This document shows, piece after piece, positions 1 to 64,000 of a stretch of 64,000 bases of DNA. Below the pieces are notes generated by a model. It ran no database searches. It was not told the origin of the DNA and saw only the letters and a program-made list of their open reading frames with translations. Within the stretch, counting starts at the first letter, position 1, and every line of letters starts with the position of its first letter. This DNA comes from Sphingomonas sp. Leaf22 (GTDB lineage Bacteria > Pseudomonadota > Alphaproteobacteria > Sphingomonadales > Sphingomonadaceae), in NCBI RefSeq assembly GCF_001421715.1, contig NZ_LMKP01000006.1, positions 1-64,000 of the forward strand, in the 5' to 3' direction. The position numbers and the translations under genes are program-made.

Positions 1-102
1 CGCTTCAACCGCCGAACCAAACGCGCCTCCAAGACCCAACAGATGCTCGAGATCACCCTCGACATCTTCCTCGCCAGAAAACGTCTACAGAGTCCGAAGT
101 GA
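1..102 (+). CDS. C-terminal fragment of an unrecognised protein
   Basis: A frame open from the left window edge runs 33 codons to a TGA. The tail is rich in Arg and Lys (it begins RFNRRTKRAS and ends ARKRLQSPK). An RFNRR-type tail recalls the C-termini of some DDE transposases of the IS1595 group, but the piece is far too short to assign. No terminal inverted repeat is visible after the stop; a palindromic repeat follows at once. It may also be a chance open frame. Confidence 0.25.
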   Translation, partial: RFNRRTKRASKTQQMLEITLDIFLARKRLQSPK

Positions 103-104
103 AC

Positions 105-132
105 ATTCCCGCCTTCGCGGGGGTACGGCGAA
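105..132. repeat. Partial GC-rich dispersed palindrome
   Basis: This short stretch reads CCCGCCTTCGCGGGGGTACGG. It matches the outer end of the longer elements at 1476-1568 and 33396-33491, with one altered base in the palindrome core. It looks like a truncated copy of the same intergenic element. Confidence 0.5.
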
Positions 133-246
133 TTCAGGGTTGAGCGGACGGCTCTTGCAGGCATGATCTCGAAAGGAACGGCGGAGCAGTTTCGCCAACG
201 TCCCGACGAACCAACACACGATCCTCCGAACCCACGGGAACCCCCC

Positions 247-1209
247 ATGCGCAAACATCTGTTCCTGCCGCTGATCCTCCTCACCAGCGTCGCCGCCGCC
301 CCGGCCGGCAATCCGCAGTTTCAGGGTGCCGATCCGCACGCGATGTTCATCGGCAACGAACTGTGGGTCTTCCCCACCGGCGGCCCCGGCGGAAGCTGGG
401 CCGCCGACCGGTTCGGTGCCTTCTCGACCCACGACCTGAAGAACTGGCGACCGCGCGGCGAACTGATCCGCCGCGACCAGATCGGCTGGATCACGGATGA
501 CGGCGCGCCCGAACATTTCCTCTGGGCACCCGGCGTCGCGACGCGAAACGGCAAATATTATCTCTATTTCTCGGTTGGGCCGCAAAACCCCACCCCCAGC
601 CGGATCGGCGTCGCCGTCGCCGACCGGCCGGAGGGACCCTATCGCGACAGCGGCCGCCCGCTGGTGACCGGCGGCAAAGGCTTCGAAGCGATCGACCCGA
701 TGGTCTTCAACGATCGGCGGTCGGGAAAGAGCTATCTCTATGCCGGCGGCAGCGCCGGCGCGAAGCTGCGGGTGTGGGAACTGAAACCCGACATGGTGAC
801 CATCGCCCGCGAAGTGCCGGTCGCCAACCCGCCGCAATTTACCGAGGGCGCGTTCCTCCACGAACGCGGCGGCACCTATTATCTGTCGTACAGCCATGGC
901 CGGTTCAACGGACCCGACTATTCGGTGCATTACGCGACCGCGCCGTCCCCGGTCGGCCCATGGAAATATCGTGGGCCGATCCTGACCAGCGACGCGACGC
1001 ACAAGGGGCCGGGCCATCACAGCTTCGTGACCGCCCCGAACGGCCAGTCGCTGATCGTATATCACCGCTGGGAAAACCCGCAGGGCGGCGCGCCCTATCG
1101 CGGCGAGCGGCAGGTAGCGGTCGACCGGGTCCAATATGCCCGCGACGGCCGCATCCTGCCGATCAGGATGACCGACGGCGCGGCTGCGCCGACGCTGGCG
1201 GGCAAGTAG
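247..1209 (+). CDS. Secreted glycoside hydrolase family 43 protein
   Basis: This 320-residue protein has a Sec signal peptide (MRKHLFLPLILLTSVAAAPA) and a five-bladed beta-propeller of GH43 type. The three expected acidic residues are visible: Asp29 in GADPHAMF (base), Asp150 in AIDPMVF (pKa modulator) and Glu200 in TEGAFLHERGG (acid). GH43 enzymes are mostly beta-xylosidases or alpha-L-arabinofuranosidases acting on arabinoxylan fragments; the exact specificity cannot be read here. The ATG at 247 is preferred over an in-frame codon at 163 because it gives a clean signal peptide. It stands alone between repeat sequences, 21 kb from the other hemicellulase genes of this window. Confidence 0.85.
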   Translation: MRKHLFLPLILLTSVAAAPAGNPQFQGADPHAMFIGNELWVFPTGGPGGSWAADRFGAFSTHDLKNWRPRGELIRRDQIGWITDDGAPEHFLWAPGVATRNGKYYLYFSVGPQNPTPSRIGVAVADRPEGPYRDSGRPLVTGGKGFEAIDPMVFNDRRSGKSYLYAGGSAGAKLRVWELKPDMVTIAREVPVANPPQFTEGAFLHERGGTYYLSYSHGRFNGPDYSVHYATAPSPVGPWKYRGPILTSDATHKGPGHHSFVTAPNGQSLIVYHRWENPQGGAPYRGERQVAVDRVQYARDGRILPIRMTDGAAAPTLAGK

Positions 1210-1242
1210 GGCCGATCGACATTCAGTGATAACCAGGGGACT

Positions 1243-1340
1243 TCGCCATTCCCGCGCAGGCGGGAATCCATAAACGCCGACGTTTTGGCTGGATTCGCGA
1301 CATTGGCGCATATGGACTCCCGCCTGCGCGGGAGTGACGA
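1243..1340. repeat. Paired-palindrome intergenic element, type A
   Basis: Two palindromes, ATTCCCGCGCAGGCGGGAAT (1248-1267) and ACTCCCGCCTGCGCGGGAGT (1316-1335), flank a 48-bp spacer. The cores are inversions of each other, so the whole unit can fold into a cruciform. This resembles the REP/BIME-like elements common between sphingomonad genes. Confidence 0.7.
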
Positions 1341-1475
1341 CAAGCAGTGGAACGGTATTCCTGCGCCCGTTCAATTGAAGGTCGATTGGTCTTGGGAAGA
1401 CTGATCCGACCGGCCCAAAGCCGCGGCTTGGGTCCCGCAGAACCTTTACCAAAATCCGGACACCTTGCCCCCGAC

Positions 1476-1568
1476 GGTACCCCCGCCTGCGCGGGGGCCC
1501 AAGGGTTCCAAGCGCAAGCCGTTGTTCTGCTTGGCTCTGGACCCCCGCCCGCGCCGGGGTACGGCGAG
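1476..1568 (+). repeat. Dispersed element type B, copy 1
   Basis: The outer arms begin GGTACCCCCGCCTGCGCGGGGG and end with CCCCCGCCCGCGCCGGGGTACGGCGAG. The inner part contains CGCAAGCCGTTGTTCTGCTTGG. The same outer and inner sequence occurs inverted at 33396-33491, so this is a mobile-looking, non-coding unit of about 93 bp. Confidence 0.75.
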
Positions 1569-1620
1569 TCATTGCCGCGTTCGGTTCAAACCCGGCGCAC
1601 CGCGCCTCCAGCCCCGTCAG

Positions 1621-2172
1621 TCACGGCTTCGCGGCAGGGGCCGGCTCCGCCGCAACCGGGTTGTTCATCGCCTGAACTTCGGCCGCGGTCTTGAAATCGA
1701 GCAGCTCGACCTGAAACACCAGATCGGAATTGGCCGGGATCGGCCCCGATTCCCGCACGCCGTAGCCGAGCGTGGCGGGAATACAGAAACGCACGACCGA
1801 CGTCCTGGTCATCGTCTGCAACGCTTCCGAAAAGCCCGGAATGACCTGATCGATCGGCAGCGGCGATTGCATGCCCTGATCGAACATCCTGCCGCTGGCC
1901 GCCAGATAGCCGATATAGTTGACCAGCGCGATGTCGTTCGCGGTCGGCCGGGTGCCGGTACCGGGCCGCAGGACGGTATAGCCGAGGCCCGACGCCGTTC
2001 TGGTCGAACACAGCCGTTGTCCGGCCGGGATGGTCGGGTTGAGCGGTAGCGGGATGATCGCATTGTCGGGCTTCACCACCGCGACGGGCTTTTGCGCGAC
2101 GGCCGGTACGGTCGATAGCAGCGCCAGCAGGGGCAGGGCGGACAGGCGGGCGGCGCGGAACAATTGGCTCAT
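1621..2172 (-). CDS. Exported FKBP-type peptidyl-prolyl isomerase
   Basis: This 183-residue protein starts with a signal peptide ending near AVA-QKP, so it should act in the periplasm as a folding helper. The FKBP fold runs from about residue 50 to 160: a single domain with VNYIGYLAASGRMFD, the VIPGFSEALQTM segment and the IPATLGYG and LVFQVELLDF strands typical of the family. The last 20 residues are Ala/Pro-rich. It is transcribed away from the psd gene across a 141-bp gap. It could be FkpA/FklB-like, but it lacks the long N-terminal dimerisation helix domain of FkpA. Confidence 0.85.
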   Translation of the reverse strand: MSQLFRAARLSALPLLALLSTVPAVAQKPVAVVKPDNAIIPLPLNPTIPAGQRLCSTRTASGLGYTVLRPGTGTRPTANDIALVNYIGYLAASGRMFDQGMQSPLPIDQVIPGFSEALQTMTRTSVVRFCIPATLGYGVRESGPIPANSDLVFQVELLDFKTAAEVQAMNNPVAAEPAPAAKP

Positions 2173-2313
2173 GCGGCGCGCGTATAGGCCGGACCGCCCC
2201 GCCGCGCCATGCGTTTCCGCTGGACATATGCCGCCGCCTGCCTAGCGTCGGTCGACCTGACAAGGCCGGTCGCGACGTCATCGCTATCCGTGCGTCCCAT
2301 CCAAAGGCCGATT

Positions 2314-3165
2314 GTGTCCGACCGTCTGAAGATCCTGATTCAACATCTCTTGCCCAAACGGCACCTCACCGGCCTCGCCGGCCGGGTCGCGCGTGCGGAA
2401 TCCGCGCTGCTCACGCCGCGACTGATCCGGTGGTTCGCGCGGCATTATGGTGTCGACATGCGCGAAGCCGCGAATTCGGACCTTGGCAGCTACAAATCGT
2501 TCAACGACTTCTTCACGCGCCCGCTGCGCGACGGCGTCCGGCCGCTCGCCGGTGTCAACTTCGTCTGCCCGGTCGATGGCGCGATCAGCCAGTTCGGCGC
2601 GATCGACGACGGCCGGATCTTCCAGGCCAAGGGGCATCGATTCACCGCTACCGAACTGGTCGGCGGCGACGCGACCCTCGCGGAACCGTTCCTGCGTGGC
2701 ACCTTCGCCAACTTGTATTTGTCGCCCAAGGACTATCATCGCCTGCACATGCCGTGCGACGGCGTATTGTCGCGCATGATCTATGTGCCGGGCGCGCTCT
2801 ATTCGGTGAACCCGGTTACCGCGCGCGGCGTGCCGAATCTGTTCGCCCGCAACGAACGCGTCGTCTGCGTCTTCGATTCACCGGAACATGGCCGCTTCGT
2901 GATGATATTGGTCGGCGCGACGATCGTCGGCAGCATGGCGACCGTCTGGCACGGTGTCGTCAACCCGAAACGGACCGGACAGATCGTCGAATGGTCATAC
3001 GGCCCAGGCGACGTCGCTCTGAAACAGGGCGAGGAAATGGGACGGTTTCTGCTGGGATCGACCATCGTCATGCTGTTCGAACCCGGCCGGATCGCGTTCA
3101 ATCCGGACTGGGCACCGGAACGACCGGTCCGGCTGGGCGAGGCGATGGGCGTCGTGCCGGCCTAA
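2314..3165 (+). CDS. psd: Phosphatidylserine decarboxylase proenzyme
   Basis: The enzyme converts phosphatidylserine to phosphatidylethanolamine at the inner membrane. The 283-residue proenzyme carries the self-cleavage motif LGST (cleavage between Gly248 and Ser249, where Ser becomes the pyruvoyl group) and the family blocks FNDFFTRPL, PVDGAI and DYHRLHMP. The GTG at 2314 is chosen because AAAGG sits just upstream and the product then begins VSDRLK as in the family; the frame stays open further upstream without recognisable sequence. The stop codon overlaps that of the converging dehydrogenase gene. The pssA partner is not in the window. Confidence 0.93.
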   Translation: MSDRLKILIQHLLPKRHLTGLAGRVARAESALLTPRLIRWFARHYGVDMREAANSDLGSYKSFNDFFTRPLRDGVRPLAGVNFVCPVDGAISQFGAIDDGRIFQAKGHRFTATELVGGDATLAEPFLRGTFANLYLSPKDYHRLHMPCDGVLSRMIYVPGALYSVNPVTARGVPNLFARNERVVCVFDSPEHGRFVMILVGATIVGSMATVWHGVVNPKRTGQIVEWSYGPGDVALKQGEEMGRFLLGSTIVMLFEPGRIAFNPDWAPERPVRLGEAMGVVPA

Positions 3166-4130
3166 CGACGGTTCAACGCCGCAGTCTCCGGCACCGGCGT
3201 CCGTGCCGGATCGCCATCGAACCACGCGATCAGATTGTCGACGACCAGCTGCCCCATCGCCGCCCGTGTCGCGACCGACGCCGATCCGATATGCGGCAGC
3301 AACACTACATTCTCCATGGCCAGCAGGGCATCGGGCACGTTCGGCTCATCCTCGAACACGTCCAGCCCCGCGCCCCCGATCGTGCCGGCCCGCAACGCCT
3401 GCACCAGCGCCTGTTCGTCGACCACGCTGCCGCGCGCGACATTGATCAGCACGCCGTCGGGGCCGAGCGCCGCAAGCACCTCCGCATCGATCAGGTGCCG
3501 GGTTCCGCTATTGCCGGGGACGATCACGATGACGACGTCCGATGCCGCCGCTAGTGCCGCCGGTGTGTCGAAATAGCGATAGGAAATGCCATCCTGCCGG
3601 GACCGCCCGTGATAGGCGATCGGCACGCCGAACGCCTCGATCCGTTTCGCAATCGCCTTGCCGATCGCTCCCAGCCCGACGATGCCGACCCGGCGTCCGC
3701 GCAGCGTCGGCGAAAGCGGGAACGTCCCGGACGACCAGCGCCCATCGCGCACGAACCGATCGGCTTGTGGAATGCGCCGCAGCGTCGCCAGCAGCAGCCC
3801 GACGGCGAGGTCGGCGACTTCATCGTCAAGGACGCCGGGCGTGTTGGTGACCATCACGCCCCGCGCTGCGGCGGCATCGGCATCGATATTGTCGTAACCG
3901 ACGCCGAAGCTGGCGATGATCTCCAGCGCGGGCAACCGGTCGAGCCAGCTTGCATCGATCCTTCCGGCAAGCGTGGTCACCGCCATGCCGACGACGTCGG
4001 GTCCGACCTCCGCGAGAAAGGCGTCACGGTCGTCCTGTTCCCACAGCCGGTGCAGCGTGAAACGTTCTTCGAGCGCGGCGATGACATCGGGCGTCAGCGC
4101 AGCGGGCATCAGGATCTGGGGATGGGTCAT
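3162..4130 (-). CDS. NAD(P)-dependent D-2-hydroxyacid dehydrogenase
   Basis: This protein of about 322 residues belongs to the glyoxylate/hydroxypyruvate reductase branch of the D-2-hydroxyacid dehydrogenases. The Rossmann motif VGIVGLGAIG is present, as are the three catalytic positions: Arg in NVARGSVVDE, Glu in DVFEDEPNVP and His in LLPHIGSAS. The N-terminal substrate domain contains SFGVGYDNID. It likely reduces 2-oxoacids such as glyoxylate or hydroxypyruvate; the exact substrate is unknown. Two adjacent ATGs (4133 and 4130) are possible; MTHPQ is preferred. Its 3' end meets psd tail to tail. Confidence 0.85.
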   Translation of the reverse strand: MTHPQILMPAALTPDVIAALEERFTLHRLWEQDDRDAFLAEVGPDVVGMAVTTLAGRIDASWLDRLPALEIIASFGVGYDNIDADAAAARGVMVTNTPGVLDDEVADLAVGLLLATLRRIPQADRFVRDGRWSSGTFPLSPTLRGRRVGIVGLGAIGKAIAKRIEAFGVPIAYHGRSRQDGISYRYFDTPAALAAASDVVIVIVPGNSGTRHLIDAEVLAALGPDGVLINVARGSVVDEQALVQALRAGTIGGAGLDVFEDEPNVPDALLAMENVVLLPHIGSASVATRAAMGQLVVDNLIAWFDGDPARTPVPETAALNRR

Positions 4131-4172
4131 CATGCGATGATAACACGCGAACGGCGGTGCCGGTTCGAAAAC

Positions 4173-4248
<76 letters not shown>

Positions 4249-4259
4249 ATTCGGACAGG

Positions 4260-4335
<76 letters not shown>

Positions 4336-4449
4336 GTCGCCTGCGCGATGGGGCGGATCGGTTTGGGGCCGTTCCGCCGTTGGAGCGGGGCCTTTAGCGA
4401 ACCTTGCCGGCGATGCAAACCCTATTTCTCGCCAGCCTGAAAATTAGCG

Positions 4450-5586
4450 TCAGAAGCGGACGCGTTCGCGGTTCTCGCGGTCGATCGCCATCAGGATGCC
4501 GATACAGCCGAGCACCGTCATCTGCGCCGATCCGCCATAGCTGACCAGTGGCAGGGGGATGCCGACCACGGGTGCCAGCCCCATCACCATCATCAGGTTG
4601 ATGGCGACATAGAAGAAGATCGTCGTCGCCAGCCCGCCCGCGACCAGCTTCGAAAACCGCCCCTCCGCCCGCACGCCGACGCCGACACCCCATCGGACCA
4701 GCAGGATGAACGCCGTGATCAGAAACACACCGCCGACCAGCCCCCATTCCTCCGCCATCGTCGCGAACACGAAATCGGTATGCCCTTCGGGCAGATAGTC
4801 GAGATGGCTTTGCGTGCCGTTCAGGAACCCCTTGCCGAAGATGCCGCCCGATCCGATCGCGATCTTCGACTGGCTGATATGATAGCCGGTGCCCAGCGGG
4901 TCGCTTTCGGGGTCGAGGAAGATCAGCACGCGATTGCGCTGATATTCATGCAGCAGGAAATGGAAGGCGAGCGGGGCCGCGATCGCCAGCCCCAGCGCAC
5001 CGCCGACGAACAACCGGATCGGCAGCCCGGCGAGGAACATGACGGTGAGGCCGCCGGCAGTAATCATCAGCGCGGTGCCCAGATCGGGTTGCAGCATCAC
5101 CAGCACCACCGGGATGCCCAGCATCGCCGCCGCCGGCCACACCGCGCTGAACCGCCGTATCTCGCCCGCCGGCAGCAATTCGTAGAAACGCGCCAGCGCC
5201 AGCACGATCGCCGGCTTCATGAATTCGGACGGCTGAACCCGGATGAAGCCGAGATCGAGCCAGCGCTGCGATCCGCCACGCACCGCCCCGGCCAGTTCCA
5301 CCAGGATCAACATGACCGTGATGACGGCATAGGCCGGCAGCGCGAGGTCGCGCCAGAAGGTCAGGCGGATGCGCGAGATACCGATCGCGAGCAGCAGGAA
5401 GATGGCGAAGGCGATCCCCTGTCGCGACGCCCAAGGCTGGACGCTGCCGCCGGCCGCCGAGAACAGCACGACCAGTCCGAAGCCGCCGATCGCCAACAGC
5501 AGGAACAGCACCCGCCACGGCAATTGCGCGAGCGGGGCGGGGACGAAGCCCAGCCCGTGCGAAGTCGTTTGGTTGAGGCGTTTCAT
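4450..5586 (-). CDS. rodA: Rod-shape-determining SEDS glycosyltransferase RodA
   Basis: RodA polymerises lipid II into glycan strands for side-wall growth, together with PBP2. The 378-residue protein shows the many hydrophobic segments of the SEDS family and its conserved blocks, including PSEFMKPAIVLALARF, the LQPDLGTA motif with its catalytic Asp, and the C-terminal INLMMVMGLAPVVGIPLPLVSYGG. The ATG overlaps the mrdA stop by 4 bp, so the two are translationally coupled. It is the last gene of the mreBCD-mrdA-rodA operon. Confidence 0.96.
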   Translation of the reverse strand: MKRLNQTTSHGLGFVPAPLAQLPWRVLFLLLAIGGFGLVVLFSAAGGSVQPWASRQGIAFAIFLLLAIGISRIRLTFWRDLALPAYAVITVMLILVELAGAVRGGSQRWLDLGFIRVQPSEFMKPAIVLALARFYELLPAGEIRRFSAVWPAAAMLGIPVVLVMLQPDLGTALMITAGGLTVMFLAGLPIRLFVGGALGLAIAAPLAFHFLLHEYQRNRVLIFLDPESDPLGTGYHISQSKIAIGSGGIFGKGFLNGTQSHLDYLPEGHTDFVFATMAEEWGLVGGVFLITAFILLVRWGVGVGVRAEGRFSKLVAGGLATTIFFYVAINLMMVMGLAPVVGIPLPLVSYGGSAQMTVLGCIGILMAIDRENRERVRF

Positions 5587-7619
5587 TCTGTACGTCGGGT
5601 TTCGTTCGATTGGGCGACGGCGGGGTCGGGTTCGATCTGGTTGGCGACAGCGGAATCAACGACGTTGGTCGTCGCCCCCTCGACATCCGCCGGCGTCGCA
5701 GGGACGCTCAGCACCGGCACGCGTTGTGCGGCTTCGAAACTCCGCCACTGGGTCGCCATGCGGGCGTTGATGTCGCCACCCCATTCGCGTTCGAGCGGTT
5801 CGAGGCGGGCCATCGCCTTGTCCCGGTCGAACAGCCACGACAGGATGTCGCTGGCGATCGGCGCGGCGGTATAGACGTGGCCGGAATGTTCGAGCACGAC
5901 CGACACCGCATAGCGCGGCGCGTTGGCGGGAGCGTAGCCGATAAACAGCGAGTGGTCGCGCATCTTGAACGGCAGGGCACCATCCCCCAGCACGCCGGTG
6001 CGCCGTTCGGCCATGGTGATGCGGCGAACCTGCGCCGTGCCGGTCTTTCCCGCCAGTTCGATGCCGGGCAATCCCTGAAACCGCGAACGCCCGCCGGTAC
6101 CACCGCCGTTGATGACCGCCCATGTCGCCTTGTGCACCGTCTCCAGCATGGCCGGATCGATGTTCATCGACGGTGCGGGCCGGTGCGGGGTGTCGAGCAG
6201 CAGGCGGGGCACGACCTGTCGCCCCTGCGCGATGCGGGCGGCCATCACCGCCAGTTGCAGCGGATTGGTCAGCACATAGCCCTGCCCGATCGACGCGTTG
6301 ACCGAGTCCGCCACGGTCCATTTCTGCTTGTATTTGCGCAACTTCCACGCACTATCCGGCACGGTGCCATAGCGTTGCGACTGAAAGGGCAGATCATATT
6401 CCTGCCCCAACCCCATCGCGCGCACGGTCGGCGCGAAATTGTCGTACCCCAGCTCGCGCGCCATCGTGTAGAAATAGATGTCGCAGCTCTGCGCGACCGC
6501 GCCGACCATGTCGAGCGGGCCGTGGCCGCCGCGCTTGTGGCAGTGGAATCGACCGGTGCCGACCTGCAACACGCCCGAGCAGTTCACCCGGCGATGCGGA
6601 TCGATCCCCGCGCGCAGGATCGCCAGCGCGTGCATCGGCTTCACCGTCGACCCCGGCGGATACAGGCCCTGCAACGTCTTGTTCATCAACGGAATATGGT
6701 CGTCGCTCGACAGCATCTTCCATTCCAGCCGCCCGATGCCGTCGGAAAAGCTGTTGGGGTCATAGGCCGGCATCGATACCATCGCCAGCACGTCGCCGGT
6801 CACCGCGTCCATCACCACCGCCGATCCGGAGTTGGGACCCAGCCGCCGCGCCGCATATTCCTGCAGCCCCAGATCGATGGTCAGCCGGACGTTCTTGCCC
6901 TGCTTGTCGGGGCGGGTTTCGAGTTCGCGGACGATCTGGCCGCGCGCCGTGACCTCGACCCGCTTGGCTCCGGCGGCACCGCGCAGGTCGGGTTCGAGCG
7001 TCTTTTCAAGGCCATCCTTGCCGAGCTTGAACCCCGGCGTCACCATCAGCGGATCGCGCGTCTGCTTGAATTGTTCGGCGGTCGCGGCACCGACATAGCC
7101 GGTCAGATGCGCCACCGCCGCCCCCGGCGGATAGCTGCGCGAAAACCCCCGCGTCGGCTGCACGCCCGGCAGTTCGGGCAGGCGGACGCTGACCGCCGCG
7201 AACCGTTCCCAGTCGAGATTCTCGGCGACCTGCACCGGCGTGAAATTGCCGGCGCGCTTCAGGTCGGTCTGGATGCGCGCCATATCCTCGACGGTCAGCG
7301 CCAGCAATTGCTGCAACTCGCCGAGCACGCGGTCGCCATCCTCCATCCGGTCGGGGATCAGGTCGACGCGGAAATCGGTGCGGTTGTTGGCGATCGGCGC
7401 ACCATGTCGGTCGATGATCCAGCCGCGGCGCGGCGGGATCATGGTCAGGTTGACGCGGTTGCTTTCGGCGAGGAGGTTATACCGCTCGTTCTCGGCGACC
7501 GACAGCCATGCCATCCGCCCGGCCAGCACGACGCCGACCGCCGCCTGCGCGCCGCCCAGCACCATCGCCCGCCGGGAGAAGCTGAACGCCTGTGCGGCTT
7601 CGGTGACGATCCTGCTCAT
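5583..7619 (-). CDS. mrdA: Penicillin-binding protein 2 (peptidoglycan transpeptidase)
   Basis: PBP2 crosslinks peptidoglycan during elongation as the partner of RodA. In 678 residues one sees a cytoplasmic start, one membrane anchor (about 17-38), the class B dimerisation/pedestal domain with PPRRGWIIDR, and a transpeptidase domain carrying Ser324-Thr-Val-Lys327 (SxxK), Ser378-Cys-Asp380 in the SxN position and Lys525-Thr-Gly527. The SxN motif is the SCD variant often seen in PBP2. Both ends overlap neighbours by 4 bp (mreD upstream, rodA downstream). Confidence 0.96.
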   Translation of the reverse strand: MSRIVTEAAQAFSFSRRAMVLGGAQAAVGVVLAGRMAWLSVAENERYNLLAESNRVNLTMIPPRRGWIIDRHGAPIANNRTDFRVDLIPDRMEDGDRVLGELQQLLALTVEDMARIQTDLKRAGNFTPVQVAENLDWERFAAVSVRLPELPGVQPTRGFSRSYPPGAAVAHLTGYVGAATAEQFKQTRDPLMVTPGFKLGKDGLEKTLEPDLRGAAGAKRVEVTARGQIVRELETRPDKQGKNVRLTIDLGLQEYAARRLGPNSGSAVVMDAVTGDVLAMVSMPAYDPNSFSDGIGRLEWKMLSSDDHIPLMNKTLQGLYPPGSTVKPMHALAILRAGIDPHRRVNCSGVLQVGTGRFHCHKRGGHGPLDMVGAVAQSCDIYFYTMARELGYDNFAPTVRAMGLGQEYDLPFQSQRYGTVPDSAWKLRKYKQKWTVADSVNASIGQGYVLTNPLQLAVMAARIAQGRQVVPRLLLDTPHRPAPSMNIDPAMLETVHKATWAVINGGGTGGRSRFQGLPGIELAGKTGTAQVRRITMAERRTGVLGDGALPFKMRDHSLFIGYAPANAPRYAVSVVLEHSGHVYTAAPIASDILSWLFDRDKAMARLEPLEREWGGDINARMATQWRSFEAAQRVPVLSVPATPADVEGATTNVVDSAVANQIEPDPAVAQSNETRRTE

Positions 7620-8116
7620 TCATCCTCACGGCCCGCAAGTGCCGTACATAGCCGCGTGGCCAGCGGAAACAACGCCACCGACACCACGATCTGAAATACC
7701 AACGCCATATCGACCTGCGCCGAAAGCCGGCTGGCGAAGATCCGCCCCGCCATCAGGCACAGCGCGATCGATCCGCCCGCCAGCAGCCAGTCCTGCCAGA
7801 AATCCCGCGTCACCAGCCGTGTATCGACCAGATCGAGCATCAGCGAACATATCTGCCACATCAGCGCGGCGCTGCCCAGCGGCTGTCCGCTGACCAGATC
7901 GTCGAACAGGCCAAGCGGTGCCGCTGCCCAGACCGGCAGAGCACCGGGCCGGAACAGTCGCCAGCCAAGGAACATCAACAGCCCGAACGGCGGCAGGAAC
8001 GGCACCGATGCCACCACCGGGATCAGCGTCATCAACGATCCGGCGAGAATGCTGATGACCGCCTTGCGCGTCAGGACGCGATCGTTGCGATCGTCGTCGG
8101 GCCCCAGCAGCTTCAT
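7616..8116 (-). CDS. mreD: Rod-shape-determining membrane protein MreD
   Basis: This small (166-residue) polytopic inner-membrane protein has several hydrophobic segments and the typical MreD pattern (PFLPPFGLLMFLGWRL followed by GLFDDLVSGQPLG). It links MreC to the elongasome. Identification rests on position between mreC and mrdA and on the PFGLL and FDDLVSGQPLG features, since MreD is poorly conserved. Start and stop each overlap neighbours by 4 bp. Confidence 0.9.
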   Translation of the reverse strand: MKLLGPDDDRNDRVLTRKAVISILAGSLMTLIPVVASVPFLPPFGLLMFLGWRLFRPGALPVWAAAPLGLFDDLVSGQPLGSAALMWQICSLMLDLVDTRLVTRDFWQDWLLAGGSIALCLMAGRIFASRLSAQVDMALVFQIVVSVALFPLATRLCTALAGREDE

Positions 8117-9012
8117 TCGGCGGCGGGCTCGGGACTGGGCGTGGGCGTCGGGGTCGGGCGCGGCACCGGCGGTTGCAGGAACGCCCGCTCGACCAGCGCG
8201 AAGTCGAGCGCGTCCGGTTCGGCGAACACCCGCGCCGGGGCGACGTCGCGCTGGCTGCGCGAAATCCGGGCGACGGGAATGCCGGGCGGATAGAGGCCGC
8301 CGGTCCCCGAGGTGACGAAGACATCGCCCGCCAGCAACGGCGCATTGACCACGCCGGCGGTGCGAACCTCGACCTGACCATTACCCAGACCGGCGACGAT
8401 TGCCGACAGCCCGTCGCGGGTCCGGCGGACCGGCACGATGCTTTCGGGGTCGAGGATCAACAGGACGCTGGCGGTGTTCGGGCTGGTTTCGACGATTCGA
8501 CCGATCAGTCCGTCGGGCCCGCGCACCGGCTGCCCACGCAATACGCCCTGCGACGATCCGGCGTTCAGCGTCGCATAGCGCCGGGTGCTGCCGGCCGAAC
8601 TGTTGACCAGCCGCGCCGCGATTACCGGCGATGCCGACCGGTCGCGCAGCGCCAGCAACGTCCGCAACCGCGCATTTTCGCGGTTCAGCGACCGTGCCTG
8701 CATCAGATAGCGTCGCGTCGCCGCCTCGCGGGCGCGCAACTGCCGGTTTTCATCGACCGCACCGAAATAATCGCCGATCCCGCGCGGCACCGACGACACC
8801 CCGTCCCAGACCCAGTCGAGCCCGGCCGAGACCGGCGTCGTCGCTTCGCGTACCGCCCCGCGGAACACGGCAAAGGCGCGCGGATCGATGATCGAAATCA
8901 GGAGCAGAATGGCACCGACCAATGCGCCGCTCGCCGCCAGCACATAGCCCGCGAACACGGTATACTGCGCCCGCCGCGAGAACCCCGGACGGTGGTTGCG
9001 TGGCGGTGCCAT
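8113..9012 (-). CDS. mreC: Cell-shape protein MreC
   Basis: MreC is a periplasmic scaffold of the elongasome. The 299-residue chain has one N-terminal transmembrane helix (about 18-42), a coiled-coil stretch (about 75-115, ENRQLRAREAATRRYL) and the beta-barrel core with SQGVLRGQPVRGPDGLIGRI and VTSGTGGLYPPGIPVARI, which are MreC signatures. The tail is Pro/Thr-rich (PRPTPTPTPSPEPAAE), probably disordered. It follows mreB by 17 bp and overlaps mreD. Confidence 0.94.
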   Translation of the reverse strand: MAPPRNHRPGFSRRAQYTVFAGYVLAASGALVGAILLLISIIDPRAFAVFRGAVREATTPVSAGLDWVWDGVSSVPRGIGDYFGAVDENRQLRAREAATRRYLMQARSLNRENARLRTLLALRDRSASPVIAARLVNSSAGSTRRYATLNAGSSQGVLRGQPVRGPDGLIGRIVETSPNTASVLLILDPESIVPVRRTRDGLSAIVAGLGNGQVEVRTAGVVNAPLLAGDVFVTSGTGGLYPPGIPVARISRSQRDVAPARVFAEPDALDFALVERAFLQPPVPRPTPTPTPSPEPAAE

Positions 9013-9029
9013 GCTCCCCGACCCCTATA

Positions 9030-10199
<1,170 letters not shown>

Positions 10200-10213
10200 C
10201 TAGAGCGATCTCC

Positions 10214-11989
10214 ATGTCAATACGCCGTCTCCCCGAGCATCTCGTCAACCGCATCGCCGCCGGGGAAGTGGTGGAACGCCCTGCTTCCGCGCTGAAAGAA
10301 CTGGTCGAGAACGCGATCGACGCGGGAGCGACCCGGATATCGGTTCGCCTGGCCAGTGGCGGCATCGACCTGATCGAGGTTGCCGACGACGGCTGTGGCA
10401 TGGGACCGGCCGATATGGCGCTGGCGCTCGAACGCCATGCCACCTCGAAACTGCCCGACGACCGGATCGAAGCGGTCACGACCCTCGGGTTTAGGGGGGA
10501 GGCGTTGCCGTCGATCGCCAGCGTAGCCCGCCTGTCGATCGAGAGCAGACCGGCGGGGGCGGAGGGCTGGCTGCGCACCGTCGACAATGGCGAGGTGGTC
10601 GACGATCGCCCCGCCGCCGTGCCGCCGGGCACCCGCATCCGGGTGGAAGGGCTGTTCGCCCGCGTGCCGGCGCGGCGCAAGTTTCTGCGCTCGGCCCGGT
10701 CGGAATTCGCCGCATGCGTCGATCAGGTGCGGCGACTGGCGATGGCACGCCCCGACATCGCCTTCACCCTCGAACATGACGGCCGGCGGGTGCTGGGCGT
10801 GCAGGCCGGCGAGTCGCGGCCCGAGCGCGTCGCGGCGCTGACCGACCGGGCGCTCGCCGCCAATTCGGTCGGGCTGGACTGGGCGCGTGAGGGGATGCGG
10901 CTGGGCGGCGTCGCCGGGCTGCCGACCTTCCACCGCGGCGTGGCCGATCATCAATATCTGTTCGTCAACGGCCGCCCGGTAAAGGATCGGCTGCTGTCGG
11001 GGGCGGTGCGCGGTGCCTATGCCGAGATGCTGGCGCGCGATCGGCATGCGGTGGTGGCGTTGTTCCTCGACGTCGATCCCGATCTGATCGACGTGAACGT
11101 CCATCCTGCCAAGACCGAGGTGCGCTTTCGCGACCCGGCGGCCGCGCGCGGCCTGATCGTCGGCGGCCTGCGCCGGGCGCTCGACGAGGCCGGCTTTCGC
11201 GCGGCGCAGCGCCCTGCCGAGGAAGCGATGGCGGCATGGACGTCGGAACCGGTCGCACCGGCCATCCCGTCCGCGCTGCCGCTGCCTCCGTTGGCGGAGG
11301 CGACCATAAAGTCGGGGTTTGCCTTCAACGAACGTCGCCCGACCTTCTTCGCCCCGCCGCCGCAGGCACGCGCCGAAGTCGCCAGCGAACCGCCGCCCGC
11401 CGTTACGCAATTCCCGCTGGGTGCCGCCCGCGGACAGGTTGCGCGGACCTATATCGTTGCCGAGGCCGAGGACGGGCTGGTGCTGGTCGATCAGCATGCC
11501 GCGCATGAACGGCTGGTGCTGGAACGGATGCGCGCGGCGTTGGCGACGGGCGGGGTCGCGCGACAGGCGCTGCTGATCCCCGAAGTGGTCGAACTGGACG
11601 AAGTCGCCTGCGACGCGCTGGAGGACAAGGCCGACGAGCTGGCGGAATTCGGCTTGGAGCTCGAACGGTTCGGGCCGCGCGCGATGCTGGTGCGTGCCGT
11701 CCCGGCGGTGCTGGGGCAGGGCGATGTCATCGGCCTCGTCACCGATCTGGCCGACGAGATCCGCGCGCATGACGCGGCGCTGTCGCTCAAGGAACGCATC
11801 GACCATGTCGCGGCGACCATGGCCTGCCATGGATCGGTGCGGGCCGGGCGGGTGTTGTCGGTCGTCGAGATGAACGCGCTGTTGCGCGAAATGGAAGTCA
11901 CGCCACATTCGGGCCAGTGCAACCATGGTCGCCCGACCTGGATCAAGCTGGCGCATGGCGATATCGAAAAGCTGTTCGGCCGGAAATAG
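10214..11989 (+). CDS. mutL: DNA mismatch repair protein MutL
   Basis: The 591-residue protein has the GHKL ATPase head (ELVENAIDAGA, DDGCGM, and the GFRGEALPSI lid), the transducer domain with FVNGRPVKD and DVNVHPAKTEVRF, a variable linker (about 360-420) and the C-terminal dimerisation domain. The nuclease motif DQHA-x2-E-x4-E is intact (VDQHAAHERLVLE), so this MutL should nick DNA itself, as in bacteria without MutH. The start is the ATG giving MSIRRLPEHLVNRIAAGEVV; a longer frame upstream adds no recognisable sequence. Confidence 0.97.
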   Translation: MSIRRLPEHLVNRIAAGEVVERPASALKELVENAIDAGATRISVRLASGGIDLIEVADDGCGMGPADMALALERHATSKLPDDRIEAVTTLGFRGEALPSIASVARLSIESRPAGAEGWLRTVDNGEVVDDRPAAVPPGTRIRVEGLFARVPARRKFLRSARSEFAACVDQVRRLAMARPDIAFTLEHDGRRVLGVQAGESRPERVAALTDRALAANSVGLDWAREGMRLGGVAGLPTFHRGVADHQYLFVNGRPVKDRLLSGAVRGAYAEMLARDRHAVVALFLDVDPDLIDVNVHPAKTEVRFRDPAAARGLIVGGLRRALDEAGFRAAQRPAEEAMAAWTSEPVAPAIPSALPLPPLAEATIKSGFAFNERRPTFFAPPPQARAEVASEPPPAVTQFPLGAARGQVARTYIVAEAEDGLVLVDQHAAHERLVLERMRAALATGGVARQALLIPEVVELDEVACDALEDKADELAEFGLELERFGPRAMLVRAVPAVLGQGDVIGLVTDLADEIRAHDAALSLKERIDHVAATMACHGSVRAGRVLSVVEMNALLREMEVTPHSGQCNHGRPTWIKLAHGDIEKLFGRK

Positions 11990-11999
11990 GAAGCAAGCC

Positions 12000-14168
12000 A
12001 TGAAGTTCACCCAAGCCGCCGGACCGAACCCGACCGATACCATGCGGGTTCTGGGCCGCCCGACCGACCGGATCGAAGGGCCGCTGAAGGTCACTGGCCG
12101 TGCGACTTATGCCGCCGAATTCGCGCCTACCGACATGGCCTATGGCATGATCGTCACGACGACGATCGCCAGCGGACGGATCGTGGCGATCGACGCCGCC
12201 GCTGCGCTGTCCGCGCCCGGCGTGCTGGCGGTGGTGACGCACGAGAATGCCGGGCCGCTGGCGCGCGGCGACGATCACAAGGTGCCGATGCTCGCCGGTC
12301 CGCAGGTCGATCAGTTCGGGCAGGCGGCGGCGCTGGTCGTGGCCGACAGCTTCGAAACGGCGCGCGCCGCCGCCCGGCTGGTCCGGATCGACTATGCTGC
12401 CGACGACGGGGTGTTCGACCTTGCCGGGGCAAAGGACGCCGCCACGCGGCATTCGTCGCACGATCATGGCGATTTCGACCGCGCCTTCGCCGATGCCGCG
12501 GTGCAGGTCGATGCGACCTACACCACCCCCGATCACGCCCATGCGATGATGGAGCCGCATGCGACGATCGCGGCGTGGGACGGCGACGAACTGACGCTGT
12601 GGACCGCGAACCAGATGGTCGACTGGGCGGCGCGCGACATGGCCAAGGTGCTCGCCATGCCGAAGGAGAAGGTGCGGATCGTCGCCCACCATATCGGCGG
12701 CGGGTTCGGCGGCAAGCTGTGGGTCCGCGCCGATGCGGTGCTGGCCGCGGTTGCGGCGCGGCGGGTGGGGCGGCCGGTGAAGGTGGTGCTGACCCGGCCG
12801 CAGATGTTCAACAATACCCCGCACCGGTCGGCGACGATCCAGCGTTTGCGGCTGGGTGCGACGCGGGAGGGGCGGCTGACCGCGATCGGGCACGAAAGCT
12901 GGTCGGGCGACGTCGCTGGCGGCAGTCCCGAAGGGGCGGGGGCGCAGACCCGGCAGCTCTATGCCGCGCCGAACCGCCGCGTCGACGAATGGCTGGCGAC
13001 GCTCAACCTGCCCGAATCCAACGCGATGCGCGCGCCCGGCGAAGCGGTGGGCATGATGGCGATCGAAGCGGCGATGGACGAACTGGCGGAAAAGCTCGGC
13101 ATCGATCCCGTCGAATTGCGCATCCTGAACGATACGCAGGTCGATCCCGAAAATCCCGAACGCCGCTTCTCGCACCGCGACCTGGTCGGGTGTCTGCGCG
13201 GAGGGGCCGATCGTTTCGGCTGGAGCGCGCGGGTGGCAACGCCGGGCGCGCGGCGCGATGGCCGCTGGCAAATCGGCATGGGCATGGCGGCGGCCTATCG
13301 CGGCAATATCGTGCTGAAATCGGCCGCCCGCGTGGGTATGAATGTTTCCGGACACGTGACCGTCACCACCGACATGACCGACATCGGCACCGGCAGCTAC
13401 ACCATCCTCGCCCAGACCGCCGCCGAGATGCTGGGCGTCGACCTCGAACAGGTGACCGTCCGGCTGGGAGAATCGAGCTTTCCGATCTCCGCCGGATCGG
13501 GCGGACAGTTCGGCGCGAACAGCTCGACCGCCGGCGTCTATGCTGCCTGTGTCGGCCTGCGCGACCGGATCGCCGGAGCGGCCGGTTTCGAAGCCGCCAC
13601 CGCGCGCTTTGCCGATGGCCGGGTGTGGTCGGGCAACAAGTCGGTGGCGCTGGGCGAGGCCGCGGGCGGGCAGGGGATCGAGGTCGAGGACCGGATTGAA
13701 TTCGGCAGCCTGACCAGGAAGTACGTCCAGGCGACGTTCGGCGCGCATTTCGTCGAAGTCGCGGTCGACGCCGATACCGCCGAGATCCGGGTGCGGCGGA
13801 TGCTGGGCGTGTTCGGCGCCGGACGCATCCTCAACCCCAAATCGGCGCGCAGCCAGATACTGGGCGCAATGACGATGGGCGTCGGCGCGGCTTTGACCGA
13901 GGAACTGGTGGTCGACGCCCGGCTCGGTGGGTTCATCAATCACGATATGGCGGAATATCATTTGCCGACCCATGCCGATATCCCGCATCAGGAAATCATC
14001 TTCCTCAACGAAGAGGACCCGCTGTCGTCGCCGATGAAGGCGAAGGGGGTAGGCGAGCTCGGCATCTGCGGCGTCGGCGCGGCGGTGGCAAATGCTGTCT
14101 ACAATGCGTGCGGCGTCCGGGTGCGCGACTATCCGATCACCATCGACAAGCTGTTGGCCGGAATGTAG
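12000..14168 (+). CDS. Molybdopterin-binding subunit of a xanthine dehydrogenase-family hydroxylase (orphan)
   Basis: This 722-residue large subunit resembles PaoC/YagR, the molybdenum subunit of the periplasmic aldehyde oxidoreductase. It begins with the RIEGPLKVTGRATYAAEF domain and contains the HHIGGGFGGKLWVRADAV and NAMRAPGEAVGMMAIE cofactor loops. The catalytic Glu686 lies in KGVGELGICGVG near the C-terminus. Normally an iron-sulphur (PaoA) and a FAD (PaoB) subunit are encoded just upstream; here mutL is upstream and nothing related follows, so the electron partners must be elsewhere or absent. Its N-terminus (MKFTQAAG) shows no signal peptide. It starts 10 bp after the mutL stop. Confidence 0.85.
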   Translation: MKFTQAAGPNPTDTMRVLGRPTDRIEGPLKVTGRATYAAEFAPTDMAYGMIVTTTIASGRIVAIDAAAALSAPGVLAVVTHENAGPLARGDDHKVPMLAGPQVDQFGQAAALVVADSFETARAAARLVRIDYAADDGVFDLAGAKDAATRHSSHDHGDFDRAFADAAVQVDATYTTPDHAHAMMEPHATIAAWDGDELTLWTANQMVDWAARDMAKVLAMPKEKVRIVAHHIGGGFGGKLWVRADAVLAAVAARRVGRPVKVVLTRPQMFNNTPHRSATIQRLRLGATREGRLTAIGHESWSGDVAGGSPEGAGAQTRQLYAAPNRRVDEWLATLNLPESNAMRAPGEAVGMMAIEAAMDELAEKLGIDPVELRILNDTQVDPENPERRFSHRDLVGCLRGGADRFGWSARVATPGARRDGRWQIGMGMAAAYRGNIVLKSAARVGMNVSGHVTVTTDMTDIGTGSYTILAQTAAEMLGVDLEQVTVRLGESSFPISAGSGGQFGANSSTAGVYAACVGLRDRIAGAAGFEAATARFADGRVWSGNKSVALGEAAGGQGIEVEDRIEFGSLTRKYVQATFGAHFVEVAVDADTAEIRVRRMLGVFGAGRILNPKSARSQILGAMTMGVGAALTEELVVDARLGGFINHDMAEYHLPTHADIPHQEIIFLNEEDPLSSPMKAKGVGELGICGVGAAVANAVYNACGVRVRDYPITIDKLLAGM

Positions 14169-14402
14169 ATTTTCAGCGACCGGCACTCGGATTTCACGGG
14201 CTGCGCCAAAGGTAGTGCGCCGCCGAATGGGGGCCGCCGCTGTTGTCCGTCATCATCTGTCGGCTTGTACGTCGGACCGATCAAGTCGTCGGTATGGCAA
14301 AGCGGGCCATTGGTCTGGCGATTTTCCCCGGAACGGTTGCGACGACCACGCTTTGTCGCGGTCTGACCGGGTCGCCCCGAATTTCAAAGACAGGTTTTGC
14401 CG
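14169..14402. other. Intergenic stretch without a recognised gene
   Basis: Nothing recognisable is seen between the hydroxylase gene and the small candidate gene at 14403. An 88-codon frame from 14243 crosses it but has no ribosome site and a nondescript composition. Confidence 0.5.
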
Positions 14403-14501
14403 ATGACCAGACCGCCCAAGCTGTTGATGACCTATCTCGCTATCGCCACGACCGTGGCGATATCGTTGCTGGCATTATTCTTCCAGATCGGACCCCATTG
14501 A
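14403..14501 (+). CDS. Candidate 32-residue single-pass membrane peptide
   Basis: The short frame encodes a peptide with a positively charged start (MTRPPK) followed by one long hydrophobic helix (LLMTYLAIATTVAISLLALF) and a short polar tail. An AGG about 8 bases before the ATG serves as a ribosome site. The charge pattern predicts one membrane helix with the N-terminus inside. It resembles other tiny bacterial membrane proteins in form only; no function can be stated. Confidence 0.45.
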   Translation: MTRPPKLLMTYLAIATTVAISLLALFFQIGPH

Positions 14502-14536
14502 CCGGATAGCCTCGACTGGAAACCGCAGGAAAAAGA

Positions 14537-14719
14537 ATGCTGTCCATCAGCGAAATAGTTAAGAAGATCAACCCCGACGACGTTTACAATGCGATATCGA
14601 CAACGGTTAATATTTCGCTAACACCCCAGCATATTGTAAAAATATTGTTTTCCTGGAACCGCTTGGCACGAACCGGGTTGTCGGTTTCGCGCATCGTCGC
14701 AGCCGGATCGTCGCGTTGA
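14537..14719 (+). CDS. Candidate small protein of unknown function
   Basis: A 60-codon frame starts with ATG preceded by AGGA at a good distance. The product begins MLSISEIVKKINPDDVYNAI and is basic towards the end. The DNA is clearly richer in A and T than its surroundings, which may mean a regulatory or foreign stretch rather than a gene. I do not recognise the product. Confidence 0.3.
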   Translation: MLSISEIVKKINPDDVYNAISTTVNISLTPQHIVKILFSWNRLARTGLSVSRIVAAGSSR

Positions 14720-14792
14720 CGGACCCGGTCTTCCGCCAGCCGTTCGGGAACCGCGGGGGCATGGCCGGGAGGATTTTTCAAGAGGGGGCATC

Positions 14793-15506
14793 ATGCCAAG
14801 CAACAATTCGCTCATCACTACCGCTGCGTCGACCGTTCTGGTCGCGAACGGCACCAATGACGTCGTCTTCGGCCACGAAATCGCGACCGCCTATATCGTG
14901 AGCAACGGCGATGTCGGCGACGACACGATCCTGACCTTCCGCAAGAACGACTCGCTCATCAACTATCGGTCGATCGGCGATACGGTCGACGCTGGCGAGA
15001 ATGGCGTGATTGCGGTCGATGGTGCCGGTGGCGCCGACCAACTGACGCTGGTCGCCGCCGATGGCGGCGCAGTGAACCTGCGCTATCTGGGATCGAAGGA
15101 CGGCGGCCATGCCTATGCCGACGCCTCGGTCCGGCTGGCGGGGTTCACCGAAGGCAAGGTCACCAACGACAATTTCGACGCGTCGTCGGGCAGCTACAAA
15201 TTCTTCTACGACAACGCGCTGGGTCTGAACCTCGGTTTCGACACGATCAACGGCTTCGGTGGCGACGATCAGATCGTCACCACCCGGCAGATTTTCGACA
15301 ATGACGATAACGCCACCATCGGCTTCGGCGGCAACGACGTCCTCGACCTGTCGGGCGAAGGCGGTCCCAAGTCCAGCGACGGCTTCAAGCATCCGGGCGG
15401 GCAGATCGACCTGAATGGCGTCGGCCATAATCTGGTCTCGATCGATTTCCTGTATCAGGAGACGATCAACGGCGTGACCTATTTCCACTACGGTATCGAC
15501 GGCTGA
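14793..15506 (+). CDS. Acidic Asp/Gly-rich protein, possibly secreted and calcium-binding
   Basis: This 237-residue protein is rich in Asp, Gly and Asn and has almost no Cys or Met. Segments such as NGFGGDDQIVTT and IGFGGNDVLDLSG resemble RTX/serralysin-type GGxGxD turns in degenerate form, so calcium binding and export by a type I system are plausible. There is no Sec signal peptide, which agrees with that route. A strong GAGGGGG ribosome site precedes the ATG. No exporter gene is nearby. Function unknown; the RTX link is inference from composition and motif shape. Confidence 0.75.
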   Translation: MPSNNSLITTAASTVLVANGTNDVVFGHEIATAYIVSNGDVGDDTILTFRKNDSLINYRSIGDTVDAGENGVIAVDGAGGADQLTLVAADGGAVNLRYLGSKDGGHAYADASVRLAGFTEGKVTNDNFDASSGSYKFFYDNALGLNLGFDTINGFGGDDQIVTTRQIFDNDDNATIGFGGNDVLDLSGEGGPKSSDGFKHPGGQIDLNGVGHNLVSIDFLYQETINGVTYFHYGIDG

Positions 15507-15514
15507 TCGAAGGG

Positions 15515-15540
15515 GCCGGGCAGGGTTCGCCCCGCCCGGC
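15515..15540 (+). terminator. Hairpin after the Asp/Gly-rich gene
   Basis: GCCGGGC (15515-15521) pairs with GCCCGGC (15534-15540) 8 bp after the stop codon. No T-run follows, so it may slow polymerase or protect RNA rather than act as a full intrinsic terminator. Confidence 0.45.
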
Positions 15541-15587
15541 ACCGTTCCCGCGCTGATCGGCATTCGGCGGTGAGGTCGGCAACTGCT

Positions 15588-15668
15588 GGGGGTGGGTCGG
15601 CTCGCGAGGGTAATGTCACGCTCGCCAACGGACCAACCCACCCCCGACCCCTCCCTTCCAGGGAGGGG
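15588..15668. repeat. Nested inverted repeats between convergent genes
   Basis: A perfect 10-bp inverted repeat (GGGGGTGGGT at 15588-15597 with its complement at 15636-15645) is followed by a 9-bp perfect hairpin, CCCCTCCCT (15648-15656) and AGGGAGGGG (15660-15668), with a 3-base loop. The position between two converging genes suits a bidirectional transcription barrier or a dispersed intergenic repeat. Confidence 0.6.
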
Positions 15669-15732
15669 AGAAGTCTGCCTGGTCTTTGAATGGCGATCGG
15701 CGCTGAACCGACCCGGCGCCGTGCGTGATGCT

Positions 15733-17328
15733 CTACGCCTCAGCCCGCTCTACCCGGTCGATCGGCAGGACGATCTCGAACCGGGCACCGGCGATCGCCG
15801 TCCCCAAGGTCAGCGTCCCACCATAAGCCTCGACCAGCGACCGCGCGATCGGCAGGCCGAGGCCGGTGCCCCCCGCCTCGCGCTTGGTCGTGAAGAACGC
15901 CTCGAAGATGCGGTCGCGATCGGCAGGCGCGATCCCCCGACCATCGTCGGCGACGGCGATCAGGGCGGTGCCGTCCTCAACCGCCGCGGTAACCACCACG
16001 ACCGATGCCGCCGCCTGTCGGGCATTATCGACCAGCGTGGTCAACACCGCCTCCAGCGTCCGCGCATCGATCGCCAGCCGGGGCAGTTGCTCGGGCAGCA
16101 TGATCGACACGGTGAACCCGGCGGTCGCCAATCCGTCGGCAACGATCGCCAGTACCGGTGGCAACGCCGCACCGGGTTTCCCGCCCGGCCGGTGCAGATC
16201 GGCCTTGGCCAGCTCCATCAATCGCCGCACCAGTCGCGACAGGCGTTCGGCATCGATCGCCATGTTGTGGAGGAATTGCCGCCGATCGGCGGGCGTCATG
16301 TCCGCCTCATGATCCTGCAACAGCTCGATCGCGCCGCTGATGCCCGCCAGCGGCGTCTTGAATTCGTGACTGACCGACGATGCGAAGTCGCGGAGATAGC
16401 GCGACCGTTTGTCGATGCTGTCGGCCATCACCGCGAAGTCGCGAAACAGGTCGCGGATCTCGACGACCTGTAGCGAGGGCAGGTCGGTCGCCGCCGGCTG
16501 GCCCGATGCCAGCGTCCGCGTCGATCGGCTGAGCCGCTCGATCGGCCGCACGATCGCGCGCGACAGGATCGCGGTCAGCACGATCAGCGCACCGAAGATC
16601 AGCACGATGCCGAGCACGATCTTGCCGCGATCCTCGTACATCCCCTTGAACAACGGGCGGGGCGAGCGCGATACCAGCAACACGCCACGAACCCGGCCAT
16701 CGACCATGATCGGCCGCGTATGGTGCAGCCGGAGATTCGACGCGCGACTGAGCCATTCGAACGGATAGCGGGAGACATAGTCGCCATTCTCGCGCAGCAC
16801 GGTCGCCGGTCGCCCGGCCAACGCCGACCGGATTTCCGGCAATTGCCGCAGCGAACGTCCCGCCTCGCCCCCGTTCAGCAGGATGCCCCTGCCGTCGAGC
16901 ATCAGGATCGACGACAGCGTGGTGCGGCTGGTCTCCTCGATCGCGGGCAGCAGCCGCCGCGCGGTCGCCAGCGCATCGGGTTGCGGTGCATCGGCTGTCG
17001 CGCGCGCAGCGGGGCGGGGCGGCAGGATCGGCGAGGCGCGCAGATCGACTTCGCTCTGCGGATCATAGGGGTTGCGCGATGCGGGGCGGGGCCGCGCCAC
17101 CGCCGGCCGCGGTCCGGCCCACAGGATCGCCGCGCTCGCCGCCAGCGCCGCACTTTGCGCGATCAGTTCGCCCTCGGTCCGGCGCACCAGGGTGTTCTCA
17201 TACACTCGCAGGAACAGCGCGCCGAAGCCGGGCAGGGCCGCGACCAGCAACAGCGTGCTGAACAGGATCGTGCGCAGCCGCAGCACCGGCCAATGCCGTG
17301 CAACGGCCGCCTTTGCCCACGCGATCAT
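15733..17328 (-). CDS. Membrane sensor histidine kinase
   Basis: This 531-residue kinase has a transmembrane helix at about 20-42, a periplasmic sensing region to about 235, a second helix (236-255), a HAMP segment (RPIERLSRSTRTLASG), the phosphoacceptor His321 in SVSHEFKTPLAGI, the N-box DNARQA, and G-boxes VADDGRGIA and GGTGLGLPIA. The layout recalls ChvG-type kinases of alphaproteobacteria, but the sensing domain is not identified with confidence. The ATG overlaps the regulator stop (ATGA), so regulator and kinase are coupled; a longer frame upstream is only the shadow of the regulator gene. Confidence 0.9.
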   Translation of the reverse strand: MIAWAKAAVARHWPVLRLRTILFSTLLLVAALPGFGALFLRVYENTLVRRTEGELIAQSAALAASAAILWAGPRPAVARPRPASRNPYDPQSEVDLRASPILPPRPAARATADAPQPDALATARRLLPAIEETSRTTLSSILMLDGRGILLNGGEAGRSLRQLPEIRSALAGRPATVLRENGDYVSRYPFEWLSRASNLRLHHTRPIMVDGRVRGVLLVSRSPRPLFKGMYEDRGKIVLGIVLIFGALIVLTAILSRAIVRPIERLSRSTRTLASGQPAATDLPSLQVVEIRDLFRDFAVMADSIDKRSRYLRDFASSVSHEFKTPLAGISGAIELLQDHEADMTPADRRQFLHNMAIDAERLSRLVRRLMELAKADLHRPGGKPGAALPPVLAIVADGLATAGFTVSIMLPEQLPRLAIDARTLEAVLTTLVDNARQAAASVVVVTAAVEDGTALIAVADDGRGIAPADRDRIFEAFFTTKREAGGTGLGLPIARSLVEAYGGTLTLGTAIAGARFEIVLPIDRVERAEA

Positions 17329-18050
17329 GGCGTCGCGACCGGTTCCTTGCAGTTGCCCAGCCGATAGCCGACCCCGGCCCGCGTCTCGATCAGGTCGGCA
17401 CAGCCCGCATCGGCGAATTTGCGGCGCAGGTTGCGGACATGGCTGTCGATCGTCCGGTCGGTGATCGCAAAGCCCGGTCCGTGCAGCCGGTCGATGATCT
17501 GGTCGCGCGAAAAGATGCGCGACGGCATCGATGCCAGCGTCCGCAGGATCGTGAACTCGGTCACCGTCAGCGCGACCTCTTGCCCCATCCAGTGCGCGGC
17601 CCACCCCTCGCCATCGATACTCAGCCCGCCATAGCGAAAGCCCGCAACCGTTTCGGCCCGCGGCGGATGCGCGGCGGTCCGGCGCAGGATCGCCATCGAC
17701 CGGGCAACCACCTCTCGTGGGGAAAAGGGTTTCACGACATAGTCGTCACCGCCCAGTTCGATGCCGAGCACCCGGTCGATCTCGTCGTCGCGCGACGACA
17801 GGAACAGGATCGGGATATCGCCGGCGGCCCGCAGCCGGCGACATACCTCCAGCCCGTCCATGCGCGGCATGTTGATGTCGAGGACGATCAGGTCCGGCGG
17901 GTCGCGCGTCGCGCTGGCCAATGCGTCCTCGCCATCGCCGGCCTCGCGGGTGTTCAGCCCCGCCTTGCCAAAGGCGAAGACCAGCAACTGGCGGATGTGC
18001 GGATCGTCATCGACGATCAGGATCGAACGCGGCATGGGGCACAGGATCAT
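17325..18050 (-). CDS. OmpR/PhoB-family response regulator
   Basis: This protein of about 241 residues has a receiver domain with acidic pocket VDDDP, phosphoacceptor Asp58 in LIVLDINMPRMDG and Lys in VVKPFSPRE, then a winged-helix domain ending in DRTIDSHVRNLRRKFADAG and ETRAGVGYRLG. It is the partner of the kinase that follows. The ATG at 18050 (MILCPMPRS) overlaps the stop of the preceding membrane-protein gene in an ATGA, which favours it; the ATG at 18035 (MPRSILIVDDD) is the alternative and fits family length equally well. Confidence 0.92.
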   Translation of the reverse strand: MILCPMPRSILIVDDDPHIRQLLVFAFGKAGLNTREAGDGEDALASATRDPPDLIVLDINMPRMDGLEVCRRLRAAGDIPILFLSSRDDEIDRVLGIELGGDDYVVKPFSPREVVARSMAILRRTAAHPPRAETVAGFRYGGLSIDGEGWAAHWMGQEVALTVTEFTILRTLASMPSRIFSRDQIIDRLHGPGFAITDRTIDSHVRNLRRKFADAGCADLIETRAGVGYRLGNCKEPVATP

Positions 18051-19624
18051 GGCCGCGCCTCGACTGTCAATGTGGAGATGACCGTGGCGGGCGGGGCAGG
18101 GGGCGGCTTGATGCGTCCGTCGCACTGGCGGGTCGCGTCGGGCATCGGCAGCTTTCCGGCAAGTCCGGGCAGGCGCGCCCGTGCCGCTGCCAACCGCCGT
18201 TCGTCCTGCCACGTCCAGCCGCCATTGCCGATCCGCCGGTCCATGGCGAACATCACCGCGCTGCGGACGTAGCGGACCCGGTCGCGCAGGGCCGGAGCGA
18301 GGTCCGGTCGCGTCTCCAGTTCGATCAGGGCCGGCAGCGCCGATCCGCCGAGCCCGTGGAGGTAACAGAGATCGAGCGCCGCGCCGCGTCCCCCCGTATC
18401 CCCGGCATGGCGCGCGTTCCACGATGCGACGATCGCGGCGGTATCGTTCAGCGCGAAACTGCTCAGCACCAGCCCGGCGACGGCAAGATTGGCGTTGATG
18501 AGCCAGCCGGCGCTGCGTCCGGTCAGCAACCGCCAGACGATGAACACCAGCCCGCATCCGACCAGCAGCATCCACGCCAGTGCCGCCAGTCGCAGCCCGG
18601 TCAGCGAATAGGCTTCGACATAATCGACCGTGCGGACGATCGACGACGCGACCAGGATCAGGTTCTGGACGATCCACAGCACGACCAGCCGGCGGATCGT
18701 CGGTACCGCCGCGCTCTGCGATCCCGGCCGCAACGTCACCAGCACGAACAGCGCGGCGAGCAACGCGGTCGCGATCAATGGATAGGCACCGCGATGGGCA
18801 TAGTCGGCCAGCGTGATCCCGGCCGGCATCGGCGCAAGTCCGCCCAGATAGGCGACATCCATCGCATTCTGGACGAGGAACAGCAGGTTGAATGCGATCA
18901 GCGACCGGCGCACCGATGCGATCGTCACGCCGGGCAGCGGCAGGTCGCCGCTACCGTCGAAGGTGCCGAGGAACGGCCGGATCGCGCGGGGGTGCAGCAG
19001 GCTCCATGCCCCGATCAGCAGCACGATCCACAGCAGCATGCGCCCGACGTCCGGTTCCCACCGTGCCGGGCCGGTCAGCGCGTCGATCCACTGCATCAGC
19101 ACCGGATTGGCGCTGGCGAACAGCGACACGATGATCGCGCTGCCGATCGCGGGCAAGGCGATGCTGCGCAGGCCGTCGGCCATCCCGAACCTGCGGTGCG
19201 ACCGGGCGCGGCACACCCTGCGCCACCGGACGACATCGATTGCCGGAGCGACGATCGATCCCGCCGCATGGGCCGATAGTCGCTGGAACCAGCGCCAGCC
19301 ATCGTCGAACCGGCCGGTCGTCGGCAGCAGCACCATCATGCCCGCCGCGATCCAGAACAGGCTCCACGCCAGCGGGCCTGGACCTCGCACCATCTGTGCG
19401 GCGAACACCGCCGCGGCCCCGCCCGCGACCCAAGCCCGCCGGTCGCGCCAGATCGCCGGACGGCAGGCAATCGCCAGCAGCAGCAGCGCCGCCAGGGCGA
19501 ACCCGATCTGTCCGCCATAGGCGCCTTGCTGGTAGAACAATATGTCGCCGGCCGTGACCATGATCAGAGCGGCGACGATGCACCAGACGACGCGGCGGCG
19601 TTTGCAGGCGGTGGCGATATCCAT
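18047..19624 (-). CDS. Polytopic membrane protein, DUF4173-like
   Basis: This 525-residue protein has many hydrophobic helices through about residue 430 and a soluble C-terminal part of about 100 residues. It resembles the DUF4173/DUF4153 group of uncharacterised membrane proteins, which is a family-level impression. The start MDIATACKRRRVVW gives a positive-inside first helix. It is the first gene of a three-gene operon in which both junctions are ATGA overlaps: membrane protein, response regulator, sensor kinase. The coupling suggests it is part of the signalling device or its main product. Confidence 0.75.
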   Translation of the reverse strand: MDIATACKRRRVVWCIVAALIMVTAGDILFYQQGAYGGQIGFALAALLLLAIACRPAIWRDRRAWVAGGAAAVFAAQMVRGPGPLAWSLFWIAAGMMVLLPTTGRFDDGWRWFQRLSAHAAGSIVAPAIDVVRWRRVCRARSHRRFGMADGLRSIALPAIGSAIIVSLFASANPVLMQWIDALTGPARWEPDVGRMLLWIVLLIGAWSLLHPRAIRPFLGTFDGSGDLPLPGVTIASVRRSLIAFNLLFLVQNAMDVAYLGGLAPMPAGITLADYAHRGAYPLIATALLAALFVLVTLRPGSQSAAVPTIRRLVVLWIVQNLILVASSIVRTVDYVEAYSLTGLRLAALAWMLLVGCGLVFIVWRLLTGRSAGWLINANLAVAGLVLSSFALNDTAAIVASWNARHAGDTGGRGAALDLCYLHGLGGSALPALIELETRPDLAPALRDRVRYVRSAVMFAMDRRIGNGGWTWQDERRLAAARARLPGLAGKLPMPDATRQCDGRIKPPPAPPATVISTLTVEARP

Positions 19625-19770
19625 AGGTGTCTCCGGTTGGTCCGGGACATCGATGCATCTGCCCGCTGCATATTGTGCGGTCGCTGCGGTCCGGAACCCG
19701 GCTGGAAACGGTGCAGATTTCGTGCAGGCCGGCGGTTGCCTTTTGGGGCGAGCCTCGGCAACCGGGGCGG

Positions 19771-20331
19771 ATGGACGATGCCGCCGATCTGGAAACGAAC
19801 CTGCTCGGCCCGGTGCTGTCGCATCGGTCATGTGGCGACTGCACCGCCTGCTGCACGGTGTTGCCGGTCAATTCGCCCGACTTCGCCAAGCCGGCGGGCA
19901 TCCCCTGTACCCATCTGATCGCGAACGGCTGCGGCATTCATGCGGTGCGGCCGCATATCTGCCGGACGTGGTTCTGTGTCTGGCGGCGCGAGGAGGACCT
20001 GCCCGACGCCGCGCGACCCGACCGCTCCGGGCTGCTGATTTCGGTCAATTTCGTCGCCGAACCGCAAAATTGTTTCGAAGGGGTGGCGATCAACGTCCGC
20101 CTGCTCCCCGGCAGCGACGCGATCGCAAACGGCATGGCCGCGCGGGTTCTGGACGTTTTGTGCGACCGGCTGATCCCCGTCTGGTTCAGTGACGGCGACA
20201 AGAAGATGCTGATGCACCCCGAACCCGACATCGCCGGCCTCGTCCTGTCGGGCGCGCTGGCCCCCGCGGCGCTCCGTGACGAAGTGGCGGCATGGCGCGA
20301 GCAATATGGGATGTTCGCGTCGGACGGATGA
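19771..20331 (+). CDS. YkgJ-family cysteine-cluster protein
   Basis: This 186-residue protein has the cysteine pattern of the YkgJ family (UPF0153) near its N-terminus: CGDCTACC, then a Cys in IPCTHL, GCGIHAVRP, and C in HICRTWFC. The arrangement suggests a bound metal or iron-sulphur cluster. The start MDDAADLETN follows a GGGGCGG stretch; upstream codons in the same frame give no family similarity. It is transcribed away from the membrane-protein gene across a 146-bp gap. The biological role of the family is not established. Confidence 0.8.
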   Translation: MDDAADLETNLLGPVLSHRSCGDCTACCTVLPVNSPDFAKPAGIPCTHLIANGCGIHAVRPHICRTWFCVWRREEDLPDAARPDRSGLLISVNFVAEPQNCFEGVAINVRLLPGSDAIANGMAARVLDVLCDRLIPVWFSDGDKKMLMHPEPDIAGLVLSGALAPAALRDEVAAWREQYGMFASDG

Positions 20332-20388
20332 AAAGGGTTCGGAACCGCGGGCAGCGCATCGGATCGACGCTGCCCATGGTCGCAGAGG

Positions 20389-22140
20389 TTACCGGCCTGC
20401 CAATCCCTCCAGCACTGCCTGTGCTCTGGCGCGCTCCGGTGAGTCATAGCCCCCTTTTGCCACCGGCATCAGCGTGCTGCGCGCCACTGGCAGCACACCG
20501 CGCGAGGCCAGTTCGCTGCCGAGCGCCAGCCGGGTTCCCGGCGCATTCGGGACTGCGGTCAGCGCCTTGGTAAGCCCGTCGACGGCGATGGCCGGTGCCG
20601 GATCGCCAGCATCCGCGAAACTGCGGTAATAGGCGATCAGCGGGCCGGGCGCTTCGGTATCGGCGCGGTTTGCCTTTCCGATCGTCGCGCGCGCCTGACG
20701 CAGCATCTCGGTGCGGGCAGTTCCCGTCAGCGCCGTTGCGGCCTGCGCCATCGCCACGCCGCGCCACGTCAGCGCGGCGCTGCCGGTCGGCGACAAGGCG
20801 AGCGCGCGATCGGCCGCCGCCCGGCACTCCGACGCATGGCCGCTGCGGCACTCCGCCTCGGCGAGCAGGACCTGTGCGCCTTCGTCGCCCGGAAACATCG
20901 CCGCCTGGTCGCGCAGCCGTCGCAGCCACGCATCGCGTTGCGGTCCCCCGACCTCGACCCGCGACCCCAGTTCCAGCCGCCCTTTCACGAAAGCGGCTTC
21001 CCCCAGCGACAACCGGCGGACGATCGGCCCGTCCGCGCGGTCCGCCGGATAGGTCATCCGCTCGAACGGTTTCTTGGCGAAGAAATAGCTGCGCAATTCC
21101 CTGGCAAGGACGTCGGGGTCGCCGAACACCGCCGCAGCGTCCGACGCGGGCGTCCCGTTGGCGATCGCTTTGAGATAGCTGCGGAACTGGCCGCTACGGG
21201 TCGGCGAAAAGAACAGGAAGTGGGTCAGCATCCACGCATGGACGGGCGTCCAGCGGGTCTTGTCCGGCGATTGGGTCAGATAGGCACCGCTCAACACGTC
21301 GGCGAGGCGGAAATTGCCGAACCGGTGCAGCACCGCGGTCGTGCCGGCCGGCGCACGGCCATATTCCATCATCGTGTCGCCGCGGACCACCAGCGTCGAG
21401 AATAGCTGGCCGAAGCCGTCGAGATACCAGCGCGGATAGGCGGCGGGGAAGAAGGTCGTCAGGTAATGCTGCGCAAAGCCCGCATAGATCATGCCTTCCG
21501 CGGTGAGCGGGACCGATTCCTCGTTGACCGGTCGGATCAGGTCGGCGCTGCTCTGAAGACCGAACAGCCCCGCCTGACCGCCGATCGCACCGGTGCCGGC
21601 CGTGCCGGGCGGAGCTCCGGGATCGCCACGCCCGCCAAGCTGGACGCCCTGCAAGGCATCGACGACCGCCACGCCGCGCTGCAGGACGACGCGCTGGTCG
21701 ATCCGCGTCGTCGCCAATACCGCGCCGTCCTGCCGTGGGTCGTAGTAGCGGCGGATGTCGAACGCGCTGTTGAACGGCCCTTGCTGCCAGCGCAGGTTCC
21801 GCAAATCCATCGCCTGGAATTCGGCGGCATCCCCGATCAGCGTCACGCGCAGCTTGACCGTATCATCGGTCTGTGCGGTGCGGTTGAGCAAGACCGACAG
21901 CAGGAAGTACAGCCGTTCCAGATTGTGCGCGATCTGCGTCACCTCCTGTTCGCGACCATTGCTCAGCACGATGACGTGCTGCGTCTCCGCCTCGCGCCAA
22001 TTGCTTGGTCGGGCGCGCTGACCCTGCACTACGATATCATTGTTCGGTGGCGGGGCCGGGGCGGTTTGCGCGGTCGCAATCGCGCTGTTCGCTCCGAGCG
22101 CGATCAAGAGCAGTCCACTCACCCAATTCATCCGAACCAT
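20389..22140 (-). CDS. Secreted gluzincin-like protein without the zinc motif, with TPR-like C-terminus
   Basis: This 583-residue exported protein (signal peptide ending near IATAQTAP) has the overall layout of peptidase-MA/DUF1570-type metalloproteases. Where a gluzincin would show HExxH followed by P-x-W-x-x-EG, residues 217-248 read MIYAGFAQHYL and then YPRWYLDGFGQLFS. The first His-Glu pair and the third ligand Glu are therefore replaced. The last 200 residues are Ala-rich helical repeats resembling TPR units. It is probably an inactive relative with a binding role. An ATG three codons later would also serve as start. Confidence 0.6.
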   Translation of the reverse strand: MVRMNWVSGLLLIALGANSAIATAQTAPAPPPNNDIVVQGQRARPSNWREAETQHVIVLSNGREQEVTQIAHNLERLYFLLSVLLNRTAQTDDTVKLRVTLIGDAAEFQAMDLRNLRWQQGPFNSAFDIRRYYDPRQDGAVLATTRIDQRVVLQRGVAVVDALQGVQLGGRGDPGAPPGTAGTGAIGGQAGLFGLQSSADLIRPVNEESVPLTAEGMIYAGFAQHYLTTFFPAAYPRWYLDGFGQLFSTLVVRGDTMMEYGRAPAGTTAVLHRFGNFRLADVLSGAYLTQSPDKTRWTPVHAWMLTHFLFFSPTRSGQFRSYLKAIANGTPASDAAAVFGDPDVLARELRSYFFAKKPFERMTYPADRADGPIVRRLSLGEAAFVKGRLELGSRVEVGGPQRDAWLRRLRDQAAMFPGDEGAQVLLAEAECRSGHASECRAAADRALALSPTGSAALTWRGVAMAQAATALTGTARTEMLRQARATIGKANRADTEAPGPLIAYYRSFADAGDPAPAIAVDGLTKALTAVPNAPGTRLALGSELASRGVLPVARSTLMPVAKGGYDSPERARAQAVLEGLAGR

Positions 22141-22287
22141 CGCGCCGCTCTCCCCTTATGCGGTGCAAAGAACCACGGAAGCGTCGCCGATCAAAGCGGG
22201 AAACGCACTGGCCGTCGGTGGTCCAGACCGACGATTGGCGAAAATCGGGAAGCAGAAGAACGCTTCAGGCGGGACACCACAGGATCC

Positions 22288-25071
22288 TTATCGAAGCGGC
22301 ATTCCGTAATAATCCGGTGCTCCGTCGAGGCGAACCTCGATCCGATCGAGCAGCAGTCCCGGGGAGGCGGCGAACAGTTCGACCGTGTGGCGACCGGCGG
22401 CAAGTTGTGCGAAGGAGAGCGACCGGACCGCCGTGTTGCTGAGCATGTTACGTTTCCATTCGTCGCTGCGTCCGAACGTTGCATAGTCGAGCGTCTGAGG
22501 CGCACCGCCATCGATGCGAACGTTCAGGCGCAGGTCGTCGGTGGCGGTCAGGGGATGGGTCGGCAACGATAGGATGCGGATCTCGGCAGCCCCCATGGTG
22601 CCGGTGTCGAAGCGATAGGTGAGCGGCGTCGCCGCCGTCTTCCCGGGCGAGAATGTCAGGCGGCTGCGCAGCGCGCCGACGAATCCCGGCACGCTTTCCC
22701 AATCGGGGCTGGTCGCACTGGCGGGCCGCAGCGTGATGATCTGGTTGATGACCGGCGGTGCGCCCTTTGCCGGTGTTGCAATGCGTATCGGCAGGGTCAG
22801 CGTCCTGCCGCCGCAGGTCAGCTTCACGGCATTCGAACCGCTGCCGTCATGGGTCAGCGCGATCCGGGTGCGATAGCCGTTGCCGGCGTGTAGCCGGCCA
22901 CTCGTGGCCGACGCCGCGAAGCCCGGCGGCGGCGCGAGCGACCAATCGGCATCGGCTCCGCCCGAATAGAGCGTGAAGCCGCGCGTTACCGCCGCGCCCT
23001 CAACATAGGCCAGATCGCTGCCCTCGATCCCGCACGCATCCTGCCGCGGCAAGGCGACCTGCGGGAAGGTCGGGGCAAGGAAGACCGGCAGGGTACGCGG
23101 TGCCGCGTTCATCATCCCCCGCCATTTGCCGCCGTTCAGCGCGTTGTACGCCCCGGTATCGTCGACGATGCGTTGCTGTCCGGCGCGCGCCTGTTCGGAC
23201 AATACGTTCATGTCGGCGCGCACGACGTTGCCGGCGCGATTGATCGCCTCTGACGTGCTGCCCGGAACGACCGGTGCCCGCAGCGCCTTGGCATGTTCCT
23301 GCGCGAGATCGAGTTTCAGGACGCGTTCGTTCAGGCTCGCCGCGCCGCGCACCGGATAGAGGACGAGCTGGAAGAACGCGTCGCGCCGGTCGGTGGGCAG
23401 CAGTGCGCCGATCGCTTCGGCCTCCGCCACCAGCGCCGCATAGCGATCGAGCCGCCGCTCGGCTTCGTCGCCGCCGGTGCGCAGATAGTCGCTGGTGCGG
23501 ACCGGGGTGACCGGTTCGACCTGACCGAACCCCATGAATTCGGGGCGTCGTTCGAAGGCGAGGTCGTAATAAGTAAGCATCACCGCGGTGACCCGATCGG
23601 CGACGGCCGCGCCGAACTGCCGGGCGGACCAGTCGCGCAGATGGGTGCGCGGCGCGTGTGCAAAGATGCGATGGTCGAAGGCGAGATCGAGGAAATACTG
23701 GGTCAGATACTCGCCCGGCTTGATGTCGCCGACATTGACGACCCACAGCTTGCGGGCCTCTAACTGCCATGCGCGGTCCATCTGTTCGCGGATCAGCGCC
23801 GGGTGCGTCGTCGCCAGCCACAGATAGTCGTGCGGCCGGCCCCAGTAGGAGAGGTGGTAGTAGATCCCCGACCCGCCGCGGCGCACCTGTTCGGCCGGCG
23901 TCGGAAGCTGCGCGATATAGCTGTAATTGTCGTCGGGCCAGACGAGCGTCACATCGTCCGGGACCGGCAATCCGGCGGTATAGGTGTCGAGCACTTCCTT
24001 GTAGAGCGTCAGTGCCTGCGGAACCTGCGCGGCGGGCTTGCCCTGCGCCTTCGCCAGCAGGTCGCGTTGTACCGCAATGGCCTGCATCGTCGCGTCGCGC
24101 GCCTGTTCGGGGGTGTCCGCGCCTTCCATCGCCGAGTCATGCTTGCCGCGCAGGCCGATCGAATAGACGTGCTCACCATCCTTCACGGCCTCGACGCGTT
24201 CGCGCCAATACTCGACCATCGCCCGACGGTTGGTGAAGAAGTTGAAGGGGCCACGCGCCCGCTCATCCCATTCGCGGACATTGTTGCGCAGCATCGGTTC
24301 GGCATGCGACGTGCCGACGACGATGTCATGGGCGCGCGCTGCCGCCGCATTGCCCTGCATCTGGTAGAAAGGCGTGGTGCTGTCGTGCATCGCCGGCCAG
24401 ATCAGATTGGCCTTCAGCCGCCACATCAGTTCGAAGATGCGGGCATAGGTCCTGGGGCCGATATCACCGGCTTCGGGCTCGTAGGTCCTGGCCGCCCACG
24501 GCTGTAGCCCCCAATCCTCGTCGTTCAGGAAGATGCCGCGATACTGGACCGATGGCGCTTCCGACAGCCGCCGCGCGCCATCGACCCGCAGCCGATCGAC
24601 GCGACGCGGGGTCACGTCGGCCCACCACTCCCATGCCGATACGCCCAGTTCGCGCGTCAGGTCGATCACGCCCCAGACGCTTCCCCGGCGGTCCGATCCG
24701 GCGATCAGCAGATAGCGCCGCGACGGATCGCGCGTCGAGCGGACCAGAATCCGGCCATAACGCTCCCATGTCCCCCGGATCGCGGAGAAATCGACGCCGG
24801 TATCCGCCGCGACCGCGCGAACCAGTGCCGAATCCAGCGTACCGATCACCACGCATAGTCGGGCACAGCCGGACACGTCATCGACCACCACCGCCGCGCG
24901 ACCGGTCAGTTGCTGAAGGTCGCGGGCGAGTAACCCGCCGGCAAGTTGGGCGGAAGACGAACCGTCATGGACGACCCCCGCCACCTCTCGCCCGTCGAAC
25001 AGCACCGCGTCCTCGGCAGCGGCAGCCGCCGGCATCGCCAGCGCGGCAGCCGCACTCAGCCAGCGCCACAT
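22288..25071 (-). CDS. Glycoside hydrolase family 115 (xylan alpha-glucuronidase)
   Basis: GH115 enzymes remove (4-O-methyl)glucuronic acid side groups from xylan. This secreted protein of about 927 residues has a signal peptide (MWRWLSAAAALAMPAAAAA) and family blocks such as YRGIFLNDEDWGLQPWA, FELMWRLKANLIWPAMH, WPDDNYSYIAQLP and YYHLSYWGRPHDYLWL, followed by the C-terminal beta domain. The start could also be the ATG at 25089, which would overlap the upstream GH2 gene by 14 bp. The two genes form one operon, as expected for hemicellulose use. Confidence 0.9.
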   Translation of the reverse strand: MWRWLSAAAALAMPAAAAAEDAVLFDGREVAGVVHDGSSSAQLAGGLLARDLQQLTGRAAVVVDDVSGCARLCVVIGTLDSALVRAVAADTGVDFSAIRGTWERYGRILVRSTRDPSRRYLLIAGSDRRGSVWGVIDLTRELGVSAWEWWADVTPRRVDRLRVDGARRLSEAPSVQYRGIFLNDEDWGLQPWAARTYEPEAGDIGPRTYARIFELMWRLKANLIWPAMHDSTTPFYQMQGNAAAARAHDIVVGTSHAEPMLRNNVREWDERARGPFNFFTNRRAMVEYWRERVEAVKDGEHVYSIGLRGKHDSAMEGADTPEQARDATMQAIAVQRDLLAKAQGKPAAQVPQALTLYKEVLDTYTAGLPVPDDVTLVWPDDNYSYIAQLPTPAEQVRRGGSGIYYHLSYWGRPHDYLWLATTHPALIREQMDRAWQLEARKLWVVNVGDIKPGEYLTQYFLDLAFDHRIFAHAPRTHLRDWSARQFGAAVADRVTAVMLTYYDLAFERRPEFMGFGQVEPVTPVRTSDYLRTGGDEAERRLDRYAALVAEAEAIGALLPTDRRDAFFQLVLYPVRGAASLNERVLKLDLAQEHAKALRAPVVPGSTSEAINRAGNVVRADMNVLSEQARAGQQRIVDDTGAYNALNGGKWRGMMNAAPRTLPVFLAPTFPQVALPRQDACGIEGSDLAYVEGAAVTRGFTLYSGGADADWSLAPPPGFAASATSGRLHAGNGYRTRIALTHDGSGSNAVKLTCGGRTLTLPIRIATPAKGAPPVINQIITLRPASATSPDWESVPGFVGALRSRLTFSPGKTAATPLTYRFDTGTMGAAEIRILSLPTHPLTATDDLRLNVRIDGGAPQTLDYATFGRSDEWKRNMLSNTAVRSLSFAQLAAGRHTVELFAASPGLLLDRIEVRLDGAPDYYGMPLR

Positions 25072-25075
25072 GCCG

Positions 25076-28000
25076 TTACCGCGGCCCATGGAAATCGGCC
25101 TCGACGATCGCCAGACGCCACCCGGCGGGTACCGCGTCGGCACCGGTGTCGCCCGCCTGCCGTGCGGTCGCGAGTTCGACGATCTTGCCGAACGCGTCGC
25201 GATCCTCGGTCGGCGCGACCTGCGTGATCCGCACCACCTGCCCGGTGGTGACGGGCAAGGGGATCGAGGCATAACCCAGCTGCCGCTCGCTTTCGCCGCG
25301 CCACACCTCGCGCCCGTCGATGCGGATGGTCAGCGGATAGGCGCGCGATCGCCATCCGACCAGCTTCAGTTCGACCTCGTTCAGCGTCACCGGCCGTGCG
25401 AAGCGATATTCGATCCACGCATTTGCCGGCGTCCCGTCGCTCACCCAGCGGGACAGTTCGTTGTCGTCGAAGGTTCTGGCCGCATCACTCTGGTCCGATC
25501 CGGCAGTGACGGTGATCGGTGTCTGCGTCGAGCGCGTGATCCTGATCGAATCCCCGGCCGGGGTCGGGCCGCGCGTCAACCGGCCGGGCTGTGCCGCCTC
25601 GGCAAAGTCGCGCGAAAGTCCCCCCGAAGCCCCGCTGGCGGCGACGGTCGGGATCGACAGCGTCACTGTCCGCAACCCCGGCGCGGTCGCCGTCAGCCGA
25701 ACGGTGCCACGCGCCTTGCCAGCCCGCAACAGCACGCGGTTCACGCCGGCTTCGACCGGCAGCGCGCGCGACAGGATATGATTGTCCTCGCCACGCGCGG
25801 TGCCGGCGGTGGGGGTGGTGCCGGGCACGACCTCGCCCGGCACGGCCTGCGCGGGGCGCAATTTGCCCGAACTGTCGCCCTGCGCGATGGCGCCGCGCCA
25901 TTCGGCCGGACCGGTCAGGGCAAAGGCGACCTTGTCGTTCGCGGTCGGTACGCGGCGGCCCTGCGCATCGACGACTTCGACATCGACCAGCGCGATGTCC
26001 GCACCGTCCATCACGAACCCGCGCGGTCCGGTCCGCGGGGTGAGCCGAAGCGCGACCGGCGCACCGACCGTCTCGACGACATGCTCCGACCGTTGTCCGT
26101 CGCTGCCGGTCGCGACCGCGCGCAGCGTGCCGGGTTGCCACGCCACCGCCGGCCAGGTGAACAGGAAGCCGCTCGACCGCGTGCCGTTGCCCAGCGACCG
26201 ACCGTTCAGGAACAGCTCGACCGCGTCACCGTTCGACACCACGCTGACCGGCTTGGTCGTACCGGGTGCATAGTTCCAATGGCCGATGATGTGCGTCGCG
26301 GGCGTTTCCGGATCGACCCAGCCATTCCACATCACCTTGTGCGCGAAATAGCCTTGCTTGGGCAGGCGGACCGCGTCGACCTCGCCCGAACGGCGGTAGT
26401 TGTTGTCGCCGCGATAATGGGTGTTGCTGTCCGACCAGATGATGTTGACCCCGCCCGAACTGACCCTGCGCCCGGTGCCGGGCCGGATGCGGTAGTAATC
26501 ATACCAGCGACGGACATCCTCGATCGCGTGGCTGTCCTGATTGCGATTATAGTCGGGTGCATCCCTGTGGAACGGCGCGGTATATTCGTCCTGATACAGC
26601 CGCGCCCCTTCGTCGCGGCTATATTCCATCGCCCACATCGGGTGTCTGGCGCTCTTGTTCAGATACAGCATCTCTCCGCCATATTCGGCGATCTTGCTGT
26701 CGAGCATTTCGCGCGATCCGATCGCCCGGCCGCCATGCGGGTCGTACCGATCGCGAATGGCCTTCATCTCAGCCATGTGCGGCTCGCTGATGCTCTCGTT
26801 GCCGCTTTCGTAGAACAGGATCGAGGGATTGTTGCGGTTGTAGACGATCGCGTCGCGCATCAATGCCGTGCGCTGCTCCCAGCGGCGACCCTCGACGTCA
26901 TGCTCGGCATCGCCCGCCGGCATCGCTTGCGGCAGTCCGACGCGGTCGGCGCTTTCGATGTCCTGTTTCGACGGCGTGATGTGCATCCAACGGACCAGGT
27001 TGCCGCCGCTTTCCACCATCAGCGCGTTCGAAAAATCGCTGATCCAGGGCGGGATCGATACCCCGACCGCCGGCCATTCGTTCGACGTCCGCTGCGCATA
27101 GCCATGCACCTGCATCACCCGCCCGTTCAGCCGGACCATGCCGTCCCCGAACCGGGTCGAACGGAACCCGGTCAGCGTATCGACCGCGTCGATCACCTTG
27201 CCCGCCTCGGTCAGGCTGGTGGTGACGCGGTAGAGATAGCCATATCCCCAGCTCCAGAAGTTCAGGCCGGCGAGGCGCTTGGCCGCGGTCAGCGTCCGGG
27301 TATCGCCGGGTGCCAGCGTCGCACTGCCGCCATCGATCCGCGCGACGACGCGTCCGGCGATGTCGCGTATGTCGACCCGGTACCCGAGCGTGCGGGGGCG
27401 GCGGTCTTCGTTGCGGACCTGCGTCTCGGCATGGATCGTCGCACTGCGCGCCGCGATATCGAAGGCGTCGGCCCACACATATTGCCCGGTCGTGCCGAGC
27501 GCGGAATAGAGCGGCAATGTCTGATAGGTCCGGGGCGTCAGATGCAGCCGGACGTTCTTCGTGATGCCGCCATAGTTCACGTTGAAGTTGCGGTCGTTCC
27601 ATTGGAAACCGCTGCCGGTCGCGCGTTCCTTGTACCGCCAGTTGCTGTCGACCCGCACGGCGATGACATTCTCACCGGCCTTGAGCGCGGCGGTAATGTC
27701 CGCGCCGAACGCCATCGCGCCATGTTCGGACAGGGCGACCGGGGTGCCGTTGATCCAGACTTCGGCAGCCTGTCGAACACCCTCGAATTCGAGAAACGCC
27801 TTGCCGGCCTTCGCGCCCCTGGGAAGGGTGATGCGCTTGCGGTACCAGTTGATCCCGGCCGACAGGTCCTTGATGTCACGGGCAAAGGCTTCACGTTCGT
27901 TGAACGCATGCGGTAGCGTTGCGGGGTTCCAGTCCCGGTCGTCGAACGTGGACGCCTGTGCGCCGGCCGGGTCGCCGGTGATCGTCCGCCAGTCCGCGTT

Positions 28001-28108
28001 CAGATTATACGTCGCACGGGACGATCGAACGACGCTGGAAGCATCGTGCGCCCAAGCGGGTGCTGCCAGTGTGGCAACCGCTGATGCGATAAGACCTGAA
28101 CGCACCAC
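25076..28108 (-). CDS. Secreted glycoside hydrolase family 2 enzyme
   Basis: This 1010-residue enzyme has a signal peptide (to about residue 21), a sugar-binding jelly-roll domain (about 30-190), an Ig-like domain (about 200-315) and a TIM barrel holding acid/base Glu438 in YESGNESI and nucleophile Glu495 in WAMEYSRDEG. Further beta domains follow, and a discoidin/F5-8C-like module lies near 880-990 (RWVSDGTPANAWIEYRF). Beta-galactosidase or another exo-beta-glycosidase activity is likely; with GH115 beside it, hemicellulose oligomers are the probable substrate. Translation starts at one of two adjacent GTG codons (28108 or 28105); GGGAG lies better for the second. Confidence 0.88.
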   Translation of the reverse strand: MVRSGLIASAVATLAAPAWAHDASSVVRSSRATYNLNADWRTITGDPAGAQASTFDDRDWNPATLPHAFNEREAFARDIKDLSAGINWYRKRITLPRGAKAGKAFLEFEGVRQAAEVWINGTPVALSEHGAMAFGADITAALKAGENVIAVRVDSNWRYKERATGSGFQWNDRNFNVNYGGITKNVRLHLTPRTYQTLPLYSALGTTGQYVWADAFDIAARSATIHAETQVRNEDRRPRTLGYRVDIRDIAGRVVARIDGGSATLAPGDTRTLTAAKRLAGLNFWSWGYGYLYRVTTSLTEAGKVIDAVDTLTGFRSTRFGDGMVRLNGRVMQVHGYAQRTSNEWPAVGVSIPPWISDFSNALMVESGGNLVRWMHITPSKQDIESADRVGLPQAMPAGDAEHDVEGRRWEQRTALMRDAIVYNRNNPSILFYESGNESISEPHMAEMKAIRDRYDPHGGRAIGSREMLDSKIAEYGGEMLYLNKSARHPMWAMEYSRDEGARLYQDEYTAPFHRDAPDYNRNQDSHAIEDVRRWYDYYRIRPGTGRRVSSGGVNIIWSDSNTHYRGDNNYRRSGEVDAVRLPKQGYFAHKVMWNGWVDPETPATHIIGHWNYAPGTTKPVSVVSNGDAVELFLNGRSLGNGTRSSGFLFTWPAVAWQPGTLRAVATGSDGQRSEHVVETVGAPVALRLTPRTGPRGFVMDGADIALVDVEVVDAQGRRVPTANDKVAFALTGPAEWRGAIAQGDSSGKLRPAQAVPGEVVPGTTPTAGTARGEDNHILSRALPVEAGVNRVLLRAGKARGTVRLTATAPGLRTVTLSIPTVAASGASGGLSRDFAEAAQPGRLTRGPTPAGDSIRITRSTQTPITVTAGSDQSDAARTFDDNELSRWVSDGTPANAWIEYRFARPVTLNEVELKLVGWRSRAYPLTIRIDGREVWRGESERQLGYASIPLPVTTGQVVRITQVAPTEDRDAFGKIVELATARQAGDTGADAVPAGWRLAIVEADFHGPR

Positions 28109-28115
28109 TTACTCC

Positions 28116-28144
28116 CACATTATGGAATTTAAGTTCATAATGTG
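28116..28144. promoter_or_regulatory. 29-bp palindromic operator of the GH2-GH115 operon
   Basis: The 9-bp arms CACATTATG and CATAATGTG are perfect complements. Three of the five paired positions inside the 11-base centre also match, giving 12 of 14 pairs. The site overlaps the -10 element on the minus strand and ends 7 bp before the first GTG, so a bound protein would block transcription. Its A/T-rich sequence stands out in this genome and is typical of LacI- or GntR-type repressor sites. Confidence 0.7.
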
Positions 28145-28165
28145 TGTAGTCGAAGTGTATATCAA
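28137..28165 (-). promoter_or_regulatory. Sigma-70-type promoter of the GH2-GH115 operon
   Basis: On the minus strand TTGATA (28160-28165) serves as -35 and CATTAT (28137-28142) as -10, with a 17-bp spacer. The -35 matches consensus at five of six positions and the -10 at four of six. The -10 lies within one arm of the palindrome. Confidence 0.55.
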
Positions 28166-28532
28166 GCGGGTTCAGCGGAATTGGTCAGGCAAATATCGAT
28201 TGCTGGCGCGGGTGCCGGTTCTGCTCGCCCGCTGGCGAAGATCAATGCAGCCATTGTCGGAGCAAGCCACAAACCTTTCTGTCCGAACGAGGCGATCGAC
28301 TTCATCGCAGCCAGATCAAGCTGGCGGCGAGACGGACGAAGCTGCAGTGTTGGATGGCCCGCCGGTCCTGGCGAGGGGCACGTCACCGACCTATTCCCGA
28401 CCATCCGGTCGATCCGGCTGGCATGCCGAAACCGGTCTTTCCATCAACCCGAAGCCGCCCGTTTCTTCATGACGTCGGGTGCTGCCGGTCGTGCGGGGCG
28501 GTAACATCCTTGACCGTTTTGCGCGGGGCATT
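28166..28532. other. Intergenic region without a recognised gene
   Basis: The stretch between the GH2 promoter and the tRNA-Ser gene contains open frames on both strands, none with a ribosome site plus a recognisable product. One minus-strand frame ending at 28162 has a signal-peptide-like segment but overlaps the promoter and is doubtful. Confidence 0.5.
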
Positions 28533-28622
28533 TGGCGGAAGAGGTGGGATTCGAACCCACGGACGGGTTGCCCCGTCGCTGGTTTTCAAGACCAGTTCCT
28601 TAAACCACTCGGACACTCTTCC
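28533..28622 (-). tRNA. tRNA-Ser (anticodon TGA)
   Basis: A class II cloverleaf with acceptor GGAAGAG, anticodon loop CTTGAAA (anticodon TGA, reading UCA), a long variable arm (CGACGGGGCAACCCGTC region), T-loop GGTTCGAATCC, discriminator G and encoded CCA. The length is 90 bases with CCA. Confidence 0.97.
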
Positions 28623-28737
28623 CCGTACCCGCTGCGCCTAATGCGGGTCGGCGTCGTTGTGCAAGCCTTTGTCGCAGGAGGGGGTTCATCCGCCTGACGC
28701 GCTGTGCCACAAGATGGCCGTAGCGGGAGGCTGTGTG

Positions 28738-29760
28738 ATGCGTATTGCAAAGGCGGGGTTGGCGGCCCTTCTGACCCTGATGGCCGGCGGGTCGGCGGCG
28801 GCGCAGGATGCCGACGGGTTTCAATGCTATCTGGGCGAGGTCGCGGTGCGCGCGCGGGCGCAGGGGGTGCAGCAGCAGACGATCGATTCCGTCCTGCCGA
28901 CGCTGACCTATAATCCGCGCGTCGTCGAACTTGACCGGCAACAGCCCGGATCGTCGACGACGACCACCGTGTCGCGCTTTGCCCCCTATCGCATCCGCCA
29001 TGTCGATGCGGCGCGGATCGATCGCGGCCGCACCGCCTATCAGGCGCAGCGCGGGCGGCTGGCGGCGATCGAGCAGCAGACCGGCGTGCCGGAATCGGTC
29101 ATGGTCGCGATCTGGGGCCATGAGACCAATTACGGCAGCTATACCGGCGACTTCGACCTGCCGCGCAGCCTTGCCACCCTGGCCTATGAAGGGCGTCGCC
29201 GCAGCCTTTTCGAACCCGAATTCATCGCGACGCTGAAGATGATCGATCGCGGCGTTCCCCGCGAACGGTTGAAGGGCAGTTGGGCCGGCGCGTTCGGCTA
29301 TCCGCAGTTCCTGCCGTCGATCTATCTGCGGTTGGCGCGCGACGGCGATGGCGATGGCGTCGCCAATATCTGGTCGAACCCCGCCGATACGCTCGCCTCG
29401 ATCGCCAATTATTTCGTCGATGCCGGCTGGCGCCCCGGCCAGCCATGGGGATTTGCGGTGCAGGTCCCGCCCGGCTTCGACCGATCGATCCTCACCCCGC
29501 GCACGCTGTCGCCCCGCTGCCCGCGTGTCTTCGCCCGGCACAGCCAGTGGCGCTCGCTCGCCGAGTGGCAGGCGCTGGGCGTCGTCGCCAGCGACGGCCG
29601 CCGCCTCGACCCGACGATGCAGGCGACGTTGATCGAGCCGGACGGCCCGGGCGAGACTGCCTATCTGCTGACCGGCAATTACCGGGTGATTCTCGACTAT
29701 AACTGCTCGAATTTCTACGCGCTGTCGGTCGGGCTGCTGGCGGACGCGGTCGCGCAATGA
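28738..29760 (+). CDS. MltB-type lytic murein transglycosylase (GH103)
   Basis: The enzyme cleaves peptidoglycan glycan strands with formation of 1,6-anhydro ends in the periplasm. The 340-residue protein has a signal peptide (to about residue 22) and the catalytic Glu129 in AIWGHETNYGSYTG, followed by the family blocks GSWAGAFGYPQFLPSIYL and DGDGDGVANIWSNPADTLASIANY. There is no lipobox, so it is soluble rather than a lipoprotein. It heads a cluster of wall genes and overlaps the SPOR-protein gene by 4 bp (ATGA). Confidence 0.93.
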   Translation: MRIAKAGLAALLTLMAGGSAAAQDADGFQCYLGEVAVRARAQGVQQQTIDSVLPTLTYNPRVVELDRQQPGSSTTTTVSRFAPYRIRHVDAARIDRGRTAYQAQRGRLAAIEQQTGVPESVMVAIWGHETNYGSYTGDFDLPRSLATLAYEGRRRSLFEPEFIATLKMIDRGVPRERLKGSWAGAFGYPQFLPSIYLRLARDGDGDGVANIWSNPADTLASIANYFVDAGWRPGQPWGFAVQVPPGFDRSILTPRTLSPRCPRVFARHSQWRSLAEWQALGVVASDGRRLDPTMQATLIEPDGPGETAYLLTGNYRVILDYNCSNFYALSVGLLADAVAQ

Positions 29761-30533
29761 GCCTCGCCGTGCTGCTGCTGATCGCTGGCGGGCAGGTAGC
29801 GGCACCGGACGCGCCGCCGGTCGTCCACGAACAGCGCCTCGACGAGGTCGGCCGCGCCGGTCTCTCGAACCGGACGGGGCAGGCCATGACCGTGCAGCAC
29901 CGCACGCTTCCCGGCGGCAGCTATGCCGAAGTCACCGCGCTCGACAGCGGCCGGACGATCATCGTACTGGTCGAACACGACCCGTCGCTGTCACCCGACA
30001 CGATCGCGCTGCTGTCGCCTTCCGCAGCGACAGCAATCGGCTTGGGCGACCGGACGGACCTGCAGATCCGCATCCGTCCCGCCGCGCCATCGCCCGCCGA
30101 ACAGGCCGCGATCCGCGCCGGCAGCGAAGTGCCGCGCCTCGCCGCGCCGCCGTCATTGCTCGCGGCGCTGCGTCGGCGGCTGCCGTCGGCCCAGCCAGTG
30201 GCGCTTCAGCCGGTTGCGGTCCCGCGTCCGGTCTTGCCCAAAGTCGCCGCACCACAGGCCGCTGCCCCGAAACCAGCGCCCCGCCCGAACCAGCCCGTCA
30301 CCGCCATAGCCCAACCCGCCGCCGCCGGCCGCTGGCTGGTACAGGTCGCGGCGCTGTCGGACCCCACCCGCGCCGCCACCCTCGCAAAAACCATCGACGG
30401 CGTTGTACGTTCGGCGGGCAGGCTGTACCGGGTACAGGCAGGCCCATTTACCACCCGAGCCGCCGCCGAAACCGCCCGTGCCGCCATCGCGCGTCGTGGC
30501 TTCGCCGACGCCCGGATCATCGCCCAGGACTGA
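29757..30533 (+). CDS. SPOR-domain protein with a degenerate RlpA-like barrel
   Basis: This 258-residue exported protein has a short hydrophobic start, a region (about 48-107, including EVTALDSGRTIIVLVEHDPS and LSPSAATAIGLG) that follows the pattern of the RlpA double-psi barrel, an Ala/Pro linker, and a C-terminal SPOR domain (about 192-257: WLVQVAALSD, YRVQAGPFTTRAAAE). SPOR domains bind denuded glycans at the septum. In RlpA the barrel carries an NDRGPF-type catalytic Asp; here the same place reads EHDPSL, so lytic activity is doubtful. It overlaps the MltB-like gene and lies 17 bp before dacC. Confidence 0.75.
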   Translation: MSLAVLLLIAGGQVAAPDAPPVVHEQRLDEVGRAGLSNRTGQAMTVQHRTLPGGSYAEVTALDSGRTIIVLVEHDPSLSPDTIALLSPSAATAIGLGDRTDLQIRIRPAAPSPAEQAAIRAGSEVPRLAAPPSLLAALRRRLPSAQPVALQPVAVPRPVLPKVAAPQAAAPKPAPRPNQPVTAIAQPAAAGRWLVQVAALSDPTRAATLAKTIDGVVRSAGRLYRVQAGPFTTRAAAETARAAIARRGFADARIIAQD

Positions 30534-30550
30534 ACGGAACCAAGTGCCCC

Positions 30551-31717
30551 ATGCGTAAGATCGCCCTTTCGAGCATCGCCGCCATCGCCATCGCCACCCC
30601 CGGCATCGCCGCCGCGCCCGCGTTCGATACGCCGGCACCGGTCGCGTTCATGACCGACCTGTCGTCGGGTGCGACGCTCTTTGCCAAGGACGCCGATCGC
30701 CGGATGCCGCCGGCATCGATGGCGAAGATGATGACCGCCTATGTCGCGTTCGACCTGATCAAGAAGGGCGATCTGAAGCTTAGCGACACGGCGACCGTGT
30801 CGCCCGAAACGTGGAAGAAATGGCACGGGCCGCAGGCGGGCTCGACCATGTTCCTGTCGGTGAACGAGAATGTCAGCGTCGAAAACCTGCTCTACGGGAT
30901 CATCGTCCTGTCGGGGAACGATGCCTGCGTCGTGCTCGCCGAAAAGATCGCCGGTTCGGAAGAGGCGTTCACCAATCTGATGAACCAGCGGGCCAAGGAA
31001 CTGGGCCTGACCAACAGCCATTTCGGCACGTCGAACGGCTGGCCCGATGAAGGTCGCACCTATGTCACGGCGCGTGATCTGGCAAAGCTTGCCTCGGCGA
31101 CGATCCAGAACCATCCGCAACTCTACAAGAAATTCTACTCGAAGACCGATTTCACCTGGGGCAAGACGCTGGGCGAGGGGGCCGCGATCACGCAGGCGAA
31201 CCGCGACCCGTTGCTGGGCCGGGTGCGCGGTGCCGATGGTCTGAAGACCGGCCATACCGAGGAAGCCGGCTATGGCTTCACCGGGTCGGCCGAACAGGAC
31301 GGCCGGCGACTGGTGATGGTGCTGGCCGGTCTGACCAGCGCGAACCAGCGTATCGCCGAATCGGTCAAATTCATGAACTGGGGCTTCGGCGCATGGCGCG
31401 CACGCCCGATCGTCGCGGCGGGCAAGAAGGTCGAGACGGCCGAGGTCCAGCTGGGCGATTCCTCGACCGTCGGTCTCGTCGCACCGAAGGCGCTGTCCGT
31501 CACGATGCCCGCCGGCACCAACAGCCCGATCACGGCAAAGGTCGTCTATACCGGCCCGATCAAGGCACCGATCGCCAAGGGGCAGCATATCGCCGACCTC
31601 CTGATCTCGTCCCCCGACACCGGGGAACAGCGTATGCCGCTGGTCGCCGACAAGGATGTGGCCGAGGCCGGCTTCTTCGGTCGGATCTGGGCAAGCCTGA
31701 CCTCGCTGTTCGCTTGA
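30551..31717 (+). CDS. dacC: D-alanyl-D-alanine carboxypeptidase (PBP5/6 family)
   Basis: This periplasmic enzyme trims the terminal D-Ala from peptidoglycan stem peptides. The 388-residue protein has a signal peptide (to about residue 22) and the three active-site motifs Ser56-Met-Ala-Lys59, Ser121-Gly-Asn123 and Lys232-Thr-Gly234. A PBP5 C-terminal beta domain follows (about 275-365), and the end (FGRIWASLTSLFA) is an amphipathic membrane anchor. The gene may equally be called dacA or dacF. Its stop overlaps the tmk TTG start. Confidence 0.94.
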   Translation: MRKIALSSIAAIAIATPGIAAAPAFDTPAPVAFMTDLSSGATLFAKDADRRMPPASMAKMMTAYVAFDLIKKGDLKLSDTATVSPETWKKWHGPQAGSTMFLSVNENVSVENLLYGIIVLSGNDACVVLAEKIAGSEEAFTNLMNQRAKELGLTNSHFGTSNGWPDEGRTYVTARDLAKLASATIQNHPQLYKKFYSKTDFTWGKTLGEGAAITQANRDPLLGRVRGADGLKTGHTEEAGYGFTGSAEQDGRRLVMVLAGLTSANQRIAESVKFMNWGFGAWRARPIVAAGKKVETAEVQLGDSSTVGLVAPKALSVTMPAGTNSPITAKVVYTGPIKAPIAKGQHIADLLISSPDTGEQRMPLVADKDVAEAGFFGRIWASLTSLFA

Positions 31718-32340
31718 GCGCCGGGCGGTTCCTGACGCTGGAGGGCGGGGAAGGGGTCGGTAAATCGACCCAGGCCCGCGCGCTGGTTGCCGCGCTGGAG
31801 GCGCGCGGCATCCATGCGGTGCTGACCCGCGAGCCGGGCGGCAGCGAAGGGGCCGAGGCGATCCGCGACCTGCTGATGCAGGGCGAAGTGCGCCGCTGGA
31901 GCGCGCATAGCGAGGCATTGCTGTTCGCCGCCGCGCGCGCGGATCATGTCGAAAAGCACATCAACCCGCTGGTCGCGGCGGGCAGCTGGGTGATTTGCGA
32001 CCGGTTCATCGACAGCACCCGCGCCTATCAGGGGGCGCAGGGGATCGACGATGCCGCGATCCTCGCGCTCCACGCCTTCGGATCGCGCGGGCTGCTGCCC
32101 GACCGCACGCTGCTGCTGACGCTCCCGGATGGCGAAGGCGACAGCCGTGCCCGCGCGCGCGATGGGGAGGCGGCGGACCGGTTCGCGGCTCGCGGTGACG
32201 ATTTCCATCGCTCGGTCGCGGCAACGTTCGATCGGATCGCCGCGACCGAAAGCGACCGGGTGCGCCGCATCGATGCCTCGGGCGAGGTATCGGCGGTGAC
32301 CGCGCGTCTGATCGAAGCGATCGCCGACCTGTTGCCATGA
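31714..32340 (+). CDS. tmk: Thymidylate kinase
   Basis: This enzyme phosphorylates dTMP to dTDP. The 208-residue protein has the P-loop GGEGVGKST, the DR-motif in CDRFIDSTRAYQG and a Arg-rich LID region (RARARDGEAADRF). The TTG at 31714 is chosen because it overlaps the dacC stop in a TTGA and gives the normal family N-terminus (SAGRFLTLEGGEG); no ATG exists nearby. It is directly coupled to holB by an ATGA overlap, a common pairing in bacteria. Confidence 0.95.
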   Translation: MSAGRFLTLEGGEGVGKSTQARALVAALEARGIHAVLTREPGGSEGAEAIRDLLMQGEVRRWSAHSEALLFAAARADHVEKHINPLVAAGSWVICDRFIDSTRAYQGAQGIDDAAILALHAFGSRGLLPDRTLLLTLPDGEGDSRARARDGEAADRFAARGDDFHRSVAATFDRIAATESDRVRRIDASGEVSAVTARLIEAIADLLP

Positions 32341-33320
32341 CGCCGATCGGCAATGACGCCGCGCGGCAGGCGTTCATCGCCGCTGCCGAAGGGGAATCGC
32401 TGCACCATGCGTGGCTGCTGAGCGGACCCGAGGGGGTCGGCAAGGGCAGCTTTGCCCGCGACATGGCGCTGCGCCTGCTCGCGACCGCGATCGACGGGCG
32501 CAGCCGGATGCGCGGCGACATCGCCGACGACCACCGCGCCGCCGCACTGATCGCCGCCGGCGCGCATCCCGACTATCGCGAACTGGTCCGGTTGCCGAAG
32601 GACCCCGACAAGCCCGATCAGGATATCGCGCGCGGTATCAAGATCGATCAGGTCCGTACGTTGCAACCGCTGTTCGCGACCAAACCTGCGCTGTCGTCGC
32701 GCCGCGTGATCGTGATCGATGCGATCGACGATCTCGAACGGCCGGGTGCCAACGCTCTGCTCAAGAACCTCGAAGAACCGCCGGTCGGCACGATCTTCCT
32801 GCTGGTCAGCCATTCGCCGGGACGGTTGCTGCCGACGATCAGGTCGCGTTGCCGGCAATTGCGCTTCGATCCCCTGACCGACGCAGAGGTCGCGACGGTG
32901 GTCCGCGCGGAATTGCCCGAAACCGAAGCGGCGGAGGTCTCCGCGCTCGTCGCCGCGGCGGACGGATCGCCCGGCCGCGCGCTGGCCTATGCCGGCCTCT
33001 CGGTCGCGGCGCTCGACCGCGACCTGTCGGAGATTGCCGAGACCGGCGACCTCGATAACCGCATCCGCTCGCGCCTTGCCAAATCGCTCGCCGGCAAGAC
33101 CGCCCAGCCACGCTATGCGGTGTTTCTGGACCGGGCCCCGGCCCTGATCGCCGCGACCGCGCGGACGCGGAACGGACCAGCCTTGCGCGACGCGCTCGAC
33201 GCCTATGACAAGGCGCGGGCGCTGGCATCGATGGCTCCGGCGCTGTCACTGGTGGCGGAGACGACGGTTTTCGAAATGGCGGGGCTGATCGCGCGCCTGG
33301 CACCGGCCGTTACACGGTAG
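32337..33320 (+). CDS. holB: DNA polymerase III delta-prime subunit
   Basis: The clamp-loader subunit of 327 residues is AAA+-like: P-loop GPEGVGKGSFA, sensor 1 region, the ALLKNLEEPP segment and the SRC motif (TIRSRCRQL) that supplies an Arg to neighbouring ATP sites. The C-terminal part (about 200-320) would be the helical collar domain. Overlap with tmk implies joint expression. Confidence 0.92.
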   Translation: MTPIGNDAARQAFIAAAEGESLHHAWLLSGPEGVGKGSFARDMALRLLATAIDGRSRMRGDIADDHRAAALIAAGAHPDYRELVRLPKDPDKPDQDIARGIKIDQVRTLQPLFATKPALSSRRVIVIDAIDDLERPGANALLKNLEEPPVGTIFLLVSHSPGRLLPTIRSRCRQLRFDPLTDAEVATVVRAELPETEAAEVSALVAAADGSPGRALAYAGLSVAALDRDLSEIAETGDLDNRIRSRLAKSLAGKTAQPRYAVFLDRAPALIAATARTRNGPALRDALDAYDKARALASMAPALSLVAETTVFEMAGLIARLAPAVTR

Positions 33321-33610
33321 CCAAGGTTCAACAGTGCCGAAGGTCACCCCGGACTTGATCGAGACCCCTGCGAAAGCCGCGAGCTTTGCCTAAAACTCGC
33401 CGTACCCCCGCGCAGGCGGGGGTCCAGAGCCAAGCAAAACAACGGCTTGCGCCTGGAACCCTGGACCCCCGCCTGCGCGGGGGTACGGCAAGGGGGGCGG
33501 GATCACTACTTCCGCAGAGATCTTAATCAATCCGGGCCCCGCTGCTCTCGCGCGTCGCTCGCAATCCCCGACCTTGTTCTGACCCGCTTTGAACCGTAGA
33601 GCCTCGGACC
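33321..33610. other. Repeat-bearing gap before metG
   Basis: No gene is seen in this gap. It contains the second copy of the type B dispersed element and about 120 bp of leader before the metG start. Confidence 0.6.
33396..33491 (-). repeat. Dispersed element type B, copy 2 (inverted)
   Basis: Read on the minus strand, this unit matches 1476-1568 over its whole length: the same terminal GTACCCCCGC palindromes and the inner CGCAAGCCGTTGTTTTGCTTGG with only a few changes. The ends form long inverted repeats (CCGTACCCCCGCGCAGGCGG with its near complement), so it can fold into one long hairpin. Confidence 0.8.
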
Positions 33611-35161
33611 ATGTCCGATCCTTTCTACATCACCACCGCGATCCATTACCCGAACGGCCGGCCGCATATCGGCCACGCCTATGAAATGATCGCCGCCGAC
33701 GCCATTGCCCGCTTTCATCGGCAGGCCGGACGCGACGTGTTCTTTCAGACCGGCACCGACGAACACGGCCTGAAAATGGTCAAGACTGCGCGCGAGCGCG
33801 GCGTGGAGGTCCGCGCGCTTGCCGATGAAATGTCGGGCTATTTTCATGACATGGCGGGCGAACTGAACATCTCCTGCGATCGGTTCATTCGCACCGTCGA
33901 ACCGCAGCATTATGCCGCGTCGCAGGCGATCTGGACCGCGATGCGCGATGCCGACGACCTGTATCTCGACCGCTATGAAGGCTGGTATTCGGTCCGCGAC
34001 GAAGCCTTTTACGAGGAAAAGGAACTGGTCGACGGGGAGGGGGGCGTCCGCCTTTCGCCGCAGGGCACGCCGGTTGAATGGACCGCCGAGGAGACGTGGT
34101 TCTTCCGTCTGTCGAAATATCAGCAGCCGCTGCTCGACTTCTACGCCGCCAATCCAGACTTCATCCAGCCCGAAAGCCGCCGCAACGAAGTGCTGCGCTT
34201 CGTCGAGGGTGGGCTGACCGACCTGTCGGTGTCGCGCACCAGCTTCGACTGGGGGGTGCCGGTGCCCGACAGTCCCGGCCACGTCATGTATGTCTGGGTC
34301 GACGCGCTGACCAATTATCTGACCGGCGCGGGCTATCCCGACGCGCCCAACCGCTACTGGCCGGCCGCACTGCATCTGATCGGCAAGGACATTGTCCGCT
34401 TCCACGCGGTCTATTGGCCCGCCTTCCTGATGTCGGCGAAACTGGCGCTGCCGAAAACGGTGTTCGGGCACGGCCATGTGCTGGCCCGCGACGGGACCAA
34501 GATGTCGAAATCGGCTGGAAATGTCGCCGATCCGATGGAGCTTGCCCGGCTCTACGGCGTCGACTCGCTGCGCTACTTTCTGATGCGCGATGTCAGCTTC
34601 GGTCAGGATGGCAGCTTTTCCGACGAAGCGATCGTGACCCGCGCGAACAGCGACCTCGCCAACAGCTTCGGCAACCTCGCCCAGCGAACCCTTTCGTTTA
34701 TCGCGAAAAATCTGGAAGGCGCGCTGCCCGAACCGGGCCGCAGCGACCCCGCCGACGCCGATCTGCTCGCCACGATCGCCGAAGCAACCACCACCTTCCG
34801 TGGCAACTTCACCAACTTACAACTCAGCCAGGCACTCGAAGCATGGATGCGCGGCGTCTTCGCCTGCAACCAGTATATCGACGTGCAGGCCCCCTGGGCG
34901 CTCCGCAAAACCGATCCCGAACGCATGCATGCCGTGCTCGGCACGCTGGTCCGTGCGATCCGCGATCTTGCCGTCACGATCGTGCCGGTCGTGCCGGCCT
35001 CGGCCGAAGCACTGCTCAACCAACTGCGACAGGCGGGGCAGGGGCATGACGCGCTGGGCGACGACCGTTGGTACGAAGAAGCACGCGCCGCGGGCTTCCG
35101 GATCGCTCCACCGACCCCCATCTTTCCACGACTGACCATTGCGGAGCCGGAGCCGGCATGA
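33611..35161 (+). CDS. metG: Methionyl-tRNA synthetase
   Basis: This class I synthetase of 516 residues has the HIGH-type motif PHIGHAYE near residue 18 and the KMSKS loop in DGTKMSKSAGN. The length and the lack of a C-terminal tRNA-binding appendage match the short bacterial form. The ATG is the first in frame and is followed by the expected FYITTAIHYPNG. It is coupled to the TatD gene by an ATGA overlap. Confidence 0.97.
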   Translation: MSDPFYITTAIHYPNGRPHIGHAYEMIAADAIARFHRQAGRDVFFQTGTDEHGLKMVKTARERGVEVRALADEMSGYFHDMAGELNISCDRFIRTVEPQHYAASQAIWTAMRDADDLYLDRYEGWYSVRDEAFYEEKELVDGEGGVRLSPQGTPVEWTAEETWFFRLSKYQQPLLDFYAANPDFIQPESRRNEVLRFVEGGLTDLSVSRTSFDWGVPVPDSPGHVMYVWVDALTNYLTGAGYPDAPNRYWPAALHLIGKDIVRFHAVYWPAFLMSAKLALPKTVFGHGHVLARDGTKMSKSAGNVADPMELARLYGVDSLRYFLMRDVSFGQDGSFSDEAIVTRANSDLANSFGNLAQRTLSFIAKNLEGALPEPGRSDPADADLLATIAEATTTFRGNFTNLQLSQALEAWMRGVFACNQYIDVQAPWALRKTDPERMHAVLGTLVRAIRDLAVTIVPVVPASAEALLNQLRQAGQGHDALGDDRWYEEARAAGFRIAPPTPIFPRLTIAEPEPA

Positions 35162-35937
35162 AACTGGCCGACAGCCATTGCCATCTGAACTACAAGGGCG
35201 TCGCCGAGGTGCAGGCCGACGTCCTGGATCGCGCCCGCGGCACCGGCGTCGTGGCGATGCTGAACATTTCGACCCGCGAAAGCGAATGGGACGCGGTCAT
35301 CGCCACCGCCGAACGCGAAGCTGACGTCTGGGCAACGGTCGGCATCCATCCGCACGAAGCCGACCAGCACCCGCATGTCGACACGGCGCGACTGGTGGCG
35401 GCCGCCATGCATCCGCGGGTCGTCGGCATCGGCGAAAGCGGACTCGATTATTATTACGACCATAGCGATCGCGGTGCGCAGCAGGTCAGTTTTCGGTCGC
35501 ACCTCGCCGCATGTCGCGAAACCGGCTTGCCGATCGTGGTGCATACCCGCGACGCCGAAGACGATACCGCAACGATCCTGCGCGACGAGTTGGGGAAGGG
35601 GCCCTTTCCCGGCGTTCTGCATTGCTTCACCGGCTCAGCGGAACTGGCGCGGATCGCGCTCGATCTCGGTTTCTACATCTCGATTTCCGGCATCGTGACG
35701 TTCAAAAGCGCACAGACGTTGCAAGCAGTCGCCAAAGACCTGCCGCAAGATCGGCTGCTCATCGAAACAGATGCACCGTTTCTGGCACCCGTGCCGCATC
35801 GTGGCAAACAGGGCGAGCCCGCTTTCGTCGCCGACACTTGCCGCTTCCTCGCGCAGTTGCGCGGCGAGGATCCGGATGCATTGGCCGACACGACGCGAGT
35901 GAATTTCCACACGCTGTTCGCGAAGACGCTCGCGTGA
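35158..35937 (+). CDS. TatD-family metal-dependent hydrolase
   Basis: This 259-residue TIM-barrel enzyme has the N-terminal metal motif DSHCHL, the GESGLDYYYDHS block with a conserved Glu, and the VHTRDAEDDT and HCFTGS motifs. TatD proteins are Mg-dependent DNases or phosphoesterases. The start overlaps the metG stop; metG-tatD-MBL is a common gene order, often with holB upstream as here. Confidence 0.93.
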   Translation: MKLADSHCHLNYKGVAEVQADVLDRARGTGVVAMLNISTRESEWDAVIATAEREADVWATVGIHPHEADQHPHVDTARLVAAAMHPRVVGIGESGLDYYYDHSDRGAQQVSFRSHLAACRETGLPIVVHTRDAEDDTATILRDELGKGPFPGVLHCFTGSAELARIALDLGFYISISGIVTFKSAQTLQAVAKDLPQDRLLIETDAPFLAPVPHRGKQGEPAFVADTCRFLAQLRGEDPDALADTTRVNFHTLFAKTLA

Positions 35938-36698
35938 AAATCCGCATCCTTGGCTCCGGTACGTCGTCGGGCGTGCCGCGGATCGGTAACGACTGGGGCG
36001 TTTGCGACCCAAACGAGCCGCGCAATCGCCGTACCCGCGTGTCTGCGCTCGTCGAGCATGACGGTACGCGCATTCTGATCGACACCGGCCCGGATATGCG
36101 CGAGCAACTGCTGGCAGCCGACATCTCGACTGTCGACGCGGTGCTATGGACTCACGATCACGCCGACCATTGTCACGGCATCGACGATCTGCGGCAATTG
36201 TTCCACAATCAGGGATCGACGGTTCGTGGCTTTGCCCGATCGGATACGCTGGCCAGCCTGAAGTCGCGGTTCGATTATGTCTTTGCCGGGCGACAGGGTT
36301 ACCGCGCAACCGTCGCGGCCGATGTCCTGCCGGACCGAATGGCCATCGGTCCGATCGATGTAAGCTGTACCGATCAGCCGCACGGTTCGATTATTTCCGC
36401 TGGCTTGCGGTTCGACGCCAATGGTAAATCGATCGGCTATGCGACTGATTTCAGCATGGTAACGCCGGCGATGACTGAACTCTATCACGGCGTCGACATT
36501 CTCGTGGTGGATGCGCTGCGGGTTGCGCCGCACCCGACGCATCCGTCCCTCGACGAAGCTCTGGCTTTCGCGAAGACATGCCAGGCTGGGCGCACCGTGT
36601 TGATCCATATGGACCATTCGATGGATTATGCCACGTTATGCGCGACACTTCCGCAAGGGGTCGAACCGGGATTTGACGGGTTGGAATTGACGCTGTGA
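35934..36698 (+). CDS. MBL-fold hydrolase, PhnP-like
   Basis: This 254-residue metallo-beta-lactamase-fold protein has the motif THDHADHCHGIDDL, upstream LGSGTSSGVPRIG, and later metal positions in GYATDFS and IHMDHS. The sequence pattern is that of phosphoribosyl cyclic phosphodiesterase (PhnP)-like enzymes, although no phn genes are present. The GTG start overlaps the TatD stop (GTGA), and its own stop overlaps the next GTG in the same way. Confidence 0.87.
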   Translation: MKIRILGSGTSSGVPRIGNDWGVCDPNEPRNRRTRVSALVEHDGTRILIDTGPDMREQLLAADISTVDAVLWTHDHADHCHGIDDLRQLFHNQGSTVRGFARSDTLASLKSRFDYVFAGRQGYRATVAADVLPDRMAIGPIDVSCTDQPHGSIISAGLRFDANGKSIGYATDFSMVTPAMTELYHGVDILVVDALRVAPHPTHPSLDEALAFAKTCQAGRTVLIHMDHSMDYATLCATLPQGVEPGFDGLELTL

Positions 36699-37300
36699 GC
36701 GATGATCGCGGCATCTATATCCTGTTGGGACTGCTCGCGCTTACGCTGCCATTGTCGTCGCTGCTGTTGCGGCGTCCGCCGGCCCGAGCGGTAATACGCG
36801 CTGTCGTCGGCTGGGCGATCATCGCCGGTGTTTTGTTCTTGGGCTTCAGCAACCGCGCGCGTCTGACGGAAGTCGCAACGGGTCTCGGCGAAAGGCTCGG
36901 TCTGGCCGAGCAGATGGTCGAGGGCGATACCGTCCGCATTCGTCAGTCGCCCGACGGGCATTTTTACGCAACGGCGAGGTTGAACGGTATTGAGCGGCGG
37001 ATGCTGATCGACAGCGGGGCGACGACGACGGCGATTTCCGAAGCAACGGCCAGGGCGATCGGCGTCACGCCGCGACGGGTGCCGCCAGTGGTGATCACGA
37101 CCGCAAACGGAATGGTCGAGGCGGCGCGCGGCCGGATCGAGACCGTGCGGATCGGATCACTGGAAACCCGCGACCTGCCGATCGTGGTGTCGCCGGCGTT
37201 CGGCGATTTCGACGTCATCGGCATGAACTTCCTATCAAGGTTGCGAAGTTGGCGCGTTGAAGGGGGTACGTTGGTCCTAGATACCGGAAACACCGCCTGA
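36695..37300 (+). CDS. Membrane-anchored retropepsin-like aspartic protease
   Basis: This 201-residue protein has two hydrophobic segments in its first 60 residues and a clan AA domain from about 90, with the catalytic DSGATTTAISE and the FDVIGMNFLSRL block. It belongs to the TIGR02281-type family of single-chain bacterial retropepsins that would dimerise to form the active site. The GTG start overlaps the preceding stop. The substrate is unknown. Confidence 0.85.
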   Translation: MSDDRGIYILLGLLALTLPLSSLLLRRPPARAVIRAVVGWAIIAGVLFLGFSNRARLTEVATGLGERLGLAEQMVEGDTVRIRQSPDGHFYATARLNGIERRMLIDSGATTTAISEATARAIGVTPRRVPPVVITTANGMVEAARGRIETVRIGSLETRDLPIVVSPAFGDFDVIGMNFLSRLRSWRVEGGTLVLDTGNTA

Positions 37301-37343
37301 TTTTACATAATGTTTATTATCGGATTTGCGTTGGAGTGCTGAT

Positions 37344-37348
37344 GGAGG
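37344..37348 (+). promoter_or_regulatory. Ribosome binding site deciding the mazG start
   Basis: A full GGAGG lies 5 bases before the ATG at 37354. Three other in-frame start codons lie upstream of or inside this site and are therefore less likely. Confidence 0.7.
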
Positions 37349-37353
37349 TGGAT

Positions 37354-38184
37354 ATGCGACCCCCTGAACTGGAACATGGTACCGGCGTCACCACTCCCGC
37401 CAACTGCAACCCGTCCGCTCCGCCGGCAATTGCGGAACAGGATACCGTCGGTCGGATCGTGGCGATCATGGCACGGCTCCGCGATCCGGAACATGGCTGT
37501 GAATGGGATTGCGCACAGACGTTTGCGACGATCGCGTCCTATACCATCGAGGAAGCCTATGAGGTCGCCGACGCGATCGAACGTGGCGATATCGGCGATC
37601 TGAAAGACGAACTGGGCGACTTGCTGCTGCAAGTCGTGTTCCACAGCCGCATTGCCGAGGAAGCGGGTCATTTCGACTTGCGCGACGTTGTCGACGCCAT
37701 CAGCGACAAGATGGAACGTCGTCATCCGCATATCTTTGGTGACGCCGAAGTTGGCGGTCATCACCTGTGGGAACAGGTCAAGGCCACCGAACGACGCCAG
37801 AAGCCGGGGCAAGATGGCGCGCTGGCGGGCGTCGCATTGGGTCTGCCCGCACTGGCCCGGGCGGAAGAACTGCAGAAACGTGCGGGCCGCGTCGGCTTCG
37901 ATTGGCCCGACGCCACCGGGCCGCGCAACAAGATCGACGAAGAGCTTGTCGAGATCGCGCAAGCGACGACCGACGCCGAGCGGTTCGACGAAGTCGGCGA
38001 CCTGTTATTCTCGGTCGTCAACTGGGCGCGGCATCTGGGGGTCGATGCCGAAGCCGCGTTACGCTCGGCGAACGGCAAATTCGAGCGCCGCTTCAGTGCC
38101 ATGGAGGCTGAAGATGCCACCTTCGCCGACCGGACGCTGATCGAACAGGAAGCAGCGTGGCGGCGGGCAAAGGCGGCCGAGTAA
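37354..38184 (+). CDS. mazG: Nucleoside triphosphate pyrophosphohydrolase MazG
   Basis: This 276-residue enzyme contains two MazG domains: the first with CEWDCAQTFATIASYTIEEAYEV and EELGDLLLQ-like KDELGDLLLQVVFHS, the second with KIDEELVEIAQA and FDEVGDLLFSVVNWARHL. The EExxE/EVxD metal sites are visible in both. It hydrolyses NTPs and may limit damaged nucleotides and (p)ppGpp-linked stress. The N-terminal 30 residues are an extra, poorly conserved tail. It converges on hflX with a 33-bp gap. Confidence 0.94.
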   Translation: MRPPELEHGTGVTTPANCNPSAPPAIAEQDTVGRIVAIMARLRDPEHGCEWDCAQTFATIASYTIEEAYEVADAIERGDIGDLKDELGDLLLQVVFHSRIAEEAGHFDLRDVVDAISDKMERRHPHIFGDAEVGGHHLWEQVKATERRQKPGQDGALAGVALGLPALARAEELQKRAGRVGFDWPDATGPRNKIDEELVEIAQATTDAERFDEVGDLLFSVVNWARHLGVDAEAALRSANGKFERRFSAMEAEDATFADRTLIEQEAAWRRAKAAE

Positions 38185-38217
38185 CGCTAACGCCAGGTTA
38201 ACGATACTCGGCTGCAA

Positions 38218-39504
38218 TCAACGCGTCAGGAACCGATCGTAATCGGCCGGCGACATACGGACATCGTACAAGGCGCGCCCTTCGTCGATCCAGTGATCGG
38301 TAACCTCGCCATGCGCATGCAGCCACGCAGCACTTGCGCCGTCCTCCGGTGCCAGTGCGATCCGATAGCGGCGATGCCCCTGCGTCAACCGATCCCCGAC
38401 GGTCCGAACGAGACGTTCGACCCCCTCCCCGGTCAGCGCCGACAGCGCGACGACGTCGTCGCGATGCGCCGCTTCGCCGAGCAGTTCGGTTCGATCTTCC
38501 TCGCTCAACAGGTCGAGCTTGTTCCATGCTTCGATTCGTGGAGTCGTTTCATCCACACCGATTTCGGCGAGGACGGCTTCGACGTCGGCGGCCTGTGCTT
38601 CGGTATCGGGATGCGCAACATCGCGCACGTGAACCAGCAGGTCGGCCGACACGACCTCTTCCAGGGTCGCCTTGAACGCGGCGACCAATTGCGTCGGCAG
38701 GTCGGACACGAACCCCACGGTATCGGACAGGATCGCCTTGTCGACACCCGGCAGCGACACTTGTCGCAGGGTCGGGTCCAGCGTCGCGAACAGCAGGTTT
38801 TCGGCCATGACGTCGGCACCGGTCAGCCGGTTGAACAGCGTCGATTTGCCCGCATTGGTATAGCCGACCAAGGCAACCACCGGCCACGGCGCGCGCTGAC
38901 GCCGGTCGCGATGGAGTGTCCGGGTCCGCGATACGCCCTCCAGCTCACGCCGCAGCCGCGCCATCCGATCGCGGATCAGGCGTCGGTCGGCCTCGATCTG
39001 GGTTTCCCCCGGCCCGCCGAGAAACCCGAAACCGCCGCGCTGCCGTTCGAGGTGGGTCCAGCTCCGGACCAGTCGACCGGCCTGATAATCGAGATGGGCC
39101 AGTTCGACCTGCAACCGCCCCTCGGCGGTGCGGGCGCGTTCGCCGAAGATTTCGAGGATCAGCCCGGTGCGATCGATCACCTTGCAGGCCAGCGCGGTTT
39201 CGAGATTGCGCTGCTGCACCGGCGTCAGCGCGGCATCGAACACCGCCAACTGGATGTCGTCGTCGCGGACGATGGCCGCCAGTTGATCGACCTGCCCGCT
39301 GCCGAGCAACGTCGCCGGCTTCGGCGCACGGACGCGGAAAGGTACGCGGTGGCGGACGTCCACGCCGATCGCCAACGCCAGCCCGGCGGTTTCCTCCAAC
39401 CGGGCATCCGCGTCGCGCGCCGACCCGCCCATATCGGGCAGGACGACCATTGCCGCTGCGCCGCGCGTGAATTCCTGCGCGTCGCGATCGAAACCAGTGC
39501 TCAA
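38218..39504 (-). CDS. hflX: Ribosome-associated GTPase HflX
   Basis: HflX splits stalled ribosomes in stress. The 428-residue protein has the HflX N-terminal domain ([20 protein letters not shown]), a linker helix ([22 protein letters not shown], partly shown) and a G domain with G1 [10 protein letters not shown]2/G3 [10 protein letters not shown] and G4 NKLDLL. The ATG overlaps the hfq stop (ATGA), reproducing the common hfq-hflX pair. Confidence 0.95.
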
Positions 39505-39995
39505 ACTTCGTCCGCTCCCGATGCCTGTTCCTCCGCAAGGTTCAGCGGATTGGCCGGCTGAATCGTCGAAACGGCGTGCTTGTATACCAGTTGCGACATG
39601 CCCTCACGCTGCAGCAGCATGCAGAACAGGTCGAACGCTGCGATCTGTCCCTGCAGCATCACGCCGTTCACGAGGAACATGGTGACGTTTTCCTGCGCCT
39701 TGCGCACAGCGTTCAGGAAGATTTCCTGTAGCGGCGCATTCTTCGTCGAATGCTCCGCCGCCGCCTCGATCACCGACGACAGGTCGGCCGGCCCGGCGGG
39801 CATGATCGTCGAAATGGCATGTTTGTAGATCAGTTGCGATTGTCCGTCGCGACGCAACAACACCGAAAAATTGTCGAACCACGTCACGATACCCTGAAGC
39901 TTCACGCCCTTGACCAGGAACATCGTGACCGGTGTCTTCGACCGGCGGAGTGAGTTGAGAAACAGGTCCTGAAGCGACCCGTGCCTATCGGCCAT
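39501..39995 (-). CDS. hfq: Two-domain (tandem-fused) RNA chaperone Hfq
   Basis: The 164-residue chain carries two complete Hfq Sm domains, at about 7-67 and 88-147, joined by a 20-residue linker. Each has Sm1 and Sm2, with [10 protein letters not shown] and [10 protein letters not shown] (YKH at 57-59 and 138-140). The proximal-face Gln and Phe are kept in both (Gln9/Phe43, Gln90/Phe124). The copies have diverged: the rim patch is RRSK (17-20) in the first and RKAQ (98-101) in the second, and the distal-face Lys32 corresponds to Met113. Three chains would form a six-domain ring. It regulates mRNAs through small RNAs and sits between ntrX and hflX. Confidence 0.95.
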
Positions 39996-40124
39996 GGTTT
40001 GCCCTTGTTTTTGGCGGAGAATTTTCCGCGTGAGTGTCTTTGACCGGCACCCGGTTGCCGTGCCCCAGCGGCACGAATATATAATCTAGGTCGCTTGGCC
40101 GATGCCCGCAATGGGACCTTCCGG

Positions 40125-41507
40125 CTATTCGTCGCCGCGCGTCTCGGTAATCCCCAGCAGCTTGAGTTTGCGATGCAGTGCCGAGCGTTCCATGCCGATG
40201 AACGTCGCGGTCCGCGAAATATTGCCCGAAAAACGCCGAATCTGCACGCGCAGATACTCGCGTTCGAACGATTCGCGCGCCTCGCGCAGCGGCGAACCCA
40301 TGATCGCGCTGGCCGACGCACCCCCTGCCCCATCACCCGCCGACCCCAGCACCTCTGGCGGCAGCAGGTCGATATCGATGCGGGCAATACGATTGCCCGG
40401 CGCAAGAATGACCGTACGCTCGACGACGTTGCGCAGCTGCCGGACATTGCCCGGCCATTCATAGCTTTGCAGCGCGATCATCGCATCGGGTGCGACCTCG
40501 GGCGTCGATACCCGACGTTCATTGGCGTAATGCGCGACGAAGTGTTCCACCAGCGGCGGGATATCCTCGCGCCGTTCGGCCAGTGACGGGATCTGTACCG
40601 GTACGACGTTGAGCCGGTAATACAGGTCCTCGCGGAACGTGCCGTCGACGATCTCCTGCTGAAGATCGCGCGCGGTCGCGGAGACGACGCGAACATCGAC
40701 CTTCACCACCCGCGTACCGCCGACCCGCGTGAAGCTCTGGTCGGTCAGGACGCGCAGAATGCGGGCCTGCGTCGCGATCGGCATGTCGGCGATTTCGTCG
40801 AGGAACAACGTACCGCCATGCGCCTGTTCGAGCAGGCCGGGGCGGACGAGATTGCCGCCCTCCTCCACGCCGAACAGTTCCTCGTCGACCCGTTCCGGGG
40901 TCATGCGCGCGGCGCTGACGATCACGAACGGTGCGCGGGCGCGCTGGCTCCAGCCATGCAGCAGGCGGGCGGCGACTTCCTTGCCGACCCCTGCCCCGCC
41001 GGTGATGAGCACGCGGCTGCCGGTGCCGGCGACGCGCTTCAGCGTCGCACGGACGCTGTTGATCGCGGTCGAACTGCCGGTGAGATCGTCTTCACGACCG
41101 ACCGACGCCCGCAGCGACGCCACTTCCCGGCGCAACCGTTCGGTTTCGGTCGCGCGCTGGACCAGAAACAGCAGCCGTTCTGCCTCGAACGGCTTTTCGA
41201 TGAAGTCGACCGCACCACGGCGGATCGCCGCCACGGCGGTGTCGATATTGCCATGGCCCGAGATGACGAGGACCGGCAGCGACGGATCGCGCGCCTTCAG
41301 TTCGTCGAGCAACTCCAGCCCGTCGAGCCGTGATCCCTGTAGCCAGACATCGAGCAGGACCAGCGACGGTCGACGTTGTGCGACCGCCTCCAGCGCGGCA
41401 TCGCTGTCGGCGGCGCCACGCGTGTCATAACCTTCGTCCTCAAGGACGCCGGCGACCAGTTCGCGGATGTCGGTTTCGTCGTCGACGACGAGAATGTCGA
41501 GCTTCAT
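40125..41507 (-). CDS. ntrX: NtrX-type response regulator with AAA+ domain lacking GAFTGA
   Basis: This 460-residue regulator has a receiver domain (phosphoacceptor Asp53 in LVLLDVWLQ), a central AAA+ domain with degenerate P-loop TGGAGVGKEVAARLL and Walker B GGTLFLDEIADMP, and a C-terminal helix-turn-helix of Fis type (ISRTATFIGMERSALHRKLKLLG). Where sigma-54 activators show ELFGHE-x-GAFTGA, this protein reads ELFGVEEGGNLVRPG, so the sigma-54 contact loop is missing. It overlaps ntrY by 4 bp and forms the NtrY/NtrX pair involved in nitrogen, redox and envelope control. Confidence 0.93.
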   Translation of the reverse strand: MKLDILVVDDETDIRELVAGVLEDEGYDTRGAADSDAALEAVAQRRPSLVLLDVWLQGSRLDGLELLDELKARDPSLPVLVISGHGNIDTAVAAIRRGAVDFIEKPFEAERLLFLVQRATETERLRREVASLRASVGREDDLTGSSTAINSVRATLKRVAGTGSRVLITGGAGVGKEVAARLLHGWSQRARAPFVIVSAARMTPERVDEELFGVEEGGNLVRPGLLEQAHGGTLFLDEIADMPIATQARILRVLTDQSFTRVGGTRVVKVDVRVVSATARDLQQEIVDGTFREDLYYRLNVVPVQIPSLAERREDIPPLVEHFVAHYANERRVSTPEVAPDAMIALQSYEWPGNVRQLRNVVERTVILAPGNRIARIDIDLLPPEVLGSAGDGAGGASASAIMGSPLREARESFEREYLRVQIRRFSGNISRTATFIGMERSALHRKLKLLGITETRGDE

Positions 41508-43771
41508 GCGGGCGTTCCGGTCCGGGTAAGCATGGGATGGCGCGTCATAACCTCCTGTGGGGCATCATCTTCCGTCGCTCCGGTACCGGCGAGGGCGGCA
41601 AGGACCGACGGGTCGAATATGATCGATACGATCGTCCCTCCTCCGGGACGGTCGGCGAACGATATGGTTCCGAAATGTTCCTCGACGATCTTGCGCACGA
41701 TGGCGAGGCCGAGGCCGGTGCCGCCCTTGCGCGTCGTCATGTACGGTTCGGCGATACGGTCGCGCTCGACCGGCAAGCCGATACCGTTGTCGCTGGTGTC
41801 GATATGCATCCGCCCCTGCGCGTCGTAGCGAACGTCGATTTCGATGCGGCCGCGTTCGGCCGTCTCCGGGCGAGCGGCAACGGCTTCTGTCGCGTTCTTG
41901 ACGATGTTGGTTAGCGCCTGCCCCAGTTGTCGGCGGTCGCAGACCAGCGGTGCGGGGCCGGCGGCTTCGAGGACGAAATCGATATCGGGGTGGGCGACTT
42001 CGTGCAGGAACAGGCTTTGCCGCGCCAGTTCGGCGAGCGATTCGTGACGGAATACCGGTTTCGGCATCCGCGCGAACGACGAGAATTCGTCGACCATACG
42101 CCGCAGGTCGCCGACCTGCCGCACGATCGTTTCGGTCAACCGCGCGAAGGTGCCGTCATCCTCGTGCAGCTTGCTGCCATAACGGCGTTGCAGACGCTCG
42201 GCGGCGAGTTGAATCGGGGTCAGCGGATTCTTGATTTCATGGGCGATGCGGCGGGCGACGTCGGACCATGCCGCGCGCCGCTGATCCAGCAATTGCTGGG
42301 TGATGTCGTCGAAGGTCAGGATGTGCTGGCCATCGTCGCGGGTGATGCGCACCGCCAGCGTCTTGGCCTCGCCGCCGGCGGCCAACTGGATGATCGCGTC
42401 CTGGGTATCGCTGCTGAGCAAGGGGTCGAGTTCGGGGGCCACGTCGGCAAGCGGCCGCCCGACGAGCGGGGTCGTGCCGGTCTTGAGCAATGCGGTCGCC
42501 GAGCTGTTGGCGAGGCGGATGATCCGATCGGACCCGACCGATACCACGCCCGCGCTGACGCCCGACATCACCGCTTCGATCAGCGCGCGGCGGCTGTCGA
42601 TCTGGGCGTTCGCGGCGACCAGTTCGCCGGTCTGTTCCTGCAACCGCTCGGTCATGCTGTTGAACGCGCTGGCCAGCGTGCCGATCTCGTCCTTGGTCCG
42701 GGTATGGGTCGGTTCGGGAACGCGCGCCGACAGATCGCCATCGGCGATGCGCCGCGCGGCCCCGACGAGCGCGCCGACGGGCCTGACGAGGCGGTCGGCG
42801 ACGGCGAGCGCCACGAACACCGCGAGGCCGACGATCAGAAGCGAGACGATGAACAGCGCGATGTTCAGGCGGAGCTGTACGCTGCGCGACCGGTTCAAGA
42901 GCGCGTTATAGTCGGACAGGATCGCGCGCGTACGGTTCAGTCGTTCGAGATAGGTTTGAAGATTCAGTTCGCGAGCGGAATAAAGATAATAGGGAGTTCC
43001 GGGTACCCGCGTCACCGATTGAACCTGCCGATCCCGCACGCTGACATAGCTTGTCTTGCCCGCGCGCAGAGCGGCGATCGATTTCGGGTCGAGACTCCAA
43101 CGAAGCGGGCCCTCGTAAATCGACGTCGATGCGATCGATTTCGGCCGTCCATCGGGCGGTATCTCGAACAGAACCGAGTCTCCGAGGTTCCTTACGATGA
43201 TGCTGGACTGATACAGCGTCTGGAACGGGACGCTATCGACCGGGTACCGATTTACCAGAAGCATGCGTTGGATATCGACGGCGACCGCAATATTCTGTCC
43301 GTCTACGGCGGTCAGAAATTCGTTGTAAGACGACTGAGCAATCGACTGCGCGTTCTCGAAAATTCCCCGCGCGCGCGGCGAAGACCAGAATTCCACCCCG
43401 TACTGGAACAGAAACGACGCCAGGACCGTCACCAGCAGCATCGGCACGCTGGCGAGGATCGAGAACAGCGCAACCAGACGCACGTGCAGCGTGCCCGTGC
43501 CACCGATCTCCGACCGTGCCGCGCGACGCTTGGCAATGCGGCGACCCATCAGCACGAGCAGCGCCATGGCCGGGATCAGGTTGGCGACCAGTACCACCGC
43601 CATCAGCGACGGCGATGGCAATCGTCCGCGTGCTGCCTGACTGCCGTCGAACAGGAAATAGCTGCCGATGCCGACCGCGATCGCAAGGAGCAGGACCGCG
43701 GCCTCGATCGCCGGGAACCACCGCGCGGGGATCGAAGAGGCCCGAGCCGGTTCCGTCAACGCTGCACCCAT
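41504..43771 (-). CDS. ntrY: Nitrogen-regulation sensor kinase NtrY
   Basis: This 755-residue membrane kinase has several N-terminal transmembrane helices, a large periplasmic region (about 110-290), a HAMP domain (DRLVRPVGALVGAARRIADGD), a PAS domain (about 395-490) and a kinase core with His in RRIAHEIKNPLTPIQLAAERL, N-box IVKNATEAV and G-boxes DNGIGLP and KGGTGLGLAIV. It phosphorylates NtrX, encoded directly downstream with an ATGA overlap. A 67-bp gap separates it from ntrC. Confidence 0.95.
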   Translation of the reverse strand: MGAALTEPARASSIPARWFPAIEAAVLLLAIAVGIGSYFLFDGSQAARGRLPSPSLMAVVLVANLIPAMALLVLMGRRIAKRRAARSEIGGTGTLHVRLVALFSILASVPMLLVTVLASFLFQYGVEFWSSPRARGIFENAQSIAQSSYNEFLTAVDGQNIAVAVDIQRMLLVNRYPVDSVPFQTLYQSSIIVRNLGDSVLFEIPPDGRPKSIASTSIYEGPLRWSLDPKSIAALRAGKTSYVSVRDRQVQSVTRVPGTPYYLYSARELNLQTYLERLNRTRAILSDYNALLNRSRSVQLRLNIALFIVSLLIVGLAVFVALAVADRLVRPVGALVGAARRIADGDLSARVPEPTHTRTKDEIGTLASAFNSMTERLQEQTGELVAANAQIDSRRALIEAVMSGVSAGVVSVGSDRIIRLANSSATALLKTGTTPLVGRPLADVAPELDPLLSSDTQDAIIQLAAGGEAKTLAVRITRDDGQHILTFDDITQQLLDQRRAAWSDVARRIAHEIKNPLTPIQLAAERLQRRYGSKLHEDDGTFARLTETIVRQVGDLRRMVDEFSSFARMPKPVFRHESLAELARQSLFLHEVAHPDIDFVLEAAGPAPLVCDRRQLGQALTNIVKNATEAVAARPETAERGRIEIDVRYDAQGRMHIDTSDNGIGLPVERDRIAEPYMTTRKGGTGLGLAIVRKIVEEHFGTISFADRPGGGTIVSIIFDPSVLAALAGTGATEDDAPQEVMTRHPMLTRTGTPA

Positions 43772-43838
43772 GTTGCGGTTTTACAACATTCCCGCGGCAA
43801 CGCACGTCAAATCGCAACCTGGGTGCGAACCGAACCGA

Positions 43839-45293
43839 TCAGCGTTCCTTGTCAGCATGATAGGCCCGCAGCGCCGGATCGATGCCCAGATCGTCGAGCC
43901 GTTTGCGCAGCGTGTTGCGGTTCAACCCCATGGCTTTTGCGGCACGCAACTGATTGTTGGCGTGGCGATCGAGCATCGCTTCGATCAGCGGGCGTTCGAC
44001 GTCGGAGATGAGCCGGTCGTAGAGTGTGCCGTTGTCGAGCGCGGCAGGTTCTTCGCGAGCGATGCGGCGGACCCAGGCGCGCACTGCTTCGTCGAGATCG
44101 GTGTCGGGTAGCGCGCTCGGCCGGCCGGTCGCTTCGCCCAGCGCGCCGCGCAGTTCGCTCGCCTCGATCGCGGCGTCGCGGCCGAGCACGGCCATGCGAC
44201 GCATCAGATTCTCTAGCTCGCGGACGTTGCCGGGCCAGTCATGCCCCTCCAGCAGTGCCAACGCCTCCGCCGTCAGCGATTTGCGCGGCAGGCCCTCGCG
44301 GGCAGCCTGATCGAGAAAATGGCGCGCCAGCAGCGGAATGTCCTGCCGCCGTTCACGCAGCGGCGGCAGCGCGATCGGTACGACGTTGAGGCGGTAGAAC
44401 AGGTCCTCGCGAAACTGGCCCGACTGGACTTGCGCGGCCAGCGTCTTGTTCGTTGCGGCGACGATGCGGACGTTGGCCCGGATCAGGCGGGCACCGCCGA
44501 CGCTGGTAAATTCCCCCGATTGCAGGACCCGCAGCAGTCGGGTCTGCGCCTCCATGGGCATGTCGCCGATCTCGTCAAGGAACAACGTGCCCCCGGCGGC
44601 CTGTTCGAATTTACCCGCCGAACGCTGTGCCGCGCCGGTAAAGGCACCGCGTTCGTGGCCGAACAGTTCGGCCTCGATCAGTTCACGCGGGATCGCCGCC
44701 ATATTTAGCGCAATGAACGGCGCGCGCTGCCGCCGGCCGAGGTCGTGGAGCGCGCGGGCGACCAGTTCCTTGCCGGTCCCCGATTCGCCGGTGACCAGCA
44801 CGGTCAGGTCGGTCGCGACGACGCGGGCGATCACGCGGTACACGTCCTGCATCGCCGGCGAGCGACCGATCAGCGGCAGCGACGAATCGAGCGCGTCGAC
44901 CGGCTGTTCCTCGACCACCCCGGCACGCCGCGCCAGCGCGCCGCGCACCGACAGCGCGAGCGTGTCGAGATCGAACGGCTTGGGCAGATAATCGAACGCC
45001 CCCGCCTCCGCTGCCCGGACGGCAGTCGTCAGCGTGTTGCGGGCCGATAGCACGATGATCGGCAGATCGGGATATTCGGTGGCGAGCGACGCCGCCATTT
45101 CGAGGCCGTCGCCATCAGGCAGGACGACGTCGGTGACCAGCACGCCCGGCAACCCCCCACGCAGTTCGGCGCGCAACTGGCCGAGGGTCGCGACGCTGTG
45201 CACGTCATACCCCTCCCGCCGCAACGCCTGTGCAACGACCGTGCGGATCGCGGCGTCGTCGTCGACCAGGAGGATGCGGGCGGGGCCGGTCAT
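43839..45293 (-). CDS. ntrC: Nitrogen-regulation response regulator NtrC
   Basis: This 484-residue sigma-54 activator has a receiver with Asp55 in VLVTDVVLPDGDG, an AAA+ domain with P-loop GESGTGKELVARAL, the intact loop ELFGHERGAFTGA and Walker B GGTLFLDEIGDMP, and a Fis-type helix-turn-helix near the end (LRAAKAMGLNRNTLRKRLDDLG). It drives nitrogen-assimilation promoters after phosphorylation by NtrB. Its ATG overlaps the ntrB stop. Confidence 0.96.
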   Translation of the reverse strand: MTGPARILLVDDDAAIRTVVAQALRREGYDVHSVATLGQLRAELRGGLPGVLVTDVVLPDGDGLEMAASLATEYPDLPIIVLSARNTLTTAVRAAEAGAFDYLPKPFDLDTLALSVRGALARRAGVVEEQPVDALDSSLPLIGRSPAMQDVYRVIARVVATDLTVLVTGESGTGKELVARALHDLGRRQRAPFIALNMAAIPRELIEAELFGHERGAFTGAAQRSAGKFEQAAGGTLFLDEIGDMPMEAQTRLLRVLQSGEFTSVGGARLIRANVRIVAATNKTLAAQVQSGQFREDLFYRLNVVPIALPPLRERRQDIPLLARHFLDQAAREGLPRKSLTAEALALLEGHDWPGNVRELENLMRRMAVLGRDAAIEASELRGALGEATGRPSALPDTDLDEAVRAWVRRIAREEPAALDNGTLYDRLISDVERPLIEAMLDRHANNQLRAAKAMGLNRNTLRKRLDDLGIDPALRAYHADKER

Positions 45294-46339
45294 GCGCGCG
45301 GCAGGTGCATGCGAAACACGGTCATCGCGGGAAATCCTTCACGGGCATAGCGGACCAGACCGCCCATCTCGCCGACCAGCTTCTCGACCATCGGCAGGCC
45401 GAACCCCCGCCCCTCGCGCTTGCCCGAGACGAAGGGTTCGAACAGGTGGCCGGCAATGTCGGCTGGCGCGCCGGGGCCGTTGTCGGTGACGGTCAGCTCG
45501 ATCGGTACGGCACGTCGGCTGCCGTCATGGATGCCGTGCGACAGCCCGTGGCGATAAGCGGTGCCGAGAATGATGCGGGGTTTCTCCACTTTTTCCAACG
45601 CTTCCGCCGCGTTCTTCAGCAGATTTACCATGACCTGAACAAATGCGTCGCGGTCGATGCGGACCGGCGGTAACGACGGATCAAACCGCTCCTCGATCGT
45701 AATCCCGCGGGCGAACCCGGCCGACGCGAGTTGCACCGCATGCGCCAGGACCGGATAAATGTTCTGTGCCACCAATTCGCGTGGCCGATCGTCGGTGAAA
45801 TCCTGCATCCGGTCGATCAGCGCGGCGATGCGATCGACCTCGGCGATGATCAGATCGGTCAGGACGGGGCGATCGTCGACGTCACCCGCCAGCAACTGCG
45901 CGGCACCGCGAATGCCCGACAGCGGGTTCTTGATCTCATGCCCCAGCATCGCCGCCGCACCGATCGCGGCCCGCGCGCCGGCGGCCTGCGACATCGTGTG
46001 GCCACCGCGCCGGCCGTACAGCATGACGATCCGCCATGCCGAGCCGTGCGCCGCCGGGCTGTCGTGAAAGTCGAGGCGAAGCCGCCCGCCGCGCTTCAAC
46101 TGCAATTCGCAGTCGTAGCTGGCAAAGGCCCGGCCATCGCGCTGTTCGGCATAGCCCGGTGGCAGCGAGATGATCTGTTCGAGTGACAGGCCGCGCATCG
46201 CCCGGTCCGACAGGTTCAGCAGCAGTTCGGCGGCACCATTGGCATGGGCGATACACCCCGCCTCATCGAGCACCAGCGCGGCGACCGGAAGCCCTGCGAA
46301 CAGGTCGGCAAATGCCGGCATCGCCATAGCGGAGGTCAC
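45290..46339 (-). CDS. ntrB: Nitrogen-regulation histidine kinase NtrB
   Basis: This soluble kinase of about 349 residues has a PAS domain (about 10-110, [22 protein letters not shown]), phosphoacceptor His in [22 protein letters not shown]-box LLKNAAEAL, and G-boxes VTDNGPGAP and [15 protein letters not shown]. It normally takes its signal from PII proteins. The GTG at 46339 makes a GTGA overlap with the dusB stop; the ATG at 46327 (MAMPAF) is the alternative. The longer frame upstream is a shadow of dusB. Confidence 0.93.
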
Positions 46340-47331
46340 GCTGCGGCGCGCGAGCACCATGGTGCGTAGAAGTCGTCGAGCATCGCCAGCACCGTCTTGG
46401 CGCTCGCTTCCTGATTGACCTTGTTCCGGAAATCGGCGGAGCCGTGCAGCCCCTTGGTGTACCAACCGATATGCTTGCGCATCATGTTGACGCCGGTTTC
46501 GGTGCCATAATGGTCGAGCATCATATGATAATGTTCGAGGATCAGGCGATATTGTTCCTCGACCGAGGGATCGTCCCGAACATGCTCGCCCGACAGGGCC
46601 TGCATAACCTGCGCCAGCAGCCACGGGCGGCCATAGGCACCACGACCGATCATCACGCCATCGGCACCCGACTGGTCCAGCGCGGTCCGGGCATCGTCGA
46701 CCGAGCAGATATCGCCGTTGACGATCACCGGCACCTTCACGGCGTCCTTCACCCGGCGGACGAACCCCCAGTCGGCATGGTCGCGGTACATCTGGTTGCG
46801 GGTGCGGCCATGGACGGTCACCATCTGTGCCCCCAGATCCTCGGCGATATGCGCCAGTTCGGGAGCGTTGAGGCTGGCATGGTCCCAGCCCATCCGCATC
46901 TTCACGGTGACCGGCACGTCCACCGCCTTCACCACCGCCGCGATGAGCTCGGCGGCGAGCGGCAGATCGCGCATCAGCGCCGATCCGGCATCGCCGTTCG
47001 TCACCTTGCGCACCGGACAGCCCATGTTGATGTCGACGATCGCTGCGCCCTTGTCCTCGGCCAGCTTCGCGGCTTCGCCCATTTCGATAGGTGTGCAGCC
47101 GACCAGCTGCATCGACACCGGTTCCTCGACCGGATCCCACATTGCCTTCTGAATCGACTGACGGGTTTCGCGGATCGCGGCCTGGCTGGCGATCATTTCG
47201 GTAACGTTCAGCCCCGATCCGTGCCGCCGCACCATCTTGCGGAACGGCAGGTCGGTGACGCCGGTCATCGGCGCGAGGATTACGGGCGTGTCGATGACGA
47301 CATCGCCGATACGGATGGGAACTATGGTCAT
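46336..47331 (-). CDS. dusB: tRNA-dihydrouridine synthase DusB
   Basis: This 331-residue flavoenzyme reduces uridines in the tRNA D-loop. It has the TIM-barrel start [17 protein letters not shown], the catalytic Cys in [20 protein letters not shown], the substrate block [10 protein letters not shown] and the FMN phosphate site [15 protein letters not shown]. The start MTIVPIRIG fits the family; a codon 24 bp upstream is possible. Gene order dusB (nifR3)-ntrB-ntrC is the classic alphaproteobacterial arrangement. Confidence 0.95.
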
Positions 47332-47357
47332 CAATTGTGCCTGAAAATCAGGCACGC

Positions 47358-47414
47358 CCTAGCGCAACCCGCCGCGCAGGGCAAGGCTGGCGGGCGCACG
47401 CGCCTTGCGCTAGG
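47358..47414. promoter_or_regulatory. Inverted repeat in the dusB/ispDF divergent gap
   Basis: CCTAGCGCAA (47358-47367) and TTGCGCTAGG (47405-47414) are perfect 10-bp complements with 37 bases between. They occupy most of the 92-bp gap between the two divergent starts, 9 bp before the ispDF ATG. A shared regulator site or an ispDF leader hairpin are both possible. Confidence 0.45.
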
Positions 47415-47423
47415 CGGACGGCC

Positions 47424-48566
47424 ATGCAGACCGGACCAACAGTCGTGCTGATCGTCGCCGCCGGTAACGGCACGCGATCGGGCAGCGCCACCCCGAAGCA
47501 ATTTGCGACCATCGCCGGACGGCCGATGGTCGCGCACGCCTATGCCGCGCTGTCGTCGCATCCCGGCATCGACCGGGTCGTCGTCGTGATCGGGGATGGA
47601 CAGGCCGACGCCCTGCGCGCTGCCATCGGCGACGTGGAGTATGTCGTCGGCGGCGCGACGCGGCGCGAAAGCGTCGCCGCCGGCCTTGCCCTCGTCGCCG
47701 ATGCCGCACGCATTTTGATCCATGACGCAGCACGGCCATTCGTCCCGGCCGACACGATCGACCGCTTGCTCGCCGCGCTCGACCACGCCGCGGGCGTGGT
47801 GCCCGTACTCCCCGTTGCCGATACGCTCGCGCAAGGGGACGCGGCATTGGGCGATATCGTGCCACGGGCGACGCTGGTGCGGGTGCAGACGCCGCAGGCG
47901 TTCGCGCTGGCGGCAATTCGCGATGCCCATGCCGCGTGGGACCCGGATGCCGAGGCGACCGACGATGCGCAGATGCTGCGCGCGATCGGGCTGGACGTGG
48001 CGATGGTCGAAGGGGACGCTATGCTCGACAAGATCACCTATCCGACCGATTTCGCGCTGGCCGAGGCGCGCGCCTTGCCCGCGCTCGTGTCGCGCAGCGC
48101 CACCGGTTACGACGTCCATCGCCTCGAAACCGGGGAGGAATTGTGGCTGGGCGGGGTGCTGATCCCGCATGACCGCGGTCTGTCGGGACATAGCGATGCC
48201 GATGTCGCGCTGCACGCCATTACCGACGCCCTGCTCGGCACGATCGGTGCCGGCGATATCGGAACGCATTTTCCGCCGAGCGATCCGCAATGGCGCGGTG
48301 CCGAATCGGGACAGTTTCTGGCGCACGCTGGCAAGCTCGTCCGTGCCGAGGGCGGGGTCATCGATTTTGTCGACCTGACGTTGATCTGCGAAGCGCCCAA
48401 GATCGGGCCGCACCGTGCCGCGATGCGCAGCCGGATCGCCGAAATCCTGACGATCGAGGAACGACAGGTCAGCATCAAGGCGACGACCAGCGAGCGACTG
48501 GGCTTCACCGGGCGACAGGAAGGGATCGCCGCACAGGCGATCGCGACGATCCGGGTGCCGGCATGA
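47424..48566 (+). CDS. ispDF: Bifunctional IspD/IspF enzyme of the MEP isoprenoid pathway
   Basis: This 380-residue fusion joins 2-C-methyl-D-erythritol 4-phosphate cytidylyltransferase (about 1-220) with the 2,4-cyclodiphosphate synthase (about 225-380). IspD signatures are IVAAGNGTRSG with PKQF, and HDAARPFV. IspF signatures are GYDVHRL, GHSDADVALHAITDALLG and GDIGTHFPPSD, which hold its zinc ligands. The fused form is typical of alphaproteobacteria. The ATG giving MQTGPTVV fits the family; the upstream frame is non-conserved. The stop overlaps the next gene's ATG. Confidence 0.96.
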   Translation: MQTGPTVVLIVAAGNGTRSGSATPKQFATIAGRPMVAHAYAALSSHPGIDRVVVVIGDGQADALRAAIGDVEYVVGGATRRESVAAGLALVADAARILIHDAARPFVPADTIDRLLAALDHAAGVVPVLPVADTLAQGDAALGDIVPRATLVRVQTPQAFALAAIRDAHAAWDPDAEATDDAQMLRAIGLDVAMVEGDAMLDKITYPTDFALAEARALPALVSRSATGYDVHRLETGEELWLGGVLIPHDRGLSGHSDADVALHAITDALLGTIGAGDIGTHFPPSDPQWRGAESGQFLAHAGKLVRAEGGVIDFVDLTLICEAPKIGPHRAAMRSRIAEILTIEERQVSIKATTSERLGFTGRQEGIAAQAIATIRVPA

Positions 48567-49078
48567 AGCGCTTTGCCGCCTTGCTCGCACTGATCGCCTG
48601 CGGTTCGGCATCCGCACAGACCCCGCCGTCATGCGTCACGCCGGCGGAAGCCGAGGCGCTGGTGCTGTTCGTCGCGCCCGAACTGATCCGACAGGCGGGC
48701 GCGCGCTGTGCCAATGCCCTGCCCGCCACCGCCTTGCTCCGGCGGACCGGCGGGCCGTTCCTTGCCCGCTACGAAGCCGAGACCGATGCCGCATGGCCGC
48801 AGGCAAAGGCGGCCCTCGCGCGGCTGACCGCGCCGCAGGCGATCCAGTTGCTCGATTCGTCCTTCGCCGCGCCGCTGGTCGCATCGCTGATCGCGCCGAT
48901 GGTCGTCGGCAATATCGATCCCGCCGATTGTCCGCGGATCGAGCGTGCCGCGAACCTGGTGCAGCCATTGCCACCGCGCAACGTCGCCGGTCTGGTCGTG
49001 TTGTTCGCACAGATTGATGCCGACCGGCCCCAACCCCAAATGCGTCTGCCGCTCTGCGGACAACGCGCCCGGAATTGA
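48563..49078 (+). CDS. Secreted protein of unknown function
   Basis: This 171-residue protein has a clear signal peptide (MKRFAALLALIACGSASAQ) and then an Ala- and Leu-rich helical region with four further Cys (near 27, 48, 136 and 166 by eye) that could form disulphides in the periplasm. I do not recognise a family. It is coupled to ispDF by an ATGA overlap and lies 4 bp before pncC, so it is probably co-expressed with both. Confidence 0.75.
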   Translation: MKRFAALLALIACGSASAQTPPSCVTPAEAEALVLFVAPELIRQAGARCANALPATALLRRTGGPFLARYEAETDAAWPQAKAALARLTAPQAIQLLDSSFAAPLVASLIAPMVVGNIDPADCPRIERAANLVQPLPPRNVAGLVVLFAQIDADRPQPQMRLPLCGQRARN

Positions 49079-49082
49079 TGTG

Positions 49083-49622
49083 ATGGATAGTATCTTGCCC
49101 CCCGAATTGATCGCGGCCGCGCGCCGGGTCGTCGAGACGAACCGTGCCGCGGGACGGCGCATCACGCTGGCCGAAAGCTGCACCGGCGGGCTGGTTTCGG
49201 CGGCGATCACCGAAATTCCGGGCTGTTCGGAGGTGTTCGGCGCAGGCTTCGTAACCTATTCGAACGATGCCAAGGTCGATCTGGTAAAGGTCAGTTCCGA
49301 CGTGCTCGAAACGTTCGGTGCGGTATCGATCGCGACCGCGTGGAGCATGGCGCAGGGTGCGCTGGAAGTGACGCAGGCCGATGTCGCGGTTGCGATCACC
49401 GGCGTCGCCGGTCCGGGTGGCGGTACCGAAAAGAAGCCGGTCGGCACGGTCGTGTTCGCGCGCGCGGAAAAGGGCGGCGATCCGGCGAAGATCGTTGCCG
49501 ACCTGCGCCAGTTCGGCGATCTGGGGCGTGGCGGGGTCCGCCTTCAGGCGGCGCTATGTGCGCTCGAACTGCTGCTGCCGCCCGACGTCGCGCCCGAGGA
49601 ACCGGTGCCCGAATCGCCGTAA
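49083..49622 (+). CDS. pncC: CinA C-terminal-domain protein (NMN amidohydrolase PncC)
   Basis: PncC hydrolyses nicotinamide mononucleotide to NaMN in pyridine-nucleotide salvage. The 179-residue protein has the family blocks ITLAESCTGGLVSAAIT and AVAITGVAGPGGGTEKKPVGTV. It lacks the N-terminal molybdopterin-like domain of full CinA, as do most alphaproteobacterial forms. Its 3' end overlaps the converging coq10-like gene by 79 bp. Confidence 0.92.
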   Translation: MDSILPPELIAAARRVVETNRAAGRRITLAESCTGGLVSAAITEIPGCSEVFGAGFVTYSNDAKVDLVKVSSDVLETFGAVSIATAWSMAQGALEVTQADVAVAITGVAGPGGGTEKKPVGTVVFARAEKGGDPAKIVADLRQFGDLGRGGVRLQAALCALELLLPPDVAPEEPVPESP

Positions 49623-50044
49623 AGATCGGCGGCGCGATCCTCGAACGCGCCGATCATCTTGCGGAGCGCCCGGTCGAACACCTGTCCGGCCAGCATCTCG
49701 AACATGCGGCTCTTGAACTGAAAATCGACGCCGAAATCGACGTAGCAGCCGCCCTGGCCATCGGGGCGGAAGCGCCAGTCGTTGTTCAGATATTTGAGCG
49801 GCCCGTCGAGATAATCGACGCGGATATGGTCGGGGCGTTCCTTCTGCACCTTCGACGTGAAGCTTTCCCGCAGCCCCTTAAAGCCGACGATCATGTCGGC
49901 GACCATTTCGGTATCGCTGCTCGACCGGACCCGGATCGCGCTGACCCATGGCAGGAACTCGCCATAGCGCGCGACGTCGCCGACCAGATCGAACATCTGC
50001 TCGGGGGAATAGGGCAGATGGCGGGTTTCGCTATGCTTTGGCAT
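49544..50044 (-). CDS. COQ10/RatA-type START-domain (SRPBCC) protein
   Basis: This 166-residue protein has the START-like fold of COQ10: HSETRHLPYSPEQMFDLV, YGEFLPWV, IVGFKGLRESFTSKV and MFEMLAGQVFDRALRKMIGAFEDRA. Such proteins bind ubiquinone and assist respiratory electron transfer. The last 25 or so residues are a Gly/Ser-rich tail encoded opposite the end of pncC and are probably not part of the fold. It is joined to lipA by a one-base stop/start overlap. Confidence 0.88.
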   Translation of the reverse strand: MPKHSETRHLPYSPEQMFDLVGDVARYGEFLPWVSAIRVRSSSDTEMVADMIVGFKGLRESFTSKVQKERPDHIRVDYLDGPLKYLNNDWRFRPDGQGGCYVDFGVDFQFKSRMFEMLAGQVFDRALRKMIGAFEDRAADLYGDSGTGSSGATSGGSSSSSAHSAA

Positions 50045-50970
50045 CAGCCGCGGACAACGCCCAGCTTGGCATCCCGGTTCGCCCGCATCCGTTCGAAATC
50101 GTCACCGGCATGGTAGCTCGACCGGGTGAGCGGCGACGACGCCACCAGCAGGAAGCCCTTGGCCCGCGCGATCGCCGCAAACCCGTCGAACGCCTTGGGG
50201 GTCACGAAGTCGATGACTTTCGCATGGCGGGGCGTCGGTTGCAGATACTGGCCCATGGTCAGGAAATCGATGTCGGCCGATCGCATGTCGTCCATCACCT
50301 GATGCACTTCCAGCCGTTCTTCGCCCAAGCCGAGCATGATACCCGATTTGGTGAAGATCGACGGGTCGAGCTTCTTGACGCTCTCCAGCAGCCGCAGCGA
50401 TGCGTAATAGCGCGCACCCGGGCGGATGGTCGGATAGAGACGCGGCACGGTTTCGAGGTTGTGGTTGTAGACGTCCGGCCGCGCCGCGACGATCATCTCG
50501 ACCGCCGCCTCGTGCTTGTTGCGGAAATCGGGGGTCAGGATTTCGATCGTCGTAGTCGGGTTCGCGGCGCGGATCGCCTCGATCACCTTCACGAACTGCT
50601 TGGCACCGCCATCGGGCAGGTCGTCGCGATCGACTGAGGTGATGACGATATGGTTTAGTCCCATCGCCGCCGCCGCTTCGGCGACATGCTGCGGCTCCAT
50701 CGGATCGACCGCGCGCGGCATGCCGGTCTTCACGTTGCAGAACGCGCAGGCGCGGGTGCAGGTGTCGCCGAGGATCATGACGGTCGCATGCTTCTTCGAC
50801 CAGCATTCGCCGATGTTCGGACAGGCCGCCTCCTCGCAAACCGTCGTCAGGCTTTTCGAGCGCATCAGCGCGCGGGTTTCCTGCACCACCTTGCCGGTCG
50901 GTGCCTTGACCCGAATCCAGTCGGGCTTGCGGATCCGCTCGGGGCGGGGCAGCGGCGTCATCTCGTTCAT
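50044..50970 (-). CDS. lipA: Lipoyl synthase
   Basis: LipA is a radical SAM enzyme that inserts sulphur into octanoyl groups of lipoyl domains. The 308-residue protein has both clusters: the auxiliary [12 protein letters not shown] and the SAM-binding CTRACAFC, plus the conserved C-terminal [11 protein letters not shown]. The ATG giving [18 protein letters not shown] fits the family better than a frame extending 15 codons upstream. It is divergent from the carbonic anhydrase gene over a 110-bp gap. Confidence 0.97.
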
Positions 50971-51080
50971 GCGTGTCAGATAGCGATACACGGCGAAACG
51001 AACAACCGCCTGCAACGTTCGCGCGCGCCGTGCGTCTACCGAACGAGGGAAGGTTTATACCTTATGACGGAGAATCATTG

Positions 51081-51704
51081 ATGCACTTCAGCGACCTCAA
51101 AGAGGGCTATTATCGCTTCCGCGGCACCGAATGGCAGCAGGAACGCGAACGCTGGAGCGAACTGGCCAGTGGCCAGAGCCCCAAGGTGATGGTGATCGCC
51201 TGTTCCGACAGCCGCGTCGATCCGGCGACCATTTTCGGCGCACGTCCGGGCGAAATCTTCGTGGTGCGCAACGTCGCCAATCTCGTGCCGCCGTTCGAGG
51301 ATGATGGCGGGCGGCACGGCGTGTCGGCGGCGCTGGAATTTGCGGTGACGAAGCTGGAGGTCGAGGAAGTCCTCGTCCTTGGCCATGGTGCGTGCGGCGG
51401 CGTCAACGCTTGCCTGACGCAGGCGCTGGCGAATACCAAGCCGGGCGAAGGCGGCTTCGTCGCCCACTGGATCGACCTGCTCGACGGCGCACGCGAAAAG
51501 GTCGTGGCCGAGCATGGCACCGGTCCAGAGGGTCAGAAGGCACTTGAGCAGGAAGGCGTGAAAGTCTCACTCAACAACCTGATGACCTTCCCGTTCGTCA
51601 AGGAACGGGTCGAGGCCGGCACGCTCAAGCTGCACGGCGCGGTCTTCGCAATCGAGGACGGGCGCCTGCGCGTGCTCGAGGGCGATACGTTCGAAAACGC
51701 GTGA
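51081..51704 (+). CDS. Beta-class carbonic anhydrase
   Basis: This 207-residue zinc enzyme interconverts CO2 and bicarbonate. The zinc and catalytic positions are visible: Cys and the Asp-Arg pair in ACSDSRVDP, and His/Cys in LGHGACGGVNA. GGAG lies about 8 bases before the ATG. A five-codon mini-frame (MTENH) begins at 51064 and its TGA overlaps this ATG (TGATG), which might couple translation. Confidence 0.94.
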   Translation: MHFSDLKEGYYRFRGTEWQQERERWSELASGQSPKVMVIACSDSRVDPATIFGARPGEIFVVRNVANLVPPFEDDGGRHGVSAALEFAVTKLEVEEVLVLGHGACGGVNACLTQALANTKPGEGGFVAHWIDLLDGAREKVVAEHGTGPEGQKALEQEGVKVSLNNLMTFPFVKERVEAGTLKLHGAVFAIEDGRLRVLEGDTFENA

Positions 51705-51713
51705 ATAGGACGC

Positions 51714-51737
51714 GGGGCGGGAATACTCCCCCGCCCC
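51714..51737 (+). terminator. GC-rich hairpin terminator after the carbonic anhydrase gene
   Basis: GGGGCGGG (51714-51721) pairs with CCCGCCCC (51730-51737), followed by ACAACTCTTCTT. It sits between the converging carbonic anhydrase and aspS genes and may serve both. Confidence 0.55.
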
Positions 51738-51747
51738 ACAACTCTTC

Positions 51748-53544
51748 TTACCCTTCCTTCGGACCGTCGACGGTCACGCGGATATTGAGTTCGCGAAGCT
51801 GCTTGGGCGTCGCATAGTTCGGCGCACCCATCATCAGATCTTCCGCCTTCTGCGTCATCGGGAATGTGATGACCTCGCGAATATTCGGCTCGTCCGCCAG
51901 CAGCATGACGATCCGGTCGACACCCGGTGCCGAGCCCCCGTGCGGCGGTGCGCCGAACTTGAACGCGTTGATCATCCCCGCGAAGTTCGTGTCGACGTCT
52001 TCCTGGCTGTAGCCGGCGATTTCGAACGCCTTGTACATGATTTCGGGACGATGGTTCCGGATCGCGCCCGACGACAGCTCCACGCCGTTGCAGACGATGT
52101 CGTACTGATAGGCGAGGATGTCGAGCGGGTTCATCGTCTCCAGCGCTTCCATCTCGCCCTGCGGCATCGAGAAGGGGTTGTGGCTGAAATCGACCTTCTT
52201 CGCGTCCTCGTCATATTCGAACATCGGGAAATCGACGATCCAGCAGAATTCGAACCGCTTGTCGTCGATCAGGCCGAGCGTTTCGGCAACGCGGGTTCGC
52301 GCGAGGCCGGCGAGCTTGGCGGCCTGCGCTTCCTTGCCGGCGGCGAAGAACACGCCGTCGTCGGGACCGAGGCCAAGGGCTTCGGCGATTTTGGCCATGC
52401 CTTCCTCGCCATGGTTCTTGGCGATCGGGCCGCCCCATTCGCCGCCCTTGCGCGTGGCATAGCCGAGGCCGGCAAACCCTTCCGACTGCGCCCACGCGTT
52501 CATGTCGTCGAAGAATTTGCGGCTCTTGTCGGCGGTCTTGGGGGCCGGCACGGCGCGAACCACGTCGCCTGCCTCGACGATCGAGGCGAAACGGCCGAAG
52601 CCCGAACCGACGAACAGTTCGGACACGTCGGTGATGATCAGCGGGTTGCGCAGGTCGGGCTTGTCGTTGCCGTATTTCAGCATCGATTCGCGGTAGGGGA
52701 TGCGCTGGAACGGCAGCGGGCTGACCGTGCGGCCCTTGCCCTGCCAGTTTGCATATTCCTCGAACACGCCGTGCAGTACGGGTTCGATCGCAGCGAACAC
52801 GTCTTCCTGCGTGACGAAGCTCATCTCGAAATCGAGCTGGTAGAATTCGCCCGGGCTACGGTCGGCGCGCGCGTCTTCGTCGCGGAAGCATGGCGCGATC
52901 TGAAAATACCGGTCGAAACCGGCGACCATCAGCAGCTGCTTGAACATCTGCGGCGCCTGCGGCAACGCATAGAATTTGCCTGGATGGACCCGGCTGGGGA
53001 CCAGATAATCGCGTGCCCCTTCCGGCGACGATGCGGTAAGGATCGGGGTCTGGAATTCGGTGAAGCCCTGATCGATCATCCGGCGGCGCAGCGACGCGAT
53101 GACGTTCGAGCGCAGCAGGATGTTCGCGTGCAGCCGTTCACGACGCAGGTCGAGGAAGCGATAGCGCAGACGGATGTCTTCGGGATATTCGGCTTCGCCC
53201 GCGACCGGCATCGGCAGTTCCTGCGCCGCCGACTGGAGCGTCGCGGCGCGCGCGTAGATTTCGATCGCGCCGGTGGCGAGGTTGGGGTTCTTCGTCGCCT
53301 CGCTGCGCAGCTTTACGTTGCCGTCGATCGTCAGGACCGACTCGGTCCGCGCCGATTCGAGCAGCGCGAGCGCCGGCGAATCGCTGTCCGCGACGATCTG
53401 GGTAATGCCGTAATGGTCGCGAAGGTCGATGAACAACACGCCGCCATGGTCGCGCTTGCGATGCACCCAGCCCGACAGGCGGACGGTCTCGCCATCGTTC
53501 GCGTCGGTCAACTGGCCGCAGTTATGAGTGCGATAGGCGTGCAT
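51748..53544 (-). CDS. aspS: Aspartyl-tRNA synthetase
   Basis: This class II synthetase of 598 residues has an N-terminal OB fold ([24 protein letters not shown]), motif 2 with [24 protein letters not shown], the bacterial GAD insertion (about 295-420) and motif 3 [16 protein letters not shown]. The length fits the bacterial type. The start [12 protein letters not shown] is standard; 27 upstream codons in frame are not conserved. Whether it also charges tRNA-Asn cannot be settled from this window. Confidence 0.97.
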
Positions 53545-53653
53545 CGGTAAGACCTTTGGCGGTGTTTCACTAAAATAGTGATTTCTGAACGTGGGGCGCT
53601 TCTCTCTCCCACCCCCTTTTGTCAAGGCGCGCGGCCCTTGCTATGCGGACGCG

Positions 53654-54829
53654 ATGCATATCCATCCGTTGATCGCGGACAGCGCGACGCTCGCTGCCCT
53701 CTGTACCCGCCTCGCCACGTCCGACTTCGTTGCCGTCGACACCGAATTCATGCGCGAGAACAGCTATTGGCCCGAACTGTGCCTGATCCAGATCGCCAAT
53801 ACCGAGGAAGCCGCCGCGATCGACCCGATGGCACCGGGGATCGACCTGACCCCCCTGCTCAACCTGTTGACCGATAATGACGACGTGCTGAAGGTCTTCC
53901 ATGCCGGTGGGCAGGATATCGAGATCGTCTATAACCTGACCGGCAAGACCCCCTTCCCCATGTTCGACACGCAGGTGGCGGCGATGGCGCTGGGTCAGGG
54001 GGAGCAGGTCGGCTATTCCAATCTGGTCGATGCCTATCTGGGGATCACGGTCGACAAGGGGGCGCGCTTCACCGACTGGTCGCGGCGGCCGCTTGACGAT
54101 CGGCAGATCGATTATGCGATCGCCGACGTGACGCATCTGTCGGTCATTTTTCCCAAGATGCTGGGCAAGCTGCGCAAGACCGGGCGCGGATTATGGCTGG
54201 ATGAAGAAATGGAGCGGATCGGCGATCCGTCCAATTATTTCAACGATCCGGAAACGGTGTGGCAGCGCGTTCGCGTCAACAGCCGCAAGCCCGACGTGCT
54301 GGGGCGGTTGAAGGCGCTGGGCAAATGGCGCGAGCTGGAGGCGCAGGGCAAGGATTTGCCGCGCGGGCGGATCGTCAAGGACGAGACGATCGCCGATCTG
54401 GCGGGCAATCCGCCGCGCAAACAGGCCGATCTCGCCAAGGTGCGCGGGTTGTCGGCGGCATGGGCGCACAACGATATCGGCGCGCGGATGATGACCGCGC
54501 TGGCCGAAGCCAAGCCGCTGCCCGCCGACGAGATGCCGGGCCGCGACGAACGCAAGCCGGCATTGGGCAAGGAAGGGGCGCTGGTCGCCGACCTGTTGAA
54601 ACTGCTGCTGAAAATCCGGGCCAACGAGATCAAGGTCGCGTCGCGCCTGCTGGCGCGGTCGGACGATCTGGAGGCATTGGCGGCCGGGCAGCGCGAGGGG
54701 CTGTCGATCCTGACCGGCTGGCGGTTCGAACAGTTCGGTCGCGACGCCCTGGCGCTGGTCGAGGGTCAGCTTGGGTTCACCGTATTGGGTGGACGATTGA
54801 AGATGACGCGGGCGGAGGTAGTGGAATGA
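53654..54829 (+). CDS. rnd: Ribonuclease D
   Basis: This 3'-5' exoribonuclease for tRNA maturation has 391 residues. DEDDy residues appear in AVDTEFMRENSYWPELCLIQ (Asp, Glu), KVFHAGGQDIEIV (Asp) and DRQIDYAIADVTHL (Tyr and Asp). The first HRDC domain (about 210-290) and a second helical region (about 300-385) follow. The start MHIHPLIAD is preferred to a frame 21 codons longer. It is divergent from aspS, and its stop overlaps the downstream lipoprotein gene (ATGA). Confidence 0.94.
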   Translation: MHIHPLIADSATLAALCTRLATSDFVAVDTEFMRENSYWPELCLIQIANTEEAAAIDPMAPGIDLTPLLNLLTDNDDVLKVFHAGGQDIEIVYNLTGKTPFPMFDTQVAAMALGQGEQVGYSNLVDAYLGITVDKGARFTDWSRRPLDDRQIDYAIADVTHLSVIFPKMLGKLRKTGRGLWLDEEMERIGDPSNYFNDPETVWQRVRVNSRKPDVLGRLKALGKWRELEAQGKDLPRGRIVKDETIADLAGNPPRKQADLAKVRGLSAAWAHNDIGARMMTALAEAKPLPADEMPGRDERKPALGKEGALVADLLKLLLKIRANEIKVASRLLARSDDLEALAAGQREGLSILTGWRFEQFGRDALALVEGQLGFTVLGGRLKMTRAEVVE

Positions 54830-55164
54830 AGCAGTTGGCGCTGATGGCGATGGCGGTGGCCGGGTGTACCGAACCGCAACCCCGGACTCCGCCGCCGGGG
54901 GCGACGACGCCGCCCGCGATGGGCGGGCGTCCGGCCGGAACCGGGATGGTCGGACAGATCGAGGATTGCGGGATCGGTTCGATCGACGATCTGGTCGGCA
55001 AGGCGGTGACGGCAACGATGGAAGACGATGCCCGCAAGCGGTCCGGCGCGCGGGCGGTCCGGGTGATCCGGCCGGGGGCAATGGTCACGATGGACTTCCG
55101 GCCCGACCGGCTGAACATTCATGTCGACGACAAGGGCGTCGTGACGCGGCTGCGCTGCGGATAA
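54826..55164 (+). CDS. Lipoprotein of the I78 peptidase-inhibitor family
   Basis: This 112-residue protein has a lipobox (MAMAVAGC, Cys at about 14), a Pro-rich linker, and an I78-type domain with DDLVGKAVTATMEDDARKRS, VRVIRPGAMVTMDFRPDRLN and VDDKGVVTRLRCG. A pair of Cys (CGIG and the final CG) may form a disulphide. I78 inhibitors block serine proteases in the periplasm. Coupling to rnd by an ATGA overlap is probably positional only. Confidence 0.82.
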   Translation: MKQLALMAMAVAGCTEPQPRTPPPGATTPPAMGGRPAGTGMVGQIEDCGIGSIDDLVGKAVTATMEDDARKRSGARAVRVIRPGAMVTMDFRPDRLNIHVDDKGVVTRLRCG

Positions 55165-55375
55165 GGTTGCGGAAGTTGACGAAGGTTACGGTACGTTCGT
55201 TGATGAAACTTACCAAAGTCTCACTATTTCAATCAGTTAATTGCCGTGGGGGACGCGGAAGTTGACACAGTGTGTTCTGGCTTCCGCGCCGAGCGACTGG
55301 TGCAGGCGGGTTCGTGATTCGGGCGGTCGAAAGAGCGGCCGGAGGTCGCAAATCGGGAGCGTGTAGGAAAGCGCT
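55165..55375. other. Short gap with a 12-bp direct repeat
   Basis: Between the I78 lipoprotein and the convergent ppx gene there is no gene. The word GCGGAAGTTGAC occurs twice, near 55168 and 55255. The DNA between the copies is richer in A/T than its surroundings. Confidence 0.4.
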
Positions 55376-56866
55376 TCAGGTCGTGACCAGCGCGGCCTCC
55401 ATACCGAGCGCGGTCGCCAGCGCCTTGTGCCGCTTCTGCACGGCTTCCCCATAGAGCGCGGTGTCGCGGGCGGGCACGACCAGTTCGACCTGACCCCGGC
55501 CGCGCCGCAGGTCGGTGCGCTGGAGCGGCGCGGCGACGCCACCGCTCAGGCGTTGACCGAGACGCATGGCGAGTCCCCAGCGATGGGCGGCGGACAGTGC
55601 TGCGGCCGGGGCAAGCCGGGGCAGCGGGTCGGGTGCGGCATCCCCGCCGCCGCCAAGGCAGCTGTACAGCGCCTGCGCAACGATCGCGCGGCCGGCGGCG
55701 TCGATCGCGACCCAATTGCCGTGCAAGGCGATTTCGACACCGCGCTCGGCGCGAAATTCGGGATTCGCATGCCAGCCCACATCGGCGAGCAGGCAGGCGG
55801 CATGGCGCAGCCGGACCATCGCCGGATCGTCCTGCGGAAACAGCGGCGCGATCCATTTGTGCAGCAGGTCGCCATGTTCGGCGAAGCGGCCCTGCCGGGC
55901 ACCCTCGTCATGCGCGGCGATCAGCAACGGGTCCTGCGCGCGGACGTCGGCGGGCAAGGCGGCGTAGAGCAACCCCTCGCGCAAGCCATAGGCGGACACC
56001 ATCGTCGTCGCCGATCCGAGATGCTTCGTCATCGCGGCAAGAACCGAGGTGGCATTGTCGAGCGTCGGCACACGCCCCCCCGACAGGTTCGGCACCGCCT
56101 TCAGATCGGTACGAGGAACTTCGGCAAGAATCTTCCGCAACACATTGATACGGGCTAATGAAATCGAATAGCCGTGCGCGATCGGCAGCGGATAGCCGGT
56201 ATGATGCATGTCGAGCCGGGCGAGCGCGCGCCAGGACCCGCCGACCATGTAGAAGGGCAACCCCTGCCCCCGCCCGGTCCACCCGGCGTCGCGCACCATC
56301 CGCTGCACCGTGCGATCGAGTTCGCCCGCGCGACGTTCGCGGATCGCGCCGATGCGCAACACGCCCAGCGGAAACGACACCCGGTCGCCGAGCTTGCCGC
56401 CCTTCACCCGAACCAGTTCGAGACTGCCGCCGCCAAGGTCGCCGACGATGCCGTCGGCATCGGGGATCGCGGACAATACGCCGTGACCGGCGGCCTGCGC
56501 CTCTTCCTCGCCCGACAGGGTCTCGACGGTCAGACCGTATCGTTCAGCCAGCGCGATCAGGTCGGGGCCGTTGCTGGCGTCGCGGACGGCAGCAGTCGCG
56601 ACGGTGCGGACGACATCGACCTGCATCTCGCGGGCCAGCCATGCGAAGCGGGCGAGTGCCGCCCCGGCGACGCGAAACGCATCGGCGTCGATCGTCCCCG
56701 TTTCGGCGAGCGACCGGCCGAGACCGGCCAGCACCTTTTCATTGAACAGCGTTGCCGGAATGCGGTCCGGCCCGCCATAGACGACCAGGCGGATCGAGTT
56801 CGACCCGATGTCGATGATCGCACTGTGCGCGATGGTGGCGGGGCGGCTCCACGGCAATCGGATCAC
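55376..56866 (-). CDS. ppx: Exopolyphosphatase / GppA-type phosphatase
   Basis: Ppx/GppA enzymes release phosphate from polyphosphate or convert pppGpp to ppGpp. The 496-residue protein has the ASKHA fold phosphate-1 motif [14 protein letters not shown], phosphate-2 [14 protein letters not shown] and the HD-like C-terminal region (about 320-490). The GTG at 56866 is chosen because AAGGA lies 6 bases upstream and it overlaps the ppk1 stop (GTGA); a longer frame upstream shadows ppk1. Gene order ppk1-ppx favours a polyphosphatase. Confidence 0.9.
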
Positions 56867-59037
56867 GTCGTTCCTTCCCGGGCCGCCCGCCATGCACGCA
56901 GCGACAGTTTTTGCGGTACGGTGGCAGCACCGCTCTCGATCGCCGCGCCGCGCCCGGACAGCGACGGATTGGTCATGAAATAACGGTGCAAATTGAACGG
57001 CTTGTCGCCCTTCGCCATCCGGCGATAGCTGCCATCGGGGCCAAGGTCCCAGCTCTGTTCGGTATCGAGCAGATTGGCGACCATGACCTGATCGAGAACC
57101 TGATCGTGGACGGTCGGGTTGGTGATCGGCAGCAGATATTCGACGCGGCGGTCGAAGTTGCGCGGCATCCAGTCGGCGGACGACACATAGATCAGCGCGT
57201 CGTCGTTCGGCAGCGCCTGCCCATTGCCGAAGCAATAGATGCGACTGTGTTCAAGGAACCGGCCAACGACCGATTTGACGCGGATGTTGTCCGACATGCC
57301 CGGCACGCCTGGCCGCAGGCAGCAGATGCCGCGGACGATCAGGTCGATCTGCACGCCTGCCGCCGATGCCTCGTACAGCTTGTCGATCAGTGCCGGGTCG
57401 ACCAGCGAGTTCATCTTCAGCCAGATCGAACCGTCGCCACCGGCGCGGGCGGTCTGTATCTCGCCCTCGATCAGCGCCTCCAGCCGGTCGCGAAGGTCGC
57501 GTGGGGAAATGGCAAGCTGTTGCAGCGCCTGCGGTTCGACATAGCCGGTGATGTAGTTGAACACCTGCGCCGCATCGCGCCCGATCACCGGATCGGCGGT
57601 GAAGAAGCTGAGGTCGGTGTAGATGCGCGCGGTGATCGGATGATAATTGCCGGTGCCGAAGTGGCAATAGGTGCGATAGCCCTGTTCCTCGCGCCGGACG
57701 ACCATCGAGATCTTGGCGTGGGTCTTCCACTCGATGAAGCCATAGACGACCTGCACGCCGGCGCGTTCGAGGACCGAGGCGAGGTTGAGATTCTGTTCCT
57801 CGTCGAACCGGGCCTTGAGTTCGACGACGGCGGTCACCGACTTGCCGGCCTCGGCGGCGGCGACCAACGCCGCGACGACGGCGGATTGCTTGCCCGCGCG
57901 GTACAGCGTCTGCTTGATCGCGACGACATCGGGGTCCGCGGCGGCTTGCTTGAGGAAGGCGAGTACCACGTCGAAGGTTTCATACGGGTGGTGGACGACG
58001 ATGTCTTTCGCGCGGATCGCCGCGAAACAATCGCCGCCATATTCGCGGATGCGTTCGGGGAAGCGCGGGCTGAACGGCGGAAATTTCAGGTCGGGCCGAT
58101 CTTCGGCGACCAGCATCGCGAGGTCGCCGATGCCAAGGAACCCGCCGGTTTCGGTGATGAGCGCATCGCTGCCGCCCATTTCGTCCCGCAGCAGCTGGAC
58201 CAGTTCGTCGGAAATACCGGATTCGATTTCCAACCGGATGATCCGGCCGCGACGACGGCGTTTGATCGCGGTGCGGAAATAGAGGACCAGATCCTCGGCC
58301 TCTTCCTCGAGTTCGATATCGCTGTCGCGGATGACGCGGAAGGCGGCGGATGCGCGCACCGTGTAACCGGGGAAGAACAGGCCCGAGAAATGGCGCAGCA
58401 CGGTTTCGATCGCGACATAGCGCGCGGTCTTGCCCGGCAGGCGGACGAAGCGTGGCATCGCCGGGGGCAGCAGCACGACCTCGCGCACCTCGACATCGTC
58501 CGACCGGCGGATCAGGTCGAACAGCATCGCCGAACCGAGGTTCGGGATGAACGGGAACGGGTGTGCCGGATCGAGCGCCTGCGGGGTCAGCACCGGAAAC
58601 ACCTGTTCCCGGAAATAGCGGGCGAGCCATTCCTCGGTCTCGCCATGGATTTCGTCGGCACCGAGCACGAGGATGTCGGCATCGGCCAATCGTGCGGCGA
58701 TATCGCGCCAGATGCGCTGCTGGCTGTCGACCAGCCCGGCGGCGTCGACGGTGATCGCCGCCAGTTGCTGCGACGGGGTCAGGCCGTCGACCGATTCGTG
58801 GCCGACCTCCTGCATCTGCTGCCCTTTCAGACCCGCAACGCGGACCATGAAGAATTCATCGATATTGGTCGCCGAAATCGACAGGAAGCGCAGCCGTTCG
58901 AGCAGCGGGTGATCGGGATTGCACGCTTCGTCCAGCACGCGGCGGTTGAACGCCAGCCACGACAGTTCGCGGTTGAAATAGCGGGCCTCGGGCGCGGCGG
59001 CGACGGTGGTGCGGGCGGAGGGGACGGGATCGTTCAC
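56863..59037 (-). CDS. ppk1: Polyphosphate kinase 1
   Basis: PPK1 reversibly polymerises the gamma-phosphate of ATP. The 724-residue protein has the N-terminal helical domain ([19 protein letters not shown]), the head domain and two catalytic domains with the conserved His motifs [13 protein letters not shown] and [19 protein letters not shown]. The length is usual. It overlaps hdaA upstream and ppx downstream by 4 bp each, so the three are translated together. Confidence 0.97.
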
Positions 59038-59672
59038 AGCAGTCGGTCCAGCAGCAGCGGGTTACCGGTCAGCGCGACGCGCGCGGCGGGAACGGTCAGA
59101 CGGCGCGTCGAGCGCAACATGGCATCTTCCTCCAAAGCCTCGACGATGCGAAGCACCGCAAGGTGGCTTCGTTCGACGCGGCGGGCAAGCCAGCGCACCA
59201 GATCGGGCGCGGCGACGAGTTCCTTCCTGTCGAAGAGATATTGCAGCAGTGTTTCGATCAGCACATCGTCGGGTGCTTCGAGCCGCAGTACCGGCGTCGC
59301 ATTGATCCGCGAGCGCAGGTCGGGCAGGCCGATCCGCCAGATCGGCGGCGCGGCGTCGGCGACGATCAGCAGCGGGCGCGCCTCGCCCTGCGCCCGGTTC
59401 CATGCGTGGAACAGATCGGCCTCGCTCCATCGGTCGGCATCGTCGGCGATCGTGCCGCCGCTCTTGGCTGCGAACAGCCGCGCCAGCAGCGTGCGTCCCG
59501 ATTTGCGCGGGCCGACCAGCAGTGCGGCATGGACCGGCCAGGTCGCGAAATGGTCGAGATGATGGACGGCGGCTTCGTTCGACGGCCCGACGAGGAACAG
59601 GTCCTGCCGGGCACCGACTGGCAGTTCCAATGGCAGGGTAAGCTGAACCGTACCGCGAGACAGCGTCGTCAT
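59034..59672 (-). CDS. hdaA: DnaA-related regulator HdaA (replication-initiation inactivator)
   Basis: Hda-type proteins bind the DNA sliding clamp and trigger hydrolysis of DnaA-bound ATP. The 212-residue protein has an N-terminal clamp-binding motif (VQLTLPL), a AAA+ domain and a C-terminal helical region with an Arg in sensor II ([15 protein letters not shown]). The P-loop reads [13 protein letters not shown], with Arg in place of the expected Lys, so nucleotide binding may be altered. The gene overlaps both neighbours (DUF2066-like upstream, ppk1 downstream). Confidence 0.85.
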
Positions 59673-60910
59673 CCCTGCGGCGCACTCGGCAGAGTGGGCG
59701 CGGTGGCGGCGGCGCGGCGGCGGATGCGCAGTGCCCCCTCCCCCTGCTGGACCTGCCAGCCGCGCGATTCGAGCGCGGCGGTGAGGATGGCGACATCGCC
59801 GTCGAAGGTCACGCGCAGCACCGATACGCCGCCGAGCGCGAGGCTGGAGGTTGCTGCCGAGCGGACGCCGGGGACCGATCGCAGCGCGGCTTCGGTCGAT
59901 TCGACGGCGGCGACGGTCGGGGTATCCGCCTGGATCGACAGGGTGACGCTCTCACCGGTCGGCAGCGGCGTCGGACCGATGCCGGGTTCGGTGATCGTCG
60001 GATCGATCAGGTCGACTTCGTCGGGCAAGACCATGCTGCCCGGCGGCGGTGCCGCCAGCACCAGATCGGGGCGCAGCATCCCGCTGCGCAGACCCTGTTG
60101 ATACAGCGCGTCGAGCCGGCGGACCCCTTCGTCCAGCAAGGCCGGCACCGCATCCCCCTGATTGACGCGCAGCGAGAAGCTGCCGAGCAGGCGGTTGTCG
60201 GGGCCAAAGCCGGCGGTGAAGGTGCCGATCACCGGGCCGCCGGGCCATTGGCGATAGAGGCGCACCTGCGGGATCAGCACGTCGGACGCGCCATATTGGT
60301 TGAGCACGGTGCGCCACCAGCCGCGCCCGCGGCGCGTGACCTGTCCGGCGTTGAGCAGCAGGCCATCGGCACCGGTGCCGCTGGGGCGGACATAGTCCAT
60401 GACGCTGCCGCCGGTGCGGAAGCGCGCCCATGCCGCCTGCCACGGCGTCGCCCGTTCGAATACGGTACCGGTGCCGCCGTCCCACATCAGCGGCACGACC
60501 AGCATCGCCGGGCTGCGTTCGGACACGCCGGCGATGCCGAGGATCGATGCGGCGCGGCCGCGATTGAACAGCACGCCCAGCCGGGCGATGTAGCGGTTCG
60601 GACCGATCTGTTCGCTTTCGACGACGATGCTGGTGACGAGCGAATCGAGCGTGCCGTCGGGCAGCGAGCGCGCCTGTCCGGTCAGCCGCTGCGACAGCAT
60701 CTGCCAGCCCTTGCGCTGGGCCAGCCGCCAGCCGGCGGTGCGCGCGGCGTCTGCCGAGGTACCGGCGACGTCGACGCGGACGCCGTTCACCTCGAAACTG
60801 CCCGATCCGTCGACCGCCGCGACGCCGCCCTGCTGCGCCACGACCGCCCCGGTCGCGACCACGCCCAATGCGAGGGCGGCAAGGATGCGGCGGGGCTGAA
60901 CCAAAGTCAT
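59669..60910 (-). CDS. DUF2066-like exported protein
   Basis: This 413-residue protein has a signal-peptide-like start (RRILAALALGVVATGAVVAQ) and an N-terminal domain (ARTAGWRLAQRKGWQMLSQRL, then IVVESEQIGPNRYIARLGVLF) that matches the pattern of DUF2066 proteins. The C-terminal half includes a ferredoxin-like or heavy-metal-associated-like segment (about 310-390) and a Pro-rich end. In gammaproteobacteria DUF2066 genes also sit between purM and hda, as here. Function unknown. Confidence 0.7.
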   Translation of the reverse strand: MTLVQPRRILAALALGVVATGAVVAQQGGVAAVDGSGSFEVNGVRVDVAGTSADAARTAGWRLAQRKGWQMLSQRLTGQARSLPDGTLDSLVTSIVVESEQIGPNRYIARLGVLFNRGRAASILGIAGVSERSPAMLVVPLMWDGGTGTVFERATPWQAAWARFRTGGSVMDYVRPSGTGADGLLLNAGQVTRRGRGWWRTVLNQYGASDVLIPQVRLYRQWPGGPVIGTFTAGFGPDNRLLGSFSLRVNQGDAVPALLDEGVRRLDALYQQGLRSGMLRPDLVLAAPPPGSMVLPDEVDLIDPTITEPGIGPTPLPTGESVTLSIQADTPTVAAVESTEAALRSVPGVRSAATSSLALGGVSVLRVTFDGDVAILTAALESRGWQVQQGEGALRIRRRAAATAPTLPSAPQG

Positions 60911-60969
60911 GCGCGCCTTTTGACGAAGCAGGCGTGGAAATCCAAGCGCGATGTGGCTAACCGGGCGTC

Positions 60970-62076
60970 ATGAGCAACGAAGCGGACCGCGGCGGCGGCT
61001 ATACCTACGCACAGGCAGGCGTCTCGATCGCGGCGGGCAATGCCCTGGTGCGCGCCATCGGGCCGCTGGCGAAGTCGACGCGGCGGCCGGGGGCCGATGC
61101 CGAACTGGGCGGCTTCGGCGGGGTGTTCGACCCCAAGGCAGCCGGGTTCAAGGACCCGCTGCTGGTCGCGGCCAATGACGGCGTGGGGACCAAGCTGAAG
61201 CTGGCGATCGAACACGACGCGCATGACGGGGTCGGCATCGATCTGGTCGCGATGTGCGCCAACGACCTGATCGTACAGGGTGCCGAGCCGCTGTTCTTCC
61301 TCGATTATTACGCTTGCGCCAAGCTGGTCGCCGATACCGCCGAGCGGGTCGTCGCGTCGATCGCGGAAGGGTGCCGGCAGGCGGGGTGCGCGCTGATCGG
61401 GGGCGAGACGGCGGAAATGCCGGGCATGTATGCCGATGGCGATTACGATCTGGCGGGCTTCTGCGTCGGTGCGGTCGAGCGTGAGCAGTTGCTGACCGGC
61501 GACAAGGTCGCGGTCGGCGACGTCATTCTCGGGCTGGCATCGTCGGGCGTGCATTCGAACGGTTTTTCGCTGGTCCGGCGGCTGGCGGCGGACAAGGGGT
61601 GGAAGCTCGACCGCCCTGCCCTGTTCGATCAGGACGTGCTGCTGATCGACGCGCTGATGGCACCGACCAGGATTTACGTGCAGTCGCTGCTGCCGCTGCT
61701 GCGCGCGGGGCGCATCCATGGGCTGGCGCATATTACCGGCGGCGGGTTGCTGGAGAATATTCCGCGCGTGCTGCCCGAGGGCGCGCACGCGACGGTCGAT
61801 GCCGATGCGTGGGAACAGTCGCGGCTGATGGCGTTCCTGCAAGCGCAGGGCAATATCGAGCCGGGCGAGATGGCGCGGACGTTCAACTGCGGGATTGGCA
61901 TGGCGGTGCTGGTGTCGGCCGAGGACGCCGATGCGGTTGCGGCGGCGCTGGCGGATGCGGGCGAGACGGTCGTGCGGATCGGTACGGTCGATGCGGGTGA
62001 CCAAGGTTGCACCGTCAAGGGTAGCGCGGGGACGTGGAGCGCCCGTGCCGACTGGAGCGCGACGCACCTTGGCTAA
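60970..62076 (+). CDS. purM: Phosphoribosylformylglycinamidine cyclo-ligase
   Basis: PurM closes the imidazole ring in purine synthesis (FGAM to AIR). The 368-residue ATP-grasp-like enzyme has the signatures [45 protein letters not shown] and the C-terminal [18 protein letters not shown]. The ATG lies 59 bp from the divergent DUF2066-like gene. It overlaps purN by 8 bp. Confidence 0.97.
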
Positions 62077-62638
62077 ACACCGCGTCGGCGTCCTGATTTC
62101 GGGGCGGGGATCGAATATGGCGGCGCTGATCGCGGCGGCACGCGCGGAGGACTGTCCGTACGAAATCGTTCTTGTGGCGTCGGACAAGCCCGATGCCGCC
62201 GGCCTGACCCACGCCGCCGAACAGGGTATCGCGACCTTCGCCCATTCGCCGCGCGGCATCCCCAAGGCGGACTATGAAGCGGCGATCGACGGCGCGCTGC
62301 GGGCGGCGGGGGTCGAGACCATCGCGCTGGCGGGCTATATGCGGCTGTTGTCGGGCGCGTTCGTTGCGGCGTGGCGCGACCGGATCGTCAATATCCATCC
62401 GTCGTTGCTGCCCGCGTACAAGGGGCTCGACACCCATGCGCGTGCGATCGCGGCCGGCGAGACACACGCGGGATGTTCGGTCCATGTCGTGAACGAAGAG
62501 CTGGATGCCGGGAGCGTATTGGCGCAGGCGCGCGTTCCCATCCTGCCCGACGATACGCCCGATACCCTTGCGGCGCGGGTGCTGGTGGAGGAACACCGCC
62601 TCTACCCATCAACCTTGGCGGAGTTTGTGACGCGATGA
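62069..62638 (+). CDS. purN: Phosphoribosylglycinamide formyltransferase
   Basis: PurN transfers a formyl group from 10-formyl-THF to GAR. The 189-residue protein has the start [16 protein letters not shown], catalytic Asn and His in [15 protein letters not shown] and Asp in [12 protein letters not shown]. The start is a TTG inside purM giving AKHRVGVL; no better codon exists before the conserved block. It is the third step of the pathway and pairs with purM, encoded just upstream. Confidence 0.94.
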
Positions 62639-62895
62639 CCGAGATGCTCGACCGTATCCGTGAAGCCGTGAAGGTGTTGCCCGCCACCGAAGAGCGCGAC
62701 GCGGGTGAGGCGACGGTCTTCTCGGTCGAAGGCAATGATTTCGTGCGGATCGTGGGCGACAGCACGACCGTGCGCGGCGACGATGGCTGGACGGAGATCG
62801 ACGCCGATAGCGATCCAGTCGCGGTCGAGGATGCCGTTGCCCATGCGTGGGAACTGGCAGCACCGCGTGGATTGCTGGAAGCGGGCGGGCGGTGA
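62635..62895 (+). CDS. Small acidic protein of unknown function
   Basis: This 86-residue, strongly acidic protein ([20 protein letters not shown] at the start) has no membrane segment or signal. It overlaps purN and the next gene by 4 bp each (ATGA and GTGA), which is good evidence of translation. I do not recognise it. Confidence 0.65.
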   Translation: MTEMLDRIREAVKVLPATEERDAGEATVFSVEGNDFVRIVGDSTTVRGDDGWTEIDADSDPVAVEDAVAHAWELAAPRGLLEAGGR

Positions 62896-63494
62896 GCGAC
62901 GCCGAAGAAGCGCGAGCCGAACGGAGGCGCTGGATCACGCTTGCCGAGGGTGTAGCAGTGGCTGGCGTGGTCATCGGCGGACTGACGCTGTGGAACAATG
63001 TATCGGAGCGCCGCTCGGCCGAGGCGGAGCGGACAGCCGAACGGGCGTCGTCGGTGAAGGCGCGGGCTGCCCTCGCCCTGACTGCGACACCGGAGAATGA
63101 CGGCGAACGACTTGCCCTGAGCGCGGCAGACCGACGGATCGAGAGGATAGAGGTGCGCTTTCCGCCGGCGCTGAAGGTGGCACCGAAGTCGGCGGTCGGC
63201 GACGTGGCGATTGCGGCAGACTGGGTGCGCGCGCCGCTGCTGGCAATCACCGACGGCGGCACCGACGCGCTGGAGGGCCGGTTGCCCGTCGCGGTAACGG
63301 CGGTCTGGTGGGACGGCGATACGCAGCACCGTTCGAGTGCGATCTATGACCTGGTGTTCGCCACGCACGGACGGGTAGTTGGTGGCCGGTCGCTGAAGCT
63401 GGTAGCCCTCGCACGGTTGGAAGGCGCTACCGCGGGGGTTGGCCGGCGGCTGGATACGCTGTGGGCGCAGGAATTGGGGCGGTTGGCGGTTTAG
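62892..63494 (+). CDS. Single-pass membrane protein of unknown function
   Basis: This 200-residue protein has a charged cytoplasmic start (SDAEEARAERRRW), one transmembrane helix (about 17-36) and then an Ala/Glu/Arg-rich coiled segment followed by a beta-rich domain. The GTG start overlaps the preceding stop. It ends the purM-purN run. No family recognised. Confidence 0.65.
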   Translation: MSDAEEARAERRRWITLAEGVAVAGVVIGGLTLWNNVSERRSAEAERTAERASSVKARAALALTATPENDGERLALSAADRRIERIEVRFPPALKVAPKSAVGDVAIAADWVRAPLLAITDGGTDALEGRLPVAVTAVWWDGDTQHRSSAIYDLVFATHGRVVGGRSLKLVALARLEGATAGVGRRLDTLWAQELGRLAV

Positions 63495-63521
63495 GCTGTT
63501 CAGCCCCTTTATTCCTCCACT

Positions 63522-63631
63522 CCCGTTCGCTTCGAGCCTGCCGAGAACCGTAGTCGAGAAGGCGGTGCCCCAAGCAAGCCGTTCTCGACGGACGCTTCTC
63601 GACAAGCTCGAAGCTGCTCGAACCGAACGGG
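63522..63631. repeat. Inverted-repeat intergenic element
   Basis: CCCGTTCG (63522-63529) and CGAACGGG (63624-63631) close a unit that also contains several TTCGAG/CTCGAA and TTCTCGAC words in both orientations. It resembles another dispersed sphingomonad intergenic repeat. No gene is seen between the membrane-protein gene and ndk. Confidence 0.55.
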
Positions 63632-63705
63632 ATGGGAGAATGGGGCGGTTTTGTCCCCATCCGTTCGTGCTGGGCAGGTATTGCAGCCGCGCCTTAGCGA
63701 CAAAA

Positions 63706-63738
63706 AAAGGCCCGCCTCCTCATCGGAAGCGGGCCTTT
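63706..63738 (-). terminator. Intrinsic terminator of ndk
   Basis: On the minus strand AAAGGCCCGC and GCGGGCCTTT form a perfect 10-bp stem with a 13-base loop, and the run of T continues after the stem. It begins about 20 bp after the ndk stop codon and is the clearest intrinsic terminator of the window. Confidence 0.9.
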
Positions 63739-63758
63739 CCCGTCAATCAGCCGATCAA

Positions 63759-64000
63759 TCAGCCGACGATCTCTTCGGGCTTGAAGAAGAAGTCGATTTC
63801 GATCTTCGCATTCTCTTCGGAATCCGACCCATGGACCGAATTGGCTTCGATCGATTCGGCCAGTTCCTTGCGGATCGTGCCGGCGTCGGCGTTCGCCGGG
63901 TTGGTCGCGCCCATGATGTCGCGGTTCTTCTGGACGGCGTTTTCGCCTTCGAGAACCTGCACGACGACCGGACCCGAAATCATGAACGACACCAGGTCGT
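63759..64000 (-). CDS. ndk: Nucleoside diphosphate kinase, C-terminal part
   Basis: The last 80 or so residues of Ndk are present; the gene continues beyond the right edge. The active-site His is in [15 protein letters not shown], and [18 protein letters not shown] and [16 protein letters not shown] are family blocks. Ndk balances NTP pools by transferring phosphate through that His. Confidence 0.95.

Follow-up and report, generated by a model that had tools for sequence, protein, structure and literature searches.

In the stretch of DNA analysed here (64 kb, referred to as the window), the RNA chaperone Hfq is encoded as a single chain of two complete Hfq (Sm) domains, and the differences between its two halves are real, old and, outside one coded genus (g12) of the window's family (coded f1), fixed in all inspected sequences. 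The gene, a tandem two-domain hfq of 164 aa with an ATG start and a TGA stop, lies on the minus strand at 39501..39995, and its product is matched by both PF17209 and NF010691. PF17209 matches it in two stretches with the full domain covered (E 8.5e-58, 192.3 bits against a cut-off of 27), one forming the N-terminal domain (39789..39974, minus strand, 104.9 bits) and the other the C-terminal domain (39543..39731, minus strand, 90.7 bits), while NF010691 covers residues 1-159 in a single stretch (283.2 bits, cut-off 270). The two domains are joined by a linker of 23 residues (67-89; 39729..39797, minus strand), and the chain ends in an acidic C-terminal tail (residues 148-164; 39504..39554, minus strand). 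Both domain stretches fall in one stop-free open frame, and the intact ORF with its two PF17209 stretches bears out an earlier note on this DNA, which had claimed that two full Hfq domains are fused in one chain. As these two domains are the only Hfq matches in the whole genome and lie in one ORF, two separate hfq genes are ruled out for the source genome. The halves are identical at 36 of 61 aligned residues. Residues Q8, F42, Y55, K56 and H57, which we take to be proximal RNA contacts of Hfq, and Q33, Q52 and T61, presumably distal ones, are present in both halves.

The genes around hfq are all on the minus strand, in the order NtrY-type sensor kinase (41504..43771, PF19312), ntrX (40125..41507), hfq, and hflX (38218..39504, with a TTG start as listed). 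Within window positions 39490-39515, the hfq stop and the listed hflX TTG start share the letters TTGA, an overlap that suggests translational coupling of the two genes. A search of the 64-kb window with Rfam at the gathering threshold gave no match beyond three tRNAs; two neighbouring tRNA matches of equal score at 4176-4335 are possibly a tandem duplicate.

Tandem Hfq is already known as a kind from sphingomonads. Two Sm-like domains were reported in Hfq of Zymomonas mobilis and in that of six other Sphingomonadales species, and it was proposed to test whether just three Hfq proteins make the ring (Yang et al., 2010; PMC2877685). With these statements in print, and with the NCBIfam model NF010691 in existence, neither the doubled Hfq nor the three-chain idea of the earlier note is novel. 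The Zymomonas protein, ZMO0347, resembles the window protein in having two Sm-like domains per chain; the topic of that study is stress tolerance, and the parts of it drawn on here hold no residue-level comparison of the halves (PMC2877685). NF010691 (PRK14091.1, RNA chaperone Hfq, 176 positions) describes the same architecture as that of the window protein, with no difference found, and its description is silent on the roles of the halves. A Burkholderia paper names Novosphingobium aromaticivorans as one of the organisms that have two hfq-like gene copies (PMC3474761); the f1 genomes of our order sample never contained more than two Hfq domain matches, and in 64 tandem records from the genome samples both domain matches fell in one ORF. 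The closest solved structure to the window protein is Hfq of Caulobacter crescentus (PDB 6gwk, E 9.8e-32), which shares with it an acidic tip and a basic rim, but has one domain per chain and forms a hexamer of identical protomers (PMC6561178). None of the 35 sequences compared in the search that yielded 6gwk was a tandem chain. Hfq of E. coli has its core sequence and fold in common with the window protein, but is single-domain, with a longer tail and with Asn28 and Lys31 in every protomer. In our literature search, which was partial in coverage and not exhaustive, we found no paper on how tandem Hfq oligomerises or on how the residues of its halves diverge, and the comparative residue-level picture of the two halves appears to be the new contribution here.

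In the order sample (247 genomes), two Hfq matches were found in 176 of the 186 f1 genomes and one in the other 10; among the 61 non-f1 genomes, 59 had one match, one had none, and one (G001) had two. In the class sample (387 genomes), all 6 f1 genomes had two matches, and of the 381 others only G294 did. Both G001 and G294 are ruled out as tandem cases outside f1, as their matches are on different contigs; the second match in G001 spans 38 of 64 positions. In G294 (coded family f56), the locus L207 is a second, separate, diverged Hfq paralogue with a changed rim, and an ordinary Hfq is also present on another contig. When NF010691 was run on 199 f1 genomes from 91 genera, 164 scored above its cut-off. 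With tandem genes called by E-value (171 genomes at 1e-68 or better, plus G085 at E 1.7e-42, in which the tandem ORF was confirmed), tandem Hfq was read in 172/199 f1 genomes, and 27 f1 genomes from 14 genera (E 2.7e-45 to 2.5e-39) were single-domain by the same model; judged by their Hfq matches, 0/381 non-f1 genomes of the class sample were tandem. The named tandem loci, taken from the best 80 of 587, belong to Sphingomonas, Sphingobium, Sphingopyxis, Novosphingobium, Erythrobacter and relatives. A sphingomonad-type tandem Hfq also occurs in L093, which is titled as an actinobacterium and is perhaps a mislabelled or mixed assembly. No Hfq match was found in 54 of the 387 genomes of the class sample; among 20 of these 54, most are smaller than 2 Mb.

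To compare the halves, we aligned 142 distinct tandem ORFs with 42 single-domain ones. The main counts are based on 130 tandem and 41 single-domain proteins, after 12 g12 sequences and the diverged paralogue L207 were left out, and include 37 distinct domain strings among the 41 singles, and 124 N-domain and 125 C-domain strings among the 130 tandem proteins. Position 28 (E. coli numbering throughout) is Asn in 41/41 singles and 130/130 C-domains, and Lys in 130/130 N-domains. Position 31 is Lys in 41/41 singles and 130/130 N-domains, and Met in 130/130 C-domains. The summed charge at these two positions is +1 in 41/41 singles, +2 in 130/130 N-domains, and 0 in 130/130 C-domains. At position 63, Met is found in 41/41 singles and 128/130 N-domains, and Gln in 130/130 C-domains. 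The combination of Asn28 and Lys31 was present in 51/51 inspected single-domain proteins (including ten further f1 singles, of which L218 is stop-shortened), and likewise in L207. Since the named loci were ranked by similarity, we countered the resulting bias with 64 sequences from 38 f1 genera drawn from the genome samples; without g12, 52/52 of these sequences (37 genera) have Lys28 and Lys31 in the N-domain and Asn28 and Met31 in the C-domain. With g12 included, this exact pattern is found in 133 of the 142 tandem proteins.

In the window protein, the N-domain carries a derived Lys29 at position 28 (codon 39909..39911, minus strand) and keeps the ancestral Lys at position 31 as Lys32 (39900..39902, minus strand), and the C-domain keeps the ancestral Asn at position 28 as Asn110 (39666..39668, minus strand) and carries a derived Met113 at position 31 (39657..39659, minus strand). 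The residues that the earlier note had quoted (RRSK at 17-20, RKAQ at 98-101, Lys32, Met113, and YKH twice) are right, and the divergence that it saw between the halves is conserved in relatives, with Lys31 set against Met31 in every tandem protein outside g12. Its distal-face difference of Lys32 against Met113 was correct but incomplete, as it missed the partner difference of Lys29 against Asn110, which makes this a two-residue exchange at positions 28 and 31. The proximal YKH is kept in both halves, as it said, but the proximal region differs at position 41, which is Asn in 41/41 singles and 130/130 N-domains, and Leu in 123/130 C-domains.

These changes leave the base contacts that we tested untouched. 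Mean entropy at distal residues 25, 26, 30, 32, 33, 52, and 61 rounds to 0.00 bits in singles, N-domains, and C-domains alike, and at proximal residues 8, 42, 55, 56, and 57 it is 0.00 in singles, 0.00 in N-domains, and 0.02 in C-domains (the contact residues being partly taken from PMC6422490). In the Hfq structure described there, the A site consists of Gln33, Gln52, and Leu32, and the R site of Tyr25, Leu26', Ile30', Leu32', Gln52', and Thr61; RNA is guided by positively charged protuberances of Hfq, and Lys31 touches a phosphate via its backbone amide (PMC6422490). Since that contact is made by the backbone, a side-chain role of positions 28 and 31 is something that we infer, with both positions probably lying on the positive protuberances and their side chains mattering there.

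The pattern is looser in g12. Its N-domains have Lys28 in 12/12 sequences, with Lys in 3 and Arg in 9 at position 31, while its C-domains have Asn28 in 11/12 and are variable at position 31 (Met in 5/12). Nine of the 12 proteins are nearly tailless, with 1-5 residues past position 64 and a charge of -1 to +2. The g12 loci L125-L133 encode a fast-evolving tandem Hfq in which both domains have diverged, the linker is 16-17 residues long and the acidic tail is absent; Gln52 and Lys56 are retained in both halves, as is Lys28 in the N-domain. Given the variation at position 31 of the C-domain and the missing tails, parts of the pattern are therefore not universal.

A single duplication-fusion of hfq inside f1 appears to be well supported. 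A tblastn search located HflX in 206 of 208 loci (all except L136 and L207) and in 10/10 further loci, and HflX was therefore used as a species marker. In a quick HflX tree of 76 rows, the 54/54 tandem rows (which count the window's HflX twice, the second time as L001) form one clade with SH-aLRT 96. In a careful tree of 56 rows, to which more f1 singles were added, the tandem rows (29/29) are once more a single clade (99/96); each of the 14 f1 genera with single-domain Hfq has a row outside it, and the nearest of the outside rows is the single-domain f1 genome L214 (95/86). In the domain tree, which has 86 rows but only 61 columns and a bootstrap that had not fully settled, 33 N-domains form one clade (99/96) and 33 C-domains another (100/99), and a grouping of N- and C-domains together to the exclusion of singles gave a p-AU of 0.50. 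No sign of gene conversion between the halves was seen among these 33 N- and 33 C-domains. Two single domain clades and one tandem HflX clade together point to one duplication-fusion, after which the halves retained their identity. Independent origins and later gene conversion are not supported, as each domain clade is single and the tandem rows form one HflX clade; nor is domain loss in the single-domain f1 lineages, as 20/20 inspected f1 singles keep Asn28 and Lys31 and all 14 of the genera lie outside the tandem HflX clade. The single-domain Hfq of L214 (G637) shares Leu15 with most tandem N-domains and ends in an NLAE tail that is also found on some tandem C-domains, and may resemble the unit that was duplicated. 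In L218 (G658, a draft of 170 contigs), the single-domain hfq is broken by an in-frame stop; it is open in the relative G699.

The two halves also differ in the rim and the tail. Mean entropy at rim residues 13, 16, 17, 19, and 47 is 0.12 bits in singles, 0.22 in N-domains, and 1.72 in C-domains. Among the 130 N-domains, rim positions 16-19 carry a net charge of +3 (113 proteins) or +2 (17 proteins), whereas in the 130 C-domains the net charge is +3 in 1, +2 in 23, +1 in 46, 0 in 30, -1 in 24, and -2 in 6, i.e., between -2 and +1 in 106/130. The window's own C-domain is fairly basic, at net +2. The earlier note had set the N-domain patch RRSK (residues 17-20; 39936..39947, minus strand) against the C-domain RKAQ (residues 98-101; 39693..39704, minus strand) as alternating binding sites. 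The halves do differ there, but by the entropies above the C-domain rim is not a conserved alternative site; it is eroding, and is eroded in most relatives. The median charge is -6 for the final tail, -4 for the tail of singles, and 0 for the linker. Outside g12, an acidic tail thus follows only the C-domain, and the linker that follows the N-domain lacks an acidic tip.

In Caulobacter Hfq, the basic rim is contacted by an acidic tip that belongs to the adjacent monomer, and in the crystal the tails pack also against neighbouring hexamers, so that the tail-rim pairing is not purely intra-ring (PMC6561178). If N- and C-domains alternate around a ring, such an arrangement would put each C-tail beside an N-rim, and the lost N-tail (now the linker) beside an eroded C-rim. 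We regard these paired losses as the best argument from sequence for alternation, though they are an argument and not a measurement. A three-chain alternating ring would be the simplest fit, and it is likely that three chains form such a ring, in which three of the rim sites would be strong, three tails would be present, and the distal face would be re-patterned. By this reading, the duplication-fusion of hfq in f1 put two Hfq domains into one polypeptide, and three such polypeptides most likely close as one Hfq-sized ring; at 18.1 kDa per chain, three copies of the window protein would come to about 54 kDa. Both halves retain the base contacts tested in the A and R sites (distal face) and in the U-pocket (proximal face). 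The annealing rim, kept on N and eroded on C, would leave three strong rim sites in place of six, and every C-tail could shield a single N-rim, that of its neighbour. At positions 28 and 31 of the distal face, the charge has gone from +1 per protomer to +2 on N and 0 on C, a redistribution that should alter the steering of the RNA backbone and favour a three-fold over a six-fold path.

We put forward more tentatively, and as something short of an even chance, the fuller reading that this is a C3-symmetric Hfq ring with a division of labour, in which the N-domains would supply the annealing rim and doubled positive distal tips, the C-domains would supply autoinhibitory tails and neutral tips, RNA would follow a three-fold path, and each tail would regulate one rim site. 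The ring could also be built of three chains without any function in the difference between halves, with drift of the C-domain tolerated through six-fold redundancy. Selection on the two halves bears on this choice. Over 685 non-independent pairs (dS 0.1-0.8 in both halves, 141/142 proteins used), median dN/dS is 0.106 for the N-half and 0.256 for the C-half, with the largest pair at 0.67 and 1.15, respectively; the ratio is higher for C in 617 pairs and for N in 52. Constraint seems to act on both halves, more weakly on the C-half, and the faster evolution of the C-domain could also be obtained from relaxed constraint. This excess and the free variation of the C-domain rim speak for tolerated drift, as does the report that two Zymomonas sRNAs are not bound by Hfq (PMC7064620), by which this group may depend less on strong sRNA annealing. 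Drift fits poorly, however, with the fixation of derived residues, namely Met31 and Gln63 in all 130 C-domains and Lys28 in all 130 N-domains, the last also in 12/12 sequences of the otherwise divergent g12, and we consider a functionless difference unlikely.

The linker and the predicted fold bear on whether the two domains share a ring. Counted between N-domain position 64 and C-domain position 8, the linker has 20-25 residues in 132/142 tandem proteins and 16-18 in the other 10 (nine from g12 and L064). Its sequence comes in 122 different strings among 130 proteins, in which the only near-constant residues are an Asp near the start and a Lys/Arg near the end. AlphaFold2 predicts the whole window chain with pLDDT 90.4 and pTM 0.85 (89-row alignment), and the divergent g12 protein L129 with pLDDT 92.0 and pTM 0.87 (23 rows). 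Set against the TMq of about 0.4 of a one-domain structure match, these pTM values suggest that the relative placement of the two domains is predicted with confidence, though AlphaFold2 may dock the domains from prior knowledge of Hfq rings. The predicted model has the Sm fold, as the best 50 rows of each structure comparison were Hfq chains, with 6gwk the best solved match (Z 10.3, rmsd 0.8 over 71 residues); the targets in these best 50 rows are single-domain chains, and hence mute on ring order. For covariation between the halves, the 142 sequences had an effective number of just 21.5.

With some 20 residues, the linker might reach out of a ring, and the N-domains and C-domains could then each build a homohexameric ring of their own, the rings being tethered in chains or back to back, with at least six polypeptides. 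A C-only ring, however, would be weak at the rim in most species and lack Lys at positions 28 and 31, an N-only ring would carry twice the tip charge and miss the acidic tail, and the chain is predicted confidently as one unit, which makes separate rings quite improbable. Cleavage of the chain in the linker, yielding two ordinary Hfq proteins, is more improbable by far, as a linker of near-fixed length but poorly conserved sequence does not look like a site that is recognised and cut; nothing was found that speaks for it. That two copies were joined by a frame or assembly error, which the earlier note had named as a way in which its reading could fail, is contradicted by the open frame and by the same architecture in relatives from dozens of genera (171/199 f1 genomes by the full-length model, plus G085 by its ORF), as well as by median dN/dS well below 1 in both halves, and can be dismissed.

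The alternating three-chain ring, which we prefer, would bear on Hfq function in the group. In Zymomonas, Hfq is needed for fitness and has not yet been demonstrated to be an sRNA chaperone (PMC7064620), and weaker sRNA annealing there would be in keeping with a ring that has half the number of rim sites. The pattern of tandem Hfq is a clear reason to measure sphingomonad sRNA annealing. In ordinary Hfq, each mutation is copied six times, and single sites of the ring are therefore inseparable by simple genetics, whereas the tandem form offers, in a natural protein, sites that can be altered one half at a time. If the alternating model holds, it would tell how many of its rim patches, tails, and distal tips a ring of Hfq requires, and how they have been redistributed in evolution; and if the C3 asymmetry is true, RNA selection by the sphingomonad ring would differ from that by the six-fold ring found in other bacteria.
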